Of a stretch of DNA of 64,000 nucleotides, positions 1-64,000 are shown piece by piece. A program made the translations under genes and the position numbers. Source of the stretch: Sinorhizobium garamanticum (GTDB lineage Bacteria > Pseudomonadota > Alphaproteobacteria > Rhizobiales > Rhizobiaceae); the NCBI RefSeq assembly GCF_029892065.1, contig NZ_CP120375.1, positions 372,001 through 436,000 of the forward strand, written 5' to 3'. Position 1 is the stretch's first letter; each line of letters begins with the position of its first letter. The notes below the pieces were generated by a model. The model made no database searches. It was not told the origin of the DNA and saw only the letters and a list, made by a program, of their open reading frames with translations.

Positions 1-2
1 TG

Positions 3-833
3 AAAAAAGGACAGACGCTCGTCCAACTCTCGCAAGACAGCGTCCTGGCTGACCTCCGCAAGCAAGAGGCGGCGGTCAAAACCGCCAAGGCGAATCTGGC
101 GAACGCCACGGCGGATGCTGACCGGGCGCGGCAACTACGCCAGTCCGGCGCGCTTTCCGATCAGAGTATCGTCGAACGGCTGACCACCGAGGAGACAGCG
201 AAGGCAACCCTCGAATCGGAAGAAGCCGCGCTCGAAAGCCAGAAGATCAAGGTTGAGCAGACAAAAATCGTTGCGGTCGACGATGGACTGATCACATCCC
301 GCTCGGCCCAGTTAGGCGCCGTGGTCTCCTCCGGCACCGAGCTTTTTCGGCTCGTGCGGCAGCAACGGGTCGAATGGCAGGCAGAAGTATCGGCACGGTA
401 TCTTCCCCGTATCAAGGAGGGCCTCCGCGCCTCAATCGTCGGTCCTAGCCCTGGCGACAAGCGCGTTGAGGGAACGGTCAGGCTGGTCGGACCGACGGTG
501 AGCACCGACACGGGGCGGGCGATCGTCTATGTCGCGTTGGCGGCGGAAGATCATCCTCCCGTCGGCATCTATGTGACAGGGCAGATAGATCTTCAAACGA
601 CAAATGCGCTGACGGTGCCCGAGACAGCGCTCGTGTTTCGTGACGGCCTCAACTACCTCTTTGCTGTCAACAAGGATCAGCGCGCCACGCGCTTACGCGT
701 CGAGACAGGTCGACGCAACGCCAGCGAGGTCGAAATACTCTCAGGTATAGACCAATCGACAAAAGTCGTGAAATCCGGTGGAGCGTTCCTCTCCGACAAC
801 GCGCTTGTGCGCGTCGAGGGAGAAGCGCAATGA
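3..833 (+). CDS. RND efflux periplasmic adaptor (HlyD/AcrA family), 5' end outside window
   Basis: Periplasmic membrane-fusion subunit that couples an inner-membrane RND pump to an outer-membrane channel. The reading frame is open from base 3, so the signal peptide and start lie upstream of the window. What remains shows the rest of a lipoyl half-motif (KKGQTLVQL), a Glu/Lys/Ala-rich hairpin of about 70 residues, the second lipoyl half (GLITSRSAQLGAVVSSGTEL), then beta-barrel and membrane-proximal domains. It ends with TGA overlapping the ATG of the pump gene, so the two are translationally coupled. The substrate cannot be told from sequence. The operon lies just outside the tnpR end of a Tn3-type element and may be its cargo (inference). 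Confidence 0.9.
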   Translation, partial: KKGQTLVQLSQDSVLADLRKQEAAVKTAKANLANATADADRARQLRQSGALSDQSIVERLTTEETAKATLESEEAALESQKIKVEQTKIVAVDDGLITSRSAQLGAVVSSGTELFRLVRQQRVEWQAEVSARYLPRIKEGLRASIVGPSPGDKRVEGTVRLVGPTVSTDTGRAIVYVALAAEDHPPVGIYVTGQIDLQTTNALTVPETALVFRDGLNYLFAVNKDQRATRLRVETGRRNASEVEILSGIDQSTKVVKSGGAFLSDNALVRVEGEAQ

Positions 834-3800
834 ACTTCTCCGCCTGGTCAATCCGCAATCCCGTTCCCTCGATTCTGCTTTTTGTCCTGCTGACCGTGGG
901 CGGCTTGCTCGCCTTCGAGCGGCTCGCCGTCCAGAATTTTCCCGACATGGACCTGCCGACGGTGAAAATCACCGCGACGCTGGAGGGTGCTGCCCCGTCG
1001 CAACTGGAGACCGAGGTCGCCCGCAAGATCGAGGACAATCTCGCCTCGCTCAGCCTGCTCGATCACATCACCACGACCATCACCGACGGGTCCGTGTCGA
1101 TCAGCGTGTCCTTCGAACTGGAGAAGGACAGCGAGGCGGCCCTCAACGAGGTCCGCAACGCCGTGGACAGCACGACGGACCTGCCGGCCGACATGGAATC
1201 GCCGAGCGTCACCAAGGTCACGGTGCAAAGCTCACCGCTGATCACCTATGCCGTCCGCTCGACCCGGCTCAACGAGACGGAGCTGTCCTGGTTCGTCGAC
1301 AATGACATGACCAAGGCCCTGCTGTCCGTGTCCGGGGTCGGTGAGGTGAGCCGCATAGGGGGGATCGACCGCGAGGTGCATGTCGACCTCAACCCGCAGA
1401 TCATGGGATCGCTCGGGATCACGGCCGCCACGGTCTCTTCCCGCCTGAGATCCGTCCAGGCGGACAGTTCGGGCGGCCGTGGCGAGATCGGCGGCAACAG
1501 GCAGACGATCCGCACGCTCGGCGCCGTCGCCTCGGTGGAGGAACTCAAGGCGCTCGCGATACCGCTGCCAAACGGCAAGCTGGTGCGCCTCGACGAGATC
1601 GGCACGGTGACCGACAGCTTCGCCGACCGCTCTTCGCTTGCCTATCTCGACGGACAACCGGTGATCGGCGTCGAAATCAAGCGTTCCAACGGCTTTTCGG
1701 ACACCGGCGTCGCAGCCGTCATCCAGGCCGCGATGCAGGACTTTGCGGCCGCCAATCCCGACGTGGAAATTGTCGAGGCCTACAGCACGGTCGGGCCGAT
1801 CATCGAGAACTATGACGGCTCGATGCACATGCTTTACGAGGGCGCCATCCTCGCCGTCGTCGTGGTCTGGCTGTTCCTGCGCGACTGGCGGGCAACCTTC
1901 CTGTCGGCGATAGCACTCCCCCTGTCGGTCATCCCGACCTTCCTGGTGATGTATCTGGCGGAATTCAGCCTGAACACGGTGACGCTGCTCGCGCTCTCCT
2001 TGGTTGTCGGCATCCTCGTCGACGACGCCATCGTGGAAGTCGAGAATATCGCCCGTCACCTGAACATGGGAAAATCGCCGATGGATGCGGCGCTGGAGGC
2101 TGCAGACGAGATCGGCCTTGCCGTCATCGCCACGACCTTCACGCTGGTCGCCGTGTTCCTGCCGACCGCCTTTATGAGCGGCATTCCAGGCCTCATCTTC
2201 CGCCAGTTCGGCGTCACCGCGGCCGTCGCGGTGCTGGCCTCGCTTCTGGTCGCGCGTCTGCTGACGCCGATGATGGCGGCCTACATGATGAAAGCCCATC
2301 CGTCTGAAAAGAAGGACGGCCGCATTATGCGCGCCTATGTGGCGATCATGAAAGCCTGCCTCAGCCATCGGAAGCTGACGGTGCTTGGCGTTTGCGTCTT
2401 TCTCGGCCTGTCTCTGTCGACAATCCCCCTTCTCAAATCGGGCTTTATGCCGGCCTCCGACGACGCGCAGACGAAAGTCACGCTGACGTTGCAACCCGGC
2501 AGCACCATCGATCAGACGGATGCGACGACGCGGCATGCCGTGGACATCATCACGAAGCTTCCGGACGTAACCCGCGTGTTCTCGTCGGTTGGAAGTGCTT
2601 CCTCGGGCGGTGGCCTGGATGCCTCGACGACGAGCGACGTCGCCTCGGCAACCCTCGTCGTTAATCTGACGCCGATCGGCGACCGCGACCGGAAACAATC
2701 CGAGATCGAGAACGACATCCGGCAGGCGCTTGCCGTGCTGCCGGGCGTGCGGCTCGAAGTCGGGACGGGCGGAAACGGGACGACGCTGGAAATCACGCTC
2801 GCCAGCGACGATGCCGACGCCCTCGATCAGGCCGGCAGCGCGCTCGAGGAGCAGTTGCGCACCCTTCAGGGTATCGGCGCCGTCACCTCCAGCGCCTCGC
2901 TCCAGGCGCCCGAGGTCCAGATCGTGCCTGATTTCACGCGGGCGGCCGCGCTCGGCGTCACCTCGGAAGCGATCTCCGAAGCGGTCCGCGTAGCGACAAA
3001 TGGCGACTATTCATCGTCCATGTCGAAGCTTAATCTGCCACAGCGGCAAATCGCCATCCGAGTGCGACTGGACCCCAGGAATAGAGTGACGCTGGACGAT
3101 ATCGCGAACCTTCGCGTGAGCGGTGCGAACGGCAATGTGGACCTCGGCTCCATCGCAGACATCCGCATTGGTGGCAGTCCGTCCGAGATCAACCGCATCG
3201 ATCGATCACGCAACATCACGCTCTCGGTCGAGCTGAACGGTCGAATCCTCGGCGATGTCAATCGTGAAGCCCAGGCGTTGCCCGCGCTCAAGAACCTGCC
3301 GCAAGGTGTCCGGCTCGTTGAGCAAGGCGAGTTGCAGCGCAGTTCCGAACTGTTCGCAAGCTTCGGCATCGCAATGGCGATCGGCGTGTTCTGTATCTAT
3401 GCCGTGCTGGTCCTGCTCTTCCACGATTTCCTCCAGCCTCTGACGATCCTCATGGCACTGCCACTGTCGCTCGGCGGAGCGCTTCTGCCGCTCATCGTCA
3501 CCGACACGAGCTTCTCCCTGCCGGCGGTCATCGGACTGCTCATGCTGATGGGCGTGGTGACGAAGAACTCCATCTTGCTGGTCGAATACGCCATCATGGC
3601 ACGGCGTGGCGGCATGGCACGCTTCGATGCCCTGGTGGATGCCTGCCACAAGCGGGCGCGGCCGATCATCATGACGACCATCGCCATGGGATGCGGCATG
3701 CTGCCCGCGGCGCTCAGCCTCAGCGGCGGCGATGGAAGTTTCCGCCAGCCCATGGCGATCGTCGTCATTGGCGGGCTGCTGACCTCGACGTTCCTCAGCC

Positions 3801-3964
3801 TGCTCGTCATCCCGGTCATATTCACATTCGTCGACGACTTCCTCGAAATCCTCAAGCGGTTGAGGCGTCGATATCAGGATGCAAACGAGATGCCCAGTGA
3901 GGTCTACCTGAAAGATGACGGAGATAAAGGCCCACAGGTTGCCCGCTTTTCTCGGAGAAGCTAG
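830..3964 (+). CDS. RND-family multidrug efflux permease (AcrB/MexF-like)
   Basis: Inner-membrane, proton-driven trimeric efflux pump of 1044 residues, the normal length for the family. The N-terminus (FSAWSIRNPVPSILLFVLL) is the first membrane helix, and the two large periplasmic loops and twelve-helix pattern are recognisable. The segment around residues 395-410 (LSLVVGILVDDAIVEVEN) is the RND helix 4 motif with the paired Asp residues of the proton relay. A second hydrophobic block near residue 900 contains LMLMGVVTKNSILLVEY. The start overlaps the stop of the adaptor gene by four bases. No repressor gene is visible downstream. Drug, metal or flavonoid export are all possible; sequence alone does not decide. 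Confidence 0.93.
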   Translation: MNFSAWSIRNPVPSILLFVLLTVGGLLAFERLAVQNFPDMDLPTVKITATLEGAAPSQLETEVARKIEDNLASLSLLDHITTTITDGSVSISVSFELEKDSEAALNEVRNAVDSTTDLPADMESPSVTKVTVQSSPLITYAVRSTRLNETELSWFVDNDMTKALLSVSGVGEVSRIGGIDREVHVDLNPQIMGSLGITAATVSSRLRSVQADSSGGRGEIGGNRQTIRTLGAVASVEELKALAIPLPNGKLVRLDEIGTVTDSFADRSSLAYLDGQPVIGVEIKRSNGFSDTGVAAVIQAAMQDFAAANPDVEIVEAYSTVGPIIENYDGSMHMLYEGAILAVVVVWLFLRDWRATFLSAIALPLSVIPTFLVMYLAEFSLNTVTLLALSLVVGILVDDAIVEVENIARHLNMGKSPMDAALEAADEIGLAVIATTFTLVAVFLPTAFMSGIPGLIFRQFGVTAAVAVLASLLVARLLTPMMAAYMMKAHPSEKKDGRIMRAYVAIMKACLSHRKLTVLGVCVFLGLSLSTIPLLKSGFMPASDDAQTKVTLTLQPGSTIDQTDATTRHAVDIITKLPDVTRVFSSVGSASSGGGLDASTTSDVASATLVVNLTPIGDRDRKQSEIENDIRQALAVLPGVRLEVGTGGNGTTLEITLASDDADALDQAGSALEEQLRTLQGIGAVTSSASLQAPEVQIVPDFTRAAALGVTSEAISEAVRVATNGDYSSSMSKLNLPQRQIAIRVRLDPRNRVTLDDIANLRVSGANGNVDLGSIADIRIGGSPSEINRIDRSRNITLSVELNGRILGDVNREAQALPALKNLPQGVRLVEQGELQRSSELFASFGIAMAIGVFCIYAVLVLLFHDFLQPLTILMALPLSLGGALLPLIVTDTSFSLPAVIGLLMLMGVVTKNSILLVEYAIMARRGGMARFDALVDACHKRARPIIMTTIAMGCGMLPAALSLSGGDGSFRQPMAIVVIGGLLTSTFLSLLVIPVIFTFVDDFLEILKRLRRRYQDANEMPSEVYLKDDGDKGPQVARFSRRS

Positions 3965-3992
3965 CAGAACAGGCTTTGTTCAAAATTCTGCG

Positions 3993-4586
3993 TTAAGGTT
4001 GAATGGATAGTGAACCTTCGTGGCGAACCCGCATAATGGTCTGTCGGCTGGTCGCGAACTTTCGTGCGATAGCCGAAACGCTCATCCCCGTCGCGAGATC
4101 GTTACGCACGTCCTGCTTCTGCTTGTCGCTGAGCGTCGAGGGTCGGCCGAGGGCCTTGCCCTCCGATTTCGCCCGCTTGAGACCGGACTGCGTCCGCTCG
4201 ATCAGCAAATCCCGCTCAAACTGTGCGACAGCATTGAGCACGTTCATGGTCATTGTTCCGGCCGAACTGGTGAGGTCAGCCCCGCCGAGCGCGAGGCAAT
4301 AGACGCGCACGCCCATTTCGGCCAGTGCCTTCACCGTAGTGCTGACGTCAATCGCGTCACGGCCGAGGCGGTCGAGCTTGGTGACAATCAGCACGTCCCC
4401 GGATTCCAGCCTGTCCATGAGACGGGCAAATCCCCGGCGCTTGGCGATGGCGACACTACCGGAAACCGTCTCGGTGACGATCCGGTGCGGCTCGACCTGG
4501 AAACCGGCGGATTCGATTTCCTGAATCTGGTTTTCCGTGGTTTGTCCGGTCGTGGAGACGCGGACACAGGCAAAGGTGCGTGACAT
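3993..4586 (-). CDS. tnpR: Serine recombinase (Tn3-family resolvase/invertase)
   Basis: Site-specific serine recombinase that resolves Tn3 cointegrates at res. The N-terminal catalytic domain shows the nucleophile region FACVRVSTTGQTTENQ, the RLGRDAIDV motif, and the long E helix FERDLLIERTQSGLKRAK. The C-terminal helix-turn-helix is MSVSAIARKFATSRQTIMRV. About 197 residues, normal for the family. I prefer the ATG at 4586; a TTG three codons upstream is also possible. It is divergent from tnpA with a shared 165-bp intergenic region that should hold res and both promoters. Invertase-like enzymes are very similar, but the tnpA neighbour supports resolvase. Confidence 0.9.
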   Translation of the reverse strand: MSRTFACVRVSTTGQTTENQIQEIESAGFQVEPHRIVTETVSGSVAIAKRRGFARLMDRLESGDVLIVTKLDRLGRDAIDVSTTVKALAEMGVRVYCLALGGADLTSSAGTMTMNVLNAVAQFERDLLIERTQSGLKRAKSEGKALGRPSTLSDKQKQDVRNDLATGMSVSAIARKFATSRQTIMRVRHEGSLSIQP

Positions 4587-4611
4587 TACGCTCAATTTCG
4601 TCCGAATAGGC

Positions 4612-4662
4612 TGTCCGAAATGTGGGACATGTCCAAAATGAAGTCAAGATAATTTGTGGACA
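4612..4662. other. Candidate res recombination site
   Basis: The tnpR-tnpA intergenic region contains four copies of the half-site TGTCC/GGACA: 4612-4616, 4625-4629, 4630-4634 and 4658-4662. They are arranged as inverted pairs, and the middle two form the palindrome GGACATGTCC. This is the layout expected for resolvase-binding subsites of a Tn3-family res. The crossover dinucleotide is not assigned. Confidence 0.55.
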
Positions 4663-4670
4663 GGCCGTTT

Positions 4671-4708
4671 TGCCCCTGTACGAAACCGAGCGGTTTCGTA
4701 CAGGGGCA
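4671..4708. repeat. Perfect 18-bp inverted repeat upstream of tnpA
   Basis: Arms TGCCCCTGTACGAAACCG (4671-4688) and its exact complement (4691-4708) are separated by only AG. The repeat lies between the candidate res site and the tnpA start at 4752. It could be an operator or an RNA hairpin in the tnpA leader. It does not match the 38-bp terminal repeat of this transposon. Confidence 0.75.
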
Positions 4709-4751
4709 TGAACCATCGGTGCAGCAGTTCGAAGGTAGGCTGGAGTAGAAA

Positions 4752-7728
4752 ATGGCGCGTCGAAAGCTTCTTAAGATTCAGGATCGGGAGGAGCTTTTCG
4801 GGGTGGCTGTCGATGAAGATAGCCTCATCCGGCATTACACGCTCTCGCCGGCGGGCCGACTGGAAATCGAAATACGCCGACGTAAGCACAATCAGCTTGG
4901 TTTCGCCATTCAGCTTTGCATGATGCGCCACCTGGGGCGAACGCTGATGCCGGGCGAGACCCCGCCGAGTGCCATGCTCCAGTATGTTGCCGAGCAGCTT
5001 GATGCCGATCCGGGCAGTTTCCGTCGCTATGCCCAGCGGGAGGAAACCCGTCGCGAGCACATTGCGCATTTGCTCTCCTATCTGGGAAAGCGATCGGCAA
5101 CGGCTCAGGACCGGCGCGCCGCCATGCAGTCGGCGATAGAAGCGGCGGCAGAAACTGACAAGGGGCGTCCGATCGCCGAAGCCATTATTGCCACACTACG
5201 GGACCGCCATGTGTTGCTGCCGGCTCCGGACACCATAGAGCGTCTTGGCCTTGCAGCACGTGGGATCGCCCGCCGACGCGCGGAAGTGGCATTGATCTCC
5301 GATCTTTCTGCCGAAAAGCTGCAACTGCGCGACAGGCTTTTGAAGGTTGATGCCGTGATCGGTCAGACACGATTCCACTGGCTGCGATCAGCGGTGGAAG
5401 CGCCGGGGGCGACGAACCTGGTCGGATTGACGGAGAGGATCGCCTTCCTGCGCACGCTCGGCATCGACCCGCGCCTGCAAGCGCACATTCCGGCCGGGCG
5501 TTGGGAGCAGATGATCCGGGAAAGCGATGTGACGCCAGCGTGGCTTGCCAGCGACTTCAACGCCAGGCGCCGGCACGCGACAATCGTCGCCCAGATCATC
5601 AAGCTTGGCCAGAAGCTCACCGACGATGCCGTGACCATGTTCATTAAGCTGATCGGCAGGCCGTTTTCCCAAGCGAACAACCGAAAAAAGCAACGTCACG
5701 TGAACGCTCGAACGGAGACATCCAAGGCATTGCGTCTGTTCCTCGATACAATATCGGCGCTTCAGGCGGCAAACGACCGTGAGGAAAATGCGATCGAAGC
5801 GCTCGACCGCGCGGTCGGCTGGCACCGGCTCCTGCGTATGAAGCCCGAGCTCGAAGCCATGGTGGAGGATAACGAGGCCTCGCCGCTGGTGCTGGCTGCC
5901 GAACAATATGCCAATGTTCGCAAATATGCCGGAGCCTTCCTGGAGACATTCACCTTCCACTCTACGCGCCGGCACGACCCGTTGCTGGCCGCCATCGACG
6001 TCCTGAAACGGCTCTATACGGAAGGGCGACGCGTGCTGCCTGATCGTGTTCCAGTGGCGCATCTCGGCACGACGGAACGCAAATTGATCTTCGGGCAGGC
6101 AAAGCCCGATCGCCGTCTCTATGAAATCGCCACGCTCGCGGCCTTGCGTGAACGCCTTCGCTCCGCCGACATCTGGGTCGAGGGAAGCCGCGCCTTTCGT
6201 CCGATAAACGAGCACCTCATGCCGCGACCGGCGTTCACCGCCTTGAAGGAAGCCGGCCAACTCGGCCTTGGCGTGCAGGGGGGACGGTGCAACCTGGCTT
6301 GCCGAGATGCGCCAGCTCCTCGACTTCAACCTGAAGCGCCTCGCCTATCGCGCCCGCTACGGCAAGCTTGAAGGTGTCCGGCTCGAGGCCGGAACGCTGA
6401 TCGTGACGCCGCTCGCCAGCGAGGTTCCCGCCGCGGCCGACGATCTGAATGTGGAGCTGAACGACATGTATCCGCTTGTGGAGGTCCCGGATCTTCTCCG
6501 CGAGGTTCACCACTGGACCGGTTTTGCCGATCAGTTCACCCATGTCCGCACGGGCGATGCGCCGCAGAATATCTCCGCCATGCTTGCCGGCGTCCTCGCC
6601 GACGCTACGAATCTCGGCCCGAAACGCATGGCCGGAGCGTCGAAGGGCATTAGCGCCCATCAGATCGGCTGGATGCGCATGTTCCACGCCCGATCTGACA
6701 CCTACCGGGCCGCGCAGGCCTGCATCACCGACGCGCATGCGCGCCATCCCCATGCTCAGCTATGGGGAAATGGGACCACGGCATCCTCGGACGGCCAATT
6801 TTTCCGAGCCAGCGACCGCGCCGCCAAGCGCGGCGATATCAATCTCCATTACGGCAGCGAGCCAGGCTCGAAATTCTACAGCCACCTTTCCGACCAGTAC
6901 GGCTATTTCAGCATCCTGCCGATCAGCCCGACCGAGAGCGAGGCGACCTATGTTCTCGACGGCCTGTTCGACCATGACACCATCCTGGAAATTGAGGAAC
7001 ACTTCACCGATACCGGCGGGGCCAGTGACCACGTATTTGCCCTCTTTGCCCTGATCGGCAGGCGCTTCGCGCCACGGCTGCGCAACCTGAAGAACCGCAA
7101 ATTTCACTCTTTCGAGAGGGCCGATACCTATCCGACCCTTGCCAACCATATCGGTGCGCCGATCAACACGGCTCTCATTCTCGAACACTGGGATGATATC
7201 CTACACCTTGCGGCATCGATAACGACTCGCTCCGTTGCCCCATCCATGATCCTCAAGAAGCTCGCGGCATCATCCAAACCGAGCCAGTTGGCCAAGGCGC
7301 TACGCGAGCTCGGCCGCATCGAGCGATCTCTGTTCATGATCGAGTGGTATTCGAGCCTGGCGCTTCGCCGTCGCTGTCAGGCCGGGCTCAACAAGGGCGA
7401 GGCAGCCCACAAGCTCAAGCGTGCCGTATTTTTCCACGAGCGCGGCGAAATCCGTGATCGATCCTTCGAGAGTCAGGCTTTCCGCGCATCTGGCCTCAAC
7501 CTGGTCGTCAGCGCCATTGTCCACTGGAACACGGTTTACCTCAGCCGTGCTGTAGCCCATTTTCGGCAGCGCCGCCGAAATATCCCGGACGCCCTCCTCA
7601 AGCACGTCTCGCCGCTTAGCTGGGAGCACATCAATCTCACCGGCATCTATTCCTGGGACACCGAGCAGCAAATGCCCCAGGGCTTCAGGCAATTACGTTT
7701 ATCTGGTGCGGCTCTTCGCGCCGCATGA
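4752..7728 (+). pseudogene. tnpA: Tn3-family transposase, frameshifted
   Basis: DDE transposase for replicative transposition. The two open segments together give about 990 residues, the family norm. The first (4752-6371) has the usual N-terminal DNA-binding region (MARRKLLKIQDREELFG). The second carries the catalytic half, including DGQFFRASDRAAKRGDINLHYG and the final SWEHINLTGIYSWD. The frames join at a run of six G at 6278-6283: with five G the protein reads straight through as LGVQGDGATWLAEMRQ. So one extra base breaks an otherwise complete gene, either a real mutation or a homopolymer sequencing error. Programmed frameshifting is not usual in Tn3 transposases. The 38-bp terminal repeat follows 20 bases after the stop. 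Confidence 0.9.
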
Positions 7729-7747
7729 TGTTCCCGCTCTGTTCGTC

Positions 7748-7785
7748 CTTACCGTACGATTTCGAGCAGCTCTTGTTCCGGCCCC
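7748..7785 (-). repeat. 38-bp terminal inverted repeat of the Tn3-family element
   Basis: A 38-bp segment begins CTTACCGTACGATTTCG and ends GTTCCGGCCCC. It aligns position for position with the classical Tn3/Tn21 terminal repeat (CTTA...CCCC, 38 bp) and sits just after tnpA. The base after it, 7786, is the first base of the interrupted target gene. No matching repeat was found between 3960 and 4600, so the other end should lie upstream of this window, beyond the RND operon. Confidence 0.8.
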
Positions 7786-8115
7786 ATCGATGAACGCCTC
7801 CACGCATCCCTCGTGGCCGTGGCGCAAGAGCTCGGCCACGATTGCTTTCATGTCAATTGGCTGGGCCTGAGCGGCGAGACCGATTGGGACCTGATGCCCC
7901 GGATCGTCGACGAGGATCTTACGTTCGTAACCAACAACGCTCGCGACTTTCGGAAACTCTATGCGAGAGAGGAACTGCACGCCGGCCTCATCATCATCAT
8001 TCCGCAAGTGCTTCATGGACTGCAACGTGAGCTCTTCACTGTTATTCTCGACGAACTTGGTAACGACAGCGAGCTCGTGAACGAGGTGATCGAAGTAACG
8101 ATCGACGGCGATGCG
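7786..8115 (+). pseudogene. PIN-like (DUF5615) toxin-type protein, truncated at both ends
   Basis: Resembles the DUF5615/Mut7-C-type PIN-like nuclease family found as toxins beside small antitoxins. Reading starts exactly at the transposon end with the family's early 'IDERLHASLVAVAQELGHD' stretch; the normal first residues, including the start codon, are missing. The family signatures HVNWLGLSGETDWDLMP and FVTNNARDFRKLY are intact. After EVIEVTIDGDA (near 8115) the frame stays open but now runs antisense through traH, so the native C-terminus is also lost. No antitoxin gene remains beside it. The gene was therefore cut first or later by two events: Tn3 insertion at 7785 and a junction near 8115. 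Confidence 0.65.
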
Positions 8116-8333
8116 CGTCAGGCCGACGCGGATCACCGCCTGTCCGGCTACTGCCTCACGACCGCCAGCGCCTCGTCGGCGGTTGAGGCCTTCGGTACCA
8201 GGATTAACCGGCCGCCCAATTTCACAGTGACGGCGAAGGGGTCCGTCGAGCCCGCGGTTGCCACGAACTGCGCGACGATCGCGGGCTTGAGAGAAGTATC
8301 TGCGCATTCATTTATCAGGGCAGCGTCCAGCAT
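8115..8333 (-). pseudogene. traH: Conjugal transfer protein TraH, C-terminally truncated
   Basis: Starts MLDAALINECADTSLKPAI with a good ribosome site (GAGGAG, 6 bases before the ATG at 8333), matching my recollection of Ti-plasmid TraH, the last gene of the traAFB(H) operon. The frame stops after 61 residues (AVVRQ, stop at 8148). A neighbouring frame continues with VAGQAVIRVGLTRIA, which looks like the next stretch of TraH. Homology then ends near 8115, where the sequence becomes the antisense of the PIN-like gene. So both an internal frameshift and a recombination junction are present. TraH is dispensable for conjugation in related systems as far as I recall. Confidence 0.6.
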
Positions 8334-8349
8334 GACGTCTCCTCGGGCT

Positions 8350-9513
8350 TCAGGTGTTGAAGGAAAGAACAAGCGGTTTTGCGAAGAGCTTTGCCCAGGC
8401 GACGGCACTGGCGCGCTGGATCGCGATGATGGATGTCCCCTTGGTCCACCATCCGTTTCCGACTGCAACGATCAAGTCGGGGTCGTGGAGCATCGACTGC
8501 AGTACCGGCCAGACGACGAGCTGCTCGTAGCAAATCAGGGGCGCAATCCGACGATCACCTGCAGCCGCAACTGGATTGGCAAAGAAATGCGCCCGGGCGC
8601 GGCCACTTGTCCCGAACAATGACCGCCACGGCTGCCACATCGAGCCCGGGACCGGCATTCGCTCGCGATAGAGTATTCTGCCGCCGCCGGCAGAGACAGC
8701 GATGAGCACATTGTCATATCCCTCCGCGTCAACCCTGACCGCACCGGCGACCACGGAAATGTCCGTGCGCTGCAGAGCCTTGACCCAGAGCCGTTCGACC
8801 GTCGGCGTCCAAATGCCCAGGGCGCTTTCCGGCAGAGCGACAGTTTCGACGCCGCGGGGTGCACGATCCTTCACCGTGGCAATCAGATCACGGTGACGCT
8901 GAATACTGGCGTCACGGCCGAGCGATGACCCCATTTGCAGATCGACGCCCTGCCAGCCCTCGGGTAGGTTCGGATCGGTCCAGTCAGCGGCGGACCAGAG
9001 CCAAAAGCCTGTAAGGGCGATCGCGACAGCCGGCCACATGCGGGTAACGAGGCCCATGAGGCCGGCCGTCGTCGCAAGCAGTCCCCACCATCCCCATCCG
9101 GGAAACAGGACGCCGGCCGTCGTCACAGGATGTGCCCAGCCGGTGATGCCGAAGGGCGGAAGCGCCGTAAGGGCGGCCGCCAGGAGATAGTGAAGCGGGC
9201 GAACGCCTAGGCCCTTCGTCCAGAGCACCGCATGCACAGCGACAAAGCTCGCCGAGGCACACAGCCAGAGCAACAAGCCCGGCCAGAGATCGGACGCGTA
9301 GAAGGTCGCGACGCCTTGCGGCAAACTACGTGACGCCGCCAGGAAATAGCCGGCTGAAACTAATGCCGCTCCGGATCTCGTTCGCGCCCGTGACCAAAGA
9401 ACCGGAAACGCCAGCGCGACCGGAAGAAGCAGGACATGACCGCTCCACCCGGTCGTTCCGGCCAAAATGGAAGCGATGAACAGGCGTGACGGACGGAGGT
9501 AATCACGGCGCAT
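8350..9513 (-). CDS. traB: Conjugal transfer protein TraB
   Basis: Inner-membrane protein of 387 residues from the Agrobacterium/rhizobial plasmid tra system. The first half has about six hydrophobic helices. The C-terminal half is a nitrilase/apolipoprotein N-acyltransferase-like domain: ETVALPESALGIW, then APLICYEQLVVWPV with the cysteine at the catalytic position, and VAVGNGWW. TraB raises conjugation efficiency in Ti plasmids but its reaction is not established. It overlaps the end of traF by 11 bases and is followed by the broken traH, the standard order traA-traF-traB-traH. Confidence 0.88.
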   Translation of the reverse strand: MRRDYLRPSRLFIASILAGTTGWSGHVLLLPVALAFPVLWSRARTRSGAALVSAGYFLAASRSLPQGVATFYASDLWPGLLLWLCASASFVAVHAVLWTKGLGVRPLHYLLAAALTALPPFGITGWAHPVTTAGVLFPGWGWWGLLATTAGLMGLVTRMWPAVAIALTGFWLWSAADWTDPNLPEGWQGVDLQMGSSLGRDASIQRHRDLIATVKDRAPRGVETVALPESALGIWTPTVERLWVKALQRTDISVVAGAVRVDAEGYDNVLIAVSAGGGRILYRERMPVPGSMWQPWRSLFGTSGRARAHFFANPVAAAGDRRIAPLICYEQLVVWPVLQSMLHDPDLIVAVGNGWWTKGTSIIAIQRASAVAWAKLFAKPLVLSFNT

Positions 9514-10069
9514 AGGTCAACACCTCTCGCGCCAGGCCGAGAATTCCCTCAGCGGGGACAGGACCGAAATACCGGGAGTCGTAGGAGCCCGAGAACGGTG
9601 AGTGAAGGAAGACATAATCCGCCGGCACGTTCCCGCCTGGGAACGGCGTCATCGGCCGTCCCTGTCCGTCTCGCTGCGCAAGACCGGAGGAGGGAACCGA
9701 ACGCCCGTCCACGTTGACGCCGGCGCCGACATCGACGCGTTGTCCCGCAACGGCAATGACCGTCTTGATGAGCGGCGCGACGCCGCCCGGGCACAGGCCG
9801 GCGCGCAGGTAACCGCGCGTTCGCGCCTCACGCGTGGCCGCGGTTTGAGGCGGGCAAATGAAGACGAGATCGCCGACGGCCGCTGGTCGATCCAGCTTGA
9901 CGACATGCCAGAGACCGAGAGGTTCGCTCGGCGTGAGATTGATCCGATAGTTACCGAACCAGGCGCCCGAGGTGGTTCCCAGCAACGCCATTGTGATCGT
10001 GGCCAAGCCGAGCAGCAGCGGTTTGTTGCGTCGCCTCATCGGCGCCGTTGCAATGAGAGGAATCGTCAT
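9503..10069 (-). CDS. traF: Conjugal transfer signal peptidase-like protein TraF (S26 family)
   Basis: 188 residues with one N-terminal membrane helix (LLLGLATITMALLGTTSGAW) followed by a periplasmic S26 serine-peptidase fold. The likely catalytic Ser is in NLTPSEPLGLW and the general-base Lys in LIKTVIAVAGQ. In RP4 and Ti systems TraF matures or cyclises the pilin and is needed for transfer. The ATG overlaps the traA stop codon (ATGA), so translation is coupled. The C-terminal GSYDSRYFGPVP box is the conserved substrate-binding end of the family. Confidence 0.9.
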   Translation of the reverse strand: MTIPLIATAPMRRRNKPLLLGLATITMALLGTTSGAWFGNYRINLTPSEPLGLWHVVKLDRPAAVGDLVFICPPQTAATREARTRGYLRAGLCPGGVAPLIKTVIAVAGQRVDVGAGVNVDGRSVPSSGLAQRDGQGRPMTPFPGGNVPADYVFLHSPFSGSYDSRYFGPVPAEGILGLAREVLTYAP

Positions 10070-13000
10070 TTCAGCGACAGCCCCTGGCTCTTGGTCTGCC
10101 GCAGCGTCTCGGCCTGCTTGAGGGCTTCGGTCGTTCGCTGATAGGCACCGAGTTGCTGCACCGTACGCATCGTGTTCCAGGCCGAATGGACCTCTGCCTG
10201 TCGACCCGGGTTCATTCCAGCCGTGATCCTCCTGAAGCTCTCCCCGTTCGTGTCCTTGGCCGCCAACGGCAGCAAGGTGCGCTCCCCAAAACGGTCGGTG
10301 AGCGTCTTGGCAAATCTTTCCAGCTCGGCCTTCACCATTTTGTTGGCGAGAGCGAATTCCAAAGCTGCGGGCAGGTCATTGCGGTCGATGGCATCACGCA
10401 CGCGTTCCAGTGTTTGCCTGGCGCTCGGAGACAGCGCCGGGATGGCGATCGCCACCTTGCGGCGGACTGCCAGTTCCTCAGCCTGATAGCGTTGTTCGGC
10501 CTGGCTACGCTGGCGCATGTAATCGCTGAAGCTCTGGGCGAGAGCCGGAACGTTGCGTTCCGCCCGCTCGCGGTCCTGCTTGTCGGCGCGGCTTGCGAGC
10601 AGACCGGTTTTCCCCTTGAGCGCGCCATAGGCTTCCGGCTGGCTGGTGATCGTCGCGATCGTGGATTTCGCGGCAGTCTCGTCCTTCAGCATCGCGTCGA
10701 CATTGACGGCCTTGAACGCGGCTTCGGGCTGGGCATAGACGAGATGGAAGCGCGTCGAGACGTCTTCCCATTGCTTCTTCAAACCCGGATCGGCTTCGAG
10801 CTTGTCGGCGACTGCCTGCTCGATCGATTTCGGGAACGTGGAAATACCGGCAACCATCGGCCTGGTCTCCTTGATGCTTTGCGTGTTGATTGGTTTGGTG
10901 CCTTTGGCGAGGCTGAGCTTCGCGCCGATGGCGACGAGTCTGTAGCTAAGATCGGTCAGTTTCTGTTTCTGCCGGACCGTCCATTCGAGCCGATCGCGGG
11001 CAATCGTACGGGCGACGTTGACGAGGTGCAGGCCGCGGGCTTCGGCGAAGCGTAGCGCCTGCCGATAGAAGGTCGCCTTCTCGTAGTCGAGCGTGGTTTC
11101 CTTCGAATTCTTCCGCGACAGGGTCTGGATCAGGCCCCCGGCCTTCGCGAAGGATCGGACGCCATAATAGACGCCGAGATCCTCGCGATGGCGGGTCATC
11201 GCGACATAAGTCAGATGCCGGTCGAGGGAGAGCGAAGCGAGCACCTTCACCCGGTCAACGGTCGCGCCCTGGCTCTTGTGGATCGTCGTCGCATAGCCGT
11301 GGTCGAGATTGTTGTAGAAGCGTTGTTCGACCGTCACTTGCCGGTGGTGCTCGCCTTCGCCGATCTCCGCGACGATGCGGTTCTTGGAAGCGTCGACGAC
11401 CTTGCCGAGCATGCCGTTCTTGACGCCGAGCGATCCTTCGTTCTTGAGGAAAACGATCTGGTCGCCGGGCGCGAAGCGGCGGTTCCCATCCTCGGTCCGG
11501 AACACGAAACCTTCGCCGACGATGCCGCGGTCGACGAGCTTGGCGCGCGCCATCTCGTTGAGGATTCGCACGTCGCGCCGAAGATGGGCGAGGATCAACG
11601 TCGTCTTCGTCGGATCATAGTCCCGGTTCCAGTCGGAGATGAGATACTGAACTGCCTCGGCCTTGAGCTCGGAGGCCATCATCCTGCCATTCGCACGATA
11701 GGCATCGACCGCCTTGCCGACCTTGCCACGGGCGAGGTCGAGCGAGGCATCGCGCATCCACTGTTCGCGCTGTCGATAGATGGTTTCGAGTTCGGCATAG
11801 CCGATGCGATCGGCAATGGCGCCGAAGGCCGCGCCCGCTTCGATCGGCTGAAGCTGTTCCGGATCGCCGATCAGAACAAGCTTGGCGCCAGCCTTGGTCG
11901 CCGCTTCGACAAACAACGCCATCTGCCGCGACGACACCATGCCGGCCTCGTCGAGAACGAAGATCGTCTTGTCGTCGAGCTGGTTGCGACCCTCGGTCCA
12001 GCGCAGCTCCCAGGAAGAAAGCGTGCGGGAGACAATCCCCGCTTCCTTCTGCAAGCCTTCGGCGGCCTTGCCCGCAAGCGCGCCACCGACGACACGATAG
12101 CCGGCTGCCTCCCACGCCTCGCGTGCAGTCTTCATCATCGTTGTCTTGCCGGCGCCGGCACGACCGATGACGGCGGCGATCCGCTCGGCTCCCGCGATGT
12201 GCTCGATCGCCGTCTTCTGCTCCTCCGACAGGCGCGAATGGCGCGTGAACGTCGTCTCCAGCACTTCCTTCCGAACGCCATGTGAGGATCGCGTCGAGAG
12301 CCAGATCGCGCGGTTGGCCATCTCCGCTTCCAGCCGGATCAGCCCGCGCGTCGTGTATTTTGCCGGCACCCGGATGCCAGTCGCAAACGCGACCTGCTCG
12401 CGTTCAAGACGGAGTGTTTCCGGGCTCTGAAGGATGCGCGCCATCAGGCTTTGGAAGATCCCGGGATCATCGATGTAGCGGTGCAGGACCTTCGCCACGT
12501 CGCGCTCGTCGAAGACGCTCTTTTCGCGCGTGATCAGGTCGAGCACGATCTCCGGCCGGCGCTGAATGCGCAGGGCATTTTCGCTTCGCCGTTCCTCCTG
12601 CAGTTCCAGCCGCTCGAGCGGAGCCGCCTGTTCGTTCCTCGCCGATTTCCGCTCAATTGCCTTGGTGCCAACCCCGAGATGAATGGTCGGCGTAAGCTCG
12701 ATACCCTGCTTTTCGAAGGAACGACCATCGATGCGGATGTCGAGACCGGCAAGCGCCAGATGCCGGTTCTGGCAGGCAAACCAACCATCGCGAAACGCAT
12801 TGAAGTCGTCGAGGCCTCCCGCCCAGAGTTCATAGACGATCTTGCCGGCATCGTTGCGGATCGGATTGCCGTCCGGTCCACGGACAGCGATCTTCTTGGC
12901 GCCGAAGCCGCCTTCAGTCAGTGGTCTGAGCGTCGTCATCAGATGCACATGCGGATTGCCCGGTGCATCGTGATAGACCCAATCCGCCACCATTCCCTTG

Positions 13001-13374
13001 GCGGTGACGTGCTGCTCGACGAAGTCTCGGATAAGCGCGATGCTCTGCTCGGCCGTCAGCTCGATCGGCAGCGCGATGGTGACGTCCTTGGCGAGCTGAG
13101 CATCGACGCGCTTTTCGAAATCCTCGACCTTGTTCCAGAAAGCTTCCGACGCGCTCGCGACCGAGCGATCGGCAATCATCGACCACAACCAATCTGGTGC
13201 GTCTGCCGGGATCACGAACTCCTCGTGCCGCAAACCCTGCTTGCGAGTGTAGTCGATCGTTCGGGCTTCCCGCTCGTACTCCATCTTGGCGCAGTGGCGA
13301 TAGGCCGCCGACAGCACGGCGCTGCGGCCGGAGCCGCGGGCGACGACGCTAACGGAAAAATGAGGAACGGCCAC
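10066..13374 (-). CDS. traA: Conjugative relaxase-helicase TraA (MOBQ type)
   Basis: Nicks oriT, stays bound to the 5' end and unwinds the transferred strand. I choose the GTG at 13374, giving the family N-terminus (V/M)AVPHFSVSVVARGSGRS and 1102 residues; the frame stays open upstream through the oriT region, which is not expected to be coding. The relaxase domain has the metal-binding triad region NPHVHLMTTLRPL near residue 150. The RecD-like helicase domain follows with Walker A GRAGAGKTTMM and the DEAGM Walker B box, then YVAMTRHR. The C-terminal 300 residues are helical and less conserved. Divergent from traCDG, as in Ti plasmids. Confidence 0.93.
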   Translation of the reverse strand: MAVPHFSVSVVARGSGRSAVLSAAYRHCAKMEYEREARTIDYTRKQGLRHEEFVIPADAPDWLWSMIADRSVASASEAFWNKVEDFEKRVDAQLAKDVTIALPIELTAEQSIALIRDFVEQHVTAKGMVADWVYHDAPGNPHVHLMTTLRPLTEGGFGAKKIAVRGPDGNPIRNDAGKIVYELWAGGLDDFNAFRDGWFACQNRHLALAGLDIRIDGRSFEKQGIELTPTIHLGVGTKAIERKSARNEQAAPLERLELQEERRSENALRIQRRPEIVLDLITREKSVFDERDVAKVLHRYIDDPGIFQSLMARILQSPETLRLEREQVAFATGIRVPAKYTTRGLIRLEAEMANRAIWLSTRSSHGVRKEVLETTFTRHSRLSEEQKTAIEHIAGAERIAAVIGRAGAGKTTMMKTAREAWEAAGYRVVGGALAGKAAEGLQKEAGIVSRTLSSWELRWTEGRNQLDDKTIFVLDEAGMVSSRQMALFVEAATKAGAKLVLIGDPEQLQPIEAGAAFGAIADRIGYAELETIYRQREQWMRDASLDLARGKVGKAVDAYRANGRMMASELKAEAVQYLISDWNRDYDPTKTTLILAHLRRDVRILNEMARAKLVDRGIVGEGFVFRTEDGNRRFAPGDQIVFLKNEGSLGVKNGMLGKVVDASKNRIVAEIGEGEHHRQVTVEQRFYNNLDHGYATTIHKSQGATVDRVKVLASLSLDRHLTYVAMTRHREDLGVYYGVRSFAKAGGLIQTLSRKNSKETTLDYEKATFYRQALRFAEARGLHLVNVARTIARDRLEWTVRQKQKLTDLSYRLVAIGAKLSLAKGTKPINTQSIKETRPMVAGISTFPKSIEQAVADKLEADPGLKKQWEDVSTRFHLVYAQPEAAFKAVNVDAMLKDETAAKSTIATITSQPEAYGALKGKTGLLASRADKQDRERAERNVPALAQSFSDYMRQRSQAEQRYQAEELAVRRKVAIAIPALSPSARQTLERVRDAIDRNDLPAALEFALANKMVKAELERFAKTLTDRFGERTLLPLAAKDTNGESFRRITAGMNPGRQAEVHSAWNTMRTVQQLGAYQRTTEALKQAETLRQTKSQGLSLK

Positions 13375-13454
13375 GGCGGTCTGAGCTCCCGATTGCGAAA
13401 CGAATTCAATGGTTTCGTCAGGAGCAGCGGCCCCGCCAGGGGTATCAAAGCAAG

Positions 13455-13486
13455 ACGTCGCGACCGCGACGTATAATTGCGCCCTT
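13455..13486. other. Origin of transfer (oriT), Q-type nic region
   Basis: An inverted repeat ACGTCGC (13455-13461) / GCGACGT (13466-13472) is followed at once by ATAATTGCGCCCTT (13473-13486). This resembles the RSF1010/Ti-plasmid nic consensus TAAGTGCGCCCT and lies between divergent traA and traC, the standard Ti-plasmid position. Nicking is expected within the GCGCCCT part; the exact base is not determined here. Confidence 0.75.
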
Positions 13487-13631
13487 GGAAGCCGCTCCTT
13501 CGGAACGGCCGGGATCATTCACCAAAGCATCGCCCTTGGCGATTGTAGGATTCACAGTAGTGCGTTCCGCACTTCGTTCCGAAAAACTGGCCTAGATAGA
13601 CAAGCATTCTCAGCCAGGGAGACCATCGGAC

Positions 13632-13928
13632 ATGAAGAAACCTTCCTCGAAAATTCGCGATGAAATCGCCAGACTCCAGGAACAGCTCAGACAAGCGGAA
13701 ACACGCGAAGCCGAGCGGATCGGCCGGATTGCGCTGAAGGCAGGCCTTGGCGACATCGAGGTCGAGGAGGCCGAGCTTCAGGCGGCCTTCGAGGGTCTGG
13801 CGAAACGCTTTCGCGGAGGGCAGGGCGCGTCGACCGGAGGGAAAAAGGCGAATGGCGACGTCGGCGCCGGCGCGCCGTCGGCGGCGGTCGCGTCTGGCGC
13901 GGCTCAGGGCGGCAATGGCGAGGCTTGA
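13632..13928 (+). CDS. traC: Conjugal transfer protein TraC
   Basis: Small accessory DNA-processing protein (98 residues) acting with TraA and TraD at oriT in Agrobacterium-type plasmids. Begins [19 protein letters not shown] with a charged coiled-coil-like N-terminus, then the conserved [19 protein letters not shown] and ALAKRF-like region. The Ala/Gly-rich tail is variable in the family. First gene of traCDG, divergent from traA, separated from traD by four bases. The name rests on position and on the typical sequence pattern. Confidence 0.85.
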
Positions 13929-13932
13929 GCGG

Positions 13933-14148
13933 ATGGCGAGAACAATGACATCCGATGCCCGAAAAAGGGACACGCGGGAGAAGATCGAACTTGGCGGGCT
14001 CATCGTGAAGGCGGGCTTGCGATACGAGAAGCGCGCGCTCCTGCTCGGGGCGTTGGTCGAACTCAGCCGCCGGCTGAAGTCCGACGAGGGCGAGCGGGCG
14101 CGGTTGACCGCGGTGGGCGCGCAGGCTTTCGGCGATGACAGCGAATAG
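13933..14148 (+). CDS. traD: Conjugal transfer protein TraD
   Basis: Small protein (71 residues) with the diagnostic TraD core [20 protein letters not shown] followed by [15 protein letters not shown]. It belongs to the relaxosome accessory set in Ti-type plasmids. I take the ATG at 13933; two nearby ATGs (13915, 13945) are possible. It overlaps the start of traG by 14 bases, so the three genes form one operon. Confidence 0.85.
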
Positions 14149-16111
14149 GCTTGCTCTCGTCGCTGTCCCTGTCGTGCTGATGATCTTGGCCGTCATCGGC
14201 ATGACCGGGATCGAGCAATGGCTTTCGGCCTTCGGCAAGACCGATGCCGCAAGGCTGACGCTGGGCCGCGTCGGAATCGCCGCTCCCTATGTCACCGCCG
14301 CGGCGATCGGCGTGATCTTCCTGTTCGCGAGCGCCGGTTCGGCGAGCATCAAGTTCGCCGGCTGGGGCGTTCTGGCGGGAAGCGTAGCAACGATGCTGAT
14401 CGCGGCGATACGCGAAGCGACACGTCTTGCCCCATTCGCCGGAGAGGTGCCGGCGGGCAAGTCCATCGTCTCGTACCTTGATCCTGCAACGATGATTGGT
14501 GCGGCGGCGGCGCTGATGACGGCGTGTTTCTCGCTGCGCGTCGGGCTGGTCGGAAATGCCGCCTTCACACGCGCCGAGCCGAAACGCATCCGGGGACAAC
14601 GGGCGCTGCATGGTGAAGCCGACTGGATGAAGATGCAGGACGCGGCAAAGCTCTTTCCCGATACCGGCGGCGTGGTCATTGGCGAGCGCTACCGCGTCGA
14701 CAAGGACAGCATTGCGGCGCGTTCGTTTCGTGCCGATGATCCCCAAACCTGGGGGGCCGGCGGCAAGTCGCCGCTCCTTTGCTTCGACGGTTCGTTCGGA
14801 TCCTCGCACGGGATCGTGTTTGCGGGTTCCGGCGGGTTCAAGACGACGTCGGTGACGATTCCAACGGCGCTCAAATGGGGCGGTGCGCTTGTCGTCCTCG
14901 ACCCTTCAAACGAAGTCGCGCCCATGGTCTATAGGCATCGGAAGGATGCGGCGCGTTTCATTCGGATTCTGGATCCGAAGGAGCCGGAATTGGGATTCAA
15001 CGCGCTCGACTGGATTGGCCGCTTCGGCGGGACGAAGGAGGAAGACATCGCCTCCGTCGCGTCGTGGATCATGAGTGACAGCGGCGGCCCGCGTGGCGTG
15101 CGCGACGACTTCTTCCGGGCATCGGCACTGCAGCTGTTGACTGCGCTGATCGCCGACGTCTGCCTATCCGGCCATACCGACAGCGAGAACCAGACCTTAC
15201 GGCAGGTTCGGGCCAATCTGGCGGAGCCGGAGCCGAAACTGCGTGAGCGGCTACAATCGATCTACGACAACTCAAATTCCGACTTCGTCAAGGAAAACGT
15301 CGCCGCCTTCGTCAACATGACGCCGGAAACCTTCTCCGGCGTCTACGCCAATGCGGTGAAGGAAACACACTGGCTGTCCTACCCAAACTACGCGGCACTG
15401 GTATCGGGTTCGACATTCTCGACCGACGCGCTTGCGGCCGGCGAGACCGATGTCTTCATCAACATCGACCTGAAGACATTGGAGACGCATTCCGGCCTTG
15501 CCCGCGTGATCATCGGCTCCTTTCTCAACGCGATCTACAATCGCGACGGCGAGGTGAAGGGGAGGGCGCTCTTCCTTCTCGACGAGGTCGCGCGCCTCGG
15601 CTACATGCGCATCCTGGAAACCGCGCGTGATGCCGGCCGCAAGTATGGTATCTCGCTGACGATGATCTATCAGTCGATAGGCCAGATGCGGGAGACCTAT
15701 GGCGGCCGCGACGCGGCGAGCAAATGGTTCGAGAGCGCGAGCTGGATCTCGTTCGCAGCGATCAATGATCCGGACACGGCAGACTACATCTCGAGGCGCT
15801 GCGGCATGACCACCGTCGAGATCGACCAGGTCAGCCGCAGTTTCCAGGCGAAGGGATCATCACGGACTCGATCGAAGCAGTTGGCGGCGCGGCCGCTGAT
15901 CCAAGCGCATGAGGTCCTTCGCATGCGGGCAGACGAGCAGATCGTCTTCACCGCCGGCAACCCGCCGCTTCGCTGCGGACGAGCGATTTGGTTCCGACGT
16001 GGGGACATGAAGGCTTGCGTCGGCACGAACAGATTTCACAAGATCGGAAAACCGTCTGAGGCCCGCATGATCGAGCCGGCGCGCAGTGCAACGAGCAGGG
16101 CCGATCCATGA
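14135..16111 (+). CDS. traG: Type IV coupling protein TraG (VirD4-like ATPase)
   Basis: Inner-membrane ATPase that links the relaxosome to the mating channel. The N-terminus has three to four membrane segments within residues 1-135. The nucleotide-binding domain shows Walker [16 protein letters not shown] and Walker [14 protein letters not shown], followed by [17 protein letters not shown], all typical of TraG/VirD4. 658 residues, normal length. It ends the traCDG operon. No mating-channel (trb) genes are in this window, so the transfer channel must come from elsewhere. Confidence 0.95.
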
Positions 16112-16368
16112 CAATGAAGAGTATCGGAGAAATCAGCGTGAGCGACGCCCAAAGGGCGGGATTTCGGGAATTCTCGTCGTGCGAGGGGCGGGAACAGGGC
16201 AGCCGCAGGAGCCTCAACATAGTGGCCCGAAAGGGGAGGCGGGACCGACTGCTCCCCGCTGCTGCACACAGCTTTTCCAGCCCCGCTTCAGTCCCAGTTG
16301 GAGTTCCTCGGTAAACGCAGATGAAACCGAGTCCGGCATAGGCTGGGTCGAACACGAGGGGATAGGTA

Positions 16369-16950
16369 GTGGCGAGATCGAATGTGATTCCGTTCAGAAA
16401 GCCGCGGAAGGCTGGAGGCGGCCGCGATCGACAGCGCGCCCGCGGTAGACTGCCAAGATCCGGACAAAGTGGTCCGCACAAACTACTGGCAGCCATCCTT
16501 TTGGCGATGAGCATTGCTGTAGGAGGGTGGCTTGCTTATGGCGGCTCCGGCGACTTCGACAGCCTCCTGGCTTTGGCCCACACGTTGAAGGCGGATTTGC
16601 TGTCAGCTTCGTTTTCGATCTGCGGTGATGGCCGTCACATCAACTGCGTCGTCGATGGCGATACGTTCTGGTTCGAAGCCGAGAAAATCCGCATTGCCGA
16701 TATCGACACACCTGAGTTGAGCCCTCCGCGATGCGAGGCCGAACGGATAAAGGGGGAGGCGGCGAAAGCACGCCTTCTCGCCCTGCTCAACGCGGGGACG
16801 TTCTCGCTTTCGACCGGCTTACGAGATGAGGACAAGTATGGGCGCAAGCTCCGTACTGTGACACGAGCGGGGCGGTCGCTCGGCAGCACGCTCGTTCATG
16901 AGGGCCTTGCCAGGCGCTGGGAGGGTGAGAGACACGGCTGGTGTGACTGA
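16369..16950 (+). CDS. Thermonuclease (SNase-like) family protein with N-terminal membrane anchor
   Basis: 193 residues. After a basic head, residues 42-60 (LLAAILLAMSIAVGGWLAY) form a membrane anchor or uncleaved signal. The SNase domain follows, with DGDTFWFEAEKIRIADIDTP containing the calcium-site Asp and the catalytic Arg region, and DEDKYGRKLRTV with the second Arg. Such exported nucleases are common just after traG on rhizobial plasmids, but their role in transfer is not known. GTG start with GGGGATAG upstream. A possible tiny ORF overlaps its stop. Confidence 0.85.
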   Translation: MARSNVIPFRKPRKAGGGRDRQRARGRLPRSGQSGPHKLLAAILLAMSIAVGGWLAYGGSGDFDSLLALAHTLKADLLSASFSICGDGRHINCVVDGDTFWFEAEKIRIADIDTPELSPPRCEAERIKGEAAKARLLALLNAGTFSLSTGLRDEDKYGRKLRTVTRAGRSLGSTLVHEGLARRWEGERHGWCD

Positions 16951-17107
16951 GAGGTCGCGAGAGGATCGTCACCCGACCGGGCGGAGACCGCTTGGGGGCT
17001 CCGTGAGCGAAACGAGTAGAGCCGCGCCGAGGCGTCTCGCTCAAGTGCTTAACGATCTTTCTCATATCATCACCGATGTGAATCGATCCCTGTCCACCGA
17101 TTCATAA
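16942..17107 (+). CDS. Small hypothetical ORF between the nuclease and WGR genes
   Basis: Open frame of 54 residues from a GTG that overlaps the nuclease stop, ending one base before the GTG used for the next gene. A shorter version could start at the GTG at 17002 (SETSRAAPRRLAQVLND). The tight overlaps suggest an operon, but the composition is ordinary and I recognise no family. It may be spacer rather than a gene. Confidence 0.3.
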
Positions 17108-17407
17108 GTGTCATTGGACGCGATTGTCGAGATCAGCGATTCTGATCTCATGATCTCGCAACCCTACCGCCTCTATGTCGAACGCTCGGATCCCTCGAGG
17201 AACATGGCTCGCTATTATGCCATGTCGATCGAGCCGAACCTGTTCGGGGACATCTGCCTGCTTCGCAAGTGGGGCCGCATTGGTACCAGGGGACAGATGA
17301 TGGTTCATCATTTCTGCCAGGAAGAGGAGGCGGTCCGGCTGTTTCTCGATCTGCTTCGACAGAAACGAAAACGCGGCTACCGTCCGCGAGCTTCGTTGCC
17401 GAAATAA
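17108..17407 (+). CDS. WGR domain-containing protein
   Basis: Single WGR domain, the small nucleic-acid-binding fold named after its Trp-Gly-Arg motif, seen here in LRKWGRIGTRGQMMVHHF. Stand-alone WGR proteins of about 85 residues are common on rhizobial plasmids; their role is unknown. Most such proteins begin near MISQPYRLYVER, so the ATG at 17150 may be the true start rather than the GTG at 17108 used here. The basic tail (KRKRGYRPR) fits nucleic-acid contact. Confidence 0.85.
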   Translation: MSLDAIVEISDSDLMISQPYRLYVERSDPSRNMARYYAMSIEPNLFGDICLLRKWGRIGTRGQMMVHHFCQEEEAVRLFLDLLRQKRKRGYRPRASLPK

Positions 17408-17440
17408 AAATGGCCCGCCGAAACGGACCGAGAAAGCGCC

Positions 17441-17614
17441 TCATCGGCGCCGGTTCCAGTCGATCTCGAAGGACACTCCGAACTCGACAAAGAACGGGAT
17501 CTTGATGGCTAGCTTCAGGCCGAGCTTTCGCTTGCGGAAGAAGTGGCTGATCACCTTGCCGAGACCGCGGAGTTGGCGGCCGGTGGCGGCGAGGAATTGA
17601 GCGAGCTGTTGCAT
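17441..17614 (-). CDS. Small basic hypothetical protein (57 aa)
   Basis: Begins MQQLAQFLAATGRQLRGLGK behind a strong ribosome site (AAAGGAGATCC), then KRKLGLKLAIKIPFFVEFG and ends FEIDWNRRR. The Shine-Dalgarno match and codon pattern support a real gene. I do not recognise the family. It has a basic, amphipathic central part but no clear signal peptide. It is convergent with the WGR gene, 33 bases apart. Confidence 0.55.
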   Translation of the reverse strand: MQQLAQFLAATGRQLRGLGKVISHFFRKRKLGLKLAIKIPFFVEFGVSFEIDWNRRR

Positions 17615-17892
17615 GATGGATCTCCTTTCGAAATGCGGTCATCGCCGGGATAGGCGGCAGACCGGGAAGGAGGGACGCACCGAAAGGCCGAAACCACGTG
17701 GAGGACCTCGCGCCGCCTGAATTTTGGCTCCGCGAGGAGCCGCAACGCGGCGGGGAAAATTCTGGCGGTGGCAGGTTGCGTCGTGACGAACGGGCTGCAA
17801 CATCCCCGATGCAGATGACAGCAGCGTCGAAAGGAGAGGCGCAGCTCGGCGCGCAGTTCTTCGATGTGCTGTTCGATGGTCATCGTCGTCAT
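17551..17892 (-). CDS. Possible remnant of a small plasmid protein
   Basis: Starts MTTMTIEQHIEELRAELR, which resembles the head of short helical proteins common on rhizobial plasmids, then turns into Cys/Arg/Pro-rich sequence that looks non-coding. It overlaps the next small gene at its 3' end. I read it as a gene head joined to unrelated sequence, with coding only in about the first 18 codons. Confidence 0.25.
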   Translation of the reverse strand: MTTMTIEQHIEELRAELRLSFRRCCHLHRGCCSPFVTTQPATARIFPAALRLLAEPKFRRREVLHVVSAFRCVPPSRSAAYPGDDRISKGDPSCNSSLNSSPPPAANSAVSAR

Positions 17893-18090
17893 CTCCTGAT
17901 GTTTGAGAAGGATGACGACCGCGGGCGTGGCGACAGGGCAGGGTCAAGGAGCGCGGAACGCGACCGCACCGCGGCGGGTGGGGGAGCCGAAATGCGCCAG
18001 CATTTTGGGGGAACCGCTCGTCCTTGAGGCTGGCCCTTTCACACGGCAAAATAGCGATATCTGAGCAGACCCTACCTCTCGTGTGGCAGC

Positions 18091-18126
18091 AAAAAGCCGG
18101 AAACGGCTCAATGCCTGTTTCCGGCT
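18091..18126 (-). terminator. Rho-independent terminator after first DUF736 gene
   Basis: Perfect 10-bp arms AGCCGGAAAC / GTTTCCGGCT with a 12-base loop. On the minus strand the stem is followed by five T. It lies 46 bases beyond the stop of the first DUF736 gene and fits a terminator for it. Confidence 0.75.
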
Positions 18127-18172
18127 TCTACGATGAGGGTTGGCCCCGTTTGGCGAGCGGGGCCGATTGTCC

Positions 18173-18481
18173 TCAGTCCCGGTTCGGGCGCGACCAGATG
18201 AGCTGGAAGCCATCCTCGCACTCGACTTCCGTCAGCGTCGCGTAGATCGGTGCCGGGAAGCTCGGGTCATCGAGCTTGACCGAGAGGTAGTCACGGTCCT
18301 GTTCGGAGCGCTTCTGCCAGGCGGCGCCCAGTTCGACGGCACCCGCGTAGATGCGGAAGTGCGGGCCCTTGTCGGAGGGGTTCTCGATGCGGGCGATGCG
18401 AGCCTTGACGTTGAGGGCGAGGGTGCGGATCGAGCCGGTGAAGCCGTTTTCGTTTGCGGTGAAGGTGCCGATGGTAGCCAT
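18173..18481 (-). CDS. DUF736 family protein, copy 1
   Basis: 102-residue protein of unknown function found on many alphaproteobacterial plasmids, beginning [17 protein letters not shown] and ending [13 protein letters not shown]. The ATG at 18481 has AAAGGAA seven bases upstream; an upstream TTG is less likely. It differs from copy 2 (19890-20198) at only a few residues (for example TANENG versus TSTENG, EVECED versus AAEGED). The long conserved 5' region is shared too, so regulation is probably the same. Confidence 0.88.
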
Positions 18482-18760
18482 GTCCAAGTTCCTTTCGTTG
18501 TTTCGGGCCGCGCCCTTCGCGGCCTCGATGGCTGTCGCAAAGACCGGGGACGATCGGACCGCACCTCACAAGGCCGGAATGAAATGAAGGGCGGCCGGGA
18601 GGAACCTTGTTGTTCCGCGAGGAATGGCGGCGCCTCGGGGTCCCCGATCGGCTTGGCAAGATCGGGGTGGGGTCCGGCAGGGGAAGAAAGTTCTGGAGGG
18701 CCGTTGCGGGTAGACGATCGAGGCGAAGCCGTTCTCCGGTCAGACATGCCTCATAGAGCC
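18173..18760. repeat. Direct repeat, copy 1 (DUF736 gene plus 5' region)
   Basis: About 590 bp repeated in the same orientation at 19890-20480. It covers the whole DUF736 gene and about 280 bp upstream, ending around CTCCGGTCAGACAT. The copies differ by scattered substitutions and one- or two-base indels, roughly 90 per cent identical by eye. The toxin-antitoxin pair lies between them. Confidence 0.8.
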
Positions 18761-19071
18761 CGCGGAGGACGCGTCAGCGACAGCGGTAGGAGGAACAAGA
18801 CGATGGCGACCCTCGTCAGCAGACGGCATCGCCCCGACATGGCGGCGTCCCGCTATCCTCCGGCCACCGTCATGGCCGTTCCAAGGCGCACCGGGCCGAG
18901 CCGAAAAGCGCTGGCACATATGCCTCATCGCCTCCCATCGATGATTTGCCGGGCCCGACCAGACCCGAGCAGCCGGCGATCCAACACCAACCCGCACGAT
19001 CGCCACAACCTCATCGAAGACATCGGAACGGCGGCGCCAGCCAGTCGTTCGAGTACGAATCTCCGTGTGTG
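18761..19071. other. Gap with no supported gene
   Basis: Between the repeated DUF736 upstream region and the toxin pseudogene. Only short overlapping frames with no recognisable protein, good ribosome site or motif. Nothing else seen. Confidence 0.4.
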
Positions 19072-19489
19072 CTATCTGATCCGGCTGATCTTAGTGAGCG
19101 ACTTGCGGCGCGCGATGAACTCGCGGAGACGGGGAAGAAAGAACGCTTTGCTGAACCGCCCGATCGGAGGCTCGGGCTCGATGTAAAAAGGAGCGGCCAA
19201 CGATATCGGTGTTGAATTCATCGAGGATGATCCAGAGGCGCCGGTCCGCATCGAGGCCGGCGCGCCGCTTCTCGATGGCCGGAATTTCAGCCGCGAAGCG
19301 AGCCTGCTCGGGCCGCTGGGTGGTGATCGGGAAAAACAGCACCAGATCGCCGTCACGTCGGGCAAGCCTCACGCCGACAGCGACTGGCCGATCCTTCCGC
19401 CCCTCTGTCTCCCCTTTTCGGGCTTGCCGCGCCCATAAATAGGGATAACGGATGACCGTGGCGGTCTGGATGTCATCATAGCTGCTCAT
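19072..19489 (-). pseudogene. Toxin-like partner of a Phd/YefM-type antitoxin, frameshifted
   Basis: Begins MSSYDDIQTATVIRYPYLWA with the ATG overlapping the antitoxin stop (ATGA). The middle LARRDGDLVLFFPITTQRP and LWIILDEFNTDIVGRSF looks like a PemK-like or plasmid growth-inhibitor protein, though I cannot name the family with certainty. At a run of five A on the plus strand (19185-19189) the frame is lost. With four, the protein would continue FYIEPEPPIGRFSKAFFLP and LREFIARRKSLTKISRIR to a stop at 19072, about 138 residues. The break is therefore one base in a homopolymer. Confidence 0.6.
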
Positions 19490-19752
19490 CGGTTGGTCTC
19501 GTCGGTCTCCGCATAGGCGTCGACCGCCGCCTCGAATTCGTTGAGCAGCTCGCCCGGCATGGTTTCGAGTGTGCCGACTGAACGGGCATCGGATTGCCGC
19601 ATCAGCCGTTCGTAGTCATCGATGTTAAGAAGTACGAGGCGCGGCTTGTTGCGTTGGGTAATCGTGACCGGATGGCGCAACGCCTCGGCGATGATATCGC
19701 CGGACTTCCGGGAAAGATCGCTTGTCGAATAGGAACCACCGGTGCGGGGCAT
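19486..19752 (-). CDS. Type II antitoxin, Phd/YefM family
   Basis: 88 residues. The N-terminal part (YSTSDLSRKSGDIIAEALRH, PVTITQRNKPRLVLLNIDDYERL) is the Phd/YefM DNA-binding fold; the acidic C-terminal tail would bind and neutralise the toxin. It precedes the toxin-like pseudogene with a four-base overlap, the standard order for autoregulated pairs. A 9-bp palindrome 59 bases upstream is a candidate operator. If the toxin is really dead, this antitoxin is orphaned. Confidence 0.82.
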   Translation of the reverse strand: MPRTGGSYSTSDLSRKSGDIIAEALRHPVTITQRNKPRLVLLNIDDYERLMRQSDARSVGTLETMPGELLNEFEAAVDAYAETDETNR

Positions 19753-19810
19753 GTTGATCTCCAGATGTGTTTGCCGACTGCACTATAACATCGGAACCGG
19801 CGCAATTCCA

Positions 19811-19835
19811 GCATTTACAGCATTGTTGTAAATGC
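19811..19835. promoter_or_regulatory. Candidate antitoxin operator palindrome
   Basis: GCATTTACA and TGTAAATGC form perfect 9-bp arms around a 7-base centre in an AT-rich stretch, 59 bp upstream of the antitoxin start. Position and symmetry fit autoregulation by a Phd/YefM dimer. No binding data. Confidence 0.5.
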
Positions 19836-19846
19836 TGTGTATTCAG

Positions 19847-19883
19847 CGGTTAAAGCCCCACCTGGGCGGCGGGGCTTTAACCG
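19847..19883. terminator. Strong hairpin after second DUF736 gene
   Basis: Perfect 13-bp arms CGGTTAAAGCCCC / GGGGCTTTAACCG with an 11-base loop, starting seven bases beyond the stop of DUF736 copy 2. No T-run follows on the minus strand, so it may act as a weak terminator or an mRNA-stabilising stem. Confidence 0.6.
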
Positions 19884-19889
19884 AGGATA

Positions 19890-20198
19890 TCAGTCCCGGT
19901 TCGGGCGCGACCAGATGAGCTGGAAGCCATCTTCGCCCTCGGCTGCCGTCAGCGTCGCGTAGATCGGAGCCGGAAAGCTCGGGTCGTCGAGCTTGACCGA
20001 GAGGTAGTCACGGTCCTGCTCGGAGCGCTTCTGCCACGCGGCACCCAGTTCGACGGCCCCGGCGTAAATGCGGAAGTGCGGGCCCTTGTCCGAGGGATTT
20101 TCGATGCGGGCGATGCGAGCCTTCACGTTCAGGGCGAGGGTGCGGATCGAGCCGGTGAAGCCGTTTTCGGTAGAGGTGAAGGTGCCGATGGTAGCCAT
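19890..20198 (-). CDS. DUF736 family protein, copy 2
   Basis: 102 residues, near-identical to copy 1: [17 protein letters not shown] start, same [19 protein letters not shown] core and [13 protein letters not shown] end. ATG at 20198 has AAGGAA nine bases upstream. Function unknown in the family. Lies on the same strand as copy 1 with the toxin-antitoxin genes between. The two copies probably arose by tandem duplication with later insertion, or by recombination between related plasmids. Confidence 0.88.
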
Positions 20199-20480
20199 TC
20201 TCATGTTCCTTTCGTTGTGTCGGGCCGCGCCCTTCAAGGCCTCGATGGCTGTCGCAAAGACCGGGGACGATCGGACCGCACCTCACATGGCCGGGAATGA
20301 AATGGAGGGCGGCCGGGAGGAACTTTGTTGTTCCGCGAGGAATGGCGGCGCCTCGGGGTTCCCGATCGGCTTGGCCAGAGCGGGGTGGGGTCCGACAGGG
20401 GAAGAAAGTTCTGGAGGGCCGTTGCGGGAAGACGATCGAGGCGAAGCCGTTCTCCGGTCAGACATACCCCATCGAGCCCG
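19890..20480. repeat. Direct repeat, copy 2 (DUF736 gene plus 5' region)
   Basis: Partner of the repeat at 18173-18760, same orientation, 1.72 kb apart. Similarity starts at the DUF736 stop and ends near CTCCGGTCAGACATACCC. Immediately after it the sequence changes to IS-like debris, so the repeat end marks a junction. Confidence 0.8.
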
Positions 20481-20489
20481 CAGAAGGGA

Positions 20490-20600
20490 GCGCGGGCAAT
20501 AACCGGCGAACACGGCGATGCCATCAATGCCGTCCTGACCGCTGCAGGCTACAACTTCTTGCTCCTCCTCAACTCCTCTCGGCGTCAGGCGCGCCACGGC
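20490..20600 (+). pseudogene. Transposase C-terminal fragment (IS5-like)
   Basis: A short reading ITGEHGDAINAVLTAAGYNF resembles the C-terminal box of IS5-type transposases (G-D-x-x-N-A-V-L-x-A-x-G-Y-N). The frame then breaks. Only about 35 codons are recognisable, so this is a relic. Confidence 0.45.
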
Positions 20601-20725
20601 AATGATCAGCACACTCAGGCTGATCGGGTCAGGCGGGAGCCTCGCGGAGGTAGGCAGTTTGATTTGCCATTCAGCTCGTCTATCCAGTGCGCATCATCTA
20701 TTACTTGACGGCAGCGACCGGGCTC

Positions 20726-20885
20726 TTAACCGAATGCGGTTCGGAATGTCCGGGTAGCAGCGACGTCATGCGCGACGAAAATGCTCCGCCATGCAGGACT
20801 TTGCTCCTTCAACAGCCGATAGACCTGCGCCCGGCTGATGCCGAGCATCTCGGCTGCACGCTTCCTATTGCCTCCGGGTCGCACC
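20726..20885 (-). pseudogene. Helix-turn-helix remnant (resolvase or regulator C-terminus)
   Basis: On the minus strand a frame reads GGNRKRAAEMLGISRAQVY then RLLKEQ before running on to a stop at 20726. This is a Fis/Hin-type helix-turn-helix, as at the end of serine recombinases or sigma-54 activators. Nothing upstream belongs to it; it abuts the integrase fragment. The parent family is undecided. Confidence 0.45.
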
Positions 20886-21490
20886 GATCCCAGCCCCACC
20901 GGCGAAACGCGATGACATGGCGAACGAAGAGTCGCCCGGCTTGCCGTCTCGGACCGCTCGTGCTGACGTAGTCGGCGATTGCCTCACCGGTTGCCCTGGG
21001 CAGCGGCTGCCAGTCCATGAAATGCATCTTGGAGCGAGCGATCCTGACTGTTCCGTTCCGCCAATCAATGTCCTCGATGCGCAGCTTGACCACTTCCGCA
21101 CAGCGAAGGCCAAGGCCGGTGACGCATCTGACCATGGAATAGGCCCGTCGACCAGACGGTAGATTCGCATCGAACGATGCCAAAAGCCCGTCAATCTGGG
21201 CTGGTGACAATGTCTCGGGTAGTGACGCCAGACGCCAGTGCGCCGCGCGCGGGATGGTCTGCAGAAGTTTGCTGACCTTGCCGCCACACATCTGTCGGTA
21301 CTTCAGATAACCGCCTATCGAACTGCCCGCGACGCGCACTGCCCCGGCGCCCCAATCGCGACTTCACCCAGGACACATTGTGCGCGTACCGGTCTTCCCG
21401 CAGACGAGCGACATAGCGGTCTTGGTAAGCTGACAGAATGCTGGACGACAGCCATGCTTGCGGTCCAGGCTGCAAAATGATGGGCCTCAC
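20880..21490 (-). pseudogene. Tyrosine recombinase (phage integrase family), degenerate
   Basis: The N-terminal part (LQPGPQAWLSSSILSAYQDR, YVARLREDRYAHNVSWV) and the middle part (SLPETLSPAQIDGLLASFD, CVTGLGLRCAEVVKLRIEDI) lie in two frames. The Arg in GLGLRCAEV is the first catalytic residue of the family. The gene stops being recognisable after AGRLFVRHVIAF, so the HxxR and Tyr nucleophile are missing. Frameshifted and truncated, hence inactive. Confidence 0.65.
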
Positions 21491-21599
21491 GGAAATCTCC
21501 TTCCAGTGATTGGAGCAGGGAGAATGAAAATTGTGCGCAGTTGGAAACGTCACGCTGCCTTTCGCAATCGCTGTAAAACAAAGGTTATTTGCCGAGGAG

Positions 21600-22010
21600 C
21601 TAGCGAGCCTGCGCATAATCCCGAGCTTCGAATAATTTCGCGTTATGGTCTGGGGATTGCTCGCTCGACGACGCTGGGAGCCGAGCTCGATGCGGCCGTC
21701 GGTCAGGAAGCGTTCGAAGATGGCGGGACGCGAGAGGGCATAACGGAGCGCCTCGGCGAGCCTTCGATTTGCCGGAGACCCGCGGCAGGGTCTTCTGCCA
21801 AAGGACGAACAGGTCGGCGGCAACCACCGCAGAGATTTGCTGACGCGCCGCGACACGGCCGTCAAGGTTTTTGCCGCGGATGGTCTCCTCGATCTGCCAC
21901 AGCTTCGCAATCCGCTCGCCCGTCGCCGTTGCGACCTTCGAGCTTTCCGCGACATGCAGCTCATAAAACTTGCGCCGGCTGTGTGAACAGCAGCCTGCCG
22001 GCAGAACGGG
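21600..22010 (-). pseudogene. IS66-family transposase (TnpC) fragment
   Basis: Reads HSRRKFYELHVAESSKVATA and LPRVSGKSK, then in another frame [20 protein letters not shown] and LTDGRIELGS. These are the characteristic mid-to-C-terminal IS66 TnpC stretches. A frameshift and missing flanks make it a relic. It follows directly on the CoA-transferase remnant. Confidence 0.65.
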
Positions 22011-22029
22011 GGTCCGCAAGCTAGACAAG

Positions 22030-22375
22030 CCCCGGGTTCGATGCGGCTCCTTGATCGCTTCCGGCACCGTATTGATCGGTGCTGCCGGAACGCCCGCCTT
22101 CTCGAGTTCGGCGATCAGCTACCACTTCGGCCTTTAACAGGTCTTCTCCGCGATCGTACTGAGAGTGCCTTGCGGTTCTCAACCGCGCCGGGTTTGTGGC
22201 GTAGCAGGGGTAGCTCGAACGCCCATTGAGGCCAAGCAGCCTGCAAAGAGCTGCAAACTGCCGGTCGTTGCCGCAGGCGATGATGAGATGCCGTCGGAGG
22301 TCGGGAAAGCCTGATAGGGCACGATATTGGGACGCGCGTTGGCCATGCGACGGGGCACCGTACTACCCACAAGAT
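22030..22375 (-). pseudogene. CaiB/BaiF-type acyl-CoA transferase fragment
   Basis: Across frames the minus strand reads ANARPNIVPYQAFPTSDG, HLIIACGNDRQFAALCRLLG, and finally LIAELEKAGVPAAPINTVPE. These are consecutive signature stretches of family III CoA-transferases (the last is the 'AGVP-x-x-P-I-N' box). At least two frameshifts separate them. The 3' part is replaced by IS66 sequence. No function remains. Confidence 0.55.
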
Positions 22376-22488
22376 AGTTGACGGTTAAGTTCCCCGTTTC
22401 CGCCTAAATGCATACCGCTCTAAGGTAGTAAGACCTGAACGATTCCGAGAGGTAAGTCCGGGATGCGGGGGACCGCGCACCCTTTTCC

Positions 22489-24096
22489 TTATCCCCTTTC
22501 CCATCCCGCGCTAGACGAACAGAAGGCGGAAGCCTTGGCCAGAGCGTGCTTTTCACGCCGCCGCTGGACGGAGGACGGGATGTTCATCGCCTCGCGATAT
22601 TTTGCGACGGTACGACGCGCGATCTCAATGCCGGCCTCTCGGAGCATGTCGACGATGTCATCGTCAGAAAGCAAGGCGTCGGCTGTTTCCTGGGCGATCA
22701 TCGTGCGGATGCGATGACGGACGGACTCTGCCGAATGGGCGTCGCCGTTTTCCGCGGAGCCGATCGACACCGTGAAGAAATACTTCAGTTCGAACAGTCC
22801 GCGCGGCGTCAGCATGTATTTGTTCGAGGTGACGCGGCTCACTGTCGATTCATGCATCTTGATCGCGTCTGCGATGATCTTGAGGGTTAAGGGCCGCAGA
22901 TGATCGACACCGTGCAGCAGGAAGGCGTCCTGCTGCCTGACGATCTCGCTCGCCACCTTCATGATCGTCCTGGCGCGCTGGTCGAGGCTGCGCGTCAGCC
23001 AGTTGGCACTCTGCAAGCATTCGCTGAGAAAGGCCTGGTCGGCACTGTTTTTCTGGGTGCCGCGCGAGATCTCGGCGAAATAGTCGTGATTGACGAGAAC
23101 CCGGGGCAGGGCGTCAGGATTGAGTTCGACCAGCCAGCTACCGTTCGGCGCCGCGCGTACGGTGACGTCGGGTATGATCGCCTCGCTGACGCAGGTTTCG
23201 AAGCTGGTGCCCGGTTTCGGGTCGAGCTTGCGGATTTCGGCGAGCATGTCGATCAGATCTTCCTCGTCAACGCCGCAGATTTTCTTGAGGCTGGCGAAAT
23301 CGCGGCGCGCCAAAAGCTCCAGATTGGCGACGAGCGCGTCCATCGCCGGATCGAGGCGGTCGCGCGCGCGCAGCTGAATGGCGAGACATTCGCTGAGGCT
23401 GCGTGCGAAGACGCCCGGCGGATCGAATTGCTGCAGGACGAGCAGCACGCGCGTCACGTCTTCTGTCGCCGCGCCGAGCCTGGCCGCCGTCTCCGCCAGG
23501 TCAGCGTGCAGGTAGCCTGCTTCATCGAGCTGGTCGATGAGATGTTGGGCAATCAGTCGGTCTCCGGGCGTGCCGAGCGCGAAGGGAAGTTGTTCGAGAA
23601 GGGTCTCCCTCAGAGTTTTTCGGCCGGCGACAAAATCGTCGAGATCGTATCCCTCGCCATTGTCGCCGTCGCCCCCGCCGGGCATCGATTTCCACTGGCC
23701 GAGCAACTCCGGAGCATCGGCGCGCTGCGGCGTCGTGTCGTCCGGGAAGACGTTTGCGAAGTCAGCGTCGAGCTGTTCACTGAGCCTCTCGCTGGTGCTC
23801 GATGTGGCGCTATCGTAAAGGTCGCGCTGGGTGCCAGCCTCGTCCGCGTCGCTTCCGGTGTCGCTGCCCGTGTCGACGGAGAGGGATGCCGCTTCCTCGC
23901 GGCCGGCGCGATCCTGCGGGATCACCATTTCATCGCCGGATTGACATTCGAGCAGCGGATTTTTTTCGACTTCCTGTGCGATGAACTGTGTCAGCTCCAG
24001 ATGGGTCATTTGCAGCAGCTGGATAGACTGCATCAGTTGCGGCGTGATGACCAGCGACTGTGACTGGCGCAGACGAAGGCTGGCGGACAAGGCCAT
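22489..24096 (-). CDS. rpoN: RNA polymerase sigma-54 factor
   Basis: Directs RNA polymerase to -24/-12 promoters and needs an enhancer-binding activator such as NifA. Region I is typical (MALSASLRLRQSQSLVITPQ, then LMQSIQLLQMTHLELTQFI), followed by the acidic region II, the core-binding region, and the C-terminal RpoN box ARRTVAKYREAMNIPSS. I take the ATG at 24096 (535 residues); the frame is open to an upstream TTG at 24159. It lies 186 bases downstream of nifA on the same strand. A copy beside nifA on a mobile replicon suggests a second, symbiosis-specific rpoN as in Rhizobium etli (inference). Confidence 0.95.
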   Translation of the reverse strand: MALSASLRLRQSQSLVITPQLMQSIQLLQMTHLELTQFIAQEVEKNPLLECQSGDEMVIPQDRAGREEAASLSVDTGSDTGSDADEAGTQRDLYDSATSSTSERLSEQLDADFANVFPDDTTPQRADAPELLGQWKSMPGGGDGDNGEGYDLDDFVAGRKTLRETLLEQLPFALGTPGDRLIAQHLIDQLDEAGYLHADLAETAARLGAATEDVTRVLLVLQQFDPPGVFARSLSECLAIQLRARDRLDPAMDALVANLELLARRDFASLKKICGVDEEDLIDMLAEIRKLDPKPGTSFETCVSEAIIPDVTVRAAPNGSWLVELNPDALPRVLVNHDYFAEISRGTQKNSADQAFLSECLQSANWLTRSLDQRARTIMKVASEIVRQQDAFLLHGVDHLRPLTLKIIADAIKMHESTVSRVTSNKYMLTPRGLFELKYFFTVSIGSAENGDAHSAESVRHRIRTMIAQETADALLSDDDIVDMLREAGIEIARRTVAKYREAMNIPSSVQRRREKHALAKASAFCSSSAGWERG

Positions 24097-24281
24097 GCTG
24101 ATGCGATGCTCCCGTGAAATCTCCGCGGCCAACGTCTCTTTTAGACGGGCCATTATCAATTTGGCCCAAAAATGTCAGACTGCGACAGCGGTCAAATTGT
24201 GTCTCGAATCAGTCGTGTTTAAGGACAAACGGAGAGGCAGGAGAGCGGCGACACTGGCGACGCTTTGATCTCACCGGCAGC

Positions 24282-25904
24282 TTAGAACTTCTTCACCCGG
24301 ATGCCATGCCGGCGCAGGGCATAGCCGACCTGCCGCGGTGTCAGGCCGAGAATACGAGCAGCCCTGGCCTGAACCCAGCCGGCCTCCACCATAGCGCTGA
24401 CCAGCCGCTCACGATCGGTCAGATGCGGTGCTTCTCCTGCGGAGTTGGCCGGCGGTCCAATCGCGGTTCGATTACCGGGAGTAAACTCATTGATGGCATT
24501 GCCGCAAGGCCAACCGCCAGCTCGTTTCCAGAGGAGTGAAGAATGGCACTGTCCATTCTGGCAGGCGAAATCTGATGCGATAATCGTTGTTGAACGGGCG
24601 AGTGTCGCGGTCCTTCGCACGCAGTTTTCTAGCTCGCGAACGTTGCCGGGGAAGTCGCATTTCGCCAAGAACTCCAGTGCTGAGGGCGCGAAGGTAAGTT
24701 CGCGATCGTTCTCCTTGTTGAATCTGTCAAGGAAAACTTTCGCAAGTCGTGGAATGTCACCGTCGCGCTCCCTAAGTGGCGGCAAAGTGATGGGGACCAC
24801 ATTGATGCGGTAATAAAGGTCGGCCCTGAACTCCCCGTTCGCGACAGCCGTCTCGAGGTCCTTGTTGGTGGCGCATATGAGTCGGACGTCGACTTTCAGC
24901 GTCTTTGTGCCGCCGACTCGCTCCAGTTCACCTTCCTGCAGGACACGTAACAGCTTCGCTTGAAATGCCGGCGAAATCTCGCCGATTTCATCAAGCAGCA
25001 ACGTTCCGCCGTCCGCGAGTTCGAAGCGGCCTGCTCGCTGAGAGATAGCCCCGGTGAAAGCACCTTTCTCATGCCCAAACAGCTCCGATTCCAAAACGCC
25101 TTCAGACAGTGCGGCGCAATTCAACTTGACGAAGGGCTTCTTTCGCCGGGATGAGAGTTCGTGGATTGCCTTGGCAAAGGATTCCTTGCCAGTCCCGCTT
25201 TCGCCCCTGAGAAGGACGGTTGAATTGGTCTCTGCCACGACCGTGATGGTTTCGACCACCGCCTTGAGTGCGGGACTTTCCCCGACAATCCAGCTGATTT
25301 TGACAGGCCGATGCCGGGTGGAGCCCTGCCTCTCCTCGTCACGGGAATTCTTCGGTGCTTGTTGCTCTTCGGCGAATGGTTGGCCATCCCTTCTAAGACT
25401 GCGATAGAGCCGGATGGCCGCGCCTGCAAGATTGGCGACCATAGTCAGGAACCGTACTTCCTCCTCGCAATCATTATTGGAGGTAACGTTTCTGGCGCGC
25501 TCGATCCATAATATTCCAAGCGTTTTTTGATCGACCTTCATCGGAACACCGATGAACGTACCCGGAACATTGCCGGTTGAAGACGATAGAAGTTCGGCTT
25601 GGAATAGTTCCGATGTACTAACGTCCGGTATGACGAGCCGCGCGCCGGTCGCGATGATTCGGTCTATTGCGACCCTAGGTACGATGTAGTGAGCGGCTCC
25701 CGGAGATTCATGCCCAGCGCCGGAGGTTACGGTTATCTCTGGCTCTCCGTCAGCGGCCGGAACGACGATGCCGCAGTGGCGCATTGGCAGAAGCAAGGAG
25801 AGGGTATTTACGAAATTCGCAAGCGTGATCTCAAGACCAGTGGGAGCAAATAAAGACTTTGATATCCGGTACATTCCGGTGGACAACATGTCCTGTTTGT
25901 GCAT
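24282..25904 (-). CDS. nifA: Nif-specific sigma-54 activator NifA
   Basis: Enhancer-binding protein that activates nif and fix promoters. N-terminal GAF domain (LEITLANFVNTLSLLLPMRH onward), central AAA+ domain with Walker A GESGTGKESFAKAI, the sigma-54 loop ELFGHEKGAFTGA and LLLDEIGEI. An interdomain linker has two Cys spaced C-x4-C (CQNGQC), with another Cys upstream (FLAKCDFPGN), the oxygen-sensitive arrangement of rhizobial NifA. C-terminal helix-turn-helix RAARILGLTPRQVGYALRRH. ATG at 25904 gives the family N-terminus MHKQDMLSTGMYRISK, 540 residues. Downstream of fixABCX, which may supply read-through. Confidence 0.96.
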   Translation of the reverse strand: MHKQDMLSTGMYRISKSLFAPTGLEITLANFVNTLSLLLPMRHCGIVVPAADGEPEITVTSGAGHESPGAAHYIVPRVAIDRIIATGARLVIPDVSTSELFQAELLSSSTGNVPGTFIGVPMKVDQKTLGILWIERARNVTSNNDCEEEVRFLTMVANLAGAAIRLYRSLRRDGQPFAEEQQAPKNSRDEERQGSTRHRPVKISWIVGESPALKAVVETITVVAETNSTVLLRGESGTGKESFAKAIHELSSRRKKPFVKLNCAALSEGVLESELFGHEKGAFTGAISQRAGRFELADGGTLLLDEIGEISPAFQAKLLRVLQEGELERVGGTKTLKVDVRLICATNKDLETAVANGEFRADLYYRINVVPITLPPLRERDGDIPRLAKVFLDRFNKENDRELTFAPSALEFLAKCDFPGNVRELENCVRRTATLARSTTIIASDFACQNGQCHSSLLWKRAGGWPCGNAINEFTPGNRTAIGPPANSAGEAPHLTDRERLVSAMVEAGWVQARAARILGLTPRQVGYALRRHGIRVKKF

Positions 25905-26151
25905 GTTTTTTCGAGACAGTTCAGCCACTGGTCCTACTCCATCAATCGCGTTTGCAGTACATGAGCGATGAGAGCACCTTAGGCATTGTCCAGTCCTCTT
26001 CTTACTCTTAGCAATCTAGTTGACACTCCGGGCGCATGAGACCCATCCAATCTATTGGGACACGGCGGGATGGTTTCCTGGCGAGTATCCGTGCACGCTC
26101 GTTCCCTATGCTGGTCGCCGTTTCAGAAGTTGTGAATCGAGCTTAGACTGG

Positions 26152-26448
26152 TCATCCGAACTTGAAGAGGATACCGAACCCACCTCGCGGATAATTCCAC
26201 TCGATGTAACCACTCGCTTCGCACAAGACTCTACATGTGCCGCACTCCATGCAGCCATCCGGAGTGATTTCCACTTGCCCGGATTCATTCAACTCGTAGC
26301 AATTAGCCGGGCAGACTCGCGTCAGCGCGAGCAGGTTCGGGCTTGGCGATTGGTGCGGTCGCACTTTGATGTGTGGGCGCCCCGGGTCGACCAGATAGCG
26401 GTTTTGGTAAAGTTTGTCTTCGATGCGCTCCGCGATTGCCGTCTTCAT
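26152..26448 (-). CDS. fixX: Ferredoxin-like protein FixX
   Basis: 98-residue Fe-S partner of the FixABC complex. It has the Cys cluster [15 protein letters not shown] after the earlier [11 protein letters not shown], giving a 4Fe-4S site. FixX takes low-potential electrons from FixC for nitrogenase. Last gene of fixABCX, 12 bases after fixC. About 250 bases separate it from nifA; I see no clear promoter there. Confidence 0.95.
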
Positions 26449-26460
26449 CTCATTTCTCCT

Positions 26461-27768
26461 TCAGCGCCACGCAAAGGCTAGGCGAACTGCGTCACTGAGC
26501 AGACCCCACCGGGAACGTGCCTTGATGAAGGCGGCCGTGGTCGCCTTTTCCATCTCAATCTTAGGAGTGCCGTCAACGCGGAGGAAGTTCTTCGCGGCTT
26601 GCGATATCAGCTGTGGGTAGGTCATGAAAAAACTTCGAGAATTTGTGTGGAGCAGAGAGGGCATGTCTTTGTACTTCCTCAGGTCCTTCATAACAAACGA
26701 CTTGTCCAGCATGGCTTTGTAAAGGGAGAGGTTGTGCTTAGTCATCGGCTTCCCACGGCTGTTTATGAGGGAGATTGCCTCGGCGGCCATGCGGCCCGAC
26801 GCCATCGCCAGGTTCGACCCTTCGCGGTGCACGGCATTGTTAAGTTGCGCCGCGTCGCCAACGACGACCCAACCGTCACCGAAGAGCTGTGGGATTGCTT
26901 TGAAGCCGCCCTCGGGAATGAGATGCGCGGCGTATTCTTTGACCTCCGAGCCCGCTATTAGAGGCCGGACGGAAGGGTGGCGCTTAAAGCCGTCAAGGAG
27001 GTCATATGGTTTTTCCATGGTCGCGGCGAGGCCGGAGACGAGGCAGCCCATGCCGAGTGAGATTGATTCCCTGTTTGTATAGAGGAAGCCCAAACCGGGC
27101 ATTCCGCGCGAGATTGTCCCGGCCGCTTCGATCACACATCCTTCATCTCCGGTCATGCCGAAGCGCTCTGCGATGACCTCTTCGGGCAGGAAATGCATTT
27201 CCTTGACCGCGAGTGCCACATTTTCCGGCTTCGGCGTCTCACGCAAACCGGCCCGGGTGCCGAGGAGTCCATTGACGCCTTCCGCGAGCACGACCACATC
27301 TGCCTGGATTACGTCCCCGGCCCGATCAGTGTGGACGCCTATCACCTTGCCGCTACTGTCCCTGGCCAGTTCAGTCGCCGTCGTCTCGCATAGAACCGTC
27401 CCGCCTGCCTCGCGCACCTTGCGCGAAAACCATTTGTCGAACTGGGCGCGAATGATCGTGTAGCGGTTTGGCGACAACTCATTGAAGTCGTCCGACCGGT
27501 AGTGCATTCCTGTATGTGATGTGTCGTCCATTATCCAGAATCGCTGCTCGACCAAGTGCCGCTCAAGAGGTGCGTCATTCCGGAAATCCGGAATGATCGT
27601 CTCCAGCATGTTCGCGTACATTATGGCGCCCTGAACGTTCTTGGAGCCCGCATACTCCCCCCGCTCCAACTGCAGCACCCTTAGGCCGCGCCTAGCCATA
27701 GTGTAAGCAGCCGCATTGCCTGACATGCCGGCACCTACGACGATTGCGTCAAAATTTTTATGGGTCAT
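26461..27768 (-). CDS. fixC: Electron-transfer flavoprotein-quinone oxidoreductase-like FixC
   Basis: 435-residue FAD protein of the FixABCX electron-bifurcating complex. The N-terminal dinucleotide fold is clear ([20 protein letters not shown]). Further on are [15 protein letters not shown] and [19 protein letters not shown], the FAD-contacting loop. It oxidises the ETF formed by FixA/FixB and passes electrons to quinone and FixX. Normal length. Ten bases separate it from fixB. Confidence 0.96.
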
Positions 27769-27778
27769 GCCTTATCCC

Positions 27779-28885
27779 TCAAGTCACAAGCTTCACACGC
27801 CTGCTCGGCGCCAGTCGCCTGCTGAAGACTTCCGTCAATGCCGGCAGGAGACCGATCGCATCGGCCACCACGCCGAGATGGGCGAATTCAAAAATCGGGG
27901 CATTCGGGTCCGTGTTGACGGCGAGAATGAGATCAGCTCCTTCGACGCCAACCCGGTGCTGGATTGCTCCCGAAATCCCGGCCGCTATGTAGAGCTTCGG
28001 CCGGATGGTTTTCCCAGTTTGGCCGATCTGCCGATCAACCGGCATCCAACCCTTCTGGACCAGCGGTCGAGAACAGCCATATTCACCGCCGATCGTCCGC
28101 GCGAGATTCTTCAAGAGCCGCATGTTCTCCGCTGCGCCGAGGCCAAGCCCACCGGCCACCACGACGTCAGCATACGCGAGATTGGCTGTCTCCGACTTGC
28201 CATCGGAAAGGAAGCCAAGCACTTTGGTGGCGATCTCTTCCTCGACCATCGGCAGGTCGTGCCGGATAACCCGCCCAACCGGCTTGTTGGTCCGCAGCGG
28301 CATTCGCATCACCCTTGGTCGCACGGTTGCCATTTGCGGGCGGCAATTTAGCGTATAGATCGTACACAGCAAGGAACCGCCAAACGTTGGTCGAGTGGCC
28401 GCGAGCGAACCGTCCGTATCCACATCAAGTTCGGTGCAGTCAGCTGTGAGGCCGGTCAGCAGGGTCGTCGCCACGGAACCGGCGAGGTCGCGGCCGAGCG
28501 TGGTCGCACCGAGAAGCAGGATTTCTGGCTTATAGGTGACGACCAGATCCGTCAGCGCTTTGGTGAAAGGCTCGTTTCGGTAGTCTGTGAGAAGCGGCGT
28601 CTCGAGCAGGTAGACAAGGTCTGCACCGTAAGCGAAGGCCTCGGTGACCGCATGGGAGGTTGCCTCTCCCGGCGGTCCGAGAACGGCGCCGGCGAGCTGA
28701 ACACCTAGTTGATCAGCTAGCCTGCGGCCTTCGCCGAGCAGTTCAAACGAGACGGGGTGGACTTGGCCGCGTTCCAGCTCCATGAAGACCCAGACGTGCC
28801 GGTACTCCCTAAAGTGCTCGGGCAGCTCCTTCTTCATGCCAGCCCGGCTGCTGGCGGGAGGTGGTGTTTCGGGGATTTGAGTCAC
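27779..28885 (-). CDS. fixB: Electron transfer flavoprotein alpha subunit FixB
   Basis: ETF alpha-type subunit pairing with FixA; binds FAD through the C-terminal domain ([20 protein letters not shown], then [19 protein letters not shown] and [16 protein letters not shown]). I choose the GTG at 28885 because AGGAG lies 9 bases upstream, giving 368 residues; the frame opens further upstream into fixA. The body starts [20 protein letters not shown], typical of FixB. Separated from fixA by 19 bases. Confidence 0.95.
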
Positions 28886-28904
28886 GATCGTCTGCTCCTG
28901 CTGT

Positions 28905-29753
28905 TCACGCAAGGTTGGATGAAAGCGCAAGTTCCAGCGCCGGCTGCTGGGTTAAGATTGAGGCAACCACCTCGTCAGCGACATGGCGAAGTGTCTTATC
29001 GCTAGTTTCGATTTGCACCGCGCTTTGCGCCCGCGGGGTAGGAGCAAAAACGCGCTTGACGACTGTCGGTGAACCGCGCAGGCCGCATTTCGTGATCTCC
29101 TCTATACCAGCGTCGGCCGCATTCCACTTGACGATCTCGCTGCATGCGGCACGCAAGGCGTCATCGAGTGATCCACGGCGAATCGCGTTGACGCCTTCCA
29201 GCATGGTGATGAGGCAAGGCAACCTGCTGTTCAGGATCTGCGTGCCGCCCTCGGAGCGGCGTTCGACCGTGATCGCGCGCGAAGCAAGGTCGATCGAGGT
29301 AATTTTCGCGACGTAGGTCAACTGCCGGAAGTTGAGGCGCTTGGCTATTCCGGGGCCGACCTGGGCGGTATCGCCGTCGATCGTCTGCTTGCCGGTGAAG
29401 ACGATATCAGGTGTGCCGAAGGCATCGCCAATCTTCGCAATCGCCTTAGAAAGGGCGAATGACGTCGCCAGCGTGTCGGACCCGGCAAAACAACGATCAG
29501 TCAAGAGCACCGCACCGTCGGCGCCATAAGTAAGCGACTTTCGCAGCGCTTCCTCTGCCATGGCCGGCCCCATGGTGAGTACCGTGACCTTGCCGCCATG
29601 GGAGTCGCGTAATTTGAGTGCTTCTTCAAGGGCGAACAAGTCGTAGGGGTTGATGATGGTCGGCACGCCCTGGCGCATGATCGTGTTCGTCACCGGGTGG
29701 ACGCGGATCTGCGCTGAATCCGGCACCTGCTTGATACAGACTACGATGTGCAT
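28905..29753 (-). CDS. fixA: Electron transfer flavoprotein beta subunit FixA
   Basis: 282-residue ETF beta-type subunit. The ATG at 29753 gives the family N-terminus [20 protein letters not shown]; the frame extends upstream but the extension is promoter DNA. Conserved nucleotide-binding loop [19 protein letters not shown]. First gene of fixABCX, preceded by a -24/-12 element at 29805-29820 and a NifA site at 29895-29910. Electron bifurcation by FixAB-CX is established for free-living diazotrophs; in rhizobia fixA mutants are Fix-minus. Confidence 0.96.
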
Positions 29754-29804
29754 GTGGTTTTTAGCTCCCGATCGACAATGAGCTTGGCGTTTTGGTCTAC
29801 CCCC

Positions 29805-29820
29805 AGCATTATTCATGCCA
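29805..29820 (-). promoter_or_regulatory. Sigma-54 promoter of fixABCX
   Basis: Minus strand TGGCATGAATAATGCT: GG and GC with exact 10-base spacing, one mismatch in the -12 block (ATGC for TTGC). It is 52 bases upstream of the fixA start. Confidence 0.75.
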
Positions 29821-29894
29821 ATCGCATTTGCCATTAGTAACTGATTGAAGTCTCGGCCATTTTCCTTTTGAGAAATCTGGCGCGGTGACAGTCT

Positions 29895-29910
29895 TGTCGC
29901 GTCGGCGACA
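29895..29910 (-). promoter_or_regulatory. NifA upstream activator site of fixA
   Basis: TGTCGCGTCGGCGACA, a perfect TGT-N10-ACA with an extended palindrome (TGTCG/CGACA). It lies about 75-90 bp upstream of the -24/-12 element, the usual distance. Confidence 0.8.
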
Positions 29911-29934
29911 TTGTCGTGTCGCAACCTGCTGCAC

Positions 29935-30315
29935 TCACCAAGTCCCGAATGGCTTCAGGGAGTCCAAGGGTACAAAGGTGCGGCTGGGCGTAGCGGCTTT
30001 AGCCGGATCGCGGTCCTCGAGCACCTTGAATACTCTACGCGCAAGCGGCGACGAGGTTGCAAAGTCCTCGTAAGCGCGTTCGAGTGTGGCGCACGCACGG
30101 GCGGCCACCGTCCTATCGCCGAGATCGGAAAAATCCTCCCGGGCCAGGTACTGCCCCATGCGCTTCATGATGTGCAGCCGCGAAACATTGAGCACCTTCG
30201 GATCATAGGAGATGCCAAGGACCTCGAAGAATTCCTCGGCAGCCGACAAGCCCTTTAGCCGCGCAAGAATGTCGGTCACATCAATGGGAACGGTCTCGCC
30301 AACACAACTGCTCAT
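29935..30315 (-). CDS. nifW: Nitrogenase-stabilising protein NifW
   Basis: 126-residue NifW homologue that protects or helps mature the MoFe protein. Core: ILARLKGLSAAEEFFEVLGI, then VLNVSRLHIMKRMGQYL and RRVFKVLEDRDPAKA. ATG at 30315 has AGGAG at the right distance (the ATG two codons upstream is too close to it). The fixA NifA site lies just after its stop. A small exported-peptide gene precedes it by 22 bases, possibly in the same operon. Confidence 0.92.
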   Translation of the reverse strand: MSSCVGETVPIDVTDILARLKGLSAAEEFFEVLGISYDPKVLNVSRLHIMKRMGQYLAREDFSDLGDRTVAARACATLERAYEDFATSSPLARRVFKVLEDRDPAKAATPSRTFVPLDSLKPFGTW

Positions 30316-30337
30316 TTGCATTCTCCTTTGGTTGTGG

Positions 30338-30520
30338 TTAGTCTGGAATCCGCTTCGACTTCCAGCTGACGAGCGGTCGCGAGCTTTGCGGGTCGAGAAA
30401 TGAGGCGGGGTTATCCAGCGGCTGAATCCGATGCACCAAGTCGTCGCCTTGATAAGTGGCGGCCGAAGCCGGAGCGGTCGTCACCAGGACCAGCGCGGCC
30501 GCAGCAAGTATCGTCCTCAA
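30338..30520 (-). CDS. Small predicted exported peptide upstream of nifW
   Basis: 60 residues with a clear signal peptide (RTILAAAALVLVTTAPASA, cleavage after ASA) and a 40-residue mature part, ATYQGDDLVHRIQPLDNPAS and RPLVSWKSKRIPD. The only in-frame start is a TTG just after a stop, with a weak ribosome site, which lowers confidence. It is followed 22 bases later by nifW on the same strand. I do not recognise a family. Confidence 0.45.
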   Translation of the reverse strand: MRTILAAAALVLVTTAPASAATYQGDDLVHRIQPLDNPASFLDPQSSRPLVSWKSKRIPD

Positions 30521-31172
30521 CTAAAATTTGTCGATGGCTTCGCGAGTCCCGCGGCGGTATTCTTTTGTTGAGGTAATCACCGTACGTCTTTCTCTTGGTT
30601 CGTGACGTGTCTGCGGATGAACAGCGTCGATCGGGCACGTCGGACGGCATTGATAAGGCCTGCTACTTCATGAGTTCTCCCGTCTGCTTGTGCCCTTGTG
30701 GCAGCCCTGGCTGACAGCAACCTGAACCCTACTAGCGATTTACGCAGCGGCGATTCAGCGTCGTCTCACGTTCTGTCGATAGAATTCCCTCGACCGGGAA
30801 GCTCTGCACACTTGATGCAGACGCTGCTCATGAAGACGACAAGGCCAAGCGTTGTTGAGCTGGCGACCAGTGTTTGGGCGGAGAGGACGGATCAGCCTCA
30901 TCGACGCGAAAGAAAAACCGTCCAAAAGGGCATGCTCTTACAGCACTGGCTCTCAGTCCGACGTGATCGAAAATCCGGTCTCATGAGGGCAGCCATAAGC
31001 ACCTGAGGCTTGGACGAGGCCGCGGCCGCGGCATGCTTGTCCCGCTCCAATAGATTGGGATGTGGTTTGCCGCCGCGACAGCTGATACCACCAACGGCGT
31101 TAGAAGTTGACCTGTGCGCCATTTGCGTGAAGCGGTGGAATTGACGGCACGCCTGTCGTTTGCGAAGAAGTC
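30521..31172. other. Intergenic region without a supported gene
   Basis: Upstream of the exported-peptide/nifW genes. One TGT-N10-ACA at 30608-30623 could be a NifA site, but no convincing -24/-12 partner was found. A 100-codon plus-strand frame (30698-31006) shows no recognisable protein. Confidence 0.35.
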
Positions 31173-31640
31173 CTAGGCCTGACAGTATTTGTCAATGATG
31201 TCGTCGCAGCCGCCTAAGACGGTGACGGCGAGCTTGTTCTTGCGGGGATACATCCCAGATGTTCTTAATCGGATTGAGCTGCAGGTGCAGAAGCGTGAGG
31301 TTGTCGGGTAAGATGAGATCCTGCGCGCTACGACAGCCTGCTCCGTCGAGCACCAGGATCGCATGTGCCCCGGCGGCGACCTGACGTCTGATTTCCGCCA
31401 GATGCAGGGACAGGGCCCTCGGCATTGGCCTTCGGCAGGGCGAGGGTGGCGGAGGCGGCGCGCGCCGGGCAAACGGCGCCGCAGATGTATCCCAGGGCCG
31501 CGCGGGCGGTTCCGCGTCTGGCCCCGGACCCGTGTCAACGTTCCGTGTTGGCCGACCCGCGCCTCGTCCTGGAGCGAGATCTCGATCGGCTTGCCGCCTC
31601 AGGCAGAGCCGCCGCTACCTTGTCGCGGAGAACTCGCAAA
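31173..31640 (-). pseudogene. IS630-family transposase remnant
   Basis: In overlapping minus-strand frames I read HAILVLDGAGCRSAQDLILP, DNLTLLHLQLNPIKNIWD and RKNKLAVTVLGGCDDIIDKY. These match the consecutive C-terminal boxes of IS630 transposases (V-L-D-x-A-x-W, L-N-P-x-E-N-x-W, D-x-I-I-D). Several frameshifts and loss of the N-terminal third. Inactive. Confidence 0.7.
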
Positions 31641-32220
31641 TATATTTGTTCATGTCCGCTCCGCTAACTGACCTTGCCTGTAGGGTTTCTTTTGTAGTCC
31701 CGCAGCTTCGATACTTCGCCGCTCGGCCGAGCTTTCAGCGTCAGCGGCCCAGTGTCCTAGCGTCGCAGAAATCACTTCCCCTCCGTGCATTTTCGGGAAC
31801 TCCAGGTGGGGTAATCACCAAAGTCGCTTTTGGCAATGAAATCGGTCACTATTTACTAAGAGATCGTCGGCACTATGCTCGCAACCGAACCTGCCGATTA
31901 CCGCGCACTTCGTGTGCCAATGTGATCAACTCGATAGCGCTTTTGTCCAATATGCGACAGGATCGAGAACTCTACAATGAACGCCTGATCGCTCTGTACA
32001 CCATGCGACCGAGTTGCGACCTCGGCCGGGCGACGCAGCAGCGCGATCGAACTGACTCTGCGAAAAAGTGACCGTACCACCGTCACAACGATGTCCTGAA
32101 TAACACACTCTCATGATCGTCAGACACCCATCGAAATGAAGTCAGTTCGACATTCTCGTTGCCTGACCAGCAGCGCACAATCCTTCCCACGCGCAACTCG
32201 GGCGTTGAAACAAACCAGTG
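31641..32220. other. Gap with no supported gene
   Basis: Between the IS630 remnant and the sensor kinase stop. Frames on both strands are short or low in coding character; no motif, nod box or NifA site pair found. Confidence 0.35.
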
Positions 32221-33516
32221 TCATGGAGGGATTCGAATAATCGCCTCAAAACCATCGTCGCGACCACGGGCAGGCGACGCAAGTTCAAGACTCCCACCGA
32301 TGCGCTTGATCACCATACTAGCGATGTGTAGACCAAGGCCTGACCCCGCCGCTCCGGTAGCACCACGCCTAAATCGCTTCGTTATCTCTTCAAGGTCGGG
32401 GAGCGGTACCACCGGTCCCGCGTTTGCAATGGCGATGGACCCTTCAGTTCGGACGGAAACTGTTGCCGGGGTACCGGGCAGTCCATGTATGAGCGCATTC
32501 TCGATTAGGTTACGAAGCAGGATAGCAAACGCATCGACGTCTACTTTGCGCATCAAACTGGGGCAGCCGTCGACGTCAAGGATTAGCCGTCCGGCATATT
32601 GCGGCTTTTTCCCGAGGTCCTCAATTTCTAGCCGAACCGCTCGGACAAGATCGATCGCGTGGACTGCGACGCCGATTTCCGATTCGGCCCGCGCGAGTTG
32701 AAGCAGTTTTTCGACACGGGAGCCAAGGCTCGACAGCGCTTTCTCAATGCCGCGCGCGCGCGTTTTCGCCGAGCCCTGGGGAAGTTCGGCCACGAGCCTC
32801 TGCATCTGAGCGAGCGAACCTGCGATCGGCGTGCGCAGTTCATGTGCACTGTTTGCGGCGCACTCGCGTTCGCGATCGAGGGCCGTCCGCAGACGTTCCA
32901 GAAGCCGATCGACGGAGGCCGCGATGGGGGCCAATTCTGCTGGGAGATCAATCACGCCCACGGGTGAGAGATTGCAGCCGTCGCGCGATCCGATCTCCTG
33001 CTGCAGTACTTTGATGGGCGCCAGCGACCGCCGGATCACCATCCACCAGACGGCTATACTAAAGGGCAGCAACACGAGTATCGGGACCAAGACAAGAGCT
33101 GCGCCGTTCTTGATTGACTGACGGCGGAGATCGAGTGGTTCGGCCACGCGAAGAATCCTGCCGTCTGGCATCTTCAGTGTATAGATGCGGTCAGTAGCCG
33201 TTTGCGAAAATCCATCAAGCGCTGGAGTACCAGGGGACGGCCTAGGGTTCACCTCGACCGAATAGCGGACGGTCCAGTATTTTTCGAAACTGGGCGTATA
33301 GCCAGGTACACGAATGTAATCGGAGTCCACCTTCCCTTCATCAATTAGCGCCGGCTCCATAAACACGGCAGTTAGCTTCAGCAGGTCGTCGGAGAGGTCA
33401 TCGACCACTTTGCTCAGCCTGAGCGCAGCAATGGTAGGGACGGAAATCCAGACCAGGAGCGTTGCGCCGCCCAGCCCCAGTATCAGCCTGCGCGTCAAGC
33501 TGCGCGAGTTCGTCAT
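32221..33516 (-). CDS. Two-component sensor histidine kinase
   Basis: 431 residues. Membrane helix near residues 9-32 (LILGLGGATLLVWISVPTIA), a periplasmic domain of about 120 residues, a second helix (GAALVLVPILVLLPFSIAVW), then HAMP-like linker, H-box CAANSAHELRTPIAGSLAQM, N-box NLIENALIHG and G-box GSGLGLHIAS. The ATG overlaps the regulator's stop codon (ATGA), so I ignore the longer upstream frame. Signal unknown; the periplasmic domain suggests an external ligand or ion. Confidence 0.92.
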   Translation of the reverse strand: MTNSRSLTRRLILGLGGATLLVWISVPTIAALRLSKVVDDLSDDLLKLTAVFMEPALIDEGKVDSDYIRVPGYTPSFEKYWTVRYSVEVNPRPSPGTPALDGFSQTATDRIYTLKMPDGRILRVAEPLDLRRQSIKNGAALVLVPILVLLPFSIAVWWMVIRRSLAPIKVLQQEIGSRDGCNLSPVGVIDLPAELAPIAASVDRLLERLRTALDRERECAANSAHELRTPIAGSLAQMQRLVAELPQGSAKTRARGIEKALSSLGSRVEKLLQLARAESEIGVAVHAIDLVRAVRLEIEDLGKKPQYAGRLILDVDGCPSLMRKVDVDAFAILLRNLIENALIHGLPGTPATVSVRTEGSIAIANAGPVVPLPDLEEITKRFRRGATGAAGSGLGLHIASMVIKRIGGSLELASPARGRDDGFEAIIRIPP

Positions 33517-34172
33517 GTGACCACGAGCCTGTACCCGAGACCACGCACGGTCGCTATTACGTCCCCGCCGATCTTCTTGCGGAGCCGGCTGACGTAAACC
33601 TCCACTGTGTTGCTCTCGATCTCCGAACCGAAAGAATAGAGCGCGTCCTCGATCTTCCGCTTCGAAACTACCGTTCCGGGCCGGCGCAGAAGGCAGTCGA
33701 GCACCGCCCATTCGCGCGCAGTCAAGTAGACGGCCTGCCCGTGGCGGTAGAGGCGTCGCTCGGCCGACTGTATGGCCAGCGTTCCGAGAGAATATATAGG
33801 CTCGGGGAAGTGCCCATGGCGACGCGCCACAGCGTAAATGCGGGCGGAGAGTTCGCCGAGATCAAACGGCTTGAGCAAATAGTCGTCGGCTCCTGCGTTG
33901 AGCCCCTCGATACGATCTGAGATCTGATCACGAGCCGTCAGGATGATGACCGGTGTCGAATCAAGCCGCTTTCTCATCTCCCGCACGTAGTCGATGCCGT
34001 TACCGTCAGGCAGGTGAATGTCGAGAAGGGTAAGCTCGTAGGCGACCACACTTGCGTAGTCCCGCGCTTCGGACAGGTCTTTGACCCAATCGGCGGCGTG
34101 GCCATCAGCCACCGTATGTTCGCGTACCGCACTGCCAAGGGTCTCGTCGTCTTCAATTAGCAATATTCGCAT
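33513..34172 (-). CDS. Two-component response regulator, OmpR/PhoB family
   Basis: 219 residues. Receiver domain begins MRILLIEDDETLGSAV with the phospho-acceptor Asp in LTLLDIHLPDGNG and the Lys in DDYLLKPFDLGEL. C-terminal winged helix: LTAREWAVLDCLLRRPGTVV and SNTVEVYVSRLRKKIGGDVI, ending VRGLGYRLVV. The start at 34172 gives the canonical N-terminus. It precedes its kinase with a four-base overlap. Target genes are not evident; it is not a known nif or nod regulator by sequence. Confidence 0.93.
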   Translation of the reverse strand: MRILLIEDDETLGSAVREHTVADGHAADWVKDLSEARDYASVVAYELTLLDIHLPDGNGIDYVREMRKRLDSTPVIILTARDQISDRIEGLNAGADDYLLKPFDLGELSARIYAVARRHGHFPEPIYSLGTLAIQSAERRLYRHGQAVYLTAREWAVLDCLLRRPGTVVSKRKIEDALYSFGSEIESNTVEVYVSRLRKKIGGDVIATVRGLGYRLVVT

Positions 34173-34849
34173 CAGGTGTGCTGAGATCCAGTTTGGGGGC
34201 AAGACTCCTACCTTAGTGTATTGTCACAACCTGACGCTCAGCTGAACCGCCGTGGCGGAAAATATCCGGGGGGTTTTCAGGCTGCTGTCAGCTACGGCTG
34301 CAAGAAGGGCTGCTATTGGACCAACCAAATTAGAGAGCCCTTGTGAAAACGCTCATGATCTAGGCACTCTTTCTCGGCCCGCTTCATATCGGCGACGTCC
34401 TTGGGAGCATTAGTCACAGCGAGAACCTCGCGCCCAATGATCGCTCCGATGTATGCGCCCCTCCCAATCGTGTATTGCTCGACAGGAAACCGTCCCCGAA
34501 TGCGGCCCAAGCAGGCATCCAAAATACGCAAATGCACAGGAAGGAGTGTTCTCCGGCCTTGCCTTCTCTTCGGTTCTAGCGCGTTAGCGCTGGGCCTGCT
34601 GCTGCTAATTGCCTCGAAAAGTCACATGAATGCTCGCCCGGTGCTCCACTATCATCTTCATCTCGGGTAACCGCGTTCGCGATCTTGCTTTCCGCGTCGG
34701 CTGCGACCTCTCAGCAGAACGACCTGATGCCGGAGCCATCTCGTCTCAAGTCGGTTTGATAAGGGCCAATCGCGCTTCCGTTGCGCGATATGCCAAATAT
34801 AGTATCTCCTAAAAAGCGGAGGTGAGCGCGTGTGATGGTGAGCTGAACG
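34173..34849. other. Mostly non-coding stretch with one weak ORF
   Basis: Upstream of the response regulator. Holds the 74-residue frame listed separately; otherwise short frames only. Nothing else recognised. Confidence 0.35.
34313..34537 (-). CDS. Hypothetical ORF (74 aa)
   Basis: GTG-started frame VEQYTIGRGAYIGAIIGREV then DMKRAEKECLDHERFHKGSL. Composition is protein-like, but there is no good ribosome site and no family I recognise. Could be a remnant. Confidence 0.3.
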   Translation of the reverse strand: MHLRILDACLGRIRGRFPVEQYTIGRGAYIGAIIGREVLAVTNAPKDVADMKRAEKECLDHERFHKGSLIWLVQ

Positions 34850-35230
34850 TTATCCTTTGTCAGTTCTGCGTTCATCACAGAAATTCCCTGCGAGGCGCGG
34901 ACGCCATCTCGAGCGTGTTTGCGCCCTGGCTTGAGGATGTGCAGCCCAAGAGATGTAATGCTCTGATAGTTTGCAAGGCTGGTCCCTATCAGCGCCGTTC
35001 ATGCGCTTGGCGAACCAGCGGATCGCCCAACAGACGGGGATGACCGTGACTAGGCCGTGCGAGCGCAGCAGTTCGAATATCTTGAGCCTCTCGCCCGAAA
35101 ACGCCACGCGTTCGAACGCCAGCCGTGAATATTCGCGTACCGTATCGCCGAGGAAGCGCCATGCCGCATAGTAGGGAAAGAATAGGCGGGACGACTGCCG
35201 CCGTCGCAGGCAGCATACAGTCGGTATTCT
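34850..35230 (-). pseudogene. C-terminal remnant of an unidentified, possibly surface-polysaccharide, protein
   Basis: A minus-strand frame reads RLFFPYYAAWRFLGDTVREY, SRLAFERVAFSGERLKIFEL, LRSHGLVTVIPVCWAIRWFA. This has the look of the membrane-proximal tail of a glycan-synthesis protein, but I cannot name the family. There is no start for it and upstream frames change. Its neighbours are a truncated acyltransferase and a 69-residue ORF, suggesting a decayed surface-polysaccharide cluster (inference). Confidence 0.35.
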
Positions 35231-35289
35231 CGCGCCGCTGCGTTTGCTGAGCTGAACCGGGGGCGCCTGCCTCAGTAGCGCCAGCGCCG

Positions 35290-35499
35290 TCAGCCCCGGG
35301 AAGCTCCGCCAGCACCATCAGCGACAGCACCATCATACCGTCTAGTGGGTATTCGCAGCCCGACCGTCACGGTGGCATCGAGCAGAAGGTCTCGAGTGCT
35401 GTACCTGACGGTGCCGTTGAGCAGAAGCTGCGGCCACAAGCGAACAAGAAGACCGGCGATCAGCGCAAGCGGCCGGTGATAGTCTTTCTTCATCGTCAT
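35290..35499 (-). CDS. Small hypothetical protein overlapping the acyltransferase stop
   Basis: 69-residue frame starting MTMKKDYHRPLALIAGLLVR, its ATG overlapping the acyltransferase TGA. The first about 50 residues look protein-like with one hydrophobic segment (LALIAGLLVRLWPQLLL); the tail becomes Gly/Ala-rich and probably is not native. Perhaps the head of a longer gene now broken. Confidence 0.4.
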   Translation of the reverse strand: MTMKKDYHRPLALIAGLLVRLWPQLLLNGTVRYSTRDLLLDATVTVGLRIPTRRYDGAVADGAGGASRG

Positions 35500-37250
35500 A
35501 GTTTGCCGCCCCCCTCAAACACCGGCCGGCTGAGATCGTTTTCAAGGGGTAGTTGGCGCTTGTCGGAGCGCCGGGCTGGCACCGGTGGATTGTCAAATAG
35601 CGGGAAATAGGCGAGTACGGCCTGGCTGCTCCCCTTGACTGAAAAGTGCTCGGCATCCTCGTAGAGATACTCGCCCTTCTCGCGGTAGGGGCAGAGCGCG
35701 CCCTCGCAGATCCGCATCGCGTCGATGAAGGTCGCGACGCCCGCATATTGCTTCAGTTCCGTGTTGATCGCCGGATCGAAGAAGACCGTCCATTTGTCCA
35801 CCGCGTTCGGGTCGCGGCTGCCCTTCGTGTATGCGATGACCTGCACATTAGTGGAAAATTGCGGCGACTGGCCAATCAAGTAGACCTTCACGCCCATTGG
35901 TTCGAGTCCGGCCAACGTGCTTTGAAGCTGGTCGAGCCCGCGCGATTGCAGGTCGGTCCAGCGGGCAGTGAGGATCACGGTGCGGATATTGCGCTCCTTG
36001 ATGATATTGAGCGCATTGGCGTTGAAATCCGCGCAGCGCGGCCGGGCATAGGAATAATAGGAAACGATCGGCGGGCATCCTGCCGCCGTATATTGCAAGA
36101 TCCTGACCGGGAACCGCTCGGCATTTTCCACGATGCCAGGAACATAATGAGCGGCGAAGGAATCCCCCCAAAGCAGCACTTCCGGCCCGTCGGCCGCCGT
36201 GAGCGTGCAGGCCACGGCGTTCCATTCGCGGTAATCGGGGTTGTCGCTGAGGAAGCAGGTTCCCTGGTTCCACTGGTCGTGGCCGGCAATCTTCTGCTCG
36301 ACGAAATCCCGCGTGCGGCCCGGAAAGCCGTCCGCGGCGACGCCGACGGCGCCGGCCACGGCAAACAGGGCTATGGCCGCCACACCTCCGGCGAGCAGGC
36401 GCGACTGGGTGATCGCGGGGTTGGGCTTGCGGAAGGGCTGCTCGACGAAGCGCCACGAGAGATAGGCAAGCGCGAAGCTTGCAACGATGATGCTCACCAC
36501 CTGCATCGGCGTTGGATTGTCGAGCGACTGGTAGCGCAGGAACGAGACGATCGGCCAGTGGACGAGATAAAGGGAAAAGGAGATGAGGCCGATGCCGACC
36601 AAGGGGCGTTGCGACAGAAGCCTGGTCGCGAAAGGCTGGACCGGCGACTTGCCGACATAAATCAGAAGCGCGCTGCCGAGGCAGGGATAAAGTGCATTGA
36701 GGCCAGGAAAGGAGATCGCCTCATCGAAGGCAAAGACGGCGAAAGCGATGAGCGCGAGGCCGAGAATGCCGATCGCTTCGGCCAGCAAGCTCGAGCGCAC
36801 CGCCGGTATGCTGCCCAGCGCCAGTGCCGCGCCGATCAAAAGTTCCCAGGCGCGCGTCGGCAGGACGAAGAAATTGGCGCTCGGCGCCGTCTCGGTCGCA
36901 TAGACGCTCAAGCCGAAACTGATGAGGATCACCGGCAGCAGGATCGTGAGCCAGCGCTTGCCGAGATAGCGATAGATGATGAAGGCCGCCACCGGCATGA
37001 ACAGGTAATACTGCTCCTCGACCGACAGCGACCATGTGTGCAGCAGCGGCCGGAATATGGCGTCGGCGGCGAAATAGCCAGACGCCTTCCAAAAAGACAT
37101 GTTGGACATGAAGACGGACGCGGCAAGCAGGCTCTTCGAGAAATCGAGCAAGAAAGACGGGATGAGCAGGAGGTAGGCGACGAGGCAGGTGACGGCGACG
37201 GTGACGAAGCGCGACGTACGCCTAACGATCGGCGGAGCCGATGTGGAAAC
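35496..37250 (-). pseudogene. Acyltransferase-3 / SGNH-domain membrane protein, 5' truncated
   Basis: OafA/OatA-type O-acetyltransferase acting on exported glycans. Present: membrane domain with LLHTWSLSVEEQYYLFMPVA and LVHWPIVSFLRYQS, then RFVEQPFRKP, and a C-terminal SGNH domain with VLLWGDSFAAHYVPG and DAEHFSVKG. The family's first about 90 residues, with the catalytic His near 'DGLRA', are missing. The frame can be followed upstream as CLVAYLLLIPSFLLDFSKS and RRTSRFVTVAVTC to about 37250, where a TGA interrupts it. A TTG at 37151 is the first start-like codon, inside the membrane domain. So it is probably inactive. Confidence 0.75.
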
Positions 37251-37333
37251 TGCCAGGCGCGTTCAGACGAGGCGCTCTACAGTGTCGCTCGGCGCGCATC
37301 ATCAGACGGCGGGACGAGCGAGCGCCCTTGTTG

Positions 37334-37474
37334 TCACGCCCAACCGTGTCGTGAGATCTTGGCATCCACATGCGGCGGGAGCTTGACGGTCACAGACTTG
37401 GCCGCTGGCAACCGGTGGTTGGCTTCGCCTGCATGTCTCGTCGTGTCGACTGCCTGTCCGGCGAGGTTGTTCAT
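37334..37474 (-). CDS. 46-residue protein under a NifA/sigma-54-type promoter
   Basis: MNNLAGQAVDTTRHAGEANH then KSVTVKLPPHVDAKISRHGW. The ATG at 37474 has AGGAG seven bases upstream. A perfect -24/-12 element lies 45 bases upstream and two TGT-N10-ACA sites behind that, so it should be expressed in nitrogen-fixing cells. SVTVKLPPHVDAKI resembles the first strand of a ribbon-helix-helix protein, so this could be a truncated regulator. Followed by the truncated acyltransferase. Family unknown. Confidence 0.6.
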   Translation of the reverse strand: MNNLAGQAVDTTRHAGEANHRLPAAKSVTVKLPPHVDAKISRHGWA

Positions 37475-37518
37475 GGCGGAACTCCTGTTGGCTGCGTTAA
37501 GGTAGTTCCCCTTATCGG

Positions 37519-37534
37519 AGCAACTGCTGTGCCA
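37519..37534 (-). promoter_or_regulatory. Sigma-54 promoter of the 46-residue ORF
   Basis: Minus strand TGGCACAGCAGTTGCT, a complete match to TGGCAC-N5-TTGC(A/T). It is 45 bp upstream of the ORF start, with NifA sites further upstream. Confidence 0.8.
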
Positions 37535-37578
37535 ACCGCAAAACCGTTCCCAATCGATGCGGTCACGCTGACAGGCAG

Positions 37579-37611
37579 TGTCTCATGTCCGACACTGTCA
37601 AAAAGCCGACA
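37579..37611 (-). promoter_or_regulatory. Two tandem NifA activator sites
   Basis: TGTCTCATGTCCGACA (37579-37594) and TGTCAAAAAGCCGACA (37596-37611), both TGT-N10-ACA, separated by one base. Centred about 50-75 bp upstream of the sigma-54 element at 37519-37534. Confidence 0.75.
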
Positions 37612-38050
37612 ACGAGTGCTGCTGCTGTCACTTGGCAGTTGGATGGGGTCTCCTTTGTGTGTGATCGAGGACGTGGACCAGCAGCTTATCCGCTGCTGTC
37701 CGCCGTCGTTGGGCCGAGAATTCGACGAAAACCGCTGCGCGCCGCCTTGATGGCGCCATCATAGACGCCACCTTCCAGCGTGCAGCGGTTCGCCGCGATC
37801 GCTTGGAACTGCGAGTAAGGCTGCGCGTAGTACAAGGAGGAACTCGAATGGCTGATTCAAAGCTGGCGATTGCGATGGGTCGACCAGCATTCTCAAATGC
37901 CAGGCGACACATCAGCCGACTCGGTCTGACCGGGAACAGTCTATTGAGATTCGACACCGAGCTAAGCGTGCTTATTGAGAAAGACCCGGAGGTCTTGTCC
38001 TCGGTTCTTCCGTCAGGCGAGCTGCGGATTCTGAGTCCTCAGCACTTCGT
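37612..38050. other. Intergenic stretch downstream of nifS
   Basis: A plus-strand ATG at 37848 has AGGAGG eight bases upstream and opens MADSKLAIAMGRPAFSNARR, but the frame then runs antisense through nifS to 38552. Only the first about 65 codons could be a free-standing gene. No family recognised. Confidence 0.3.
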
Positions 38051-39214
38051 TTACCCCGCCGAAATAGGAAAGGAGTCGCGCAGTTTCTTCACGATTTCCG
38101 GTGTGACTTCCAGCACCCGATCTACCTCCTCCTCGAGGTTGTACCGTGAAAAGGAGAAGCGAACTGCTCCGAGTGCCGCAGTGTGGGGAATGTTCATAGC
38201 CCTTAGAACATGGCTTCGTACCAGGGAGCCAGAGGTGCAGGCGGAGCCAGAGGAACAAGCGATGCCGTGGCGATTGAGCAGAAACTGTATGGCTTCACCG
38301 TCGACGCGGTCGAAGGCTACATTTGTGGTATTCGGCAGCCGAGCCAGCGGATCGCCGGTGACGAAGGACTTGGGGATGCGCTCCAGAAGTCCTTTCTCCA
38401 ATCGATCCCGCAGCGATTTTACTCGTTTGTTTTCCTTGTCCATGTACTGCAAGGCGAGTTCGGCCGCCTTGCCCAAACCAACGATCCCGGGCGTGTTCTC
38501 TGTGCCCGCGCGTCGGTCGCGCTCCTGGCGGCCCCCCTTGATCAGTGCGTGAAAAGGCACGCCGCGTCTTATGTAGAGTGCGCCGACGCCCTTCGGCCCA
38601 TGTAGCTTGTGGCCGGAGAGCGATAGCATGTCGATTGCGGTCGATTTCAGATCGATCGGAAGCTTGCCGACGGCCTGCACTGCGTCTGTGTGGAAAAGCG
38701 CGCCTACTTCCTTGGCCATCTCAGCAAGCTTAGCGACAGGGAAGATTGTTCCAGTCTCGTTGTTCGCCCACATGATCGAAACGATTGCCACCCGATGGGT
38801 GAGAGCGGCCCGGTAGGCGTCAAAGTCGAGACGGCCATAATGATCCACCGGTATCCTGTGGACCTTCACGCAACGCGTCTTCTCAAGATGTGCGCAGAGC
38901 GTCCGCACCGCCGGATGCTCGACCGGCGAAGTGACGATCTCCGTGCGCTCGGGATTCACCTCGAGCCCAGAAAGGATCGCCGCATTGTCGCTTTCGGTCC
39001 CGCCCGAGGTGAACGTGATCTCGTGGTCGAACTTCGCGCCGATCAGCGCTTGCAACTTCCGGCGCGCCGTCTTTATCGCTTTGCCCGCAGCGGCGCCAAT
39101 ATCATGCATCGATGAAGCATTGCCAAACTGATCGATAAAGAACGGCAGCATCCCTTGAAAAACTTCGGCATCGACTCGCGTTGTTGCGTTGTTGTCAAGA
39201 TAGATAGGCCTCAA
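38051..39214 (-). CDS. nifS: Cysteine desulfurase NifS
   Basis: PLP enzyme that supplies sulfur for nitrogenase Fe-S clusters. 387 residues, begins MRPIYLDNNATTRVDAEVFQ. The PLP Lys is in LSLSGHKLHGPKGVGALYI, and the persulfide Cys in the loop GIACSSGSACTSGSLVRSHV. Together with the IscA-like gene 129 bases upstream it forms a NifA-controlled unit. Family assignment to NifS rather than IscS rests on context and on the NifS-like length. Confidence 0.95.
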   Translation of the reverse strand: MRPIYLDNNATTRVDAEVFQGMLPFFIDQFGNASSMHDIGAAAGKAIKTARRKLQALIGAKFDHEITFTSGGTESDNAAILSGLEVNPERTEIVTSPVEHPAVRTLCAHLEKTRCVKVHRIPVDHYGRLDFDAYRAALTHRVAIVSIMWANNETGTIFPVAKLAEMAKEVGALFHTDAVQAVGKLPIDLKSTAIDMLSLSGHKLHGPKGVGALYIRRGVPFHALIKGGRQERDRRAGTENTPGIVGLGKAAELALQYMDKENKRVKSLRDRLEKGLLERIPKSFVTGDPLARLPNTTNVAFDRVDGEAIQFLLNRHGIACSSGSACTSGSLVRSHVLRAMNIPHTAALGAVRFSFSRYNLEEEVDRVLEVTPEIVKKLRDSFPISAG

Positions 39215-39343
39215 GCTACCACCTCCACCTGCCGATGATGCAGCGCGTCCAACCGCGGTACTCGCCCCACTCGGACGCCGCCATTGGAGAAGTGTTCCGC
39301 GAGTGTATCTCGATTGTCCCGCATTGTCGTTTGTCTTAGGCGA

Positions 39344-39664
39344 TCAGCCGAAGGACTTGCCGCAGGCGCACTTCTCCCGCGTATTGGGATTATCGAAGAT
39401 AAAACCGGAGGACTGGGAGCCCGCGACGAAATCTACGGTCAAGCCCGTGACATGGGGTTGGGAGCCTGCATCTACGAACACCTTGACTCCACCCGTCTCA
39501 ATGAGAGCATCCCGCTCGCGAGGCCCGTTGTCCAGGCCCACAAGGTATTTGTGACCGGCGCAACCGCCCACTTGGACGGCGATGCGCAAGCCGTTCGCCT
39601 GCTGCGGGGCCCGGCAAAGCGCATCCTTCACTACGACGATGGCCTTTTCGGTAATCGTGATCAT
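39344..39664 (-). CDS. IscA/HesB-type iron-sulfur assembly protein
   Basis: 106 residues beginning MITITEKAIVVVKDALCRAP. The three conserved Cys of the A-type carriers are visible: GGCAGHKYLV and the C-terminal CACGKSFG. Likely delivers iron or clusters to nitrogenase proteins alongside NifS. ATG at 39664 follows GGAGAAAC. Promoter and NifA site lie 45-120 bases upstream. Often named iscN, hesB or nif-IscA in rhizobia. Confidence 0.92.
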   Translation of the reverse strand: MITITEKAIVVVKDALCRAPQQANGLRIAVQVGGCAGHKYLVGLDNGPRERDALIETGGVKVFVDAGSQPHVTGLTVDFVAGSQSSGFIFDNPNTREKCACGKSFG

Positions 39665-39708
39665 GACATCGTTTCTCCTGGTTTCCGAGATGCACTCGCA
39701 AATCACGT

Positions 39709-39724
39709 TGCACATAGTGTGCCA
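39709..39724 (-). promoter_or_regulatory. Sigma-54 promoter of the IscA-like/nifS operon
   Basis: Minus strand TGGCACACTATGTGCA, GG-N10-GC spacing correct, one mismatch in TTGC (GTGC). 45 bases upstream of the start. Confidence 0.75.
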
Positions 39725-39769
39725 ACGGAAAAACCACCCTAAAAACAACGCGAGGCTCAAACACTGCCA

Positions 39770-39785
39770 TGTCGTATTTCCGACA
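39770..39785 (-). promoter_or_regulatory. NifA activator site for the IscA-like/nifS operon
   Basis: TGTCGTATTTCCGACA, TGT-N10-ACA with TGTCG/CGACA symmetry, 46 bp upstream of the sigma-54 element. Confidence 0.75.
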
Positions 39786-40037
39786 CAGTCGGAGATCGGA
39801 CAACGCAGAATGCGGCTGTTATGCGCGATTTGTCTGGGTCGTGCCACGAAAGCACTGGGCAACCCACGTGCATTCTGGGGGTTACTCAGTCGACGAGATG
39901 ATCGTCCAGCGCGGCTTGCTTATTACGCCTCTCATCGGACACTCCCAACGTTGAACCAGACCTGGTAACTAGAGGTGATCTTGTCGAGCAACGCCCTTTA
40001 GCGGTGTCCCAGAGCTATGACCCGTTCTCTTCTTTGA

Positions 40038-40586
40038 TCAGGGGGCGGACGCGACCCTAAGACACTTCAGCGCTTCGAGAATGTTCTGCGGCGACGAGAC
40101 CCCGTAGGGATCCGATGCGCAGTTGTCTGAGAGACCTTCCTCCTCGAACCAATGTTCCACCACTCCATCATTGACTACGGCAGCATAGCGCCAGGAGCGC
40201 ATGCCGAAGCCGAGATTATCCTTCGCGACTAACATGCCCATCTTACGAGTGAATTCGCCTGAACCATCAGGAATGAGCTTGACCTTCTCCAGCTTCAACG
40301 CCTTTCCCCAGGCATTCATCACGAATGCATCATTGACAGAGAGGCAGTAGACGGCTTCTATTCCTTGCTTTTCGAATTCATCATAGAGCTTTTCAAAATC
40401 GGGCAGTTGATAAGTCGAGCAGGTCGGGGTGAAGGCGCCGGGAAGCGAGAATAGCATGACGCGCTTGCTGCCGAAGTAATCATCGGTTGTTTTGTCTTCC
40501 CAACGATATGGATTGGTCCCGTCCACGGTTTCATCGCGAACACGCGTGCGAAAAGTGACGAAAGGTAGTCTTTTATTGGTAGCCAT
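40038..40586 (-). CDS. prxS: Peroxiredoxin (Prx5-type, PrxS-like)
   Basis: Thiol peroxidase of 182 residues. The peroxidatic Cys is in SLPGAFTPTCSTYQLPDFEK, the Prx5/AHP1 signature. It ends near CLRVASAP with another Cys that could resolve. Start ATG at 40586 (MATNKRLPFVTF) with a preceding in-frame extension I do not favour. In Rhizobium etli a bacteroid peroxiredoxin prxS lies upstream of rpoN2 and is NifA-controlled; here it is separate from rpoN and no NifA site pair is visible upstream. Likely protects nitrogen-fixing cells from peroxide. Confidence 0.88.
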   Translation of the reverse strand: MATNKRLPFVTFRTRVRDETVDGTNPYRWEDKTTDDYFGSKRVMLFSLPGAFTPTCSTYQLPDFEKLYDEFEKQGIEAVYCLSVNDAFVMNAWGKALKLEKVKLIPDGSGEFTRKMGMLVAKDNLGFGMRSWRYAAVVNDGVVEHWFEEEGLSDNCASDPYGVSSPQNILEALKCLRVASAP

Positions 40587-40938
40587 CAGTATTGCTCCGT
40601 TTGCAATTTTGGCGCATTTGCCCGCCCTGAACACTGTTTAGAAACCTGCTATTTTGGAGTGCATCTTCCAGATTTCGCCACCCGCCCCGAAACGGTTACC
40701 AAATCCAGGGCCGGGGAGCTTTTGCTCCTCTTGTCGGCTGCTTGCGGACGTCCAACGAGCGAGAAGCAAGGGCCATGCCATTTGACATCAAGGCTGTAAC
40801 AGCGGCGCTTTGCCGCGCATGGCTAGGACCTGGCGTGCGTGTATTCAGTTGCTAGGAGGCATGCGGTCCAGCATCTCGCGCTTCACAAGTAATCCGGGCC
40901 GCTGCCTTTGGCACAGAACCGACAGTTAATGTCGGGCT
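40587..40938. other. Intergenic region between prxS and nifQ promoters
   Basis: No ORF of note. I looked for TGT-N10-ACA and -24/-12 elements facing prxS and found none that fits. Confidence 0.4.
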
Positions 40939-40954
40939 TGTCCATCCCGCAACA
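40939..40954 (+). promoter_or_regulatory. NifA activator site for nifQ
   Basis: TGTCCATCCCGCAACA, TGT-N10-ACA, 88 bp upstream of the sigma-54 element at 41043. Confidence 0.65.
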
Positions 40955-41042
40955 CGGCGGTCTTCGCCGCTGCCTCACTACACGCATCATCAAGTCATTG
41001 AAAAGTAACCACAAACCTTCTCATCGGCTTTGTGGACGCGAT

Positions 41043-41058
41043 TGGCACGCGTTTTGAA
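41043..41058 (+). promoter_or_regulatory. Sigma-54 promoter of nifQ-dctA
   Basis: TGGCACGCGTTTTGAA. Perfect -24 block; the -12 block reads TTGAA instead of TTGC, as in the nifH promoter of this window. Leader of 79 bases to the nifQ ATG. Confidence 0.7.
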
Positions 41059-41137
41059 CCTTCCTTGTCGCGGGGCGGCCAGGGCTGCGGCAATGATCTC
41101 GTGAGTACGGGTGTATGTGACAAAGGAGGAAAGCAAC

Positions 41138-41821
41138 ATGTCAAGTCTGGCTCAGATCCGCACCCTACCGGAGAGAATGACCCTTGGGGTCCGAAAGGCC
41201 GATCGGCCTGGCTGGCGACGATTATTGCAATCGCTCGGCCTCGGACCATGGCCGCCTACAGACCTGGAGATGGATTTCGATCAGTACGTGCTTGCCTGTG
41301 TCCTCTCGCGTGCGCTGGAGGAGATTGACGCCAGCGAGGCAACTATCACGGAGGCGACGGGGCTTTCGCGTGCCGAGCTTCGGGACATGCTGGTCAACAG
41401 TTTTCCCGCCACTGTTATCCACGCCTTCGCCTTGGAAGAGGTGAGTGACCCCGAACCTGGCGTGGAGGAGGAGCTTCTACGATGTCTGCTGCTCGCGCAT
41501 GCTCGACCGGACGATCCAGCGAGCGGCCGTTTTGCCAAGATCATAGCCCGGCGTTCGTTGCGTCAAGACCATCTCTGGCTGGAGCTTGGTCTCTGGGACC
41601 GCGCTGAACTCAGCCGCTTGCTCGCCACGCATTTCCCCACGCTCGCAGCCGGCAATACCAATAACATGAGATGGAAAAAGTACCTTTATCGAAAGCTCTG
41701 TGAAGCTGAGGGCTTGTCCCTATGCACCGCCTCCAGTTGCCGAGAATGCAAGGCATTCGAAGACTGCTTTGGTCCTGAGGAAAGTGAAAGACTTCGCATG
41801 TACACGGCCAATTTGGGTTAG
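41138..41821 (+). CDS. nifQ: Nitrogen fixation protein NifQ
   Basis: 227 residues; delivers molybdenum, as a Mo-Fe-S cluster, to the FeMo-cofactor machinery. The diagnostic C-terminal Cys motif C-x4-C-x2-C-x5-C is present as CTASSCRECKAFEDC. ATG at 41138 (MSSLAQIRTLPERM) follows AAAGGAGGAAAGCAAC, an excellent ribosome site that also resembles the nifH leader; the upstream in-frame GTG-type start is not needed. The dctA gene follows 90 bases later on the same strand. Confidence 0.93.
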   Translation: MSSLAQIRTLPERMTLGVRKADRPGWRRLLQSLGLGPWPPTDLEMDFDQYVLACVLSRALEEIDASEATITEATGLSRAELRDMLVNSFPATVIHAFALEEVSDPEPGVEEELLRCLLLAHARPDDPASGRFAKIIARRSLRQDHLWLELGLWDRAELSRLLATHFPTLAAGNTNNMRWKKYLYRKLCEAEGLSLCTASSCRECKAFEDCFGPEESERLRMYTANLG

Positions 41822-41911
41822 GAGCGACTTACAAGAGCTGTAGACCACCTCAGCCCGTAAGCGTCAGTTCGCGGTGTACGACGTCACGCGCCTAATGTGG
41901 AGGACATCATC

Positions 41912-43237
41912 ATGATCGTTGAACATTCCGCGGAGGTCTGCGGCAAGACACCCTTTTATCGTCACCTCTATGTCCAGGTGCTGGCCGCGATCGCCGCGGG
42001 TATCCTGCTCGGGCATTTCTATCCGGACATCGGTACCGAGCTGAAACCGCTCGGCGACGCCTTCATCATGCTCGTCAAGATGATTATCGCCCCCGTCATC
42101 TTCCTGACGGTTGCGACCGGCATTGCCTGCATGACCGATCTCGCCAAGGTCGGCCGCGTCGCCGGCAAGGCGCTGATCTACTTCCTGACCTTCTCCACTC
42201 TCGCGCTCGTCGTCGGCCTCGTTGTCGTGAATATCGTTCAGCCGGGCGTCGGCATGCATATCGACCCGGCCTCGCTCGATGCGAAGGCGGTTGCGACCTA
42301 CGCCGAGAAGGCGCATGAGCAGTCGATCACCGGCTTCCTGATGCACATCATCCCGACGACGCTTGTCGGCGCGTTCGCCGAAGGCGACATCCTGCAGGTC
42401 CTGTTCATCTCGGTGCTTTTCGGCGTTTCGCTGGCGATGGTCGGCAAGAAGGCGGAGCCGGTCGTCGATTTCCTGCAGGCGCTGACCCTGCCGATCTTCC
42501 GGCTGGTGGCGATCCTGATGAAGGCAGCCCCGATCGGCGCTTTCGGCGCCATGGCCTTCACCATCGGCAAATACGGCATCGCCTCGATCGCCAATCTCGC
42601 CATGCTGATCGGCACCTTCTACCTGACGTCGTTCGTCTTCGTCCTCGTCGTGCTCGGTGCGGTGGCGCGCTACAACGGCTTCTCGATCGTCTCGCTCATC
42701 CGCTACATCAAGGAGGAGCTGCTCCTGGTGCTCGGCACCTCGTCCTCCGAAGCCGCACTGCCGGGCCTCATGAACAAGATGGAGAAGGCGGGCTGCAAGC
42801 GCTCGGTCGTCGGCCTTGTCATTCCGACCGGCTATTCCTTCAATCTCGACGGCACCAACATCTACATGACGCTTGCGGCACTCTTCATCGCGCAGGCGAC
42901 CGATACGCCGCTCTCCTACGGCGACCAGATCCTGCTGCTGCTCATCGCTATGCTGAGCTCGAAGGGGGCTGCCGGCATCACCGGCGCGGGCTTCATCACG
43001 CTTGCCGCAACGCTCTCGGTCGTTCCCTCCGTGCCGGTCGCCGGCATGGCGCTGATCCTCGGTATCGACCGCTTCATGTCGGAATGCCGGGCGACCACCA
43101 ACTTGATCGGCAATGCCGTTGCGACCGTCGTGGTGGCTAAGTGGGAAGGAGAGCTTGATCAGGCGCAGCTCGTCCTGGCGCTCGGCGGCAAGGTGGCGAT
43201 CGAAGTCACTCCGAAGGTCGTCAAGCCGGCCGAGTAA
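41912..43237 (+). CDS. dctA: C4-dicarboxylate transporter DctA
   Basis: Sodium/proton-dicarboxylate symporter importing succinate, malate and fumarate, the carbon supply of bacteroids. 441 residues from the ATG at 41912 (GGAGG eight bases upstream), starting [20 protein letters not shown]. Family motifs: the serine-rich hairpin [20 protein letters not shown] and the helix 7/8 sequence [20 protein letters not shown]. No dctBD genes nearby, and no sigma-54 element of its own, so it probably shares the nifQ promoter. A chromosomal dctA usually exists too. Confidence 0.96.
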
Positions 43238-43304
43238 GTCCCTCCCGGGGCCCGCACGACAAGTGCGGTTTGGCGCGGTCTGGTCCTCCCCCGGATCGTG
43301 CTGG

Positions 43305-43342
43305 GGGCGCGGTCTGGTCCTCGCCAGATCGCGCCCTTTTTT
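43305..43342 (+). terminator. Rho-independent terminator after dctA
   Basis: Stem GGGCGCGGTCTGG / CCAGATCGCGCCC (one G-T pair) with a 6-base loop and six T. 68 bases beyond the dctA stop. Ends the nifQ-dctA unit. Confidence 0.9.
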
Positions 43343-43894
43343 CTTCCTAGCGGCTATACTGTGCCGCGAGGCGCTCGTGGCGCAGGCTCATTCGCTCGCG
43401 GCCATAAGCGTTGCGGCCGCAGTGCCTGGGATGAGACGTCGCAAGCTATTGTTAGTTCCCATCGCTCGTTTCCCATGCCCTATGCGCTTTCGCTCACCTC
43501 AGGCCGCTCCGCCACGCACGGTAGCCTCAGGGTTCAAGCTCGTGCCGCAGATATGCGTCGTTCGAGACATATCCGGCGTAGGGATCCGCGGGAGCAGCAT
43601 TTTTCCGATTGCGTTCGTTCTATCGAAATCCGGCTGTGAGACCATAGTGCGTATGGTCTGCACCGATGGGCATCGATTCGGACGCTGTTTTCTCATAGAA
43701 GAGCCGATGACGGGTGTGTCTGACCTCAAGGCGGTTATGCAGTGCGTGGCCCAGCACACCTGAAAGTCGCGTCACCAGACTGACGGCAACTGCTGTCGGA
43801 TCTCACCTGGTCAAATCCGTCTCGACAGCCCACGCCGTCCGAAAATGAACGTACGGGGCTCTGAGCTGACGTCGTTAGGCACCTCCAGTCGGTT
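43343..43894. other. Intergenic region upstream of the P450 control region
   Basis: A plus-strand frame from ATG 43432 (about 110 codons, ending AVMQCVAQHT) is open but has no ribosome site and no recognised family. Otherwise nothing supported. Confidence 0.3.
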
Positions 43895-43910
43895 TGTCGG
43901 ATCCGCGACA
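43895..43910 (+). promoter_or_regulatory. NifA activator site for the P450 transcript
   Basis: TGTCGGATCCGCGACA, TGT-N10-ACA with TGTCG/CGACA symmetry, 90 bp upstream of the sigma-54 element at 44001. Confidence 0.75.
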
Positions 43911-44000
43911 CGCAGGCCACTACATGAAGCTCTCGATTTTCCAGGGCTAAATAGCTGAAAAGCGGCCATAAAATCACTTCCCCAGTTTGATCAGTCAAAT

Positions 44001-44016
44001 TGGCATGGGTTTTGAA
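44001..44016 (+). promoter_or_regulatory. Sigma-54 promoter of the P450 transcript
   Basis: TGGCATGGGTTTTGAA, same TTGAA -12 variant as nifH, NLP and nifQ. The P450 start is 332 bases downstream, an unusually long leader. Confidence 0.7.
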
Positions 44017-44106
44017 GCCATTCCGTCGCACGGCGCGATCCGCTGCCAGGCCGTACTTGCGTCATGGGTAAGCGCGATTAAACGAAGGAGGAGAAACAAG
44101 TTTGAA

Positions 44107-44190
44107 ATGTCTAAAGCTGCACGGAATCGGAGACGCTCACCACCTCGCTCCATTTTGGTCCAACCCGCGCCGTCGTCGGCGAGCGCGTGA
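44107..44190 (+). CDS. Leader ORF (27 aa) in the P450 transcript
   Basis: MSKAARNRRRSPPRSILVQP plus seven residues. A purine-rich GAAGGAGGAGAAACAAG lies just upstream, like the nifH and nifQ ribosome sites. It may be a leader peptide, or what is left of a gene once controlled by this promoter. Not recognised. Confidence 0.3.
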   Translation: MSKAARNRRRSPPRSILVQPAPSSASA

Positions 44191-44348
44191 TCGGGCGTCT
44201 TCATCCCGCCGTTCGAACCCGAAAAAATGCGGCCGCTCCGCAAGTATCACTTCCGCTCTTCCGCGGGCCGCAGCCCCAACGGAGACTAACGACCTTGCCG
44301 GGTCAATAAGCGCAAGCTGATGAGTAACTAGAGAGAAGGGGAAGTCGA

Positions 44349-45566
44349 GTGCAGAGCAACCCCATTCCAGATCACGTTCCGCCCGGTTTTGTGAAGGACT
44401 TCAATCTCTTCACGTCGCCGGGCATGGCACCGACACCCAACGGAGACCCGCACGCAGCTGTGGCATCCGTCCATGGAGGCGCCCCGATCTTTTTTTCTCC
44501 CCGTAACACGCGCGATGGACGGGGGACCTGGGTGATCACGCGCGCGAGTGACCAGCGCAAGGTGCTGCAAGACCTCGAGACCTTTTCCAGTCATCGCAGC
44601 ATCTTCTCCTCCGCACTCGGCGAAAGTTGGCCAATGATCCCGCTCGAGCTCGGTCCACCGGCCCATGGCGTCTTTCGTGCGCTACTAAATCCGCTGTTCT
44701 CACCTAGGCGGGTGGAAGCGCTGGAGCGGATTGTCCGTCAACAAGCGAGCGCGCTGACGGACCGGATCGCCCGATCGCAGACCAGCTGTGACGTCATGAA
44801 GGATTTTGCCTATCCATTCACAGCTAACGTTTTCCTTGGCTTTCTGGGGCTCTCAGATAGCCGATCCGACATGTTACTTGGCCGGGTAAGCGATTTGCTC
44901 CACGGCAACGAAGTCACGCGAACCGCAGCGGCCCAATCGATCGTGGAGTTCATTGACGAAGTTGCAGCGATGCGCCGCAAGGAACCAGCCGCTGATTTCA
45001 TGACCTTCGTCGTGCAGGCGCACATCGAGGGTCGCTCATTAACGAACGAGGAAGTCCGTGGCATCGGTGTACTCTTCTTGGTCGGGGGACTCGACACGGT
45101 CGCAGCCGCGATAGGCTTTGACTTGGCCTATCTTGCACGCAATCCGAACGATCAGGAATTGCTGCGGAACGAACCGGACCGGATCGTGCTCGCGGCTGAA
45201 GAACTATTGCGCGCCTATTCAACCGTTCAGATGATCCGCGTGGCAACAAAGGATATTGACTTTGAAGGCGCGCCGATTCGTAAGGGAGACTATGTTTCCT
45301 GCGCCACGATGATTTCCAATCGTGACCCCGCAGAATTTGCGTGCCCTGATACCATCGATCTGGCACGACAGGACAACCACCACACCGCCTTCGGCTATGG
45401 TCCTCATCTTTGCCTCGGAGCACATCTGGCCCGGCGAGAAATTGTCATTGGGCTCGACGAATGGCTGGCACGCATCCCCACTTTCCGAATAAAGGACGGT
45501 ACGGCGCCGATCACCCATGGCGGCCACGTATTTGGGATTCAAGACCTGATTCTGGCCTGGGGTTGA
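44349..45566 (+). CDS. Cytochrome P450 (CYP127-like)
   Basis: 405 residues, soluble bacterial P450. I-helix region VGGLDTVAAAIGFDL, ExxR region EELLRAYST, and the heme loop FGYGPHLCLGAHLAR with the axial Cys near residue 355. GTG start with AAGGGGAAG upstream. It lies downstream of a NifA site and sigma-54 element, so expression is expected in nodules. The closest known relative by memory is CYP127A1 (y4vG) in the nif region of strain NGR234. The substrate is unknown, and no ferredoxin reductase gene is adjacent. Confidence 0.9.
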   Translation: MQSNPIPDHVPPGFVKDFNLFTSPGMAPTPNGDPHAAVASVHGGAPIFFSPRNTRDGRGTWVITRASDQRKVLQDLETFSSHRSIFSSALGESWPMIPLELGPPAHGVFRALLNPLFSPRRVEALERIVRQQASALTDRIARSQTSCDVMKDFAYPFTANVFLGFLGLSDSRSDMLLGRVSDLLHGNEVTRTAAAQSIVEFIDEVAAMRRKEPAADFMTFVVQAHIEGRSLTNEEVRGIGVLFLVGGLDTVAAAIGFDLAYLARNPNDQELLRNEPDRIVLAAEELLRAYSTVQMIRVATKDIDFEGAPIRKGDYVSCATMISNRDPAEFACPDTIDLARQDNHHTAFGYGPHLCLGAHLARREIVIGLDEWLARIPTFRIKDGTAPITHGGHVFGIQDLILAWG

Positions 45567-46170
45567 CCGGCCCGCAGGGGCATTGTCGTTCATAGGAGCG
45601 CTATAAGCTGCCCGGCAGGCATTCACGTCTGATGGCTGGCGGACCTCGAGACGACGTGCATTGTTCGAGGGAAATCTGCCGGTGCCACTCGGCCCATTTG
45701 GCGGTCAGAGGAAATCGACCAAGACGTGGCACATACTGGAAAGGAGGGGCGCGGCCGTTGGCGGCACCTTCTCGCCGTATTGCATAGACTCCTCGCCGAC
45801 ACCAGTCACACCACATGGTGCGCAAGCGACAGATGTGTTCGCTTACGCCGAACAGGACGAAATCGCGCAATCGACCGCGCGGACGAGGCGGCACTGCGGA
45901 GCGCGTATTGGGCGGACGCCGATGGACAATCATGGGGCCTATTCCGGCTCGGCCGAGGGTTTATTCGTTAGGGACATAACGGCGTTCCACGACGGCTTGG
46001 AAATTTTGTGCGCCGCGCGTGGGTTCATCCAGGAAGCGGCGAATTCAGAGGGCGGGAACGTCAGCCACGCCAAGATGTCGCTTCTGCTCTGCTGCTATGC
46101 CAGCGATGATGCAACTAGGATCAGCAGCTATCGCGACAACGCACGTTTCCAACGCCGGTTATCCGAAGCA
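45567..46170. other. Gap with no supported gene
   Basis: A plus-strand frame covers 45661-46281 but has no ribosome site, no recognisable motif and overlaps the next gene antisense. I see no promoter or repeat that I can defend. Confidence 0.35.
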
Positions 46171-46419
46171 CTACATCAGCGTCGTCAGCAAACCAAGGCG
46201 GCTACATGCTTGAGAAAGCACCGACGCAGCAGGATATGCCATTCGAGACAATGCGCGAGAACCTGCCGATCGGCAGCGTAAATTCTGTGGGCCCTCAAGG
46301 CGGTTTATGAGCCGCTGCACCACTTGGTGTTCGGTGATGTCGCTTTCTGGCGGCAGATATTCGGCGATGTCTTTCTGGCAATCCCGGATCAGCCGTTTCA
46401 TCTTCGCAAAATCAGCCAT
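46171..46419 (-). CDS. Hypothetical small protein, possibly truncated
   Basis: Starts MADFAKMKRLIRDCQKDIAE with AAGGAG six bases upstream of the ATG. The first about 43 residues (to INRLEGPQ) look like a genuine acidic/basic helical protein; the rest (LRCRSAGSRALSRMAYPAA...) looks like read-through. Probably a real gene with a broken 3' end. Family not recognised. Confidence 0.5.
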   Translation of the reverse strand: MADFAKMKRLIRDCQKDIAEYLPPESDITEHQVVQRLINRLEGPQNLRCRSAGSRALSRMAYPAASVLSQACSRLGLLTTLM

Positions 46420-46529
46420 GATCGACTCCTTGATAGGTCAATACCTGACCTTGGCAATGGGTTGCATTGGGCAGCGTGAGAGACAGGACCAGGCGCGGCT
46501 GAGGGACAGTCGAGCGCGTCATGCAATAG

Positions 46530-46779
46530 CTATCTCGTAGTGATGCCGCGATCCGGGGCGCCTTCCTTCGACCAGCAAGAACACGGAACGCCAAGCGGTC
46601 CAGTGCCGTAAAGGCACTTGGGGGAGCGCGTGGTGCATTGCCGCGGAGTCTTGGTGGCAACTGGCTTGGCCGAGGTCATGCTAGCGCCGGCCGTCGAACC
46701 GCCTGCGGTCACGTCGGTGCATCCGGTCATCAGAAAAGTGAGGGCGCCGAGGGGGGGGGAGCGTTCGGAATCTGATCAT
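46530..46779 (-). pseudogene. Small lipoprotein, frameshifted in a C9 tract
   Basis: If one C is removed from the nine-C run (plus-strand G, 46751-46759), the ATG at 46779 reads MIRFRTLPPLGALTFLMTGC, an ideal lipoprotein signal with Cys in the lipobox. The mature part is about 60 residues, Ser/Thr-rich, with CTTRSPKCLYGTGPLGVPCS and an end near APDRGITTR. As sequenced the signal is out of frame with the mature part. This could be a mutation, phase variation or a sequencing error. Function unknown. Confidence 0.55.
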
Positions 46780-46904
46780 AGGCGTCCCGTGGCACAGCTT
46801 AGAAGACGGGGAAGCTTTAGGGGCTGCTTCCTCTACAATCGTAAATGGCCGGCGCTGTTGTCGTGCGTGCTTCCCGACCCGCAGCTGGAATGCGTGAGTG
46901 TGTC

Positions 46905-47333
46905 TAAAATGCGAGTGCCCCCTGGCCGCGGATTGCAACGATGGTTTGCGTTCGCAGACGCACCAAAAGATCGCGGGCGCGAAACACTACAGCGGCGGCC
47001 TGCTGCTCCTCGCTTTTAACCGCCACGAAACGCATGGTCGGCCGCTGCGCGGCTTCGCAATTGCTTCCGCATCGGCTGCATCGTTCTTCTGCCGCTTCAC
47101 GAGTCTGGGGCAATGAGCCTGATCTTATGCCCCAGCTTCGCGGTCTCGCGCGCCCAGTAATGGCTGCTGGCGCAGGCCTCCATGGCAACTGTGCAAGCCG
47201 GCTGGGGGCAAGAAATTTAAGCACCTGATCACGGCGCAGCTTCTTGCGGAAGATCAGGCTCCTGATGCAGCCGCGCATGCATCTGGAACACCTTCTTCGC
47301 CAGATCCAACCCGATTGTGCTAACTTCCGACAT
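46905..47333 (-). pseudogene. IS110-family transposase N-terminal remnant
   Basis: The minus-strand ATG at 47333 opens MSEVSTIGLDLAKKVFQMHA, the DEDD-type N-terminus of IS110 transposases. Another frame carries EAAQRPTMRFVAVKSEEQQA and VFRARDLLVRLRTQTIVAI. Frameshifts interrupt it and the C-terminal Ser-containing half is missing. Confidence 0.75.
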
Positions 47334-47611
47334 TGACGTTTCCGTTCAAGTGATGAGGCTGTACCCGCGGTTCCATTCTATGCGCTGCTTTCAGCACCAG
47401 CAAGTTGCATGCTGGCGACTCTGCCGCGTGAGAACGCACTGGCAGGTACCCACACTTGCATGCCCGCGGCATGAAGCTTGGCCACCGCGGCGGCCGGTGT
47501 CATAGCTACAGCGCTGAGGTATTCCATCGTGCGCCGCGCCCGGTGGTCGAATCGGATTTGAATAGGGCTGGGCGGCAGACGACCTCATACGCGATCTCCT
47601 GGCGGCAAGCG

Positions 47612-48349
47612 TCAACCATAATAGGCCTTGGCCAGATTGGAGCGGAAGTTGTTAGAGTTGAATGGCACGCCCACGCCGAAGTCATAGAATTCGAGCGTGA
47701 GCCGCGCTGCCTCGGTCATGTCGAACCACCTGATTGCAGGCTGCGTCCCGCCACGAGTCCTCGTGCCCACGACGTTGTGCCCGAATCGGTTCTGCTGATA
47801 GGCGACCAGTGGATGTGTTCCATCCATGTGCGGCTGTGTCGTCGTTTTGTAACGACCACGGTTCGAGTAGGTGGCCGCGTTAACCTGCGCTTGACCATCG
47901 CAACTCGCCAGCCATACGACGACATTCTGCCGATCATACCGATCCCCGTGAAAAGGGGCCAGTTGACGCTCTGCTCCTTAGGAAAGAACCAAGAGTACAT
48001 GACGGCGCACTCGCCCTTGTAGTGCCCCGCTTTGACATAGATCTGTCCAAGGTTGCGTGAGCAACCGCCGTTCATCGTTCCCGATGGGTTCAGACCGCCG
48101 CTGACGTTGCCGGCGGCATCCACGGCTGGGAAAGGGACACAGCCGCTATCGACTTTGAGATAAGGCTGGAAGGTCTTGAGGAAGCCGGAGGTGGTGTCGG
48201 GAAACCGTTGCACCTTATCGTGGTCGATGACAGCAGCACGGGCCGCCACCGATAGTCCGCAAACGGGCACGAAAATTAACGCGGCTAGGAGAAGTCGCCG
48301 ATTGAGTGGAGTGCTATGAACGACCGCCGCCTTTTTTTGTGCTTGTCAT
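47612..48349 (-). pseudogene. NPP1/NLP necrosis-inducing protein, frameshifted, NifA-type promoter
   Basis: Secreted cytolysin family known from plant pathogens. ATG at 48349 with AAGGAA eight bases upstream; one A less in a seven-A run would join it to a signal peptide (RRLLLAALIFVPVCGLSVAA). The body has VIDHDKVQRFPDTTSG, GCVPFPAVDAAGNVSGG, GQIYVKAGHYKGECAVMYSW, FFPKEQSV. A second frameshift precedes the heptapeptide region, which reads GDRYDRQNVVVWL instead of the family's GHRHDWE. The end is PAIRWFDMTEAARLTLEFYD...NLAKAYYG. So the gene is complete in outline but broken, and its key His, Trp and Glu are changed. Divergent from nifH. Confidence 0.75.
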
Positions 48350-48411
48350 GTCTGCTTCCTTCGTTGGTCGAACTCTTTTGGCTGGCTTGCGTGCCGCCGC
48401 GAGCAAGTCGT

Positions 48412-48427
48412 TCAAAACTCGTGCCAA
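48412..48427 (-). promoter_or_regulatory. Sigma-54 promoter of the NLP pseudogene
   Basis: Minus strand TGGCACGAGTTTTGAA, differing by one base from the nifH element. 63 bases upstream of the NLP ATG. Confidence 0.8.
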
Positions 48428-48518
48428 GTCGCTCGAGTGAGCCGACAAGAGAGATGATTGCTTGTTGTTTAGGTATATAGGTTGAGGAATGAACACACCG
48501 ACTTGGACAATAAGCTTA

Positions 48519-48534
48519 TGTCGCGGAGCCGACA
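48519..48534 (-). promoter_or_regulatory. NifA activator site for the NLP pseudogene
   Basis: TGTCGCGGAGCCGACA, TGT-N10-ACA, 92 bp upstream of the NLP sigma-54 element. Distinct from the nifH site at 48697. Confidence 0.75.
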
Positions 48535-48696
48535 AAGGTGACGACAGTGCGCAAAATTAGCTTATTGTTCTGGCAAGCAAGGTTTGGATCGAACGAGGGT
48601 CCTTCAATCTGCCAAGTCCCGTGTCGTTGACCAGCAGCATCATTTTGCCGCCCCCTGAGACGTTTAAGCCAGGCTTGCGACATTGTCCGTCACCTT

Positions 48697-48712
48697 TGTC
48701 CGTTCAGCGACA
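48697..48712 (+). promoter_or_regulatory. NifA activator site of nifH
   Basis: TGTCCGTTCAGCGACA, TGT-N10-ACA, 89 bp upstream of the nifH sigma-54 element. Confidence 0.85.
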
Positions 48713-48784
48713 AAGGCTTGTCTCCTCAGCCGCGCGTTTTTTAGTCTAAACATTTGGAACAAAAAGCAGATTGGCTCTTGTTAG

Positions 48785-49795
<1,011 letters not shown>

Positions 49796-49897
49796 ACGCC
49801 GCAGCACGCAAGGGGCGCGGACCCTGATGCGGCGCGCCATTCTAAGAACGACGTCCAGTTGGTGAGGCATCACCCGAACCTTGAAGGGACAGGCCCA

Positions 49898-51400
49898 ATG
49901 AGCCTCGACTACGAGAATGACAGTGCTCTGCATGAGAAGCTTATCGAGGAAGTGCTGTCGCAGTATCCAGACAAGGCGGCGAAGCGCCGCAAAAAGCACC
50001 TTAGTGTCGCAACGGACAAGGAGGAGGCCGGCGAGGAAGGACAGGTGGTTTCCGAATGCGACATAAAATCGAATATTAAGTCCATTCCAGGCGTGATGAC
50101 GATCCGCGGCTGCGCTTATGCCGGTTCGAAAGGGGTAGTTTGGGGTCCGATCAAGGACATGGTCCACATCTCACATGGGCCGGTCGGTTGCGGTCAGTAT
50201 TCCTGGTCACAGCGGCGCAACTACTACGTCGGCACGACGGGTATCGACACTTTCGTGACGATGCAGTTCACCTCCGACTTTCAGGAGAAGGACATTGTCT
50301 TCGGTGGTGACAAGAAGCTGGAAAAGGTCATCGACGAGGTCCAGGAACTTTTTCCCCTTAACAAAGGCGTCACCGTGCAGTCCGAATGTCCGATAGGCCT
50401 GATTGGCGACGACATCGAGGCGGTATCGCGCAAAAAGGCCAAGGAGCACGCGAAAACGATCGTGCCGGTCCGTTGCGAAGGCTTCCGCGGCGTCTCGCAA
50501 TCGCTCGGCCACCACATCGCCAACGACGCGATACGCGATTGGGTCTTCGACAAGACCGAAGTCGAGTTCGAAACCGGTCCTTACGACGTTAACGTGATCG
50601 GCGACTACAATATCGGCGGCGACGCCTGGGCCTCACGCATCCTGCTCGAGGAGATGGGGCTGCGCGTGATCGGCAACTGGTCGGGGGACGCCACGCTCGC
50701 CGAAGTGGAGCGAGCGCCAAAGGCCAAGCTCAACCTCATCCACTGCTATCGATCGATGAATTACATCTGTCGGCACATGGAGGAAAAGTACGGTGTCCCT
50801 TGGATGGAATACAATTTTTTCGGTCCATCTCAGATCGAAGCCTCCATGCGCGAGATAGCCAAGCATTTCGGGCCGGAAATCGAAGACAAGACCGAGAGAG
50901 TCATCGCCAGGTACCGGCGCTTGGCGGATGCTGTGATCGACAAGTATTGGCCGCGCCTCCAGGGCAAGAGGGTGATGCTCTATGTGGGCGGCTTGCGCCC
51001 CCGTCACGTCGTCACCGCCTACGAGGACCTCGGCATGGAGATCGTGGGCACCGGCTACGAATTCGCCCACAACGACGACTATCAGCGCACTGGCCATTAC
51101 GTGAAGAAGGGCACGCTAATCTATGACGATGTAACCGGGTACGAACTGGAGAAGTTCATAGAAAGGATTCGCCCGGATCTCGTCGGCTCCGGCATCAAGG
51201 AGAAATACCCGGTGCAGAAGATGGGCATCCCATTCCGTCAGATGCATTCCTGGGATTATTCCGGGCCGTATCACGGCTATGACGGCTTCGCCATCTTCGC
51301 CCGCGACATGGATCTAGCCATCAACAATCCGGTCTGGGACCTCTACGACGCGCCCTGGAAGAAAATGACGGTGCCTACGGCAGCAGTTGCAGCCGAATGA
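49898..51400 (+). CDS. nifD: Nitrogenase MoFe protein alpha chain NifD
   Basis: 500 residues from the ATG at 49898 ([20 protein letters not shown]). P-cluster Cys are in [27 protein letters not shown] and [11 protein letters not shown]. The FeMo-co ligands are expected at the Cys in [20 protein letters not shown] and the His in [20 protein letters not shown]. Normal length, no breaks. 102 bases separate it from nifH and a hairpin separates it from nifK. Confidence 0.98.
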
Positions 51401-51406
51401 GAGCGA

Positions 51407-51437
51407 GGTCTCTCGCTGACAAGGGCCGCGAGAGACC
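51407..51437 (+). repeat. nifD-nifK intercistronic hairpin
   Basis: Perfect 10-bp arms GGTCTCTCGC (51407-51416) and GCGAGAGACC (51428-51437) with an 11-base loop, no T-run. Likely an mRNA-stability or processing element between nifD and nifK. Confidence 0.7.
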
Positions 51438-51499
51438 AGAAACGTCTCGAACGTCTCTGTGCCGCCGTATAGATGCCAGATGAAAAAAAGGTGACCACT

Positions 51500-53041
51500 A
51501 TGCCGCAATCGGCCGAAAAAATTCTCGACCATGCTCCCCTGTTCCGCGAGCCGGAATACAGGCGAATGTTCGCCGAGAAGAAGCTAAACTTCGAATGCCC
51601 ACACCCGGATCAGATTGTTACTGATCAAAGCGAATTCACGAAAAGCTGGGATTATCGCGAGAAAAACCTCGCCCGCGAAGCTCTCGTGGTGAACCCCGCT
51701 AAAGCCTGCCAGCCGCTCGGCGCCGTGTTCGCGGCGGCGGGATTCGAGCGGACGATGTCGTTTGTCCATGGCAGTCAGGGCTGCGTTGCTTATTACCGTT
51801 CGCACCTGTCACGCCATTTCAAGGAGCCTTCATCGGCCGTTTCGTCCTCGATGACGGAGGATGCGGCGGTGTTCGGCGGTCTGAAGAACATGGTCGACGG
51901 GCTCGCCAATACTTACACTCTCTACGATCCGAAGATGATTGCCGTCTCTACCACCTGTATGGCGGAGGTCATTGGTGACGATCTGCATGGTTTCATTGAG
52001 AACGCCAAGAGCGAAGGCGCAGTCCCTCCCGAATTTGACGTGCCATTCGCTCACACGCCCGCCTTCGTCGGCAGCCACGTCGACGGCTATGACAGCATGG
52101 TCAAAGGCATCCTGGAGCACTTCTGGAAAGGCAAGGAGCGCACGAAAGCGGCTGGCACGATTAACATCATCCCGGGCTTCGATGGCTTCTGTGTCGGGAA
52201 CAATCGCGAACTCAAGCGCCTGCTCAACCTTATGGGCGTGTCGTACACCTTCATCCAGGATGCCTCCGACCAGTTCGATACGCCGTCCGATGGCGAATTC
52301 CGCATGTATGACGGAGGCACGAAGATCAAAGACGTGAGAAGAGCACTCAATGCGGAGGTGACAGTATCACTGCAGCATTATAATACTCGCAGGACCCTGG
52401 AATATTGCGAACAGGTCGGACAGGCGACGGCGTCCTTCCACTATCCTCTCGGTATCAAGGCTACCGACGAATTCCTGATGAAGGTCTCGAAGATTTCCGG
52501 CAAGGAAATCCCTGAGGCAATTCGCCTGGAGCGCGGCCGGTTGGTCGACGCTATGGCAGACAGCCAGTCTTGGCTGCACGGCAAGAAATACGCGATCTAC
52601 GGCGACCCTGACTTCGTATACGCCGTGGCGCGGTTCGTCATGGAAACCGGTGGCGAGCCAACACACTGCCTGGCCACCAACGGCACCTCAGCCTGGGAAG
52701 CCGAGATGAAGGAATTGCTGGGATGCTCACCGTTCGGTAAGGATGCACAGGTTTGGGCGGGCAAGGACCTCTGGGCAATGCGCTCACTGCTTTTCACCGA
52801 ACCGGTGGACCTGCTGATCGGCAATTCCTATGGCAAGTATCTGGAGCGCGACACCGGAACACCTCTGATCCGGTTGATGTTTCCGATCTTTGACCGGCAC
52901 CATCACCATCGTTTTCCCCTTATGGGCTACCAAGGCGGACTGCGTGTGTTGACGGCGATCCTCGATAAGATCTTCGACAAGCTCGATCGCGACACGATGC
53001 AGCCGGGTGTGACCGACATCTCTTATGACCTCACTCGCTAA
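51500..53041 (+). CDS. nifK: Nitrogenase MoFe protein beta chain NifK
   Basis: 513 residues from the ATG at 51500 ([20 protein letters not shown]), the usual N-terminus of rhizobial NifK; an in-frame ATG at 51473 is possible. P-cluster Cys are in [33 protein letters not shown] and [16 protein letters not shown]. Complete. A hairpin follows the stop, then nifE. Confidence 0.98.
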
Positions 53042-53048
53042 GAGCGGC

Positions 53049-53066
53049 GGCCGGCGTAGGCCGGCC
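53049..53066 (+). repeat. nifK-nifE intercistronic hairpin
   Basis: GGCCGGC / GCCGGCC, 7-bp perfect arms around GTAG, eight bases after the nifK stop. No T-run. May reduce read-through or protect the upstream mRNA. Confidence 0.55.
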
Positions 53067-53095
53067 ATCTTTCGATCAATTTGGGGTCCAGCGCA

Positions 53096-54568
53096 ATGCT
53101 CTCGCTCAGTGCCAAAATCCAGGATGCCTTTAACGAGCCTGCCTGCGAGAACAACCGCAGCAAGGACGCCGAGGCTCGCAAGAAGGGCTGTTCAAAGCCG
53201 CCAACCCCGGGAGCGGCAGCTGGCGGCTGCGCTTTCGACGGCGCCAAGGTGGTTCTGCAGCCGATCACTGACGTTGCCCATCTGGTCCACGCACCGCTCG
53301 CCTGCGAGGGCAATTCTTGGGACAATCGCGGCACGGCGTCGTCAGGGCCAATGCTGTGGCGCACGAGCTTTACCACTGACCTCACAGAACTCGACGTGGT
53401 GATGGGGCACAGCGAGCGGAAGCTTTTCAAAGCGATCCGGGAGATCAACGAAGCATATGCGCCGCCGGCGATCTTCGTCTATGCGACCTGTGTGACGGCA
53501 CTGATCGGCGACGACATCGAGGCGGTGTGCAAGCGGGCGGCGGAAAAATTCGGCTTACCAGTGGTGCCGATTGATGCGCCGGGCTTCGTCGGTTCAAAGA
53601 ACCTCGGTAATAAGCTGGCCGGCGAGGCGTTGCTCGACCATGTCATAGGCACGGTAGAGCCGGATGATGCCGGGCCGCGCGACATCAATATCCTTGGGGA
53701 ATTCAACCTATCCGGCGAATTCTGGTTAGTAAGGCCGCTCTTGGACAAGCTTGGCATCCGTGTACGCGCATGTATTCCTGGAGACGCGCGCTACCTCGAT
53801 ATTGCCACAGCGCACCGTGCACGGGCAGCTATGATGGTGTGCTCGACCGCTCTCATTAATCTCGCCCGCAAGATGGAGGAACGCTGGGATATTCCGTTCT
53901 TCGAGGGCTCCTTCTATGGCGTTACCGACACCTCGGAAGCACTCCGGCAGATCGTTGAATTGGTCGTAAAGAAAGGTGCTGAGCCCGAGCTTATCAGTCG
54001 CACTGAAGCGCTGATTGCAGCAGAAGAGGCAAAGGCGTGGAGAAGACTTGAGGCCTACCGCCCTCGTCTCCAAGGCAAGCGTGTTCTTCTCAACACCGGC
54101 GGTGTCAAGTCATGGTCGATCGTCCACGCGTTGACGGAGCTAGGCATGGAGATCGTCGGAACATCGATCAAGAAATCGACCGTCGATGATAGGGAGCGGA
54201 TCAAGCAGATCCTCAAGAACGAGAACCACATGTATGAGACGATGACACCGCGCGAGCTATACTCGAGTCTAGCCGAACAAAACGCTGACATCATGCTGTC
54301 GGGCGGTCGCACCCAATTTATCGCGCTTAAGGCAAAAATGCCTTGGCTCGACATCAATCAGGAACGCCATCACGCTTACGCCGGCTATGAGGGCATGGTG
54401 GAACTCGCGCGCCAGATCGACCTGGCAATCCACAACCCCATCTGGGAACAGGTGCGCGAACCGGCGCCATGGGAGGAGCCCTTGGCCGGGCAGGAGAGAT
54501 CGGGAGAAGAAAGCGCAAGCATCCTGAATCTAAGCGGGAAGACCGCCCGCCACGTCGGTGAGTGTTGA
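53096..54568 (+). CDS. nifE: FeMo-cofactor scaffold protein NifE
   Basis: 490 residues from the ATG at 53096 (MLSLSAKIQDAFNEPACENN). Together with NifN it forms the scaffold on which the Mo- and homocitrate-containing cofactor is finished. Conserved features: ARKKGCSKPPTPGAAAGGCA, DVAHLVHAPLACEGNSWDNR, and [20 protein letters not shown], with a cofactor-binding Cys in these loops. Full length and unbroken, in contrast to its partner nifN immediately downstream. Confidence 0.96.
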   Translation: MLSLSAKIQDAFNEPACENNRSKDAEARKKGCSKPPTPGAAAGGCAFDGAKVVLQPITDVAHLVHAPLACEGNSWDNRGTASSGPMLWRTSFTTDLTELDVVMGHSERKLFKAIREINEAYAPPAIFVYATCVTALIGDDIEAVCKRAAEKFGLPVVPIDAPGFVGSKNLGNKLAGEALLDHVIGTVEPDDAGPRDINILGEFNLSGEFWLVRPLLDKLGIRVRACIPGDARYLDIATAHRARAAMMVCSTALINLARKMEERWDIPFFEGSFYGVTDTSEALRQIVELVVKKGAEPELISRTEALIAAEEAKAWRRLEAYRPRLQGKRVLLNTGGVKSWSIVHALTELGMEIVGTSIKKSTVDDRERIKQILKNENHMYETMTPRELYSSLAEQNADIMLSGGRTQFIALKAKMPWLDINQERHHAYAGYEGMVELARQIDLAIHNPIWEQVREPAPWEEPLAGQERSGEESASILNLSGKTARHVGEC

Positions 54569-54576
54569 GGTATTCG

Positions 54577-55742
54577 GTGGCCTGCATGCTTCCCCAAGCC
54601 AAATCAACGGCAATTAACCCTCTGAAGTCGTCCCAGCCGCTTGGCGCTGCCTTCGCTTTTCTGGGCTTCGACGGCGCAGTGCCACTGTTCCACGGCAGCC
54701 AGGCGTGTACCAGCTTTGCACTTGTGCTGCTCGTTCGGCATTTCGAAACGATCCCGCTGCAGACGACCGCGATGGACGAGCTGGCAACGATTCTCGGCGG
54801 CGAGGATCGTCTCGAAGAGGCGATCCTCAATTCCAAAGCGCGTGCAGAGCCGCAGTTTATCGCGGTCTGCACGACGGTACTGGTAGAGACCGGCGACGAC
54901 GACACCACTTGCGACCTCGCGAACATCAAACTTAAGCGGGCAAGAGAACTTACAGGTACGGAAGTGGTACTCGCCAACGCGCCGGAGGCGCTAGAGGAGG
55001 GTTGGTCCAAGGCTGTTACCGCTATCGTCGACCGAATTGCGCGGCCGGGAAAGCAAAAACCCGCCCCGAAGAAGGTGGGGGACATACGCGATCTCGGCGC
55101 GGCGACGAAGTGCATGGGCACGGGCGAGCACATGCGGCGACCGGCCGAAGCATTGCCACGGTTAACCGCTGTGCCTTACGTGCTGTTTGAGTCGCTGGCG
55201 GGGCTGAAGAATGCGGACAGGTTTATCTTGCTGCTTACGACAGTGTCGGGCGAACAAGCTCCGGCGAAGGTCCTTCGCGGCCGCATGCAGTTGCAGGACG
55301 CCATGCTCGACGGGCACTTCCATCTGGGCGGCAAGAAGATCGCGATCTCCGCGGAGCCGGATCAACTCCTGCAGCTCTCAGATTTTTATGTCGGCATGGG
55401 TGCGAAAATTTCAGCCGCCGTCACCACCGGGACTTCAAAAATATTGCAAAAAGTGCCGGCCGAGACGGTCCAAACCGGCGATCTCTGTGACCTGGAACGC
55501 CTCTCTGCTGGCGCCCACCTTCTCGTGACGCATTCGCACTGCCGTCCAGCTGCAGAGCGTCTCGCCATTCCGCTGATGCATGCCGGATTCCTGTCTTTGA
55601 CAGGTTGGGCAGTCAGCACAAGCTTACAATCCTGTATCAGGGAACGCGCGACATGATCTACGAGGTTGCCAATATCATGCAGGCTAACCAACACCCGCCG
55701 ACGCCTGACGCACTTGATCCAGTCTGTAATCGGGGATTGTAG
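54577..55742 (+). pseudogene. nifN: FeMo-cofactor scaffold protein NifN, internally deleted and frameshifted
   Basis: Starts at GTG 54577 (VACMLPQAKSTAINPLKSSQ; GAGG six bases upstream). The N-terminal half is normal (PLFHGSQACTSFALVLLVRH, QTTAMDELATILGGEDRLEE). After KQKPAPKKV it jumps to GDIRDLGAATKCMGTGEHMR; family members have about 55 more residues between these points. The rest resembles NifN down to IPLMHAGF. There, near 55588-55594, one base is missing: the frame stops at 55656, while the correct frame continues VFDRLGSQHKLTILYQGTRD to a TAG at 55740-55742. Family length is about 440-470; this is about 388. Probably non-functional unless another copy exists. Confidence 0.85.
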
Positions 55743-55743
55743 A

Positions 55744-56241
55744 ATGAGCTCCATTCGTCGTTTCTCGCTCGTCAGTGATAGGTTCCAGAAACAGATGCCG
55801 GAACGGCAGGCAGGCGCATTGCGCATAGCGATCGCCACTCAAGACCTGAAAGGACTGAACGCCCATTTCGGCTCGGCTAGACATTTTGCCGTCTATGACG
55901 TGCTGCCCCACGAGTGGAGTTTTGTGGAAGCCGTTGCATTCGACGACGTTTCTGACGAAAGCGGTAGGCATCGAACCGAAGGTGATGACCGCATCGCTCC
56001 GAAAGTTGCAGCGTTGAGGGGCTGCCAGCTCTTATTTTGTCTCGCTATCGGCGGGCCTTCGGCAGCCAAGGTCATTTCGGCAAAGATTCATCCGATCAAA
56101 GTGCCGCAGCCTGAATCCATCCAGCACTTGCTTTCGCGCATCCAGACAATGCTCAGGACGGCTCCTCCACCTTGGCTACGCAAGGTGGTAGCGGAAGCAG
56201 GCGCAGCCAAAGAGAAACCCTGCTTCGAGAGCGAGGACTGA
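55744..56241 (+). CDS. nifX: Nitrogenase cofactor carrier NifX
   Basis: 165 residues, dinitrogenase iron-molybdenum cofactor-binding fold. Starts MSSIRRFSLVSDRFQKQMPE at the ATG immediately after the correct-frame nifN stop. Core: LRIAIATQDLKGLNAHFGSA, FAVYDVLPHEWSFVEAVAF and LLFCLAIGGPSAAKVISAKI. It holds NifB-co or FeMo-co intermediates between NifB/NifEN and NifDK. Followed 3 bases later by the DUF269 gene. Confidence 0.95.
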   Translation: MSSIRRFSLVSDRFQKQMPERQAGALRIAIATQDLKGLNAHFGSARHFAVYDVLPHEWSFVEAVAFDDVSDESGRHRTEGDDRIAPKVAALRGCQLLFCLAIGGPSAAKVISAKIHPIKVPQPESIQHLLSRIQTMLRTAPPPWLRKVVAEAGAAKEKPCFESED

Positions 56242-56244
56242 AGC

Positions 56245-56730
56245 ATGACAACGTTAGCTGATCCGGCGAGCATCCCGGCTGTCGACCACGGCAAACTCCT
56301 TTCCACCCCCTTTATCAGATGCCTCGTGCGGCTGATACGGGCTCAGGATTCCTACGGATCGTGGGACGGCAAGTGCGACGCTGAGCTGCTGGCCAAGTTC
56401 ATCGTTAAGGAGGAACAACGCCGTGCAATCCCAATCATCGGCGACCCTGATCCGGACGCGCTGTGGAGGCTCGATGTTTATTACGCCGCGGTCGGCCTTT
56501 CTATCGAAGCGCGCTCTGACCTATTGGTGTCGCGGACGATGGAGATCAGCGCCGAGGGCTTCGGGCGAGTAGTATTTACGACCAAGCGGTTGGTCGTGCT
56601 GTCGAAGACCCTGCGCGGCGTTCACCGGTTCGGCTTCGATTCGCTACGCAAATGCGAAAAGACCGGGACAAAGCTGGTGAAGGATGCGGTCGCAGCCATT
56701 GAAGCTTATCCAGACGTAGCGCGGGCGTGA
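56245..56730 (+). CDS. NifX-associated nitrogen fixation protein (DUF269)
   Basis: 161 residues beginning MTTLADPASIPAVDHGKLLS. DUF269 proteins always accompany nifX in alpha- and gammaproteobacterial diazotrophs; their biochemical role is not settled. Conserved stretch RLIRAQDSYGSWDGKCDAEL and RVVFTTKRLVVLSKTLRGVH, then FGFDSLRKCEKTG. Three bases after nifX and overlapping the next gene region, so part of the operon. A degenerate copy of its N-terminus appears at 57758. Confidence 0.93.
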   Translation: MTTLADPASIPAVDHGKLLSTPFIRCLVRLIRAQDSYGSWDGKCDAELLAKFIVKEEQRRAIPIIGDPDPDALWRLDVYYAAVGLSIEARSDLLVSRTMEISAEGFGRVVFTTKRLVVLSKTLRGVHRFGFDSLRKCEKTGTKLVKDAVAAIEAYPDVARA

Positions 56731-56756
56731 TGGAGCCGGTTGTTGGGAAAAAGGCC

Positions 56757-56960
56757 ATGTCAGATTTTGAAGAATTGAAAAAGCAAGTCCGCAAGCTGCA
56801 GTCGCGTGCTGGAACTGCGAAGATGGAATTGCACGACCTCGCGGAGGATCTTCCGGTCAACTGGGCCGAAATCATGGCGGTCGCGGAGAGGACATTCCAC
56901 GCTTTTGCTGAGCTGGACGCTGCCAAGAAAGAATTCGCTGCGTCGGAGGACTCACGATGA
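56757..56960 (+). CDS. CCE_0567-family (DUF683) metalloprotein
   Basis: 67 residues from the ATG at 56757 (MSDFEELKKQVRKLQSRAGT), helical hairpin of the DUF683/CCE_0567 family, which always sits between the DUF269 gene and fdxB. The family binds metal as a dimer; its role in nitrogen fixation is unknown. DLAEDLPVNWAEIMAVAERT is the conserved core. It overlaps the fdxB start (ATGA). An upstream in-frame GTG at 56727 overlaps the DUF269 stop. Confidence 0.9.
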   Translation: MSDFEELKKQVRKLQSRAGTAKMELHDLAEDLPVNWAEIMAVAERTFHAFAELDAAKKEFAASEDSR

Positions 56961-57274
56961 TATGCTCATTCGTGACCCGCGACGGGTCCAGGTGGATGCC
57001 GAAATATCTGACCGCCATCGACGGTGCGACATGCATCGGCTGCGGTCGTTGCTTCAAGGTTTGCTCACGCGAGGTAATGCACCTTCACGGCATCGACGAT
57101 GCAGGTGAAATTCTTGGCGTGTGCGATGGTGAGGACGATAACTTCGATGGCGATCTCAATCGTATGATCATGGTGGTCGACCACCCAGGCCGCTGTATCG
57201 GCTGCGGGGCCTGCGCCCGCGTCTGCCCCAAGAACTGCCAGACTCATATCGGGGCGGACACGATTGCGGCATGA
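56957..57274 (+). CDS. fdxB: Nif-specific ferredoxin III FdxB
   Basis: 105-residue ferredoxin with two cluster motifs: CIGCGRCFKVCSREVMHL, and CIGCGACARVCPKNCQ with an extended loop between them. It donates electrons in the nif pathway, probably for cofactor synthesis. Coupled to the preceding gene by an ATGA overlap. The final bases and the following AACAGGAGAAC leader recur, degenerated, at about 57935-57973, marking a duplication. Confidence 0.94.
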   Translation: MICSFVTRDGSRWMPKYLTAIDGATCIGCGRCFKVCSREVMHLHGIDDAGEILGVCDGEDDNFDGDLNRMIMVVDHPGRCIGCGACARVCPKNCQTHIGADTIAA

Positions 57275-57301
57275 TCCGAGAGAAGAAACAGGAGAACGAT
57301 A

Positions 57302-57529
57302 ATGCGCTTCGCAGTCTTTCATCGCGCCCTATGGCTGTTGCTATGCACCAACGCCATCGCGGTATACTTTGCCTCGCATTCCATTCGCAGATTAATCGTC
57401 AGTACACTAGCGTTCTCGCTGCTTCTTCAGCTCGCTTATTTCGGGAGCGTGCTTTTTCTGCTCTGGCGGGCACGCAGGGCTGAGCACCTAGGCTTTTCGC
57501 GACAAGAACGGCCCGCAATTGATCAGTAG
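57302..57529 (+). CDS. ExoX/PsiA-like exopolysaccharide inhibitor, copy 1
   Basis: 75 residues, two membrane helices (ALWLLLCTNAIAVYFASHS and RLIVSTLAFSLLLQLAYFGS), then LFLLWRARRAEHLG. This is the pattern of ExoX/PsiA/'polysaccharide inhibition' proteins, small membrane proteins that lower exopolysaccharide production in rhizobia. AGGAG seven bases upstream of the ATG. It follows fdxB by 27 bases, so it is likely part of the nif operon, which would reduce EPS in bacteroids (inference). A second copy lies at 57975. Confidence 0.75.
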   Translation: MRFAVFHRALWLLLCTNAIAVYFASHSIRRLIVSTLAFSLLLQLAYFGSVLFLLWRARRAEHLGFSRQERPAIDQ

Positions 57530-57757
57530 GGTACGGCACTCTTTGAAGGTATCCCGCAGCTCCGAGAGAGCCTGGCACCAGCTTGGCACGACGGAAAGCG
57601 CAACGTCACTCCTCGGGGGAAGGGCGTGCTTGGAACATGCCGCGGGAGCATGATGGGATATGAACTTTGCTTGGTTCGGCACCACTGGCAGGCACTAGCA
57701 TTTGGTCCCAGAGGAAACATCTATCGAAAGAACACGTGCTTCGCGGATGATGACTGA

Positions 57758-57960
57758 ATGACTCCAACACTACATGACCCCGCAATTATACCTGCCATCG
57801 ATCGCAATAAGGCCTTGCCGCTGGGGCTGCCGGCACTCGCCGGAGCCAACGAGATGGGATTGCGACTGCGCCGAGGGCAGCCAATTGGATCGAAGTCATG
57901 TCAGGACGTCATTCCTCTGTTGGACTCTTGCAAGGGTGGCCGCATGATCAGACGGCAAAA
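57758..57960 (+). pseudogene. Duplicated fragment of the DUF269 gene head and fdxB tail
   Basis: Reads MTPTLHDPAIIPAIDRNKAL, close to the DUF269 start MTTLADPASIPAVDHGKLLS, then loses similarity. It ends in GGTGGCCGCATGATCAGACG, matching the fdxB end region GATTGCGGCATGATCCGAGA. So a copy of the DUF269-to-exoX segment was made and most of it deleted. Not expected to be functional. Confidence 0.6.
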
Positions 57961-57974
57961 CCAGGAGAACGGCG

Positions 57975-58295
57975 TTGCTCTTAAGAACCGTTCGTTCCAT
58001 TCTATGGCTGCTCCTGTCTACCACTGCTCTTACAATCTACTTAGCTTCGCAGCCCAGCCAGAGCTTAATTGTTACGACACTGGCTTGTTTGCTGCTTCTT
58101 CAACTTGCTTATTTCGGAAGCGTGCTCGTTTTGGTCTGTTTAGCTGCGCTTGGAAAGCTGTCGAAAAACCTGCGCATTCTCGGCCTTCACGACGAGAATG
58201 GGAAACACAATTCTCACGAAAGTCCCAACGGCTGGTGGATTCGCGAGATAAGGGAGGCGCCGTCGCAGGACCCGGACCGTTCCACTCAGAACTGA
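57975..58295 (+). CDS. ExoX/PsiA-like protein, copy 2 with C-terminal extension
   Basis: TTG-started (CCAGGAGAACGGCG upstream, as in copy 1), 106 residues. The two helices match copy 1 nearly residue by residue (ILWLLLSTTALTIYLASQP; LIVTTLACLLLLQLAYFGSV). After LVCLAALGKLSKNLRIL it adds a polar tail of about 35 residues (ENGKHNSHESPNGWWIREIR) absent from copy 1. It ends 13 bases before the halogenase ATG, so the two may be co-transcribed. Confidence 0.65.
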   Translation: MLLRTVRSILWLLLSTTALTIYLASQPSQSLIVTTLACLLLLQLAYFGSVLVLVCLAALGKLSKNLRILGLHDENGKHNSHESPNGWWIREIREAPSQDPDRSTQN

Positions 58296-58308
58296 CGTGG
58301 AATTCTGA

Positions 58309-59829
58309 ATGCTGAATCTGACGAATGCGAGGCGGATAGGAATCGTCGGAGGCGACCTTGTGGGCTGGCTTGCCGCTATTGAGCTACGCCGGGTCTTCGA
58401 ACCAGACGTGGATGTCACAGTCATAGAGACTCCGGAGCTATTTTCATTCGGCCTTGGGGAGGGCGGCTCGCGCAATCTGGTTGATACGTTGTGCCGTAAT
58501 GAGCTCGACTTGGACATTTTCGTTGGTGAAGCCGGCGCCACGTACAAGCTTGGAGTGCTCTATGACAATTGGAGAGGTGGAGGAATTTCAGATCGGTACT
58601 ATCGTCTGTTCTGTGGACCGGGCATCCCGGAAATCGAATGGCGGGTCGATGGCTTCTTTCCTCTGCTGTCGGCGAGAATCGCGATGGGCGAGGACCTTCA
58701 CACTTGCGTTCCAGGATTCGACGCAATCGCAAGGCACGCGTCGCAAAAGGATATCGAGCGATTGCTGGCGACCGGCCAGTCCGGCCTTTGTCGATCCTAC
58801 CACTTTGACGCTGAGGCTTTCGAGCGGTACCTGAAGCGAGTCGGATTGAGCCGTGGGATCATTGCCCATGCGAGCGCTGTATGCGGGATGAGGCTGGACG
58901 AGCGGGGGTGTGTGCGGTCCTTGCATCTCGATGGCGAACAACTGGAGGTCGACTTCGTGATCGATGCGTCGGGATTTGCCAGATTGGGGCTCGGCAGTGT
59001 TTTCGGTACACGCTGGCGGTCTTTCGCAAACACTTTGCCGACCGATCGTGCGATCACTTTTGATCTTGAGCCGTCAGAAATGTGCCCCGATCCCGTAACC
59101 CGTTTGACCGCCATGAAGGCCGGATGGATGTGGGAGGTCCCACTGAATCGCAAGATCACTGCGGGATACGTGTTCAGTAGCAGATATGCGGATCATGCCA
59201 TTGCAGTCGCAGAGGTCGAGCACCGCCTTGGACACCGCGTCCAGCCGAAGCACTTGCTTTCGCTCGATCAAGGCTATTTCGAAACGGCGTGGGTCAATAA
59301 CCTTGTGGCACTCGGAACGGCGTCCGGTTTCGTAGAGCCGCTGGACGCAGCGCTTGCGACCCACACGTTCGAACAGCTAAGGAATATAGGACGCGTTCTC
59401 ACCAACGGAGGTGGGGTCGTGCCTGCTCACACAATCGAAGCTTATAACAGCGCTAACGCGCGCTCGTGGACAGGAGTTCGAGACTTCCTGCGGCTGCACT
59501 ATGATTGCAAACGAAATGACGCACCGTTCTGGCGAGATATTGCGGCAGCCGAGTTGCCAGGAGGCTATGCCGAGCTGAGGGCCTGTTTTCACAAACGGAC
59601 ACCTCGTTGGATCGATATTCAACCCTATGTCGGAAGCGGGTGGCAGGCGTTGTTTCACCAGCTTGATTGGATATCCGTGGCGGCTTCTCTCGGCGTCGTG
59701 CCGGCAAAGGCTGCCCGAGCAGAGCTACGTCGGCTTTCGGCGGAAAGCCGACGTGAGGTCCAAGCCTATCTCGACCTGCTGAACGGAACGATGTCAAGGC
59801 ACCTTCCCCCGAGTGGCTGGGTGCATTAA
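58309..59829 (+). CDS. Flavin-dependent tryptophan-halogenase-like protein
   Basis: 506 residues, PrnA/RebH family. FAD fold: IGIVGGDLVGWLAAIELRR, where the usual GGGxAGW reads GGDLVGW. The catalytic Lys is kept at position 80 in ATYKLGVLYDNW (K79 of PrnA). The WxWxIP signature is GWMWEVPLN (W273-P278). At the PrnA E346 position the sequence is FVEPLDAAL, giving Asp346. So the fold, Lys and Trp box argue for a halogenase, but the Gly and Glu changes may alter activity. No flavin reductase gene nearby. It follows exoX copy 2 closely at the end of the nif cluster. Substrate unknown. Confidence 0.82.
   Translation: MLNLTNARRIGIVGGDLVGWLAAIELRRVFEPDVDVTVIETPELFSFGLGEGGSRNLVDTLCRNELDLDIFVGEAGATYKLGVLYDNWRGGGISDRYYRLFCGPGIPEIEWRVDGFFPLLSARIAMGEDLHTCVPGFDAIARHASQKDIERLLATGQSGLCRSYHFDAEAFERYLKRVGLSRGIIAHASAVCGMRLDERGCVRSLHLDGEQLEVDFVIDASGFARLGLGSVFGTRWRSFANTLPTDRAITFDLEPSEMCPDPVTRLTAMKAGWMWEVPLNRKITAGYVFSSRYADHAIAVAEVEHRLGHRVQPKHLLSLDQGYFETAWVNNLVALGTASGFVEPLDAALATHTFEQLRNIGRVLTNGGGVVPAHTIEAYNSANARSWTGVRDFLRLHYDCKRNDAPFWRDIAAAELPGGYAELRACFHKRTPRWIDIQPYVGSGWQALFHQLDWISVAASLGVVPAKAARAELRRLSAESRREVQAYLDLLNGTMSRHLPPSGWVH
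59727..59754. repeat. Perfect 12-bp inverted repeat inside the halogenase gene
   Basis: ACGTCGGCTTTC / GAAAGCCGACGT with a 4-base centre (GGCG), within the last 110 bases of the coding region. It looks like a palindromic intergenic-type element that has become coding, or a stable mRNA hairpin. Confidence 0.6.
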
Positions 59830-60026
59830 GTGCGACCACGGGAGGCGGTGCTGGTTGGGCGCGACCGGCCACATGCGTCTAACCGCTTCAGGCTAAAGGT
59901 GGGCATGAGGTCCTCATGTAGCTCCGATCCAGATGTTGAGGTTGCACCCTTTTAATCGTCTCGCGTATGAATGGTATACGCAATGGGTGTTGAACCGTTT
60001 AGGAACGCTTAAGTCGGCCCGCGCCC
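59830..60026. other. Convergent intergenic region, halogenase-nodD
   Basis: 197 bases between the 3' ends of the halogenase gene and nodD. No strong terminator hairpin or ORF seen. Confidence 0.4.
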
Positions 60027-60944
60027 TCACGGCGGAGCAACCATACGTGACGCTTCCTGGAGCAGTATCTCCCGCAACCAGATGCTTGCCTGATCCCTAT
60101 TGTGGAGGGCGGGCCATTGGAGAGCCTGGGTGAATGTAGGAAGTGGCAGCGGAAGTTCGATGATCTGCAGGGGGATCATGCGTTCGAAATGCTTGACCAG
60201 CCGCAAGGGCATAGTCGCTATACGGTTAGTACCTGACAGCACGGGCGGAATCAGGCTGAAGCCCGGCACGACGACCTCGACACGTCTCTTGAAGCCGTAC
60301 TCGAGCAACAACCGCTCCTCGACCGAGGGCATCAGCGAACGTCCGAGCTTGGTTGCAACCTGTCCTATCGACATGAATCCCTCCAAGCAAAGCTGCCCCG
60401 ATAGCTTCTCGTTCGTGGGGCAACCGACGCACACGAGTGTCTCGTCGAACAGCTTCGCTTTGGGATGCGCGTTCGGCATGAACGAATCCGGTAGGATTAG
60501 AAAATCGATGTCGCCGCGGAGGAGAAGCTCATCGGGATCGCCATCGAGAGGTAGCAACTCGAAGGTGACGGCGGGAGCCTCCCGGGCCACGCGCTCCACG
60601 ACCCTCTCAAAGAACACGAGTGTCATGAAATCCGAAAGGATGACCCTGAAGCGGCGCTTCGATTGGGCTGGGTTGAACATGTCCCAGGAAATGATGGAGA
60701 ACTGAATGTGCAGCAGGGCGTCGCGGACCGTAGGGGCGAGCGCTTCCGCACGCGGTGTTGGGATAAGTTCGCGGCCCTGCATTTTAAACAACTCGTCGCC
60801 GAAATAGGTGCGTAGCCGCGCGATAGCCGCGCTCATCGCCGGCTGACTGAGGTTGATGCTGCGAGCCGCCGCCGTAACGCTTCGTTTGTTCATCAGAGCG
60901 TCGAGCGCAACGAGAAGATTTAGATCAAGGCCTTTGAAACGCAT
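60027..60944 (-). CDS. nodD: LysR-type nodulation regulator NodD
   Basis: 305 residues from the ATG at 60944 ([20 protein letters not shown], the invariant NodD N-terminus). Helix-turn-helix [20 protein letters not shown]. The effector domain includes [16 protein letters not shown] and [18 protein letters not shown], typical NodD stretches. It activates nod boxes with plant flavonoids. A nod box lies 10 bases upstream on the opposite strand, the classic nodD-nodA arrangement, though no nodA follows. Which nodD paralogue (1, 2 or 3) cannot be decided here; the nearby syrM suggests nodD2. Confidence 0.95.
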
Positions 60945-60954
60945 GTCTTGATGT

Positions 60955-61003
60955 ACCCATGGTGTGGATGATTGGCATCCAAGCAATCAGTTCAGCCGTG
61001 TTG
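60955..61003 (+). promoter_or_regulatory. Nod box divergent from nodD
   Basis: Contains CCCATGGTGTGGATGATTGG followed by CATCCAAGCAATCAGTTC, matching the nod-box halves ATCCAT-N3-GTGGATG and ATC-N-AAACAATC-N-ATTT with a few changes (first T to C, ATTTTACC degenerate). It ends just after 61000. Faces right, away from nodD. Confidence 0.75.
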
Positions 61004-62111
61004 TCGAATAGACGTCGTCGGCTTCACCTCCGGACTGGTGGCTGATTCCTTTGAGTCGACGAATAGAAGATCAGGCGCTTCGTCGCCCACTGAGTCTGGC
61101 TGCCCAAACGAGCGGTGAAGATGTTGACCCCACAACTGAAAGCACTCCGGCACGACAGCTCCGTTCATCGCGCTCAACGCGAAGACCAGAGCATCAGGTT
61201 GGGAGTTTTCTGAAGCGTCGCTCGTAGAGTGACACCGGAGGAGGACCTAATCGTCCAACCCTCCACCCACGAGCCCCAAGACTGTGGTGGCCTCACTGAG
61301 TATCGACCCTGCGCTTCAAGATGGATTTCATTCCGACCTCGTCGCCACTGGACCCATGGGGGTCAAATGCTTCTTCGGTGAGATTACGTCGAAGCGCATC
61401 GGCCGCATCTTCAATCATCGGTGGCGCCTTTCGGTTACAATCAACGAGTGGCGATACTAGTGTCCACCGCGCCGGTCTGGCCATGCAAAGTCTGTATTCC
61501 ATCATACGCCCGGGGCATGGTTGAAAACGCCTTCGAAGGAAGTGCAATGTAATAGCGCTGTAGGCGGACTCTTCAGCGTCTCTCGCAGGCTAATGCAGAT
61601 CACCGGCGACGATGAATTCGATATCGTTGAGATCACCTGGCCCAGCAGGAACGTCAACCAAGCCGGACTGCTCGGCCGGCCACTTCGACAACGATTTCTC
61701 CAGGCCATTGACCGGGCGTCGGGGCCGGCGCGGTTACAGCGCTCGCAACCTGATGCAGCATAAAAGGACACGTGGACATGGACAGTATCCCCTCATGCTG
61801 TCCAACGGAAATGAACACATCCGCGGCGTCCAGAATTGCGGTGGCGACAGGTGACTATGCCGGTGTTCTGGAGCGGTTTGCTTAAGCTCAGTAGAAGGCG
61901 CAGCCGCATCCGGACGATGCCTTTCTGCGTGCACCATCCCCGAAGTCTGATTCGACTTTTGGACCCCTTTGTCGTGGAGGGCCTTAGGTATCGAAGCCGA
62001 CACCTATCCGGGTTGGAGCTTTGCGGCAGTCGCGTCGGGCGGACGCCGTTCAACCCAAATGGACAGGCTCCGTTGGGGGGCTGCTTGCCTGCAGGTAGGT
62101 AAAACGCATGT
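61004..62111. other. About 1.1 kb without a supported gene between the two nod boxes
   Basis: Frames of 60-90 codons occur on both strands (for example 61521-61763 plus, 61293-61547 minus) but none has a convincing ribosome site or family. No nod gene follows the first nod box. I see no IS signature that I can defend. Confidence 0.4.
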
Positions 62112-62160
62112 ATCCATAGCGTGGATGGAAGCTATGCGAAAAGTGGATTTTTCCAGCCTT
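62112..62160 (+). promoter_or_regulatory. Nod box upstream of syrM
   Basis: Begins ATCCATAGCGTGGATGGAAG and continues CTATGCGAAAAGTGGATTTT before TCCAGCCTT. Both halves of the nod box (ATCCAT-N3-GTGGATG and AAA-N3-GATTTT-CCA) are evident. Faces right; syrM starts 735 bases downstream. Confidence 0.8.
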
Positions 62161-62205
62161 GCCGAATGGGATTAGAAAGCCGTGAAATATAACTGGAGGC
62201 AAACG

Positions 62206-62712
62206 ATGGAAAGCCACACCCACCCCAATGCGCACTGTTGTAAAGAACACATGATTGGTAAGGCCGGCCTCGGATTGAAGCGGGCTCCACGAGCAATTCA
62301 CGGGTGTCATGTTCACAGAGGTGATTTTGTGACTATTGCGGTGGTCCAAGTATGGTGTAGCGAGCGTAATCTCGAGTGCAGTCCGCGCGATCACCATCTA
62401 AACGTCGGCAACACGACAAGCTTTTTGCTCGCTTCAGCTCCGTGTATCGCAAGTGGAGAAGCGCGTCTGCCTTTGCCGGAGGCAGCCTGCGACCTCCGCC
62501 ACTTGCGAGTTAATGAGGTCGAAGGTGAAGCAGGAGGGTCTATCTCAACCCCGGCCGTCGACAAGCGGGGCGTCACGATCGAGTTTTGTTCATTGACGAC
62601 GCGCCAAAGCCGCCAAGCCTCTCCTGAGGAGGCTTTGCCGGGGTACGATACAGTCGAAATCATCAATGCAGGCGGGCCGCCAGCCGACGCCATGCAAGGG
62701 TCGAGGACATGA
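62206..62712 (+). CDS. Possible ORF in the nod box-syrM leader
   Basis: ATG at 62206 has GGAGG seven bases upstream and opens MESHTHPNAHCCKEHMIGKA; the frame stays open for 168 codons to DAMQGSRT. Codon use looks irregular and no family is recognised. Only the first part may be real. The region also contains strong inverted repeats (62447-62456 with 62499-62508; 62467-62472 with 62480-62485), so it may act as RNA. Confidence 0.3.
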   Translation: MESHTHPNAHCCKEHMIGKAGLGLKRAPRAIHGCHVHRGDFVTIAVVQVWCSERNLECSPRDHHLNVGNTTSFLLASAPCIASGEARLPLPEAACDLRHLRVNEVEGEAGGSISTPAVDKRGVTIEFCSLTTRQSRQASPEEALPGYDTVEIINAGGPPADAMQGSRT

Positions 62713-62895
62713 ACGGCTGTACATGTGAGCCGCGTCAGGGCAGTTCGAGGGTGTCATAGCCCAAGTGCATCTGACTAGAAAATTGGCAGCCATCCAATCT
62801 GATGGAGAGGTCAGAAGAGTTTTCTTGCACGCTTATTTGATGTTGCAACGCTTGAATTTCAAAGCATTGCACGAAAACACCAGGAGAAGAAACCC

Positions 62896-63900
62896 ATGGA
62901 TCAGCCCGCTTGGAAGCGCCCGAACATGGCGCTGATCGGCGGTCGCGGTGATGCCGCACAACAACGGCAGATGCGGAACCTGACGTCCATCGACCTAAAC
63001 CTACTGGTCGATCTCGAAGCCTTGCTGCAGTACCGGAACATCACTCACGCGGCTCTACATGTCGGTCGGAGCCAACCGGCAATGAGCCGAGCGTTGTCAA
63101 GGCTGCGCGGCATGTTCAATGATGATCTTCTGGTTCGCGGCTCGGGCGGCCTCGTCTTAACGCCGCTGGCCGAAGACTTGGCCCAAATGCTCCCTTCGGT
63201 GTTGGGTACGGTTCGCCAGATGGTGAACTGCAGCTTCGCTCCAAGAGAATGTCGATGGAAGGTGACGATGGCTATTCCCGACCACCAAGCGTTAGTTCTG
63301 CTGCCGCGTCTCCTGCCGCGGCTGCGCGAGCGCGCCCCTCATCTCGACATCGTTACCGATTCGTTCTTAGTTGGCGCGCTGCGTAGACTTGAGCGAGGTG
63401 AGATCGACCTGGCCGTCGGGCAGATCGGTGCCGCTCCGCCCGGCTACCTGCGGCGCAGGCTCTACGAGGATCGCTTCACCTGCTTGCTGCGCCACAATCA
63501 TCCGGCCTTGGCCCAGGAATGGACCATCGGGACTTTCGAGGCTTTGCGCCACGTCGTCATTACCTCGGAATGCAACGACCGCTTCGGGCAGATCTATGAC
63601 GCGTCGGCCAACATCGCAATATTGCTGGATTGCAACCCAATGGTGGTTTCCAACGTATTAACGGCGGCGATCGTGATCGCGGCGACCGACTTGGTGCTAA
63701 TTCTGCCGAACCGCGTGGCGATCCGGATCGCCGCCATGCTGCCGCTCGCGGTTGTCGATCCACCCGTGGAACTGACGCCGTACGAGGCCACGCTGATTTG
63801 GCATGAGCGTTGCCATCGCGACCCGCAGTATCGGTGGCTGCGCCGCGAAATCGCCGCCGCAGCGCGAGCGGCCCAATCAGACGGGGAGGCGACCAAATGA
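62896..63900 (+). CDS. syrM: LysR-type symbiotic regulator SyrM-like
   Basis: 334 residues. ATG at 62896 has CAGGAG eight bases upstream; the SyrM body starts MRNLTSIDLNLLVDLEALLQ. Helix-turn-helix NITHAALHVGRSQPAMSRAL, then RLRGMFNDDLLVRGSGGLVL. SyrM acts with NodD to raise nod and exo gene expression in Sinorhizobium without needing a flavonoid. In strain NGR234 syrM2 is controlled by a nod box and drives nodD2, which fits this layout: nod box upstream of syrM and nodD nearby. The assignment as syrM is by similarity recalled, not searched. Confidence 0.9.
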   Translation: MDQPAWKRPNMALIGGRGDAAQQRQMRNLTSIDLNLLVDLEALLQYRNITHAALHVGRSQPAMSRALSRLRGMFNDDLLVRGSGGLVLTPLAEDLAQMLPSVLGTVRQMVNCSFAPRECRWKVTMAIPDHQALVLLPRLLPRLRERAPHLDIVTDSFLVGALRRLERGEIDLAVGQIGAAPPGYLRRRLYEDRFTCLLRHNHPALAQEWTIGTFEALRHVVITSECNDRFGQIYDASANIAILLDCNPMVVSNVLTAAIVIAATDLVLILPNRVAIRIAAMLPLAVVDPPVELTPYEATLIWHERCHRDPQYRWLRREIAAAARAAQSDGEATK

Positions 63901-64000
63901 TGATTAAACGGACGGCTGAGGAGAGGTGGGCGTTGAAGCACCGGTCGGCTGACGGCATGCTGGCGCTTGAGGATTCAGGATGTAACCGAAGCTCAACCCT
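63897..64000 (+). CDS. Start of an unidentified gene, cut by the window end
   Basis: ATG overlaps the syrM stop (ATGATG), with GGGGAGG seven bases upstream. Reads MMIKRTAEERWALKHRSADG and continues to the edge. The overlap and ribosome site suggest a co-transcribed gene. Too short to identify. Confidence 0.4.
   Translation, partial: MMIKRTAEERWALKHRSADGMLALEDSGCNRSST

Follow-up and report, generated by a model that had tools for sequence, protein, structure and literature searches.

Why should a gene of the flavin-dependent halogenase family, altered at its FAD-binding and catalytic residues, lie just 3' of nif genes in Sinorhizobium garamanticum, and does its product still halogenate? The original prediction for this locus proposed a PrnA-like enzyme attached to the nif cluster, which might make a chlorinated indole or auxin-like signal in nodules or catalyse a changed reaction. 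We followed this up in the window, i.e. the whole stretch of 64,000 nucleotides that was analysed. The gene was found at the predicted position, strand and length, and the sites in it that matter here are:

58309..59829, plus strand: halogenase-fold flavoprotein gene (ATG at 58309, stop at 59829, 506 amino acids)
58348..58368, plus strand: FAD loop GGDLVGW (codons 14-20), in which the second Gly of GxGxxG is Asp (Gly16 to Asp)
58546..58548, plus strand: Lys80 (codon 80), equivalent to the catalytic Lys79
59125..59142, plus strand: WMWEVP (codons 273-278), the WxWxIP box with I changed to V
59329..59358, plus strand: FVEPLDAALA (codons 341-350), the site of the catalytic Glu and the halide (Fx.Px.Sx.G motif) in degenerate form

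The 506-residue product matches Pfam PF04820 (Trp_halogenase) over 451 of 458 profile positions, with 370 bits and E 2.7e-110 (cut-off 21 bits), and structure comparison assigns it the halogenase fold with confidence; this score together with the full fold places it in the family. To call it PrnA-like is imprecise, since identity to PrnA (~24%) is no higher than to other Trp halogenases or to Xcc4156 and BrvH. The Trp halogenases PyrH, SttH, PrnA and RebH and the open-site brominases BrvH and Xcc4156 share with it the whole fold, the Lys and the WxW box, but at 22-27% identity, with a different catalytic Glu and halide site, and the GxGxxG that is broken in the window. Elsewhere in the family, precomputed Pfam assignments for P0106 and P0111 (815 aa; one named Collimonas) combine the halogenase domain with TPR-type repeats. 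Two same-family genomes of 3.5-3.6 Mb (G058 and G157; loci L044, L045, L047 and L048) carry two neighbouring halogenase-like genes and a third elsewhere, 36-43% identical to the window protein.

To place the altered residues, we aligned 11 copies of the locus with 120 homologues (those among the matches listed, of 242 in total). A symbiosis-plasmid clade of 18 rows, identical and near-identical copies included, comprises the 11 loci and 7 of the homologues; the remaining 113 homologues among the matches listed served as the outgroup. The predicted residue states were all recovered: residues 14-20 read GGDLVGW in place of GGGxAGW, residue 80 is Lys, residues 273-278 form WMWEVP, and Asp occupies the position of Glu346, whose equivalence rests on alignments to solved halogenases. 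Position 16 of the FAD loop is Gly in 14 of the 18 clade rows, which thus keep GxGxxG, and Asp in the other four, all of the S. numidicum type and including the window (GxDxxG); among the 113 listed outgroup homologues it is Gly in 109, Asp in one and a gap in three. Lys80 is kept in 16/18 clade rows, the two Arg belonging to one lineage, and in 111/113 of the listed outgroup. Both Trp and the Pro of the WxWxIP box are present throughout the clade (18/18), with the Ile changed to Val in 10 rows and to Ala in 8.

The region around Glu346 has changed much more. The near-invariant EPL-E-A-T-S-I-G of the relatives reads EPL-D-A-A-L-A-T in the window. At position 346 the clade has Glu in eight rows (the NGR234-type group), Asp in four, Gly in four and Gln in two, against Glu in 111/113 of the listed outgroup. 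At position 348 every one of the 18 clade rows has Ala, versus Thr in 107/113 listed homologues outside, and position 349 is Leu (15) or Pro (3) versus Ser in 110/113; the Ile that follows in the motif is present in 104/113 of the listed homologues outside. The residues after Ala347, here Ala and Leu, are what we take to be T348 and G349 of PrnA. Neither Fx.Px.Sx.G nor a halide-site Thr followed by Gly or Ser is present in the window (F341, P344, A347, A348, L349). Broken copies of the gene (see below) likewise read AAL where the site is legible; the match in G017 ends at residue 221, with the site outside it. Fx.Px.Sx.G is a motif by which halogenases are recognised (PMC7336383, PMC12871659), though Xcc4156 and BrvH are described as active halogenases lacking the usual Gly at the halide site (PMC7336383 / PMC12871659). 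The change from Glu to Asp would not by itself imply a new reaction, because PrnA E346D is a solved mutant structure, low activity remains after the same exchange in MalA, and phenol halogenases have no catalytic Glu (PMC8407142); the exchange of Glu for Gln in PrnA lowers activity by two orders of magnitude (PMC8407142). Judged from the alignment, the exchange of Glu for Asp is one minor element of a larger change that the original prediction had missed, a clade-wide loss of the halide cradle. Among the outgroup, P0057 (Bartonella) also has GGD in its FAD loop, lacking the third Gly, and has Ala for the halide-site Thr, and P0009 shows in the alignment a Trp-binding loop shorter than that of RebH.

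Has the protein kept a use since that loss? In a tree of 79 rows (quick method, LG+G4, with 67 hand-chosen homologues of the 120 listed), the 15 symbiosis rows form one group (SH-aLRT 100, stem 0.42) nested inside relatives mostly with the canonical motif. Close in kind are P0008-P0020 (PF04820 members from unclassified Ensifer, Agrobacterium deltaense, Pseudomonas, one labelled S. meliloti, and others), which belong to the same subfamily and align nearly full length at 48-57% identity; they differ from the window in falling outside the symbiosis clade and in mostly keeping Glu, Thr and Ser, the exceptions being Glu to Lys in P0008, Thr to Val in P0014 and Ser to Met in P0016 and P0018. Ten halogenase sequences gave a maximum-likelihood omega of 0.233, and ten neighbouring nodD sequences gave 0.216; the two sets share nine genomes and differ by one each (G022 versus S. 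alkalisoli). Pairwise dN/dS between the window and eight copies of other lineages was 0.168-0.215, and by region (ratio of means) 0.10-0.20, rising to 0.30 in the C-terminal 46 residues; 64 of the 92 positions conserved in ≥95% of 104 outgroup rows are kept in all eight chosen lineages. Since the halide motif is absent from every clade row, selection within the clade is selection after its loss, and purifying selection of this strength indicates a protein that was useful without a halide site. Halide-site loss across the clade together with this constraint suggests that the gene encodes a conserved flavoprotein that has probably lost halogenase activity.

Orthologues at 66-97% identity occur in other rhizobia, nearly all at the same place, which is far beyond chance; both gene and neighbourhood are therefore conserved, so that the lack of conservation that would have told against the original prediction is not seen. 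Within the genus, 15 of 33 genomes carry the gene. It is open at full length in eight (G000, G007, G018, G019, G022, G024, G026, G027), truncated near the C-terminus in one (G016, the S. numidicum record, with an adjoining IS1182 family transposase) and broken in six (G001, G008, G017, G020, G025, G028), the G025 copy also lying at a contig end. Among 394 genomes of the family there was one further high-identity copy, in another genus (G102), split by a frameshift, so that across all carriers 7 of 16 copies are broken and one more is truncated. The lesions vary (IS5, IS1182, various frameshifts), with the same break residue in G008 and G020, where an IS5 element lies in the S. sojae record (at the coordinates of G020) and in S. 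fredii plasmids. At the level of the order, 15 of 397 genomes gave a match and, besides the window, these were only relatives at 34-38% identity. Plasmid records above 60% identity number only 10, all Sinorhizobium; the named carriers are isolates from soybean, Sesbania and Argyrolobium, and also NGR234, a strain of broad host range. One 97% homologue (P0001) is labelled S. meliloti, a symbiont of Trifolieae.

Such breakage raises the alternative that the gene is dead weight, a former halogenase whose function was wholly lost in the symbiosis clade and which is now decaying. Differing lesions in so many copies speak for it, as does the window lineage itself: across 479 codons, the window differs from the S. 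numidicum copy by 17 nonsynonymous and 8 synonymous codon changes, a ratio with P = 0.007 under an omega of 0.233 and fully compatible with neutrality, and the FAD loop is damaged. (The nodD neighbour of the same pair differs by 6 nonsynonymous and 6 synonymous changes over 304 codons.) For the clade as a whole, however, the lineages that already lack the halide motif have an omega equal to that of the nodD neighbour, and about 3.7% of single changes in this reading frame create a stop, so that at synonymous distances near 0.9 among copies, eight open frames would hardly be expected without constraint. We therefore consider decay of the whole clade unlikely, while taking it seriously for one lineage: the Gly16 to Asp damage and the near-neutral changes relative to S. 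numidicum suggest that the window copy, of the S. numidicum type, is losing function, on the strength of 25 changes, which are few, in a pair of copies of which one is truncated. A changed reaction of the window protein is possible, but the FAD-loop change fits erosion too, given that NGR234-like relatives keep GGGIVGW and that so many copies are broken. In the public S. numidicum record, the annotated halogenase CDS starts 17 codons late (L003:12052 versus 12001), so that the beginning of the damaged FAD loop is left out.

We then considered what surrounds the gene. The neighbouring features are:

56245..57274, plus strand: upstream nif-associated genes (NifX-associated, CCE_0567-type and fdxB; TIGR02935 193 bits, TIGR02936 137 bits, and annotation of the L003 equivalents)
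57302..57529, plus strand: first SyrA/ExoX-like gene (49% to an NGR234 SyrA-like protein; L003 equivalent annotated exopolysaccharide production repressor protein)
57648-57674, plus strand: SyrM-box-like element before the second SyrA-like gene and the halogenase gene (0 mismatches)
57975..58295, plus strand: second copy of the SyrA-like gene (PF11089 SyrA, 50.6 bits; 62.8% to the syrA-position ORF of S. meliloti 1021 pSymA)
60027..60986, minus strand: NodD2/NodD3-like LysR regulator (75.7% to NGR234 NodD2; 75.3% to the nodD3-position ORF of S. meliloti 1021)
61481..61507, minus strand: weaker second SyrM-box-like element upstream of the NodD-like gene (4 mismatches)
62896..63900, plus strand: SyrM-like LysR regulator (74% to the LysR ORF adjoining the nodD3-position ORF of S. 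meliloti 1021), presumably SyrM, given the nodD3-syrM adjacency

Between the stop of the second SyrA-like gene and the start of the halogenase are 13 nt. Thirteen of the 15 genus carriers have a SyrA-like gene upstream (in G022 none was seen over 1.5 kb, and in G025 the place is cut off). Downstream, the available flank contains a NodD2-like gene in 10 of the 15, a count that rises to 11 when G016 is represented by the longer named S. numidicum record; in G008, G017, G020 and G022 that flank showed none. In S. meliloti 1021 the order is fdxB, syrA-position ORF, nodD3-position ORF and a second LysR gene (names from annotated relatives), and the interval from the syrA-position to the nodD3-position ORF gave no halogenase match. 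The closest named counterpart is the 'tryptophan halogenase family protein' of S. fredii NGR234 (pNGR234a 101570-103084), an orthologue at 72.7% identity with the same order of SyrA-like gene, halogenase and nodD2 and a SyrM-box-like element upstream; it differs in keeping GGGIVGW and the Glu, and in a gap of ~430 nt between SyrA-like gene and halogenase, compared to 13 in the window.

Several further observations concern this region. The tandem SyrA/ExoX-like genes (57302-57529 and 57975-58295) are 64% alike over 45 residues; two SyrA-like copies also occur in L007, L009, L018 and L020, and S. alkalisoli (L007) has two NifX-associated copies as well. These tandem copies look as if a module had been duplicated. 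From the operon of other lineages one would expect a NifX-associated remnant in the stretch that separates the SyrM-box-like element from the second SyrA-like gene; the DNA similarity there was no more than weak (best E 0.11). No RNA family reached its gathering score in 55000-64000. In S. terangae an ACC-deaminase gene is annotated directly after the SyrA-like gene (L066:8626-9639), and an ORF ~0.6 kb beyond the window end (L013:6556-7569, minus strand) appears ACC-deaminase-like by eye. Flavin reductase (PF01613) has two matches in the genome, both on contig C1; none was found near the halogenase gene, and a distant reductase can serve. In S. alkalisoli a flavin reductase gene lies ~4 kb from the halogenase pieces.

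The element at 57648-57674 is SyrM-box-like by a pattern that we derived here from NGR234 and the window (GCAT...GG.ATATGAA.TTTGC.TGG), so that its 0 mismatches arise by construction. It is the sole match in the 6.83-Mb genome at ≤3 mismatches (control, 0), and none occurred in 100 shuffles. Because of how the pattern was drawn, independent support comes from two other occurrences of the element, one preceding NGR234 nodD2 (1 mismatch) and one preceding the S. meliloti nodD3-position ORF (2 mismatches); at the S. meliloti syrA-position ORF the match is weaker, its 5 mismatches being a level also reached in shuffles (2 in five 64-kb shuffles). As a sign of nif regulation we also considered -24/-12 sigma-54 promoters, of which the window shows no excess, with 28 sites at ≤2 mismatches versus 30.4 expected, among them a one-mismatch site at 57573-57588.

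Published expression data point in the same direction as the element. Genistein and NodD1 are reported to induce the S. fredii HH103 operon psfHH103d_306-311, which carries a putative SyrM box (-127 to -62) and whose last gene, psfHH103d_311 ('Partial tryptophan halogenase'), has a log2FC of 3.6 with genistein (PMC4990936); SyrM is reported to be required for the two HH103 operons with a well-defined SyrM box (PMC10771577), and from these reports the operon depends on both NodD1 and SyrM. From its name and operon, we infer that psfHH103d_311 is the orthologue of the window gene, sharing its product name and its place at the end of a SyrM-box operon but differing in being described as partial (PMC4990936). 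The NGR234 element would then lie at the place of the putative HH103 box, if psfHH103d_306 is the NifX-associated gene, and by analogy the halogenase gene of S. garamanticum may be under SyrM control. As the promoter element and the neighbours belong to the SyrM/flavonoid circuit, the gene seems to belong with plant flavonoid signalling and not with nitrogen fixation. The proposed attachment to the nif cluster is thus right as to position, 3' of the nif genes, and wrong or without support as to function, given the SyrA-, NodD- and SyrM-like neighbours and the SyrM-box-like element.

Induction by a flavonoid suggests another alternative, in which the protein is still a halogenase, for electron-rich phenols such as flavonoids, and modifies the plant signals that induce it. 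The catalytic Glu is absent from phenol halogenases (PMC8407142), expression in HH103 follows genistein (PMC4990936) and Lys80 is retained in all lineages but one. The Ala and Leu or Pro that replace the halide-site Thr and Ser or Gly in every clade row, with Fx.Px.Sx.G gone, argue the other way, and so does the partial state of the gene induced in HH103 (PMC4990936); on balance this seems to us quite unlikely. We give even less credence to a non-catalytic role, in which the FAD- and aromatic-binding fold would serve as a binding or regulatory partner, for instance of SyrA or of a LysR regulator. Constraint despite a drifting catalytic Glu and the tight linkage to the SyrA-like gene and the NodD-like gene would fit such a role, but most clade rows retain GxGxxG, Lys80 and WxW, which suggests that flavin chemistry still matters. 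Finally, the tryptophan or indole halogenase of the original prediction, making chlorinated auxin in nodules, has in its favour the family name and fold, nearest solved folds that are Trp halogenases, the presence of 4-Cl-IAA, made by an unidentified halogenase, in Trifolieae and Fabeae legumes (PMC8774696) and the S. meliloti label of P0001, but it is highly improbable and the gene a poor candidate for the 4-Cl-IAA halogenase, since the halide site is lost in the whole clade, nothing specific to Trp was found, and the carriers, few and all Sinorhizobium among the plasmid records, do not follow 4-Cl-IAA plants, with no match at the S. meliloti 1021 interval.

The explanation that we favour, at somewhat less than even confidence when taken as a whole, is a non-halogenating FAD-dependent oxygenase or oxidase in the SyrM circuit, with the window copy decaying. 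A common ancestor on Sinorhizobium-type symbiosis plasmids would have recruited a halogenase-fold gene into this circuit, in which flavonoid acts through NodD1 and then SyrM on the halogenase-like operon. The recruited protein would then have given up its halide cradle and come to do without the catalytic Glu, while retaining the FAD domain, the Lys and the Trp box. Intact copies are most likely non-halogenating FAD-dependent oxygenases or oxidases that act on a small aromatic substrate in early nodulation; in the S. numidicum-type lineage, to which the window belongs, the FAD loop has been damaged as well, and function is probably being lost. Where the FAD loop is intact, FADH2 from a reductase encoded elsewhere (such as the PF01613 matches on C1) would load the protein and, following the halogenase mechanism, oxygen would yield a flavin hydroperoxide; with no halide cradle, no hypohalous acid would form, and the hydroperoxide may oxidise the aromatic substrate or decay. 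A precedent is QhpG, a flavoprotein monooxygenase whose broad fold resembles FAD-dependent halogenases and which demonstrates hydroxylation by a fold of this kind (PMC7876137). Full retention of WxW speaks against the oxygenase step, because this box is thought to block monooxygenation (PMC7336383 / PMC12871659). The window protein is not itself a QhpG by the NCBIfam model (24.9 bits versus a cut-off of 240); the absence of QhpG from the matches listed (50 VIA-align entries) excludes nothing.

In print, the literature on halogenases in rhizobial symbiosis, as covered here with few subscription papers, yielded the gene solely as a table row in PMC4990936. No paper was found under the names guessed for the NGR234 gene (y4xD to y4xG), and the main text of the NGR234 bacteroid transcriptome (PMC3732241) makes no mention of a halogenase.

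On a bolder reading, a former halogenase induced by flavonoid and SyrM may have acquired a new oxidation of a plant or bacterial aromatic, for example the flavonoid signal, and would provide enzymatic feedback in the NodD1-SyrM-NodD2 circuit, an idea that we regard as conceivable rather than likely. Regardless, the clade is a case in nature of a halogenase lineage that has lost its halide site, with a drifting Glu and the remainder under selection, and hence a test of what the fold does without halide, with an intact copy at hand in the sister strain NGR234, which is a laboratory strain.
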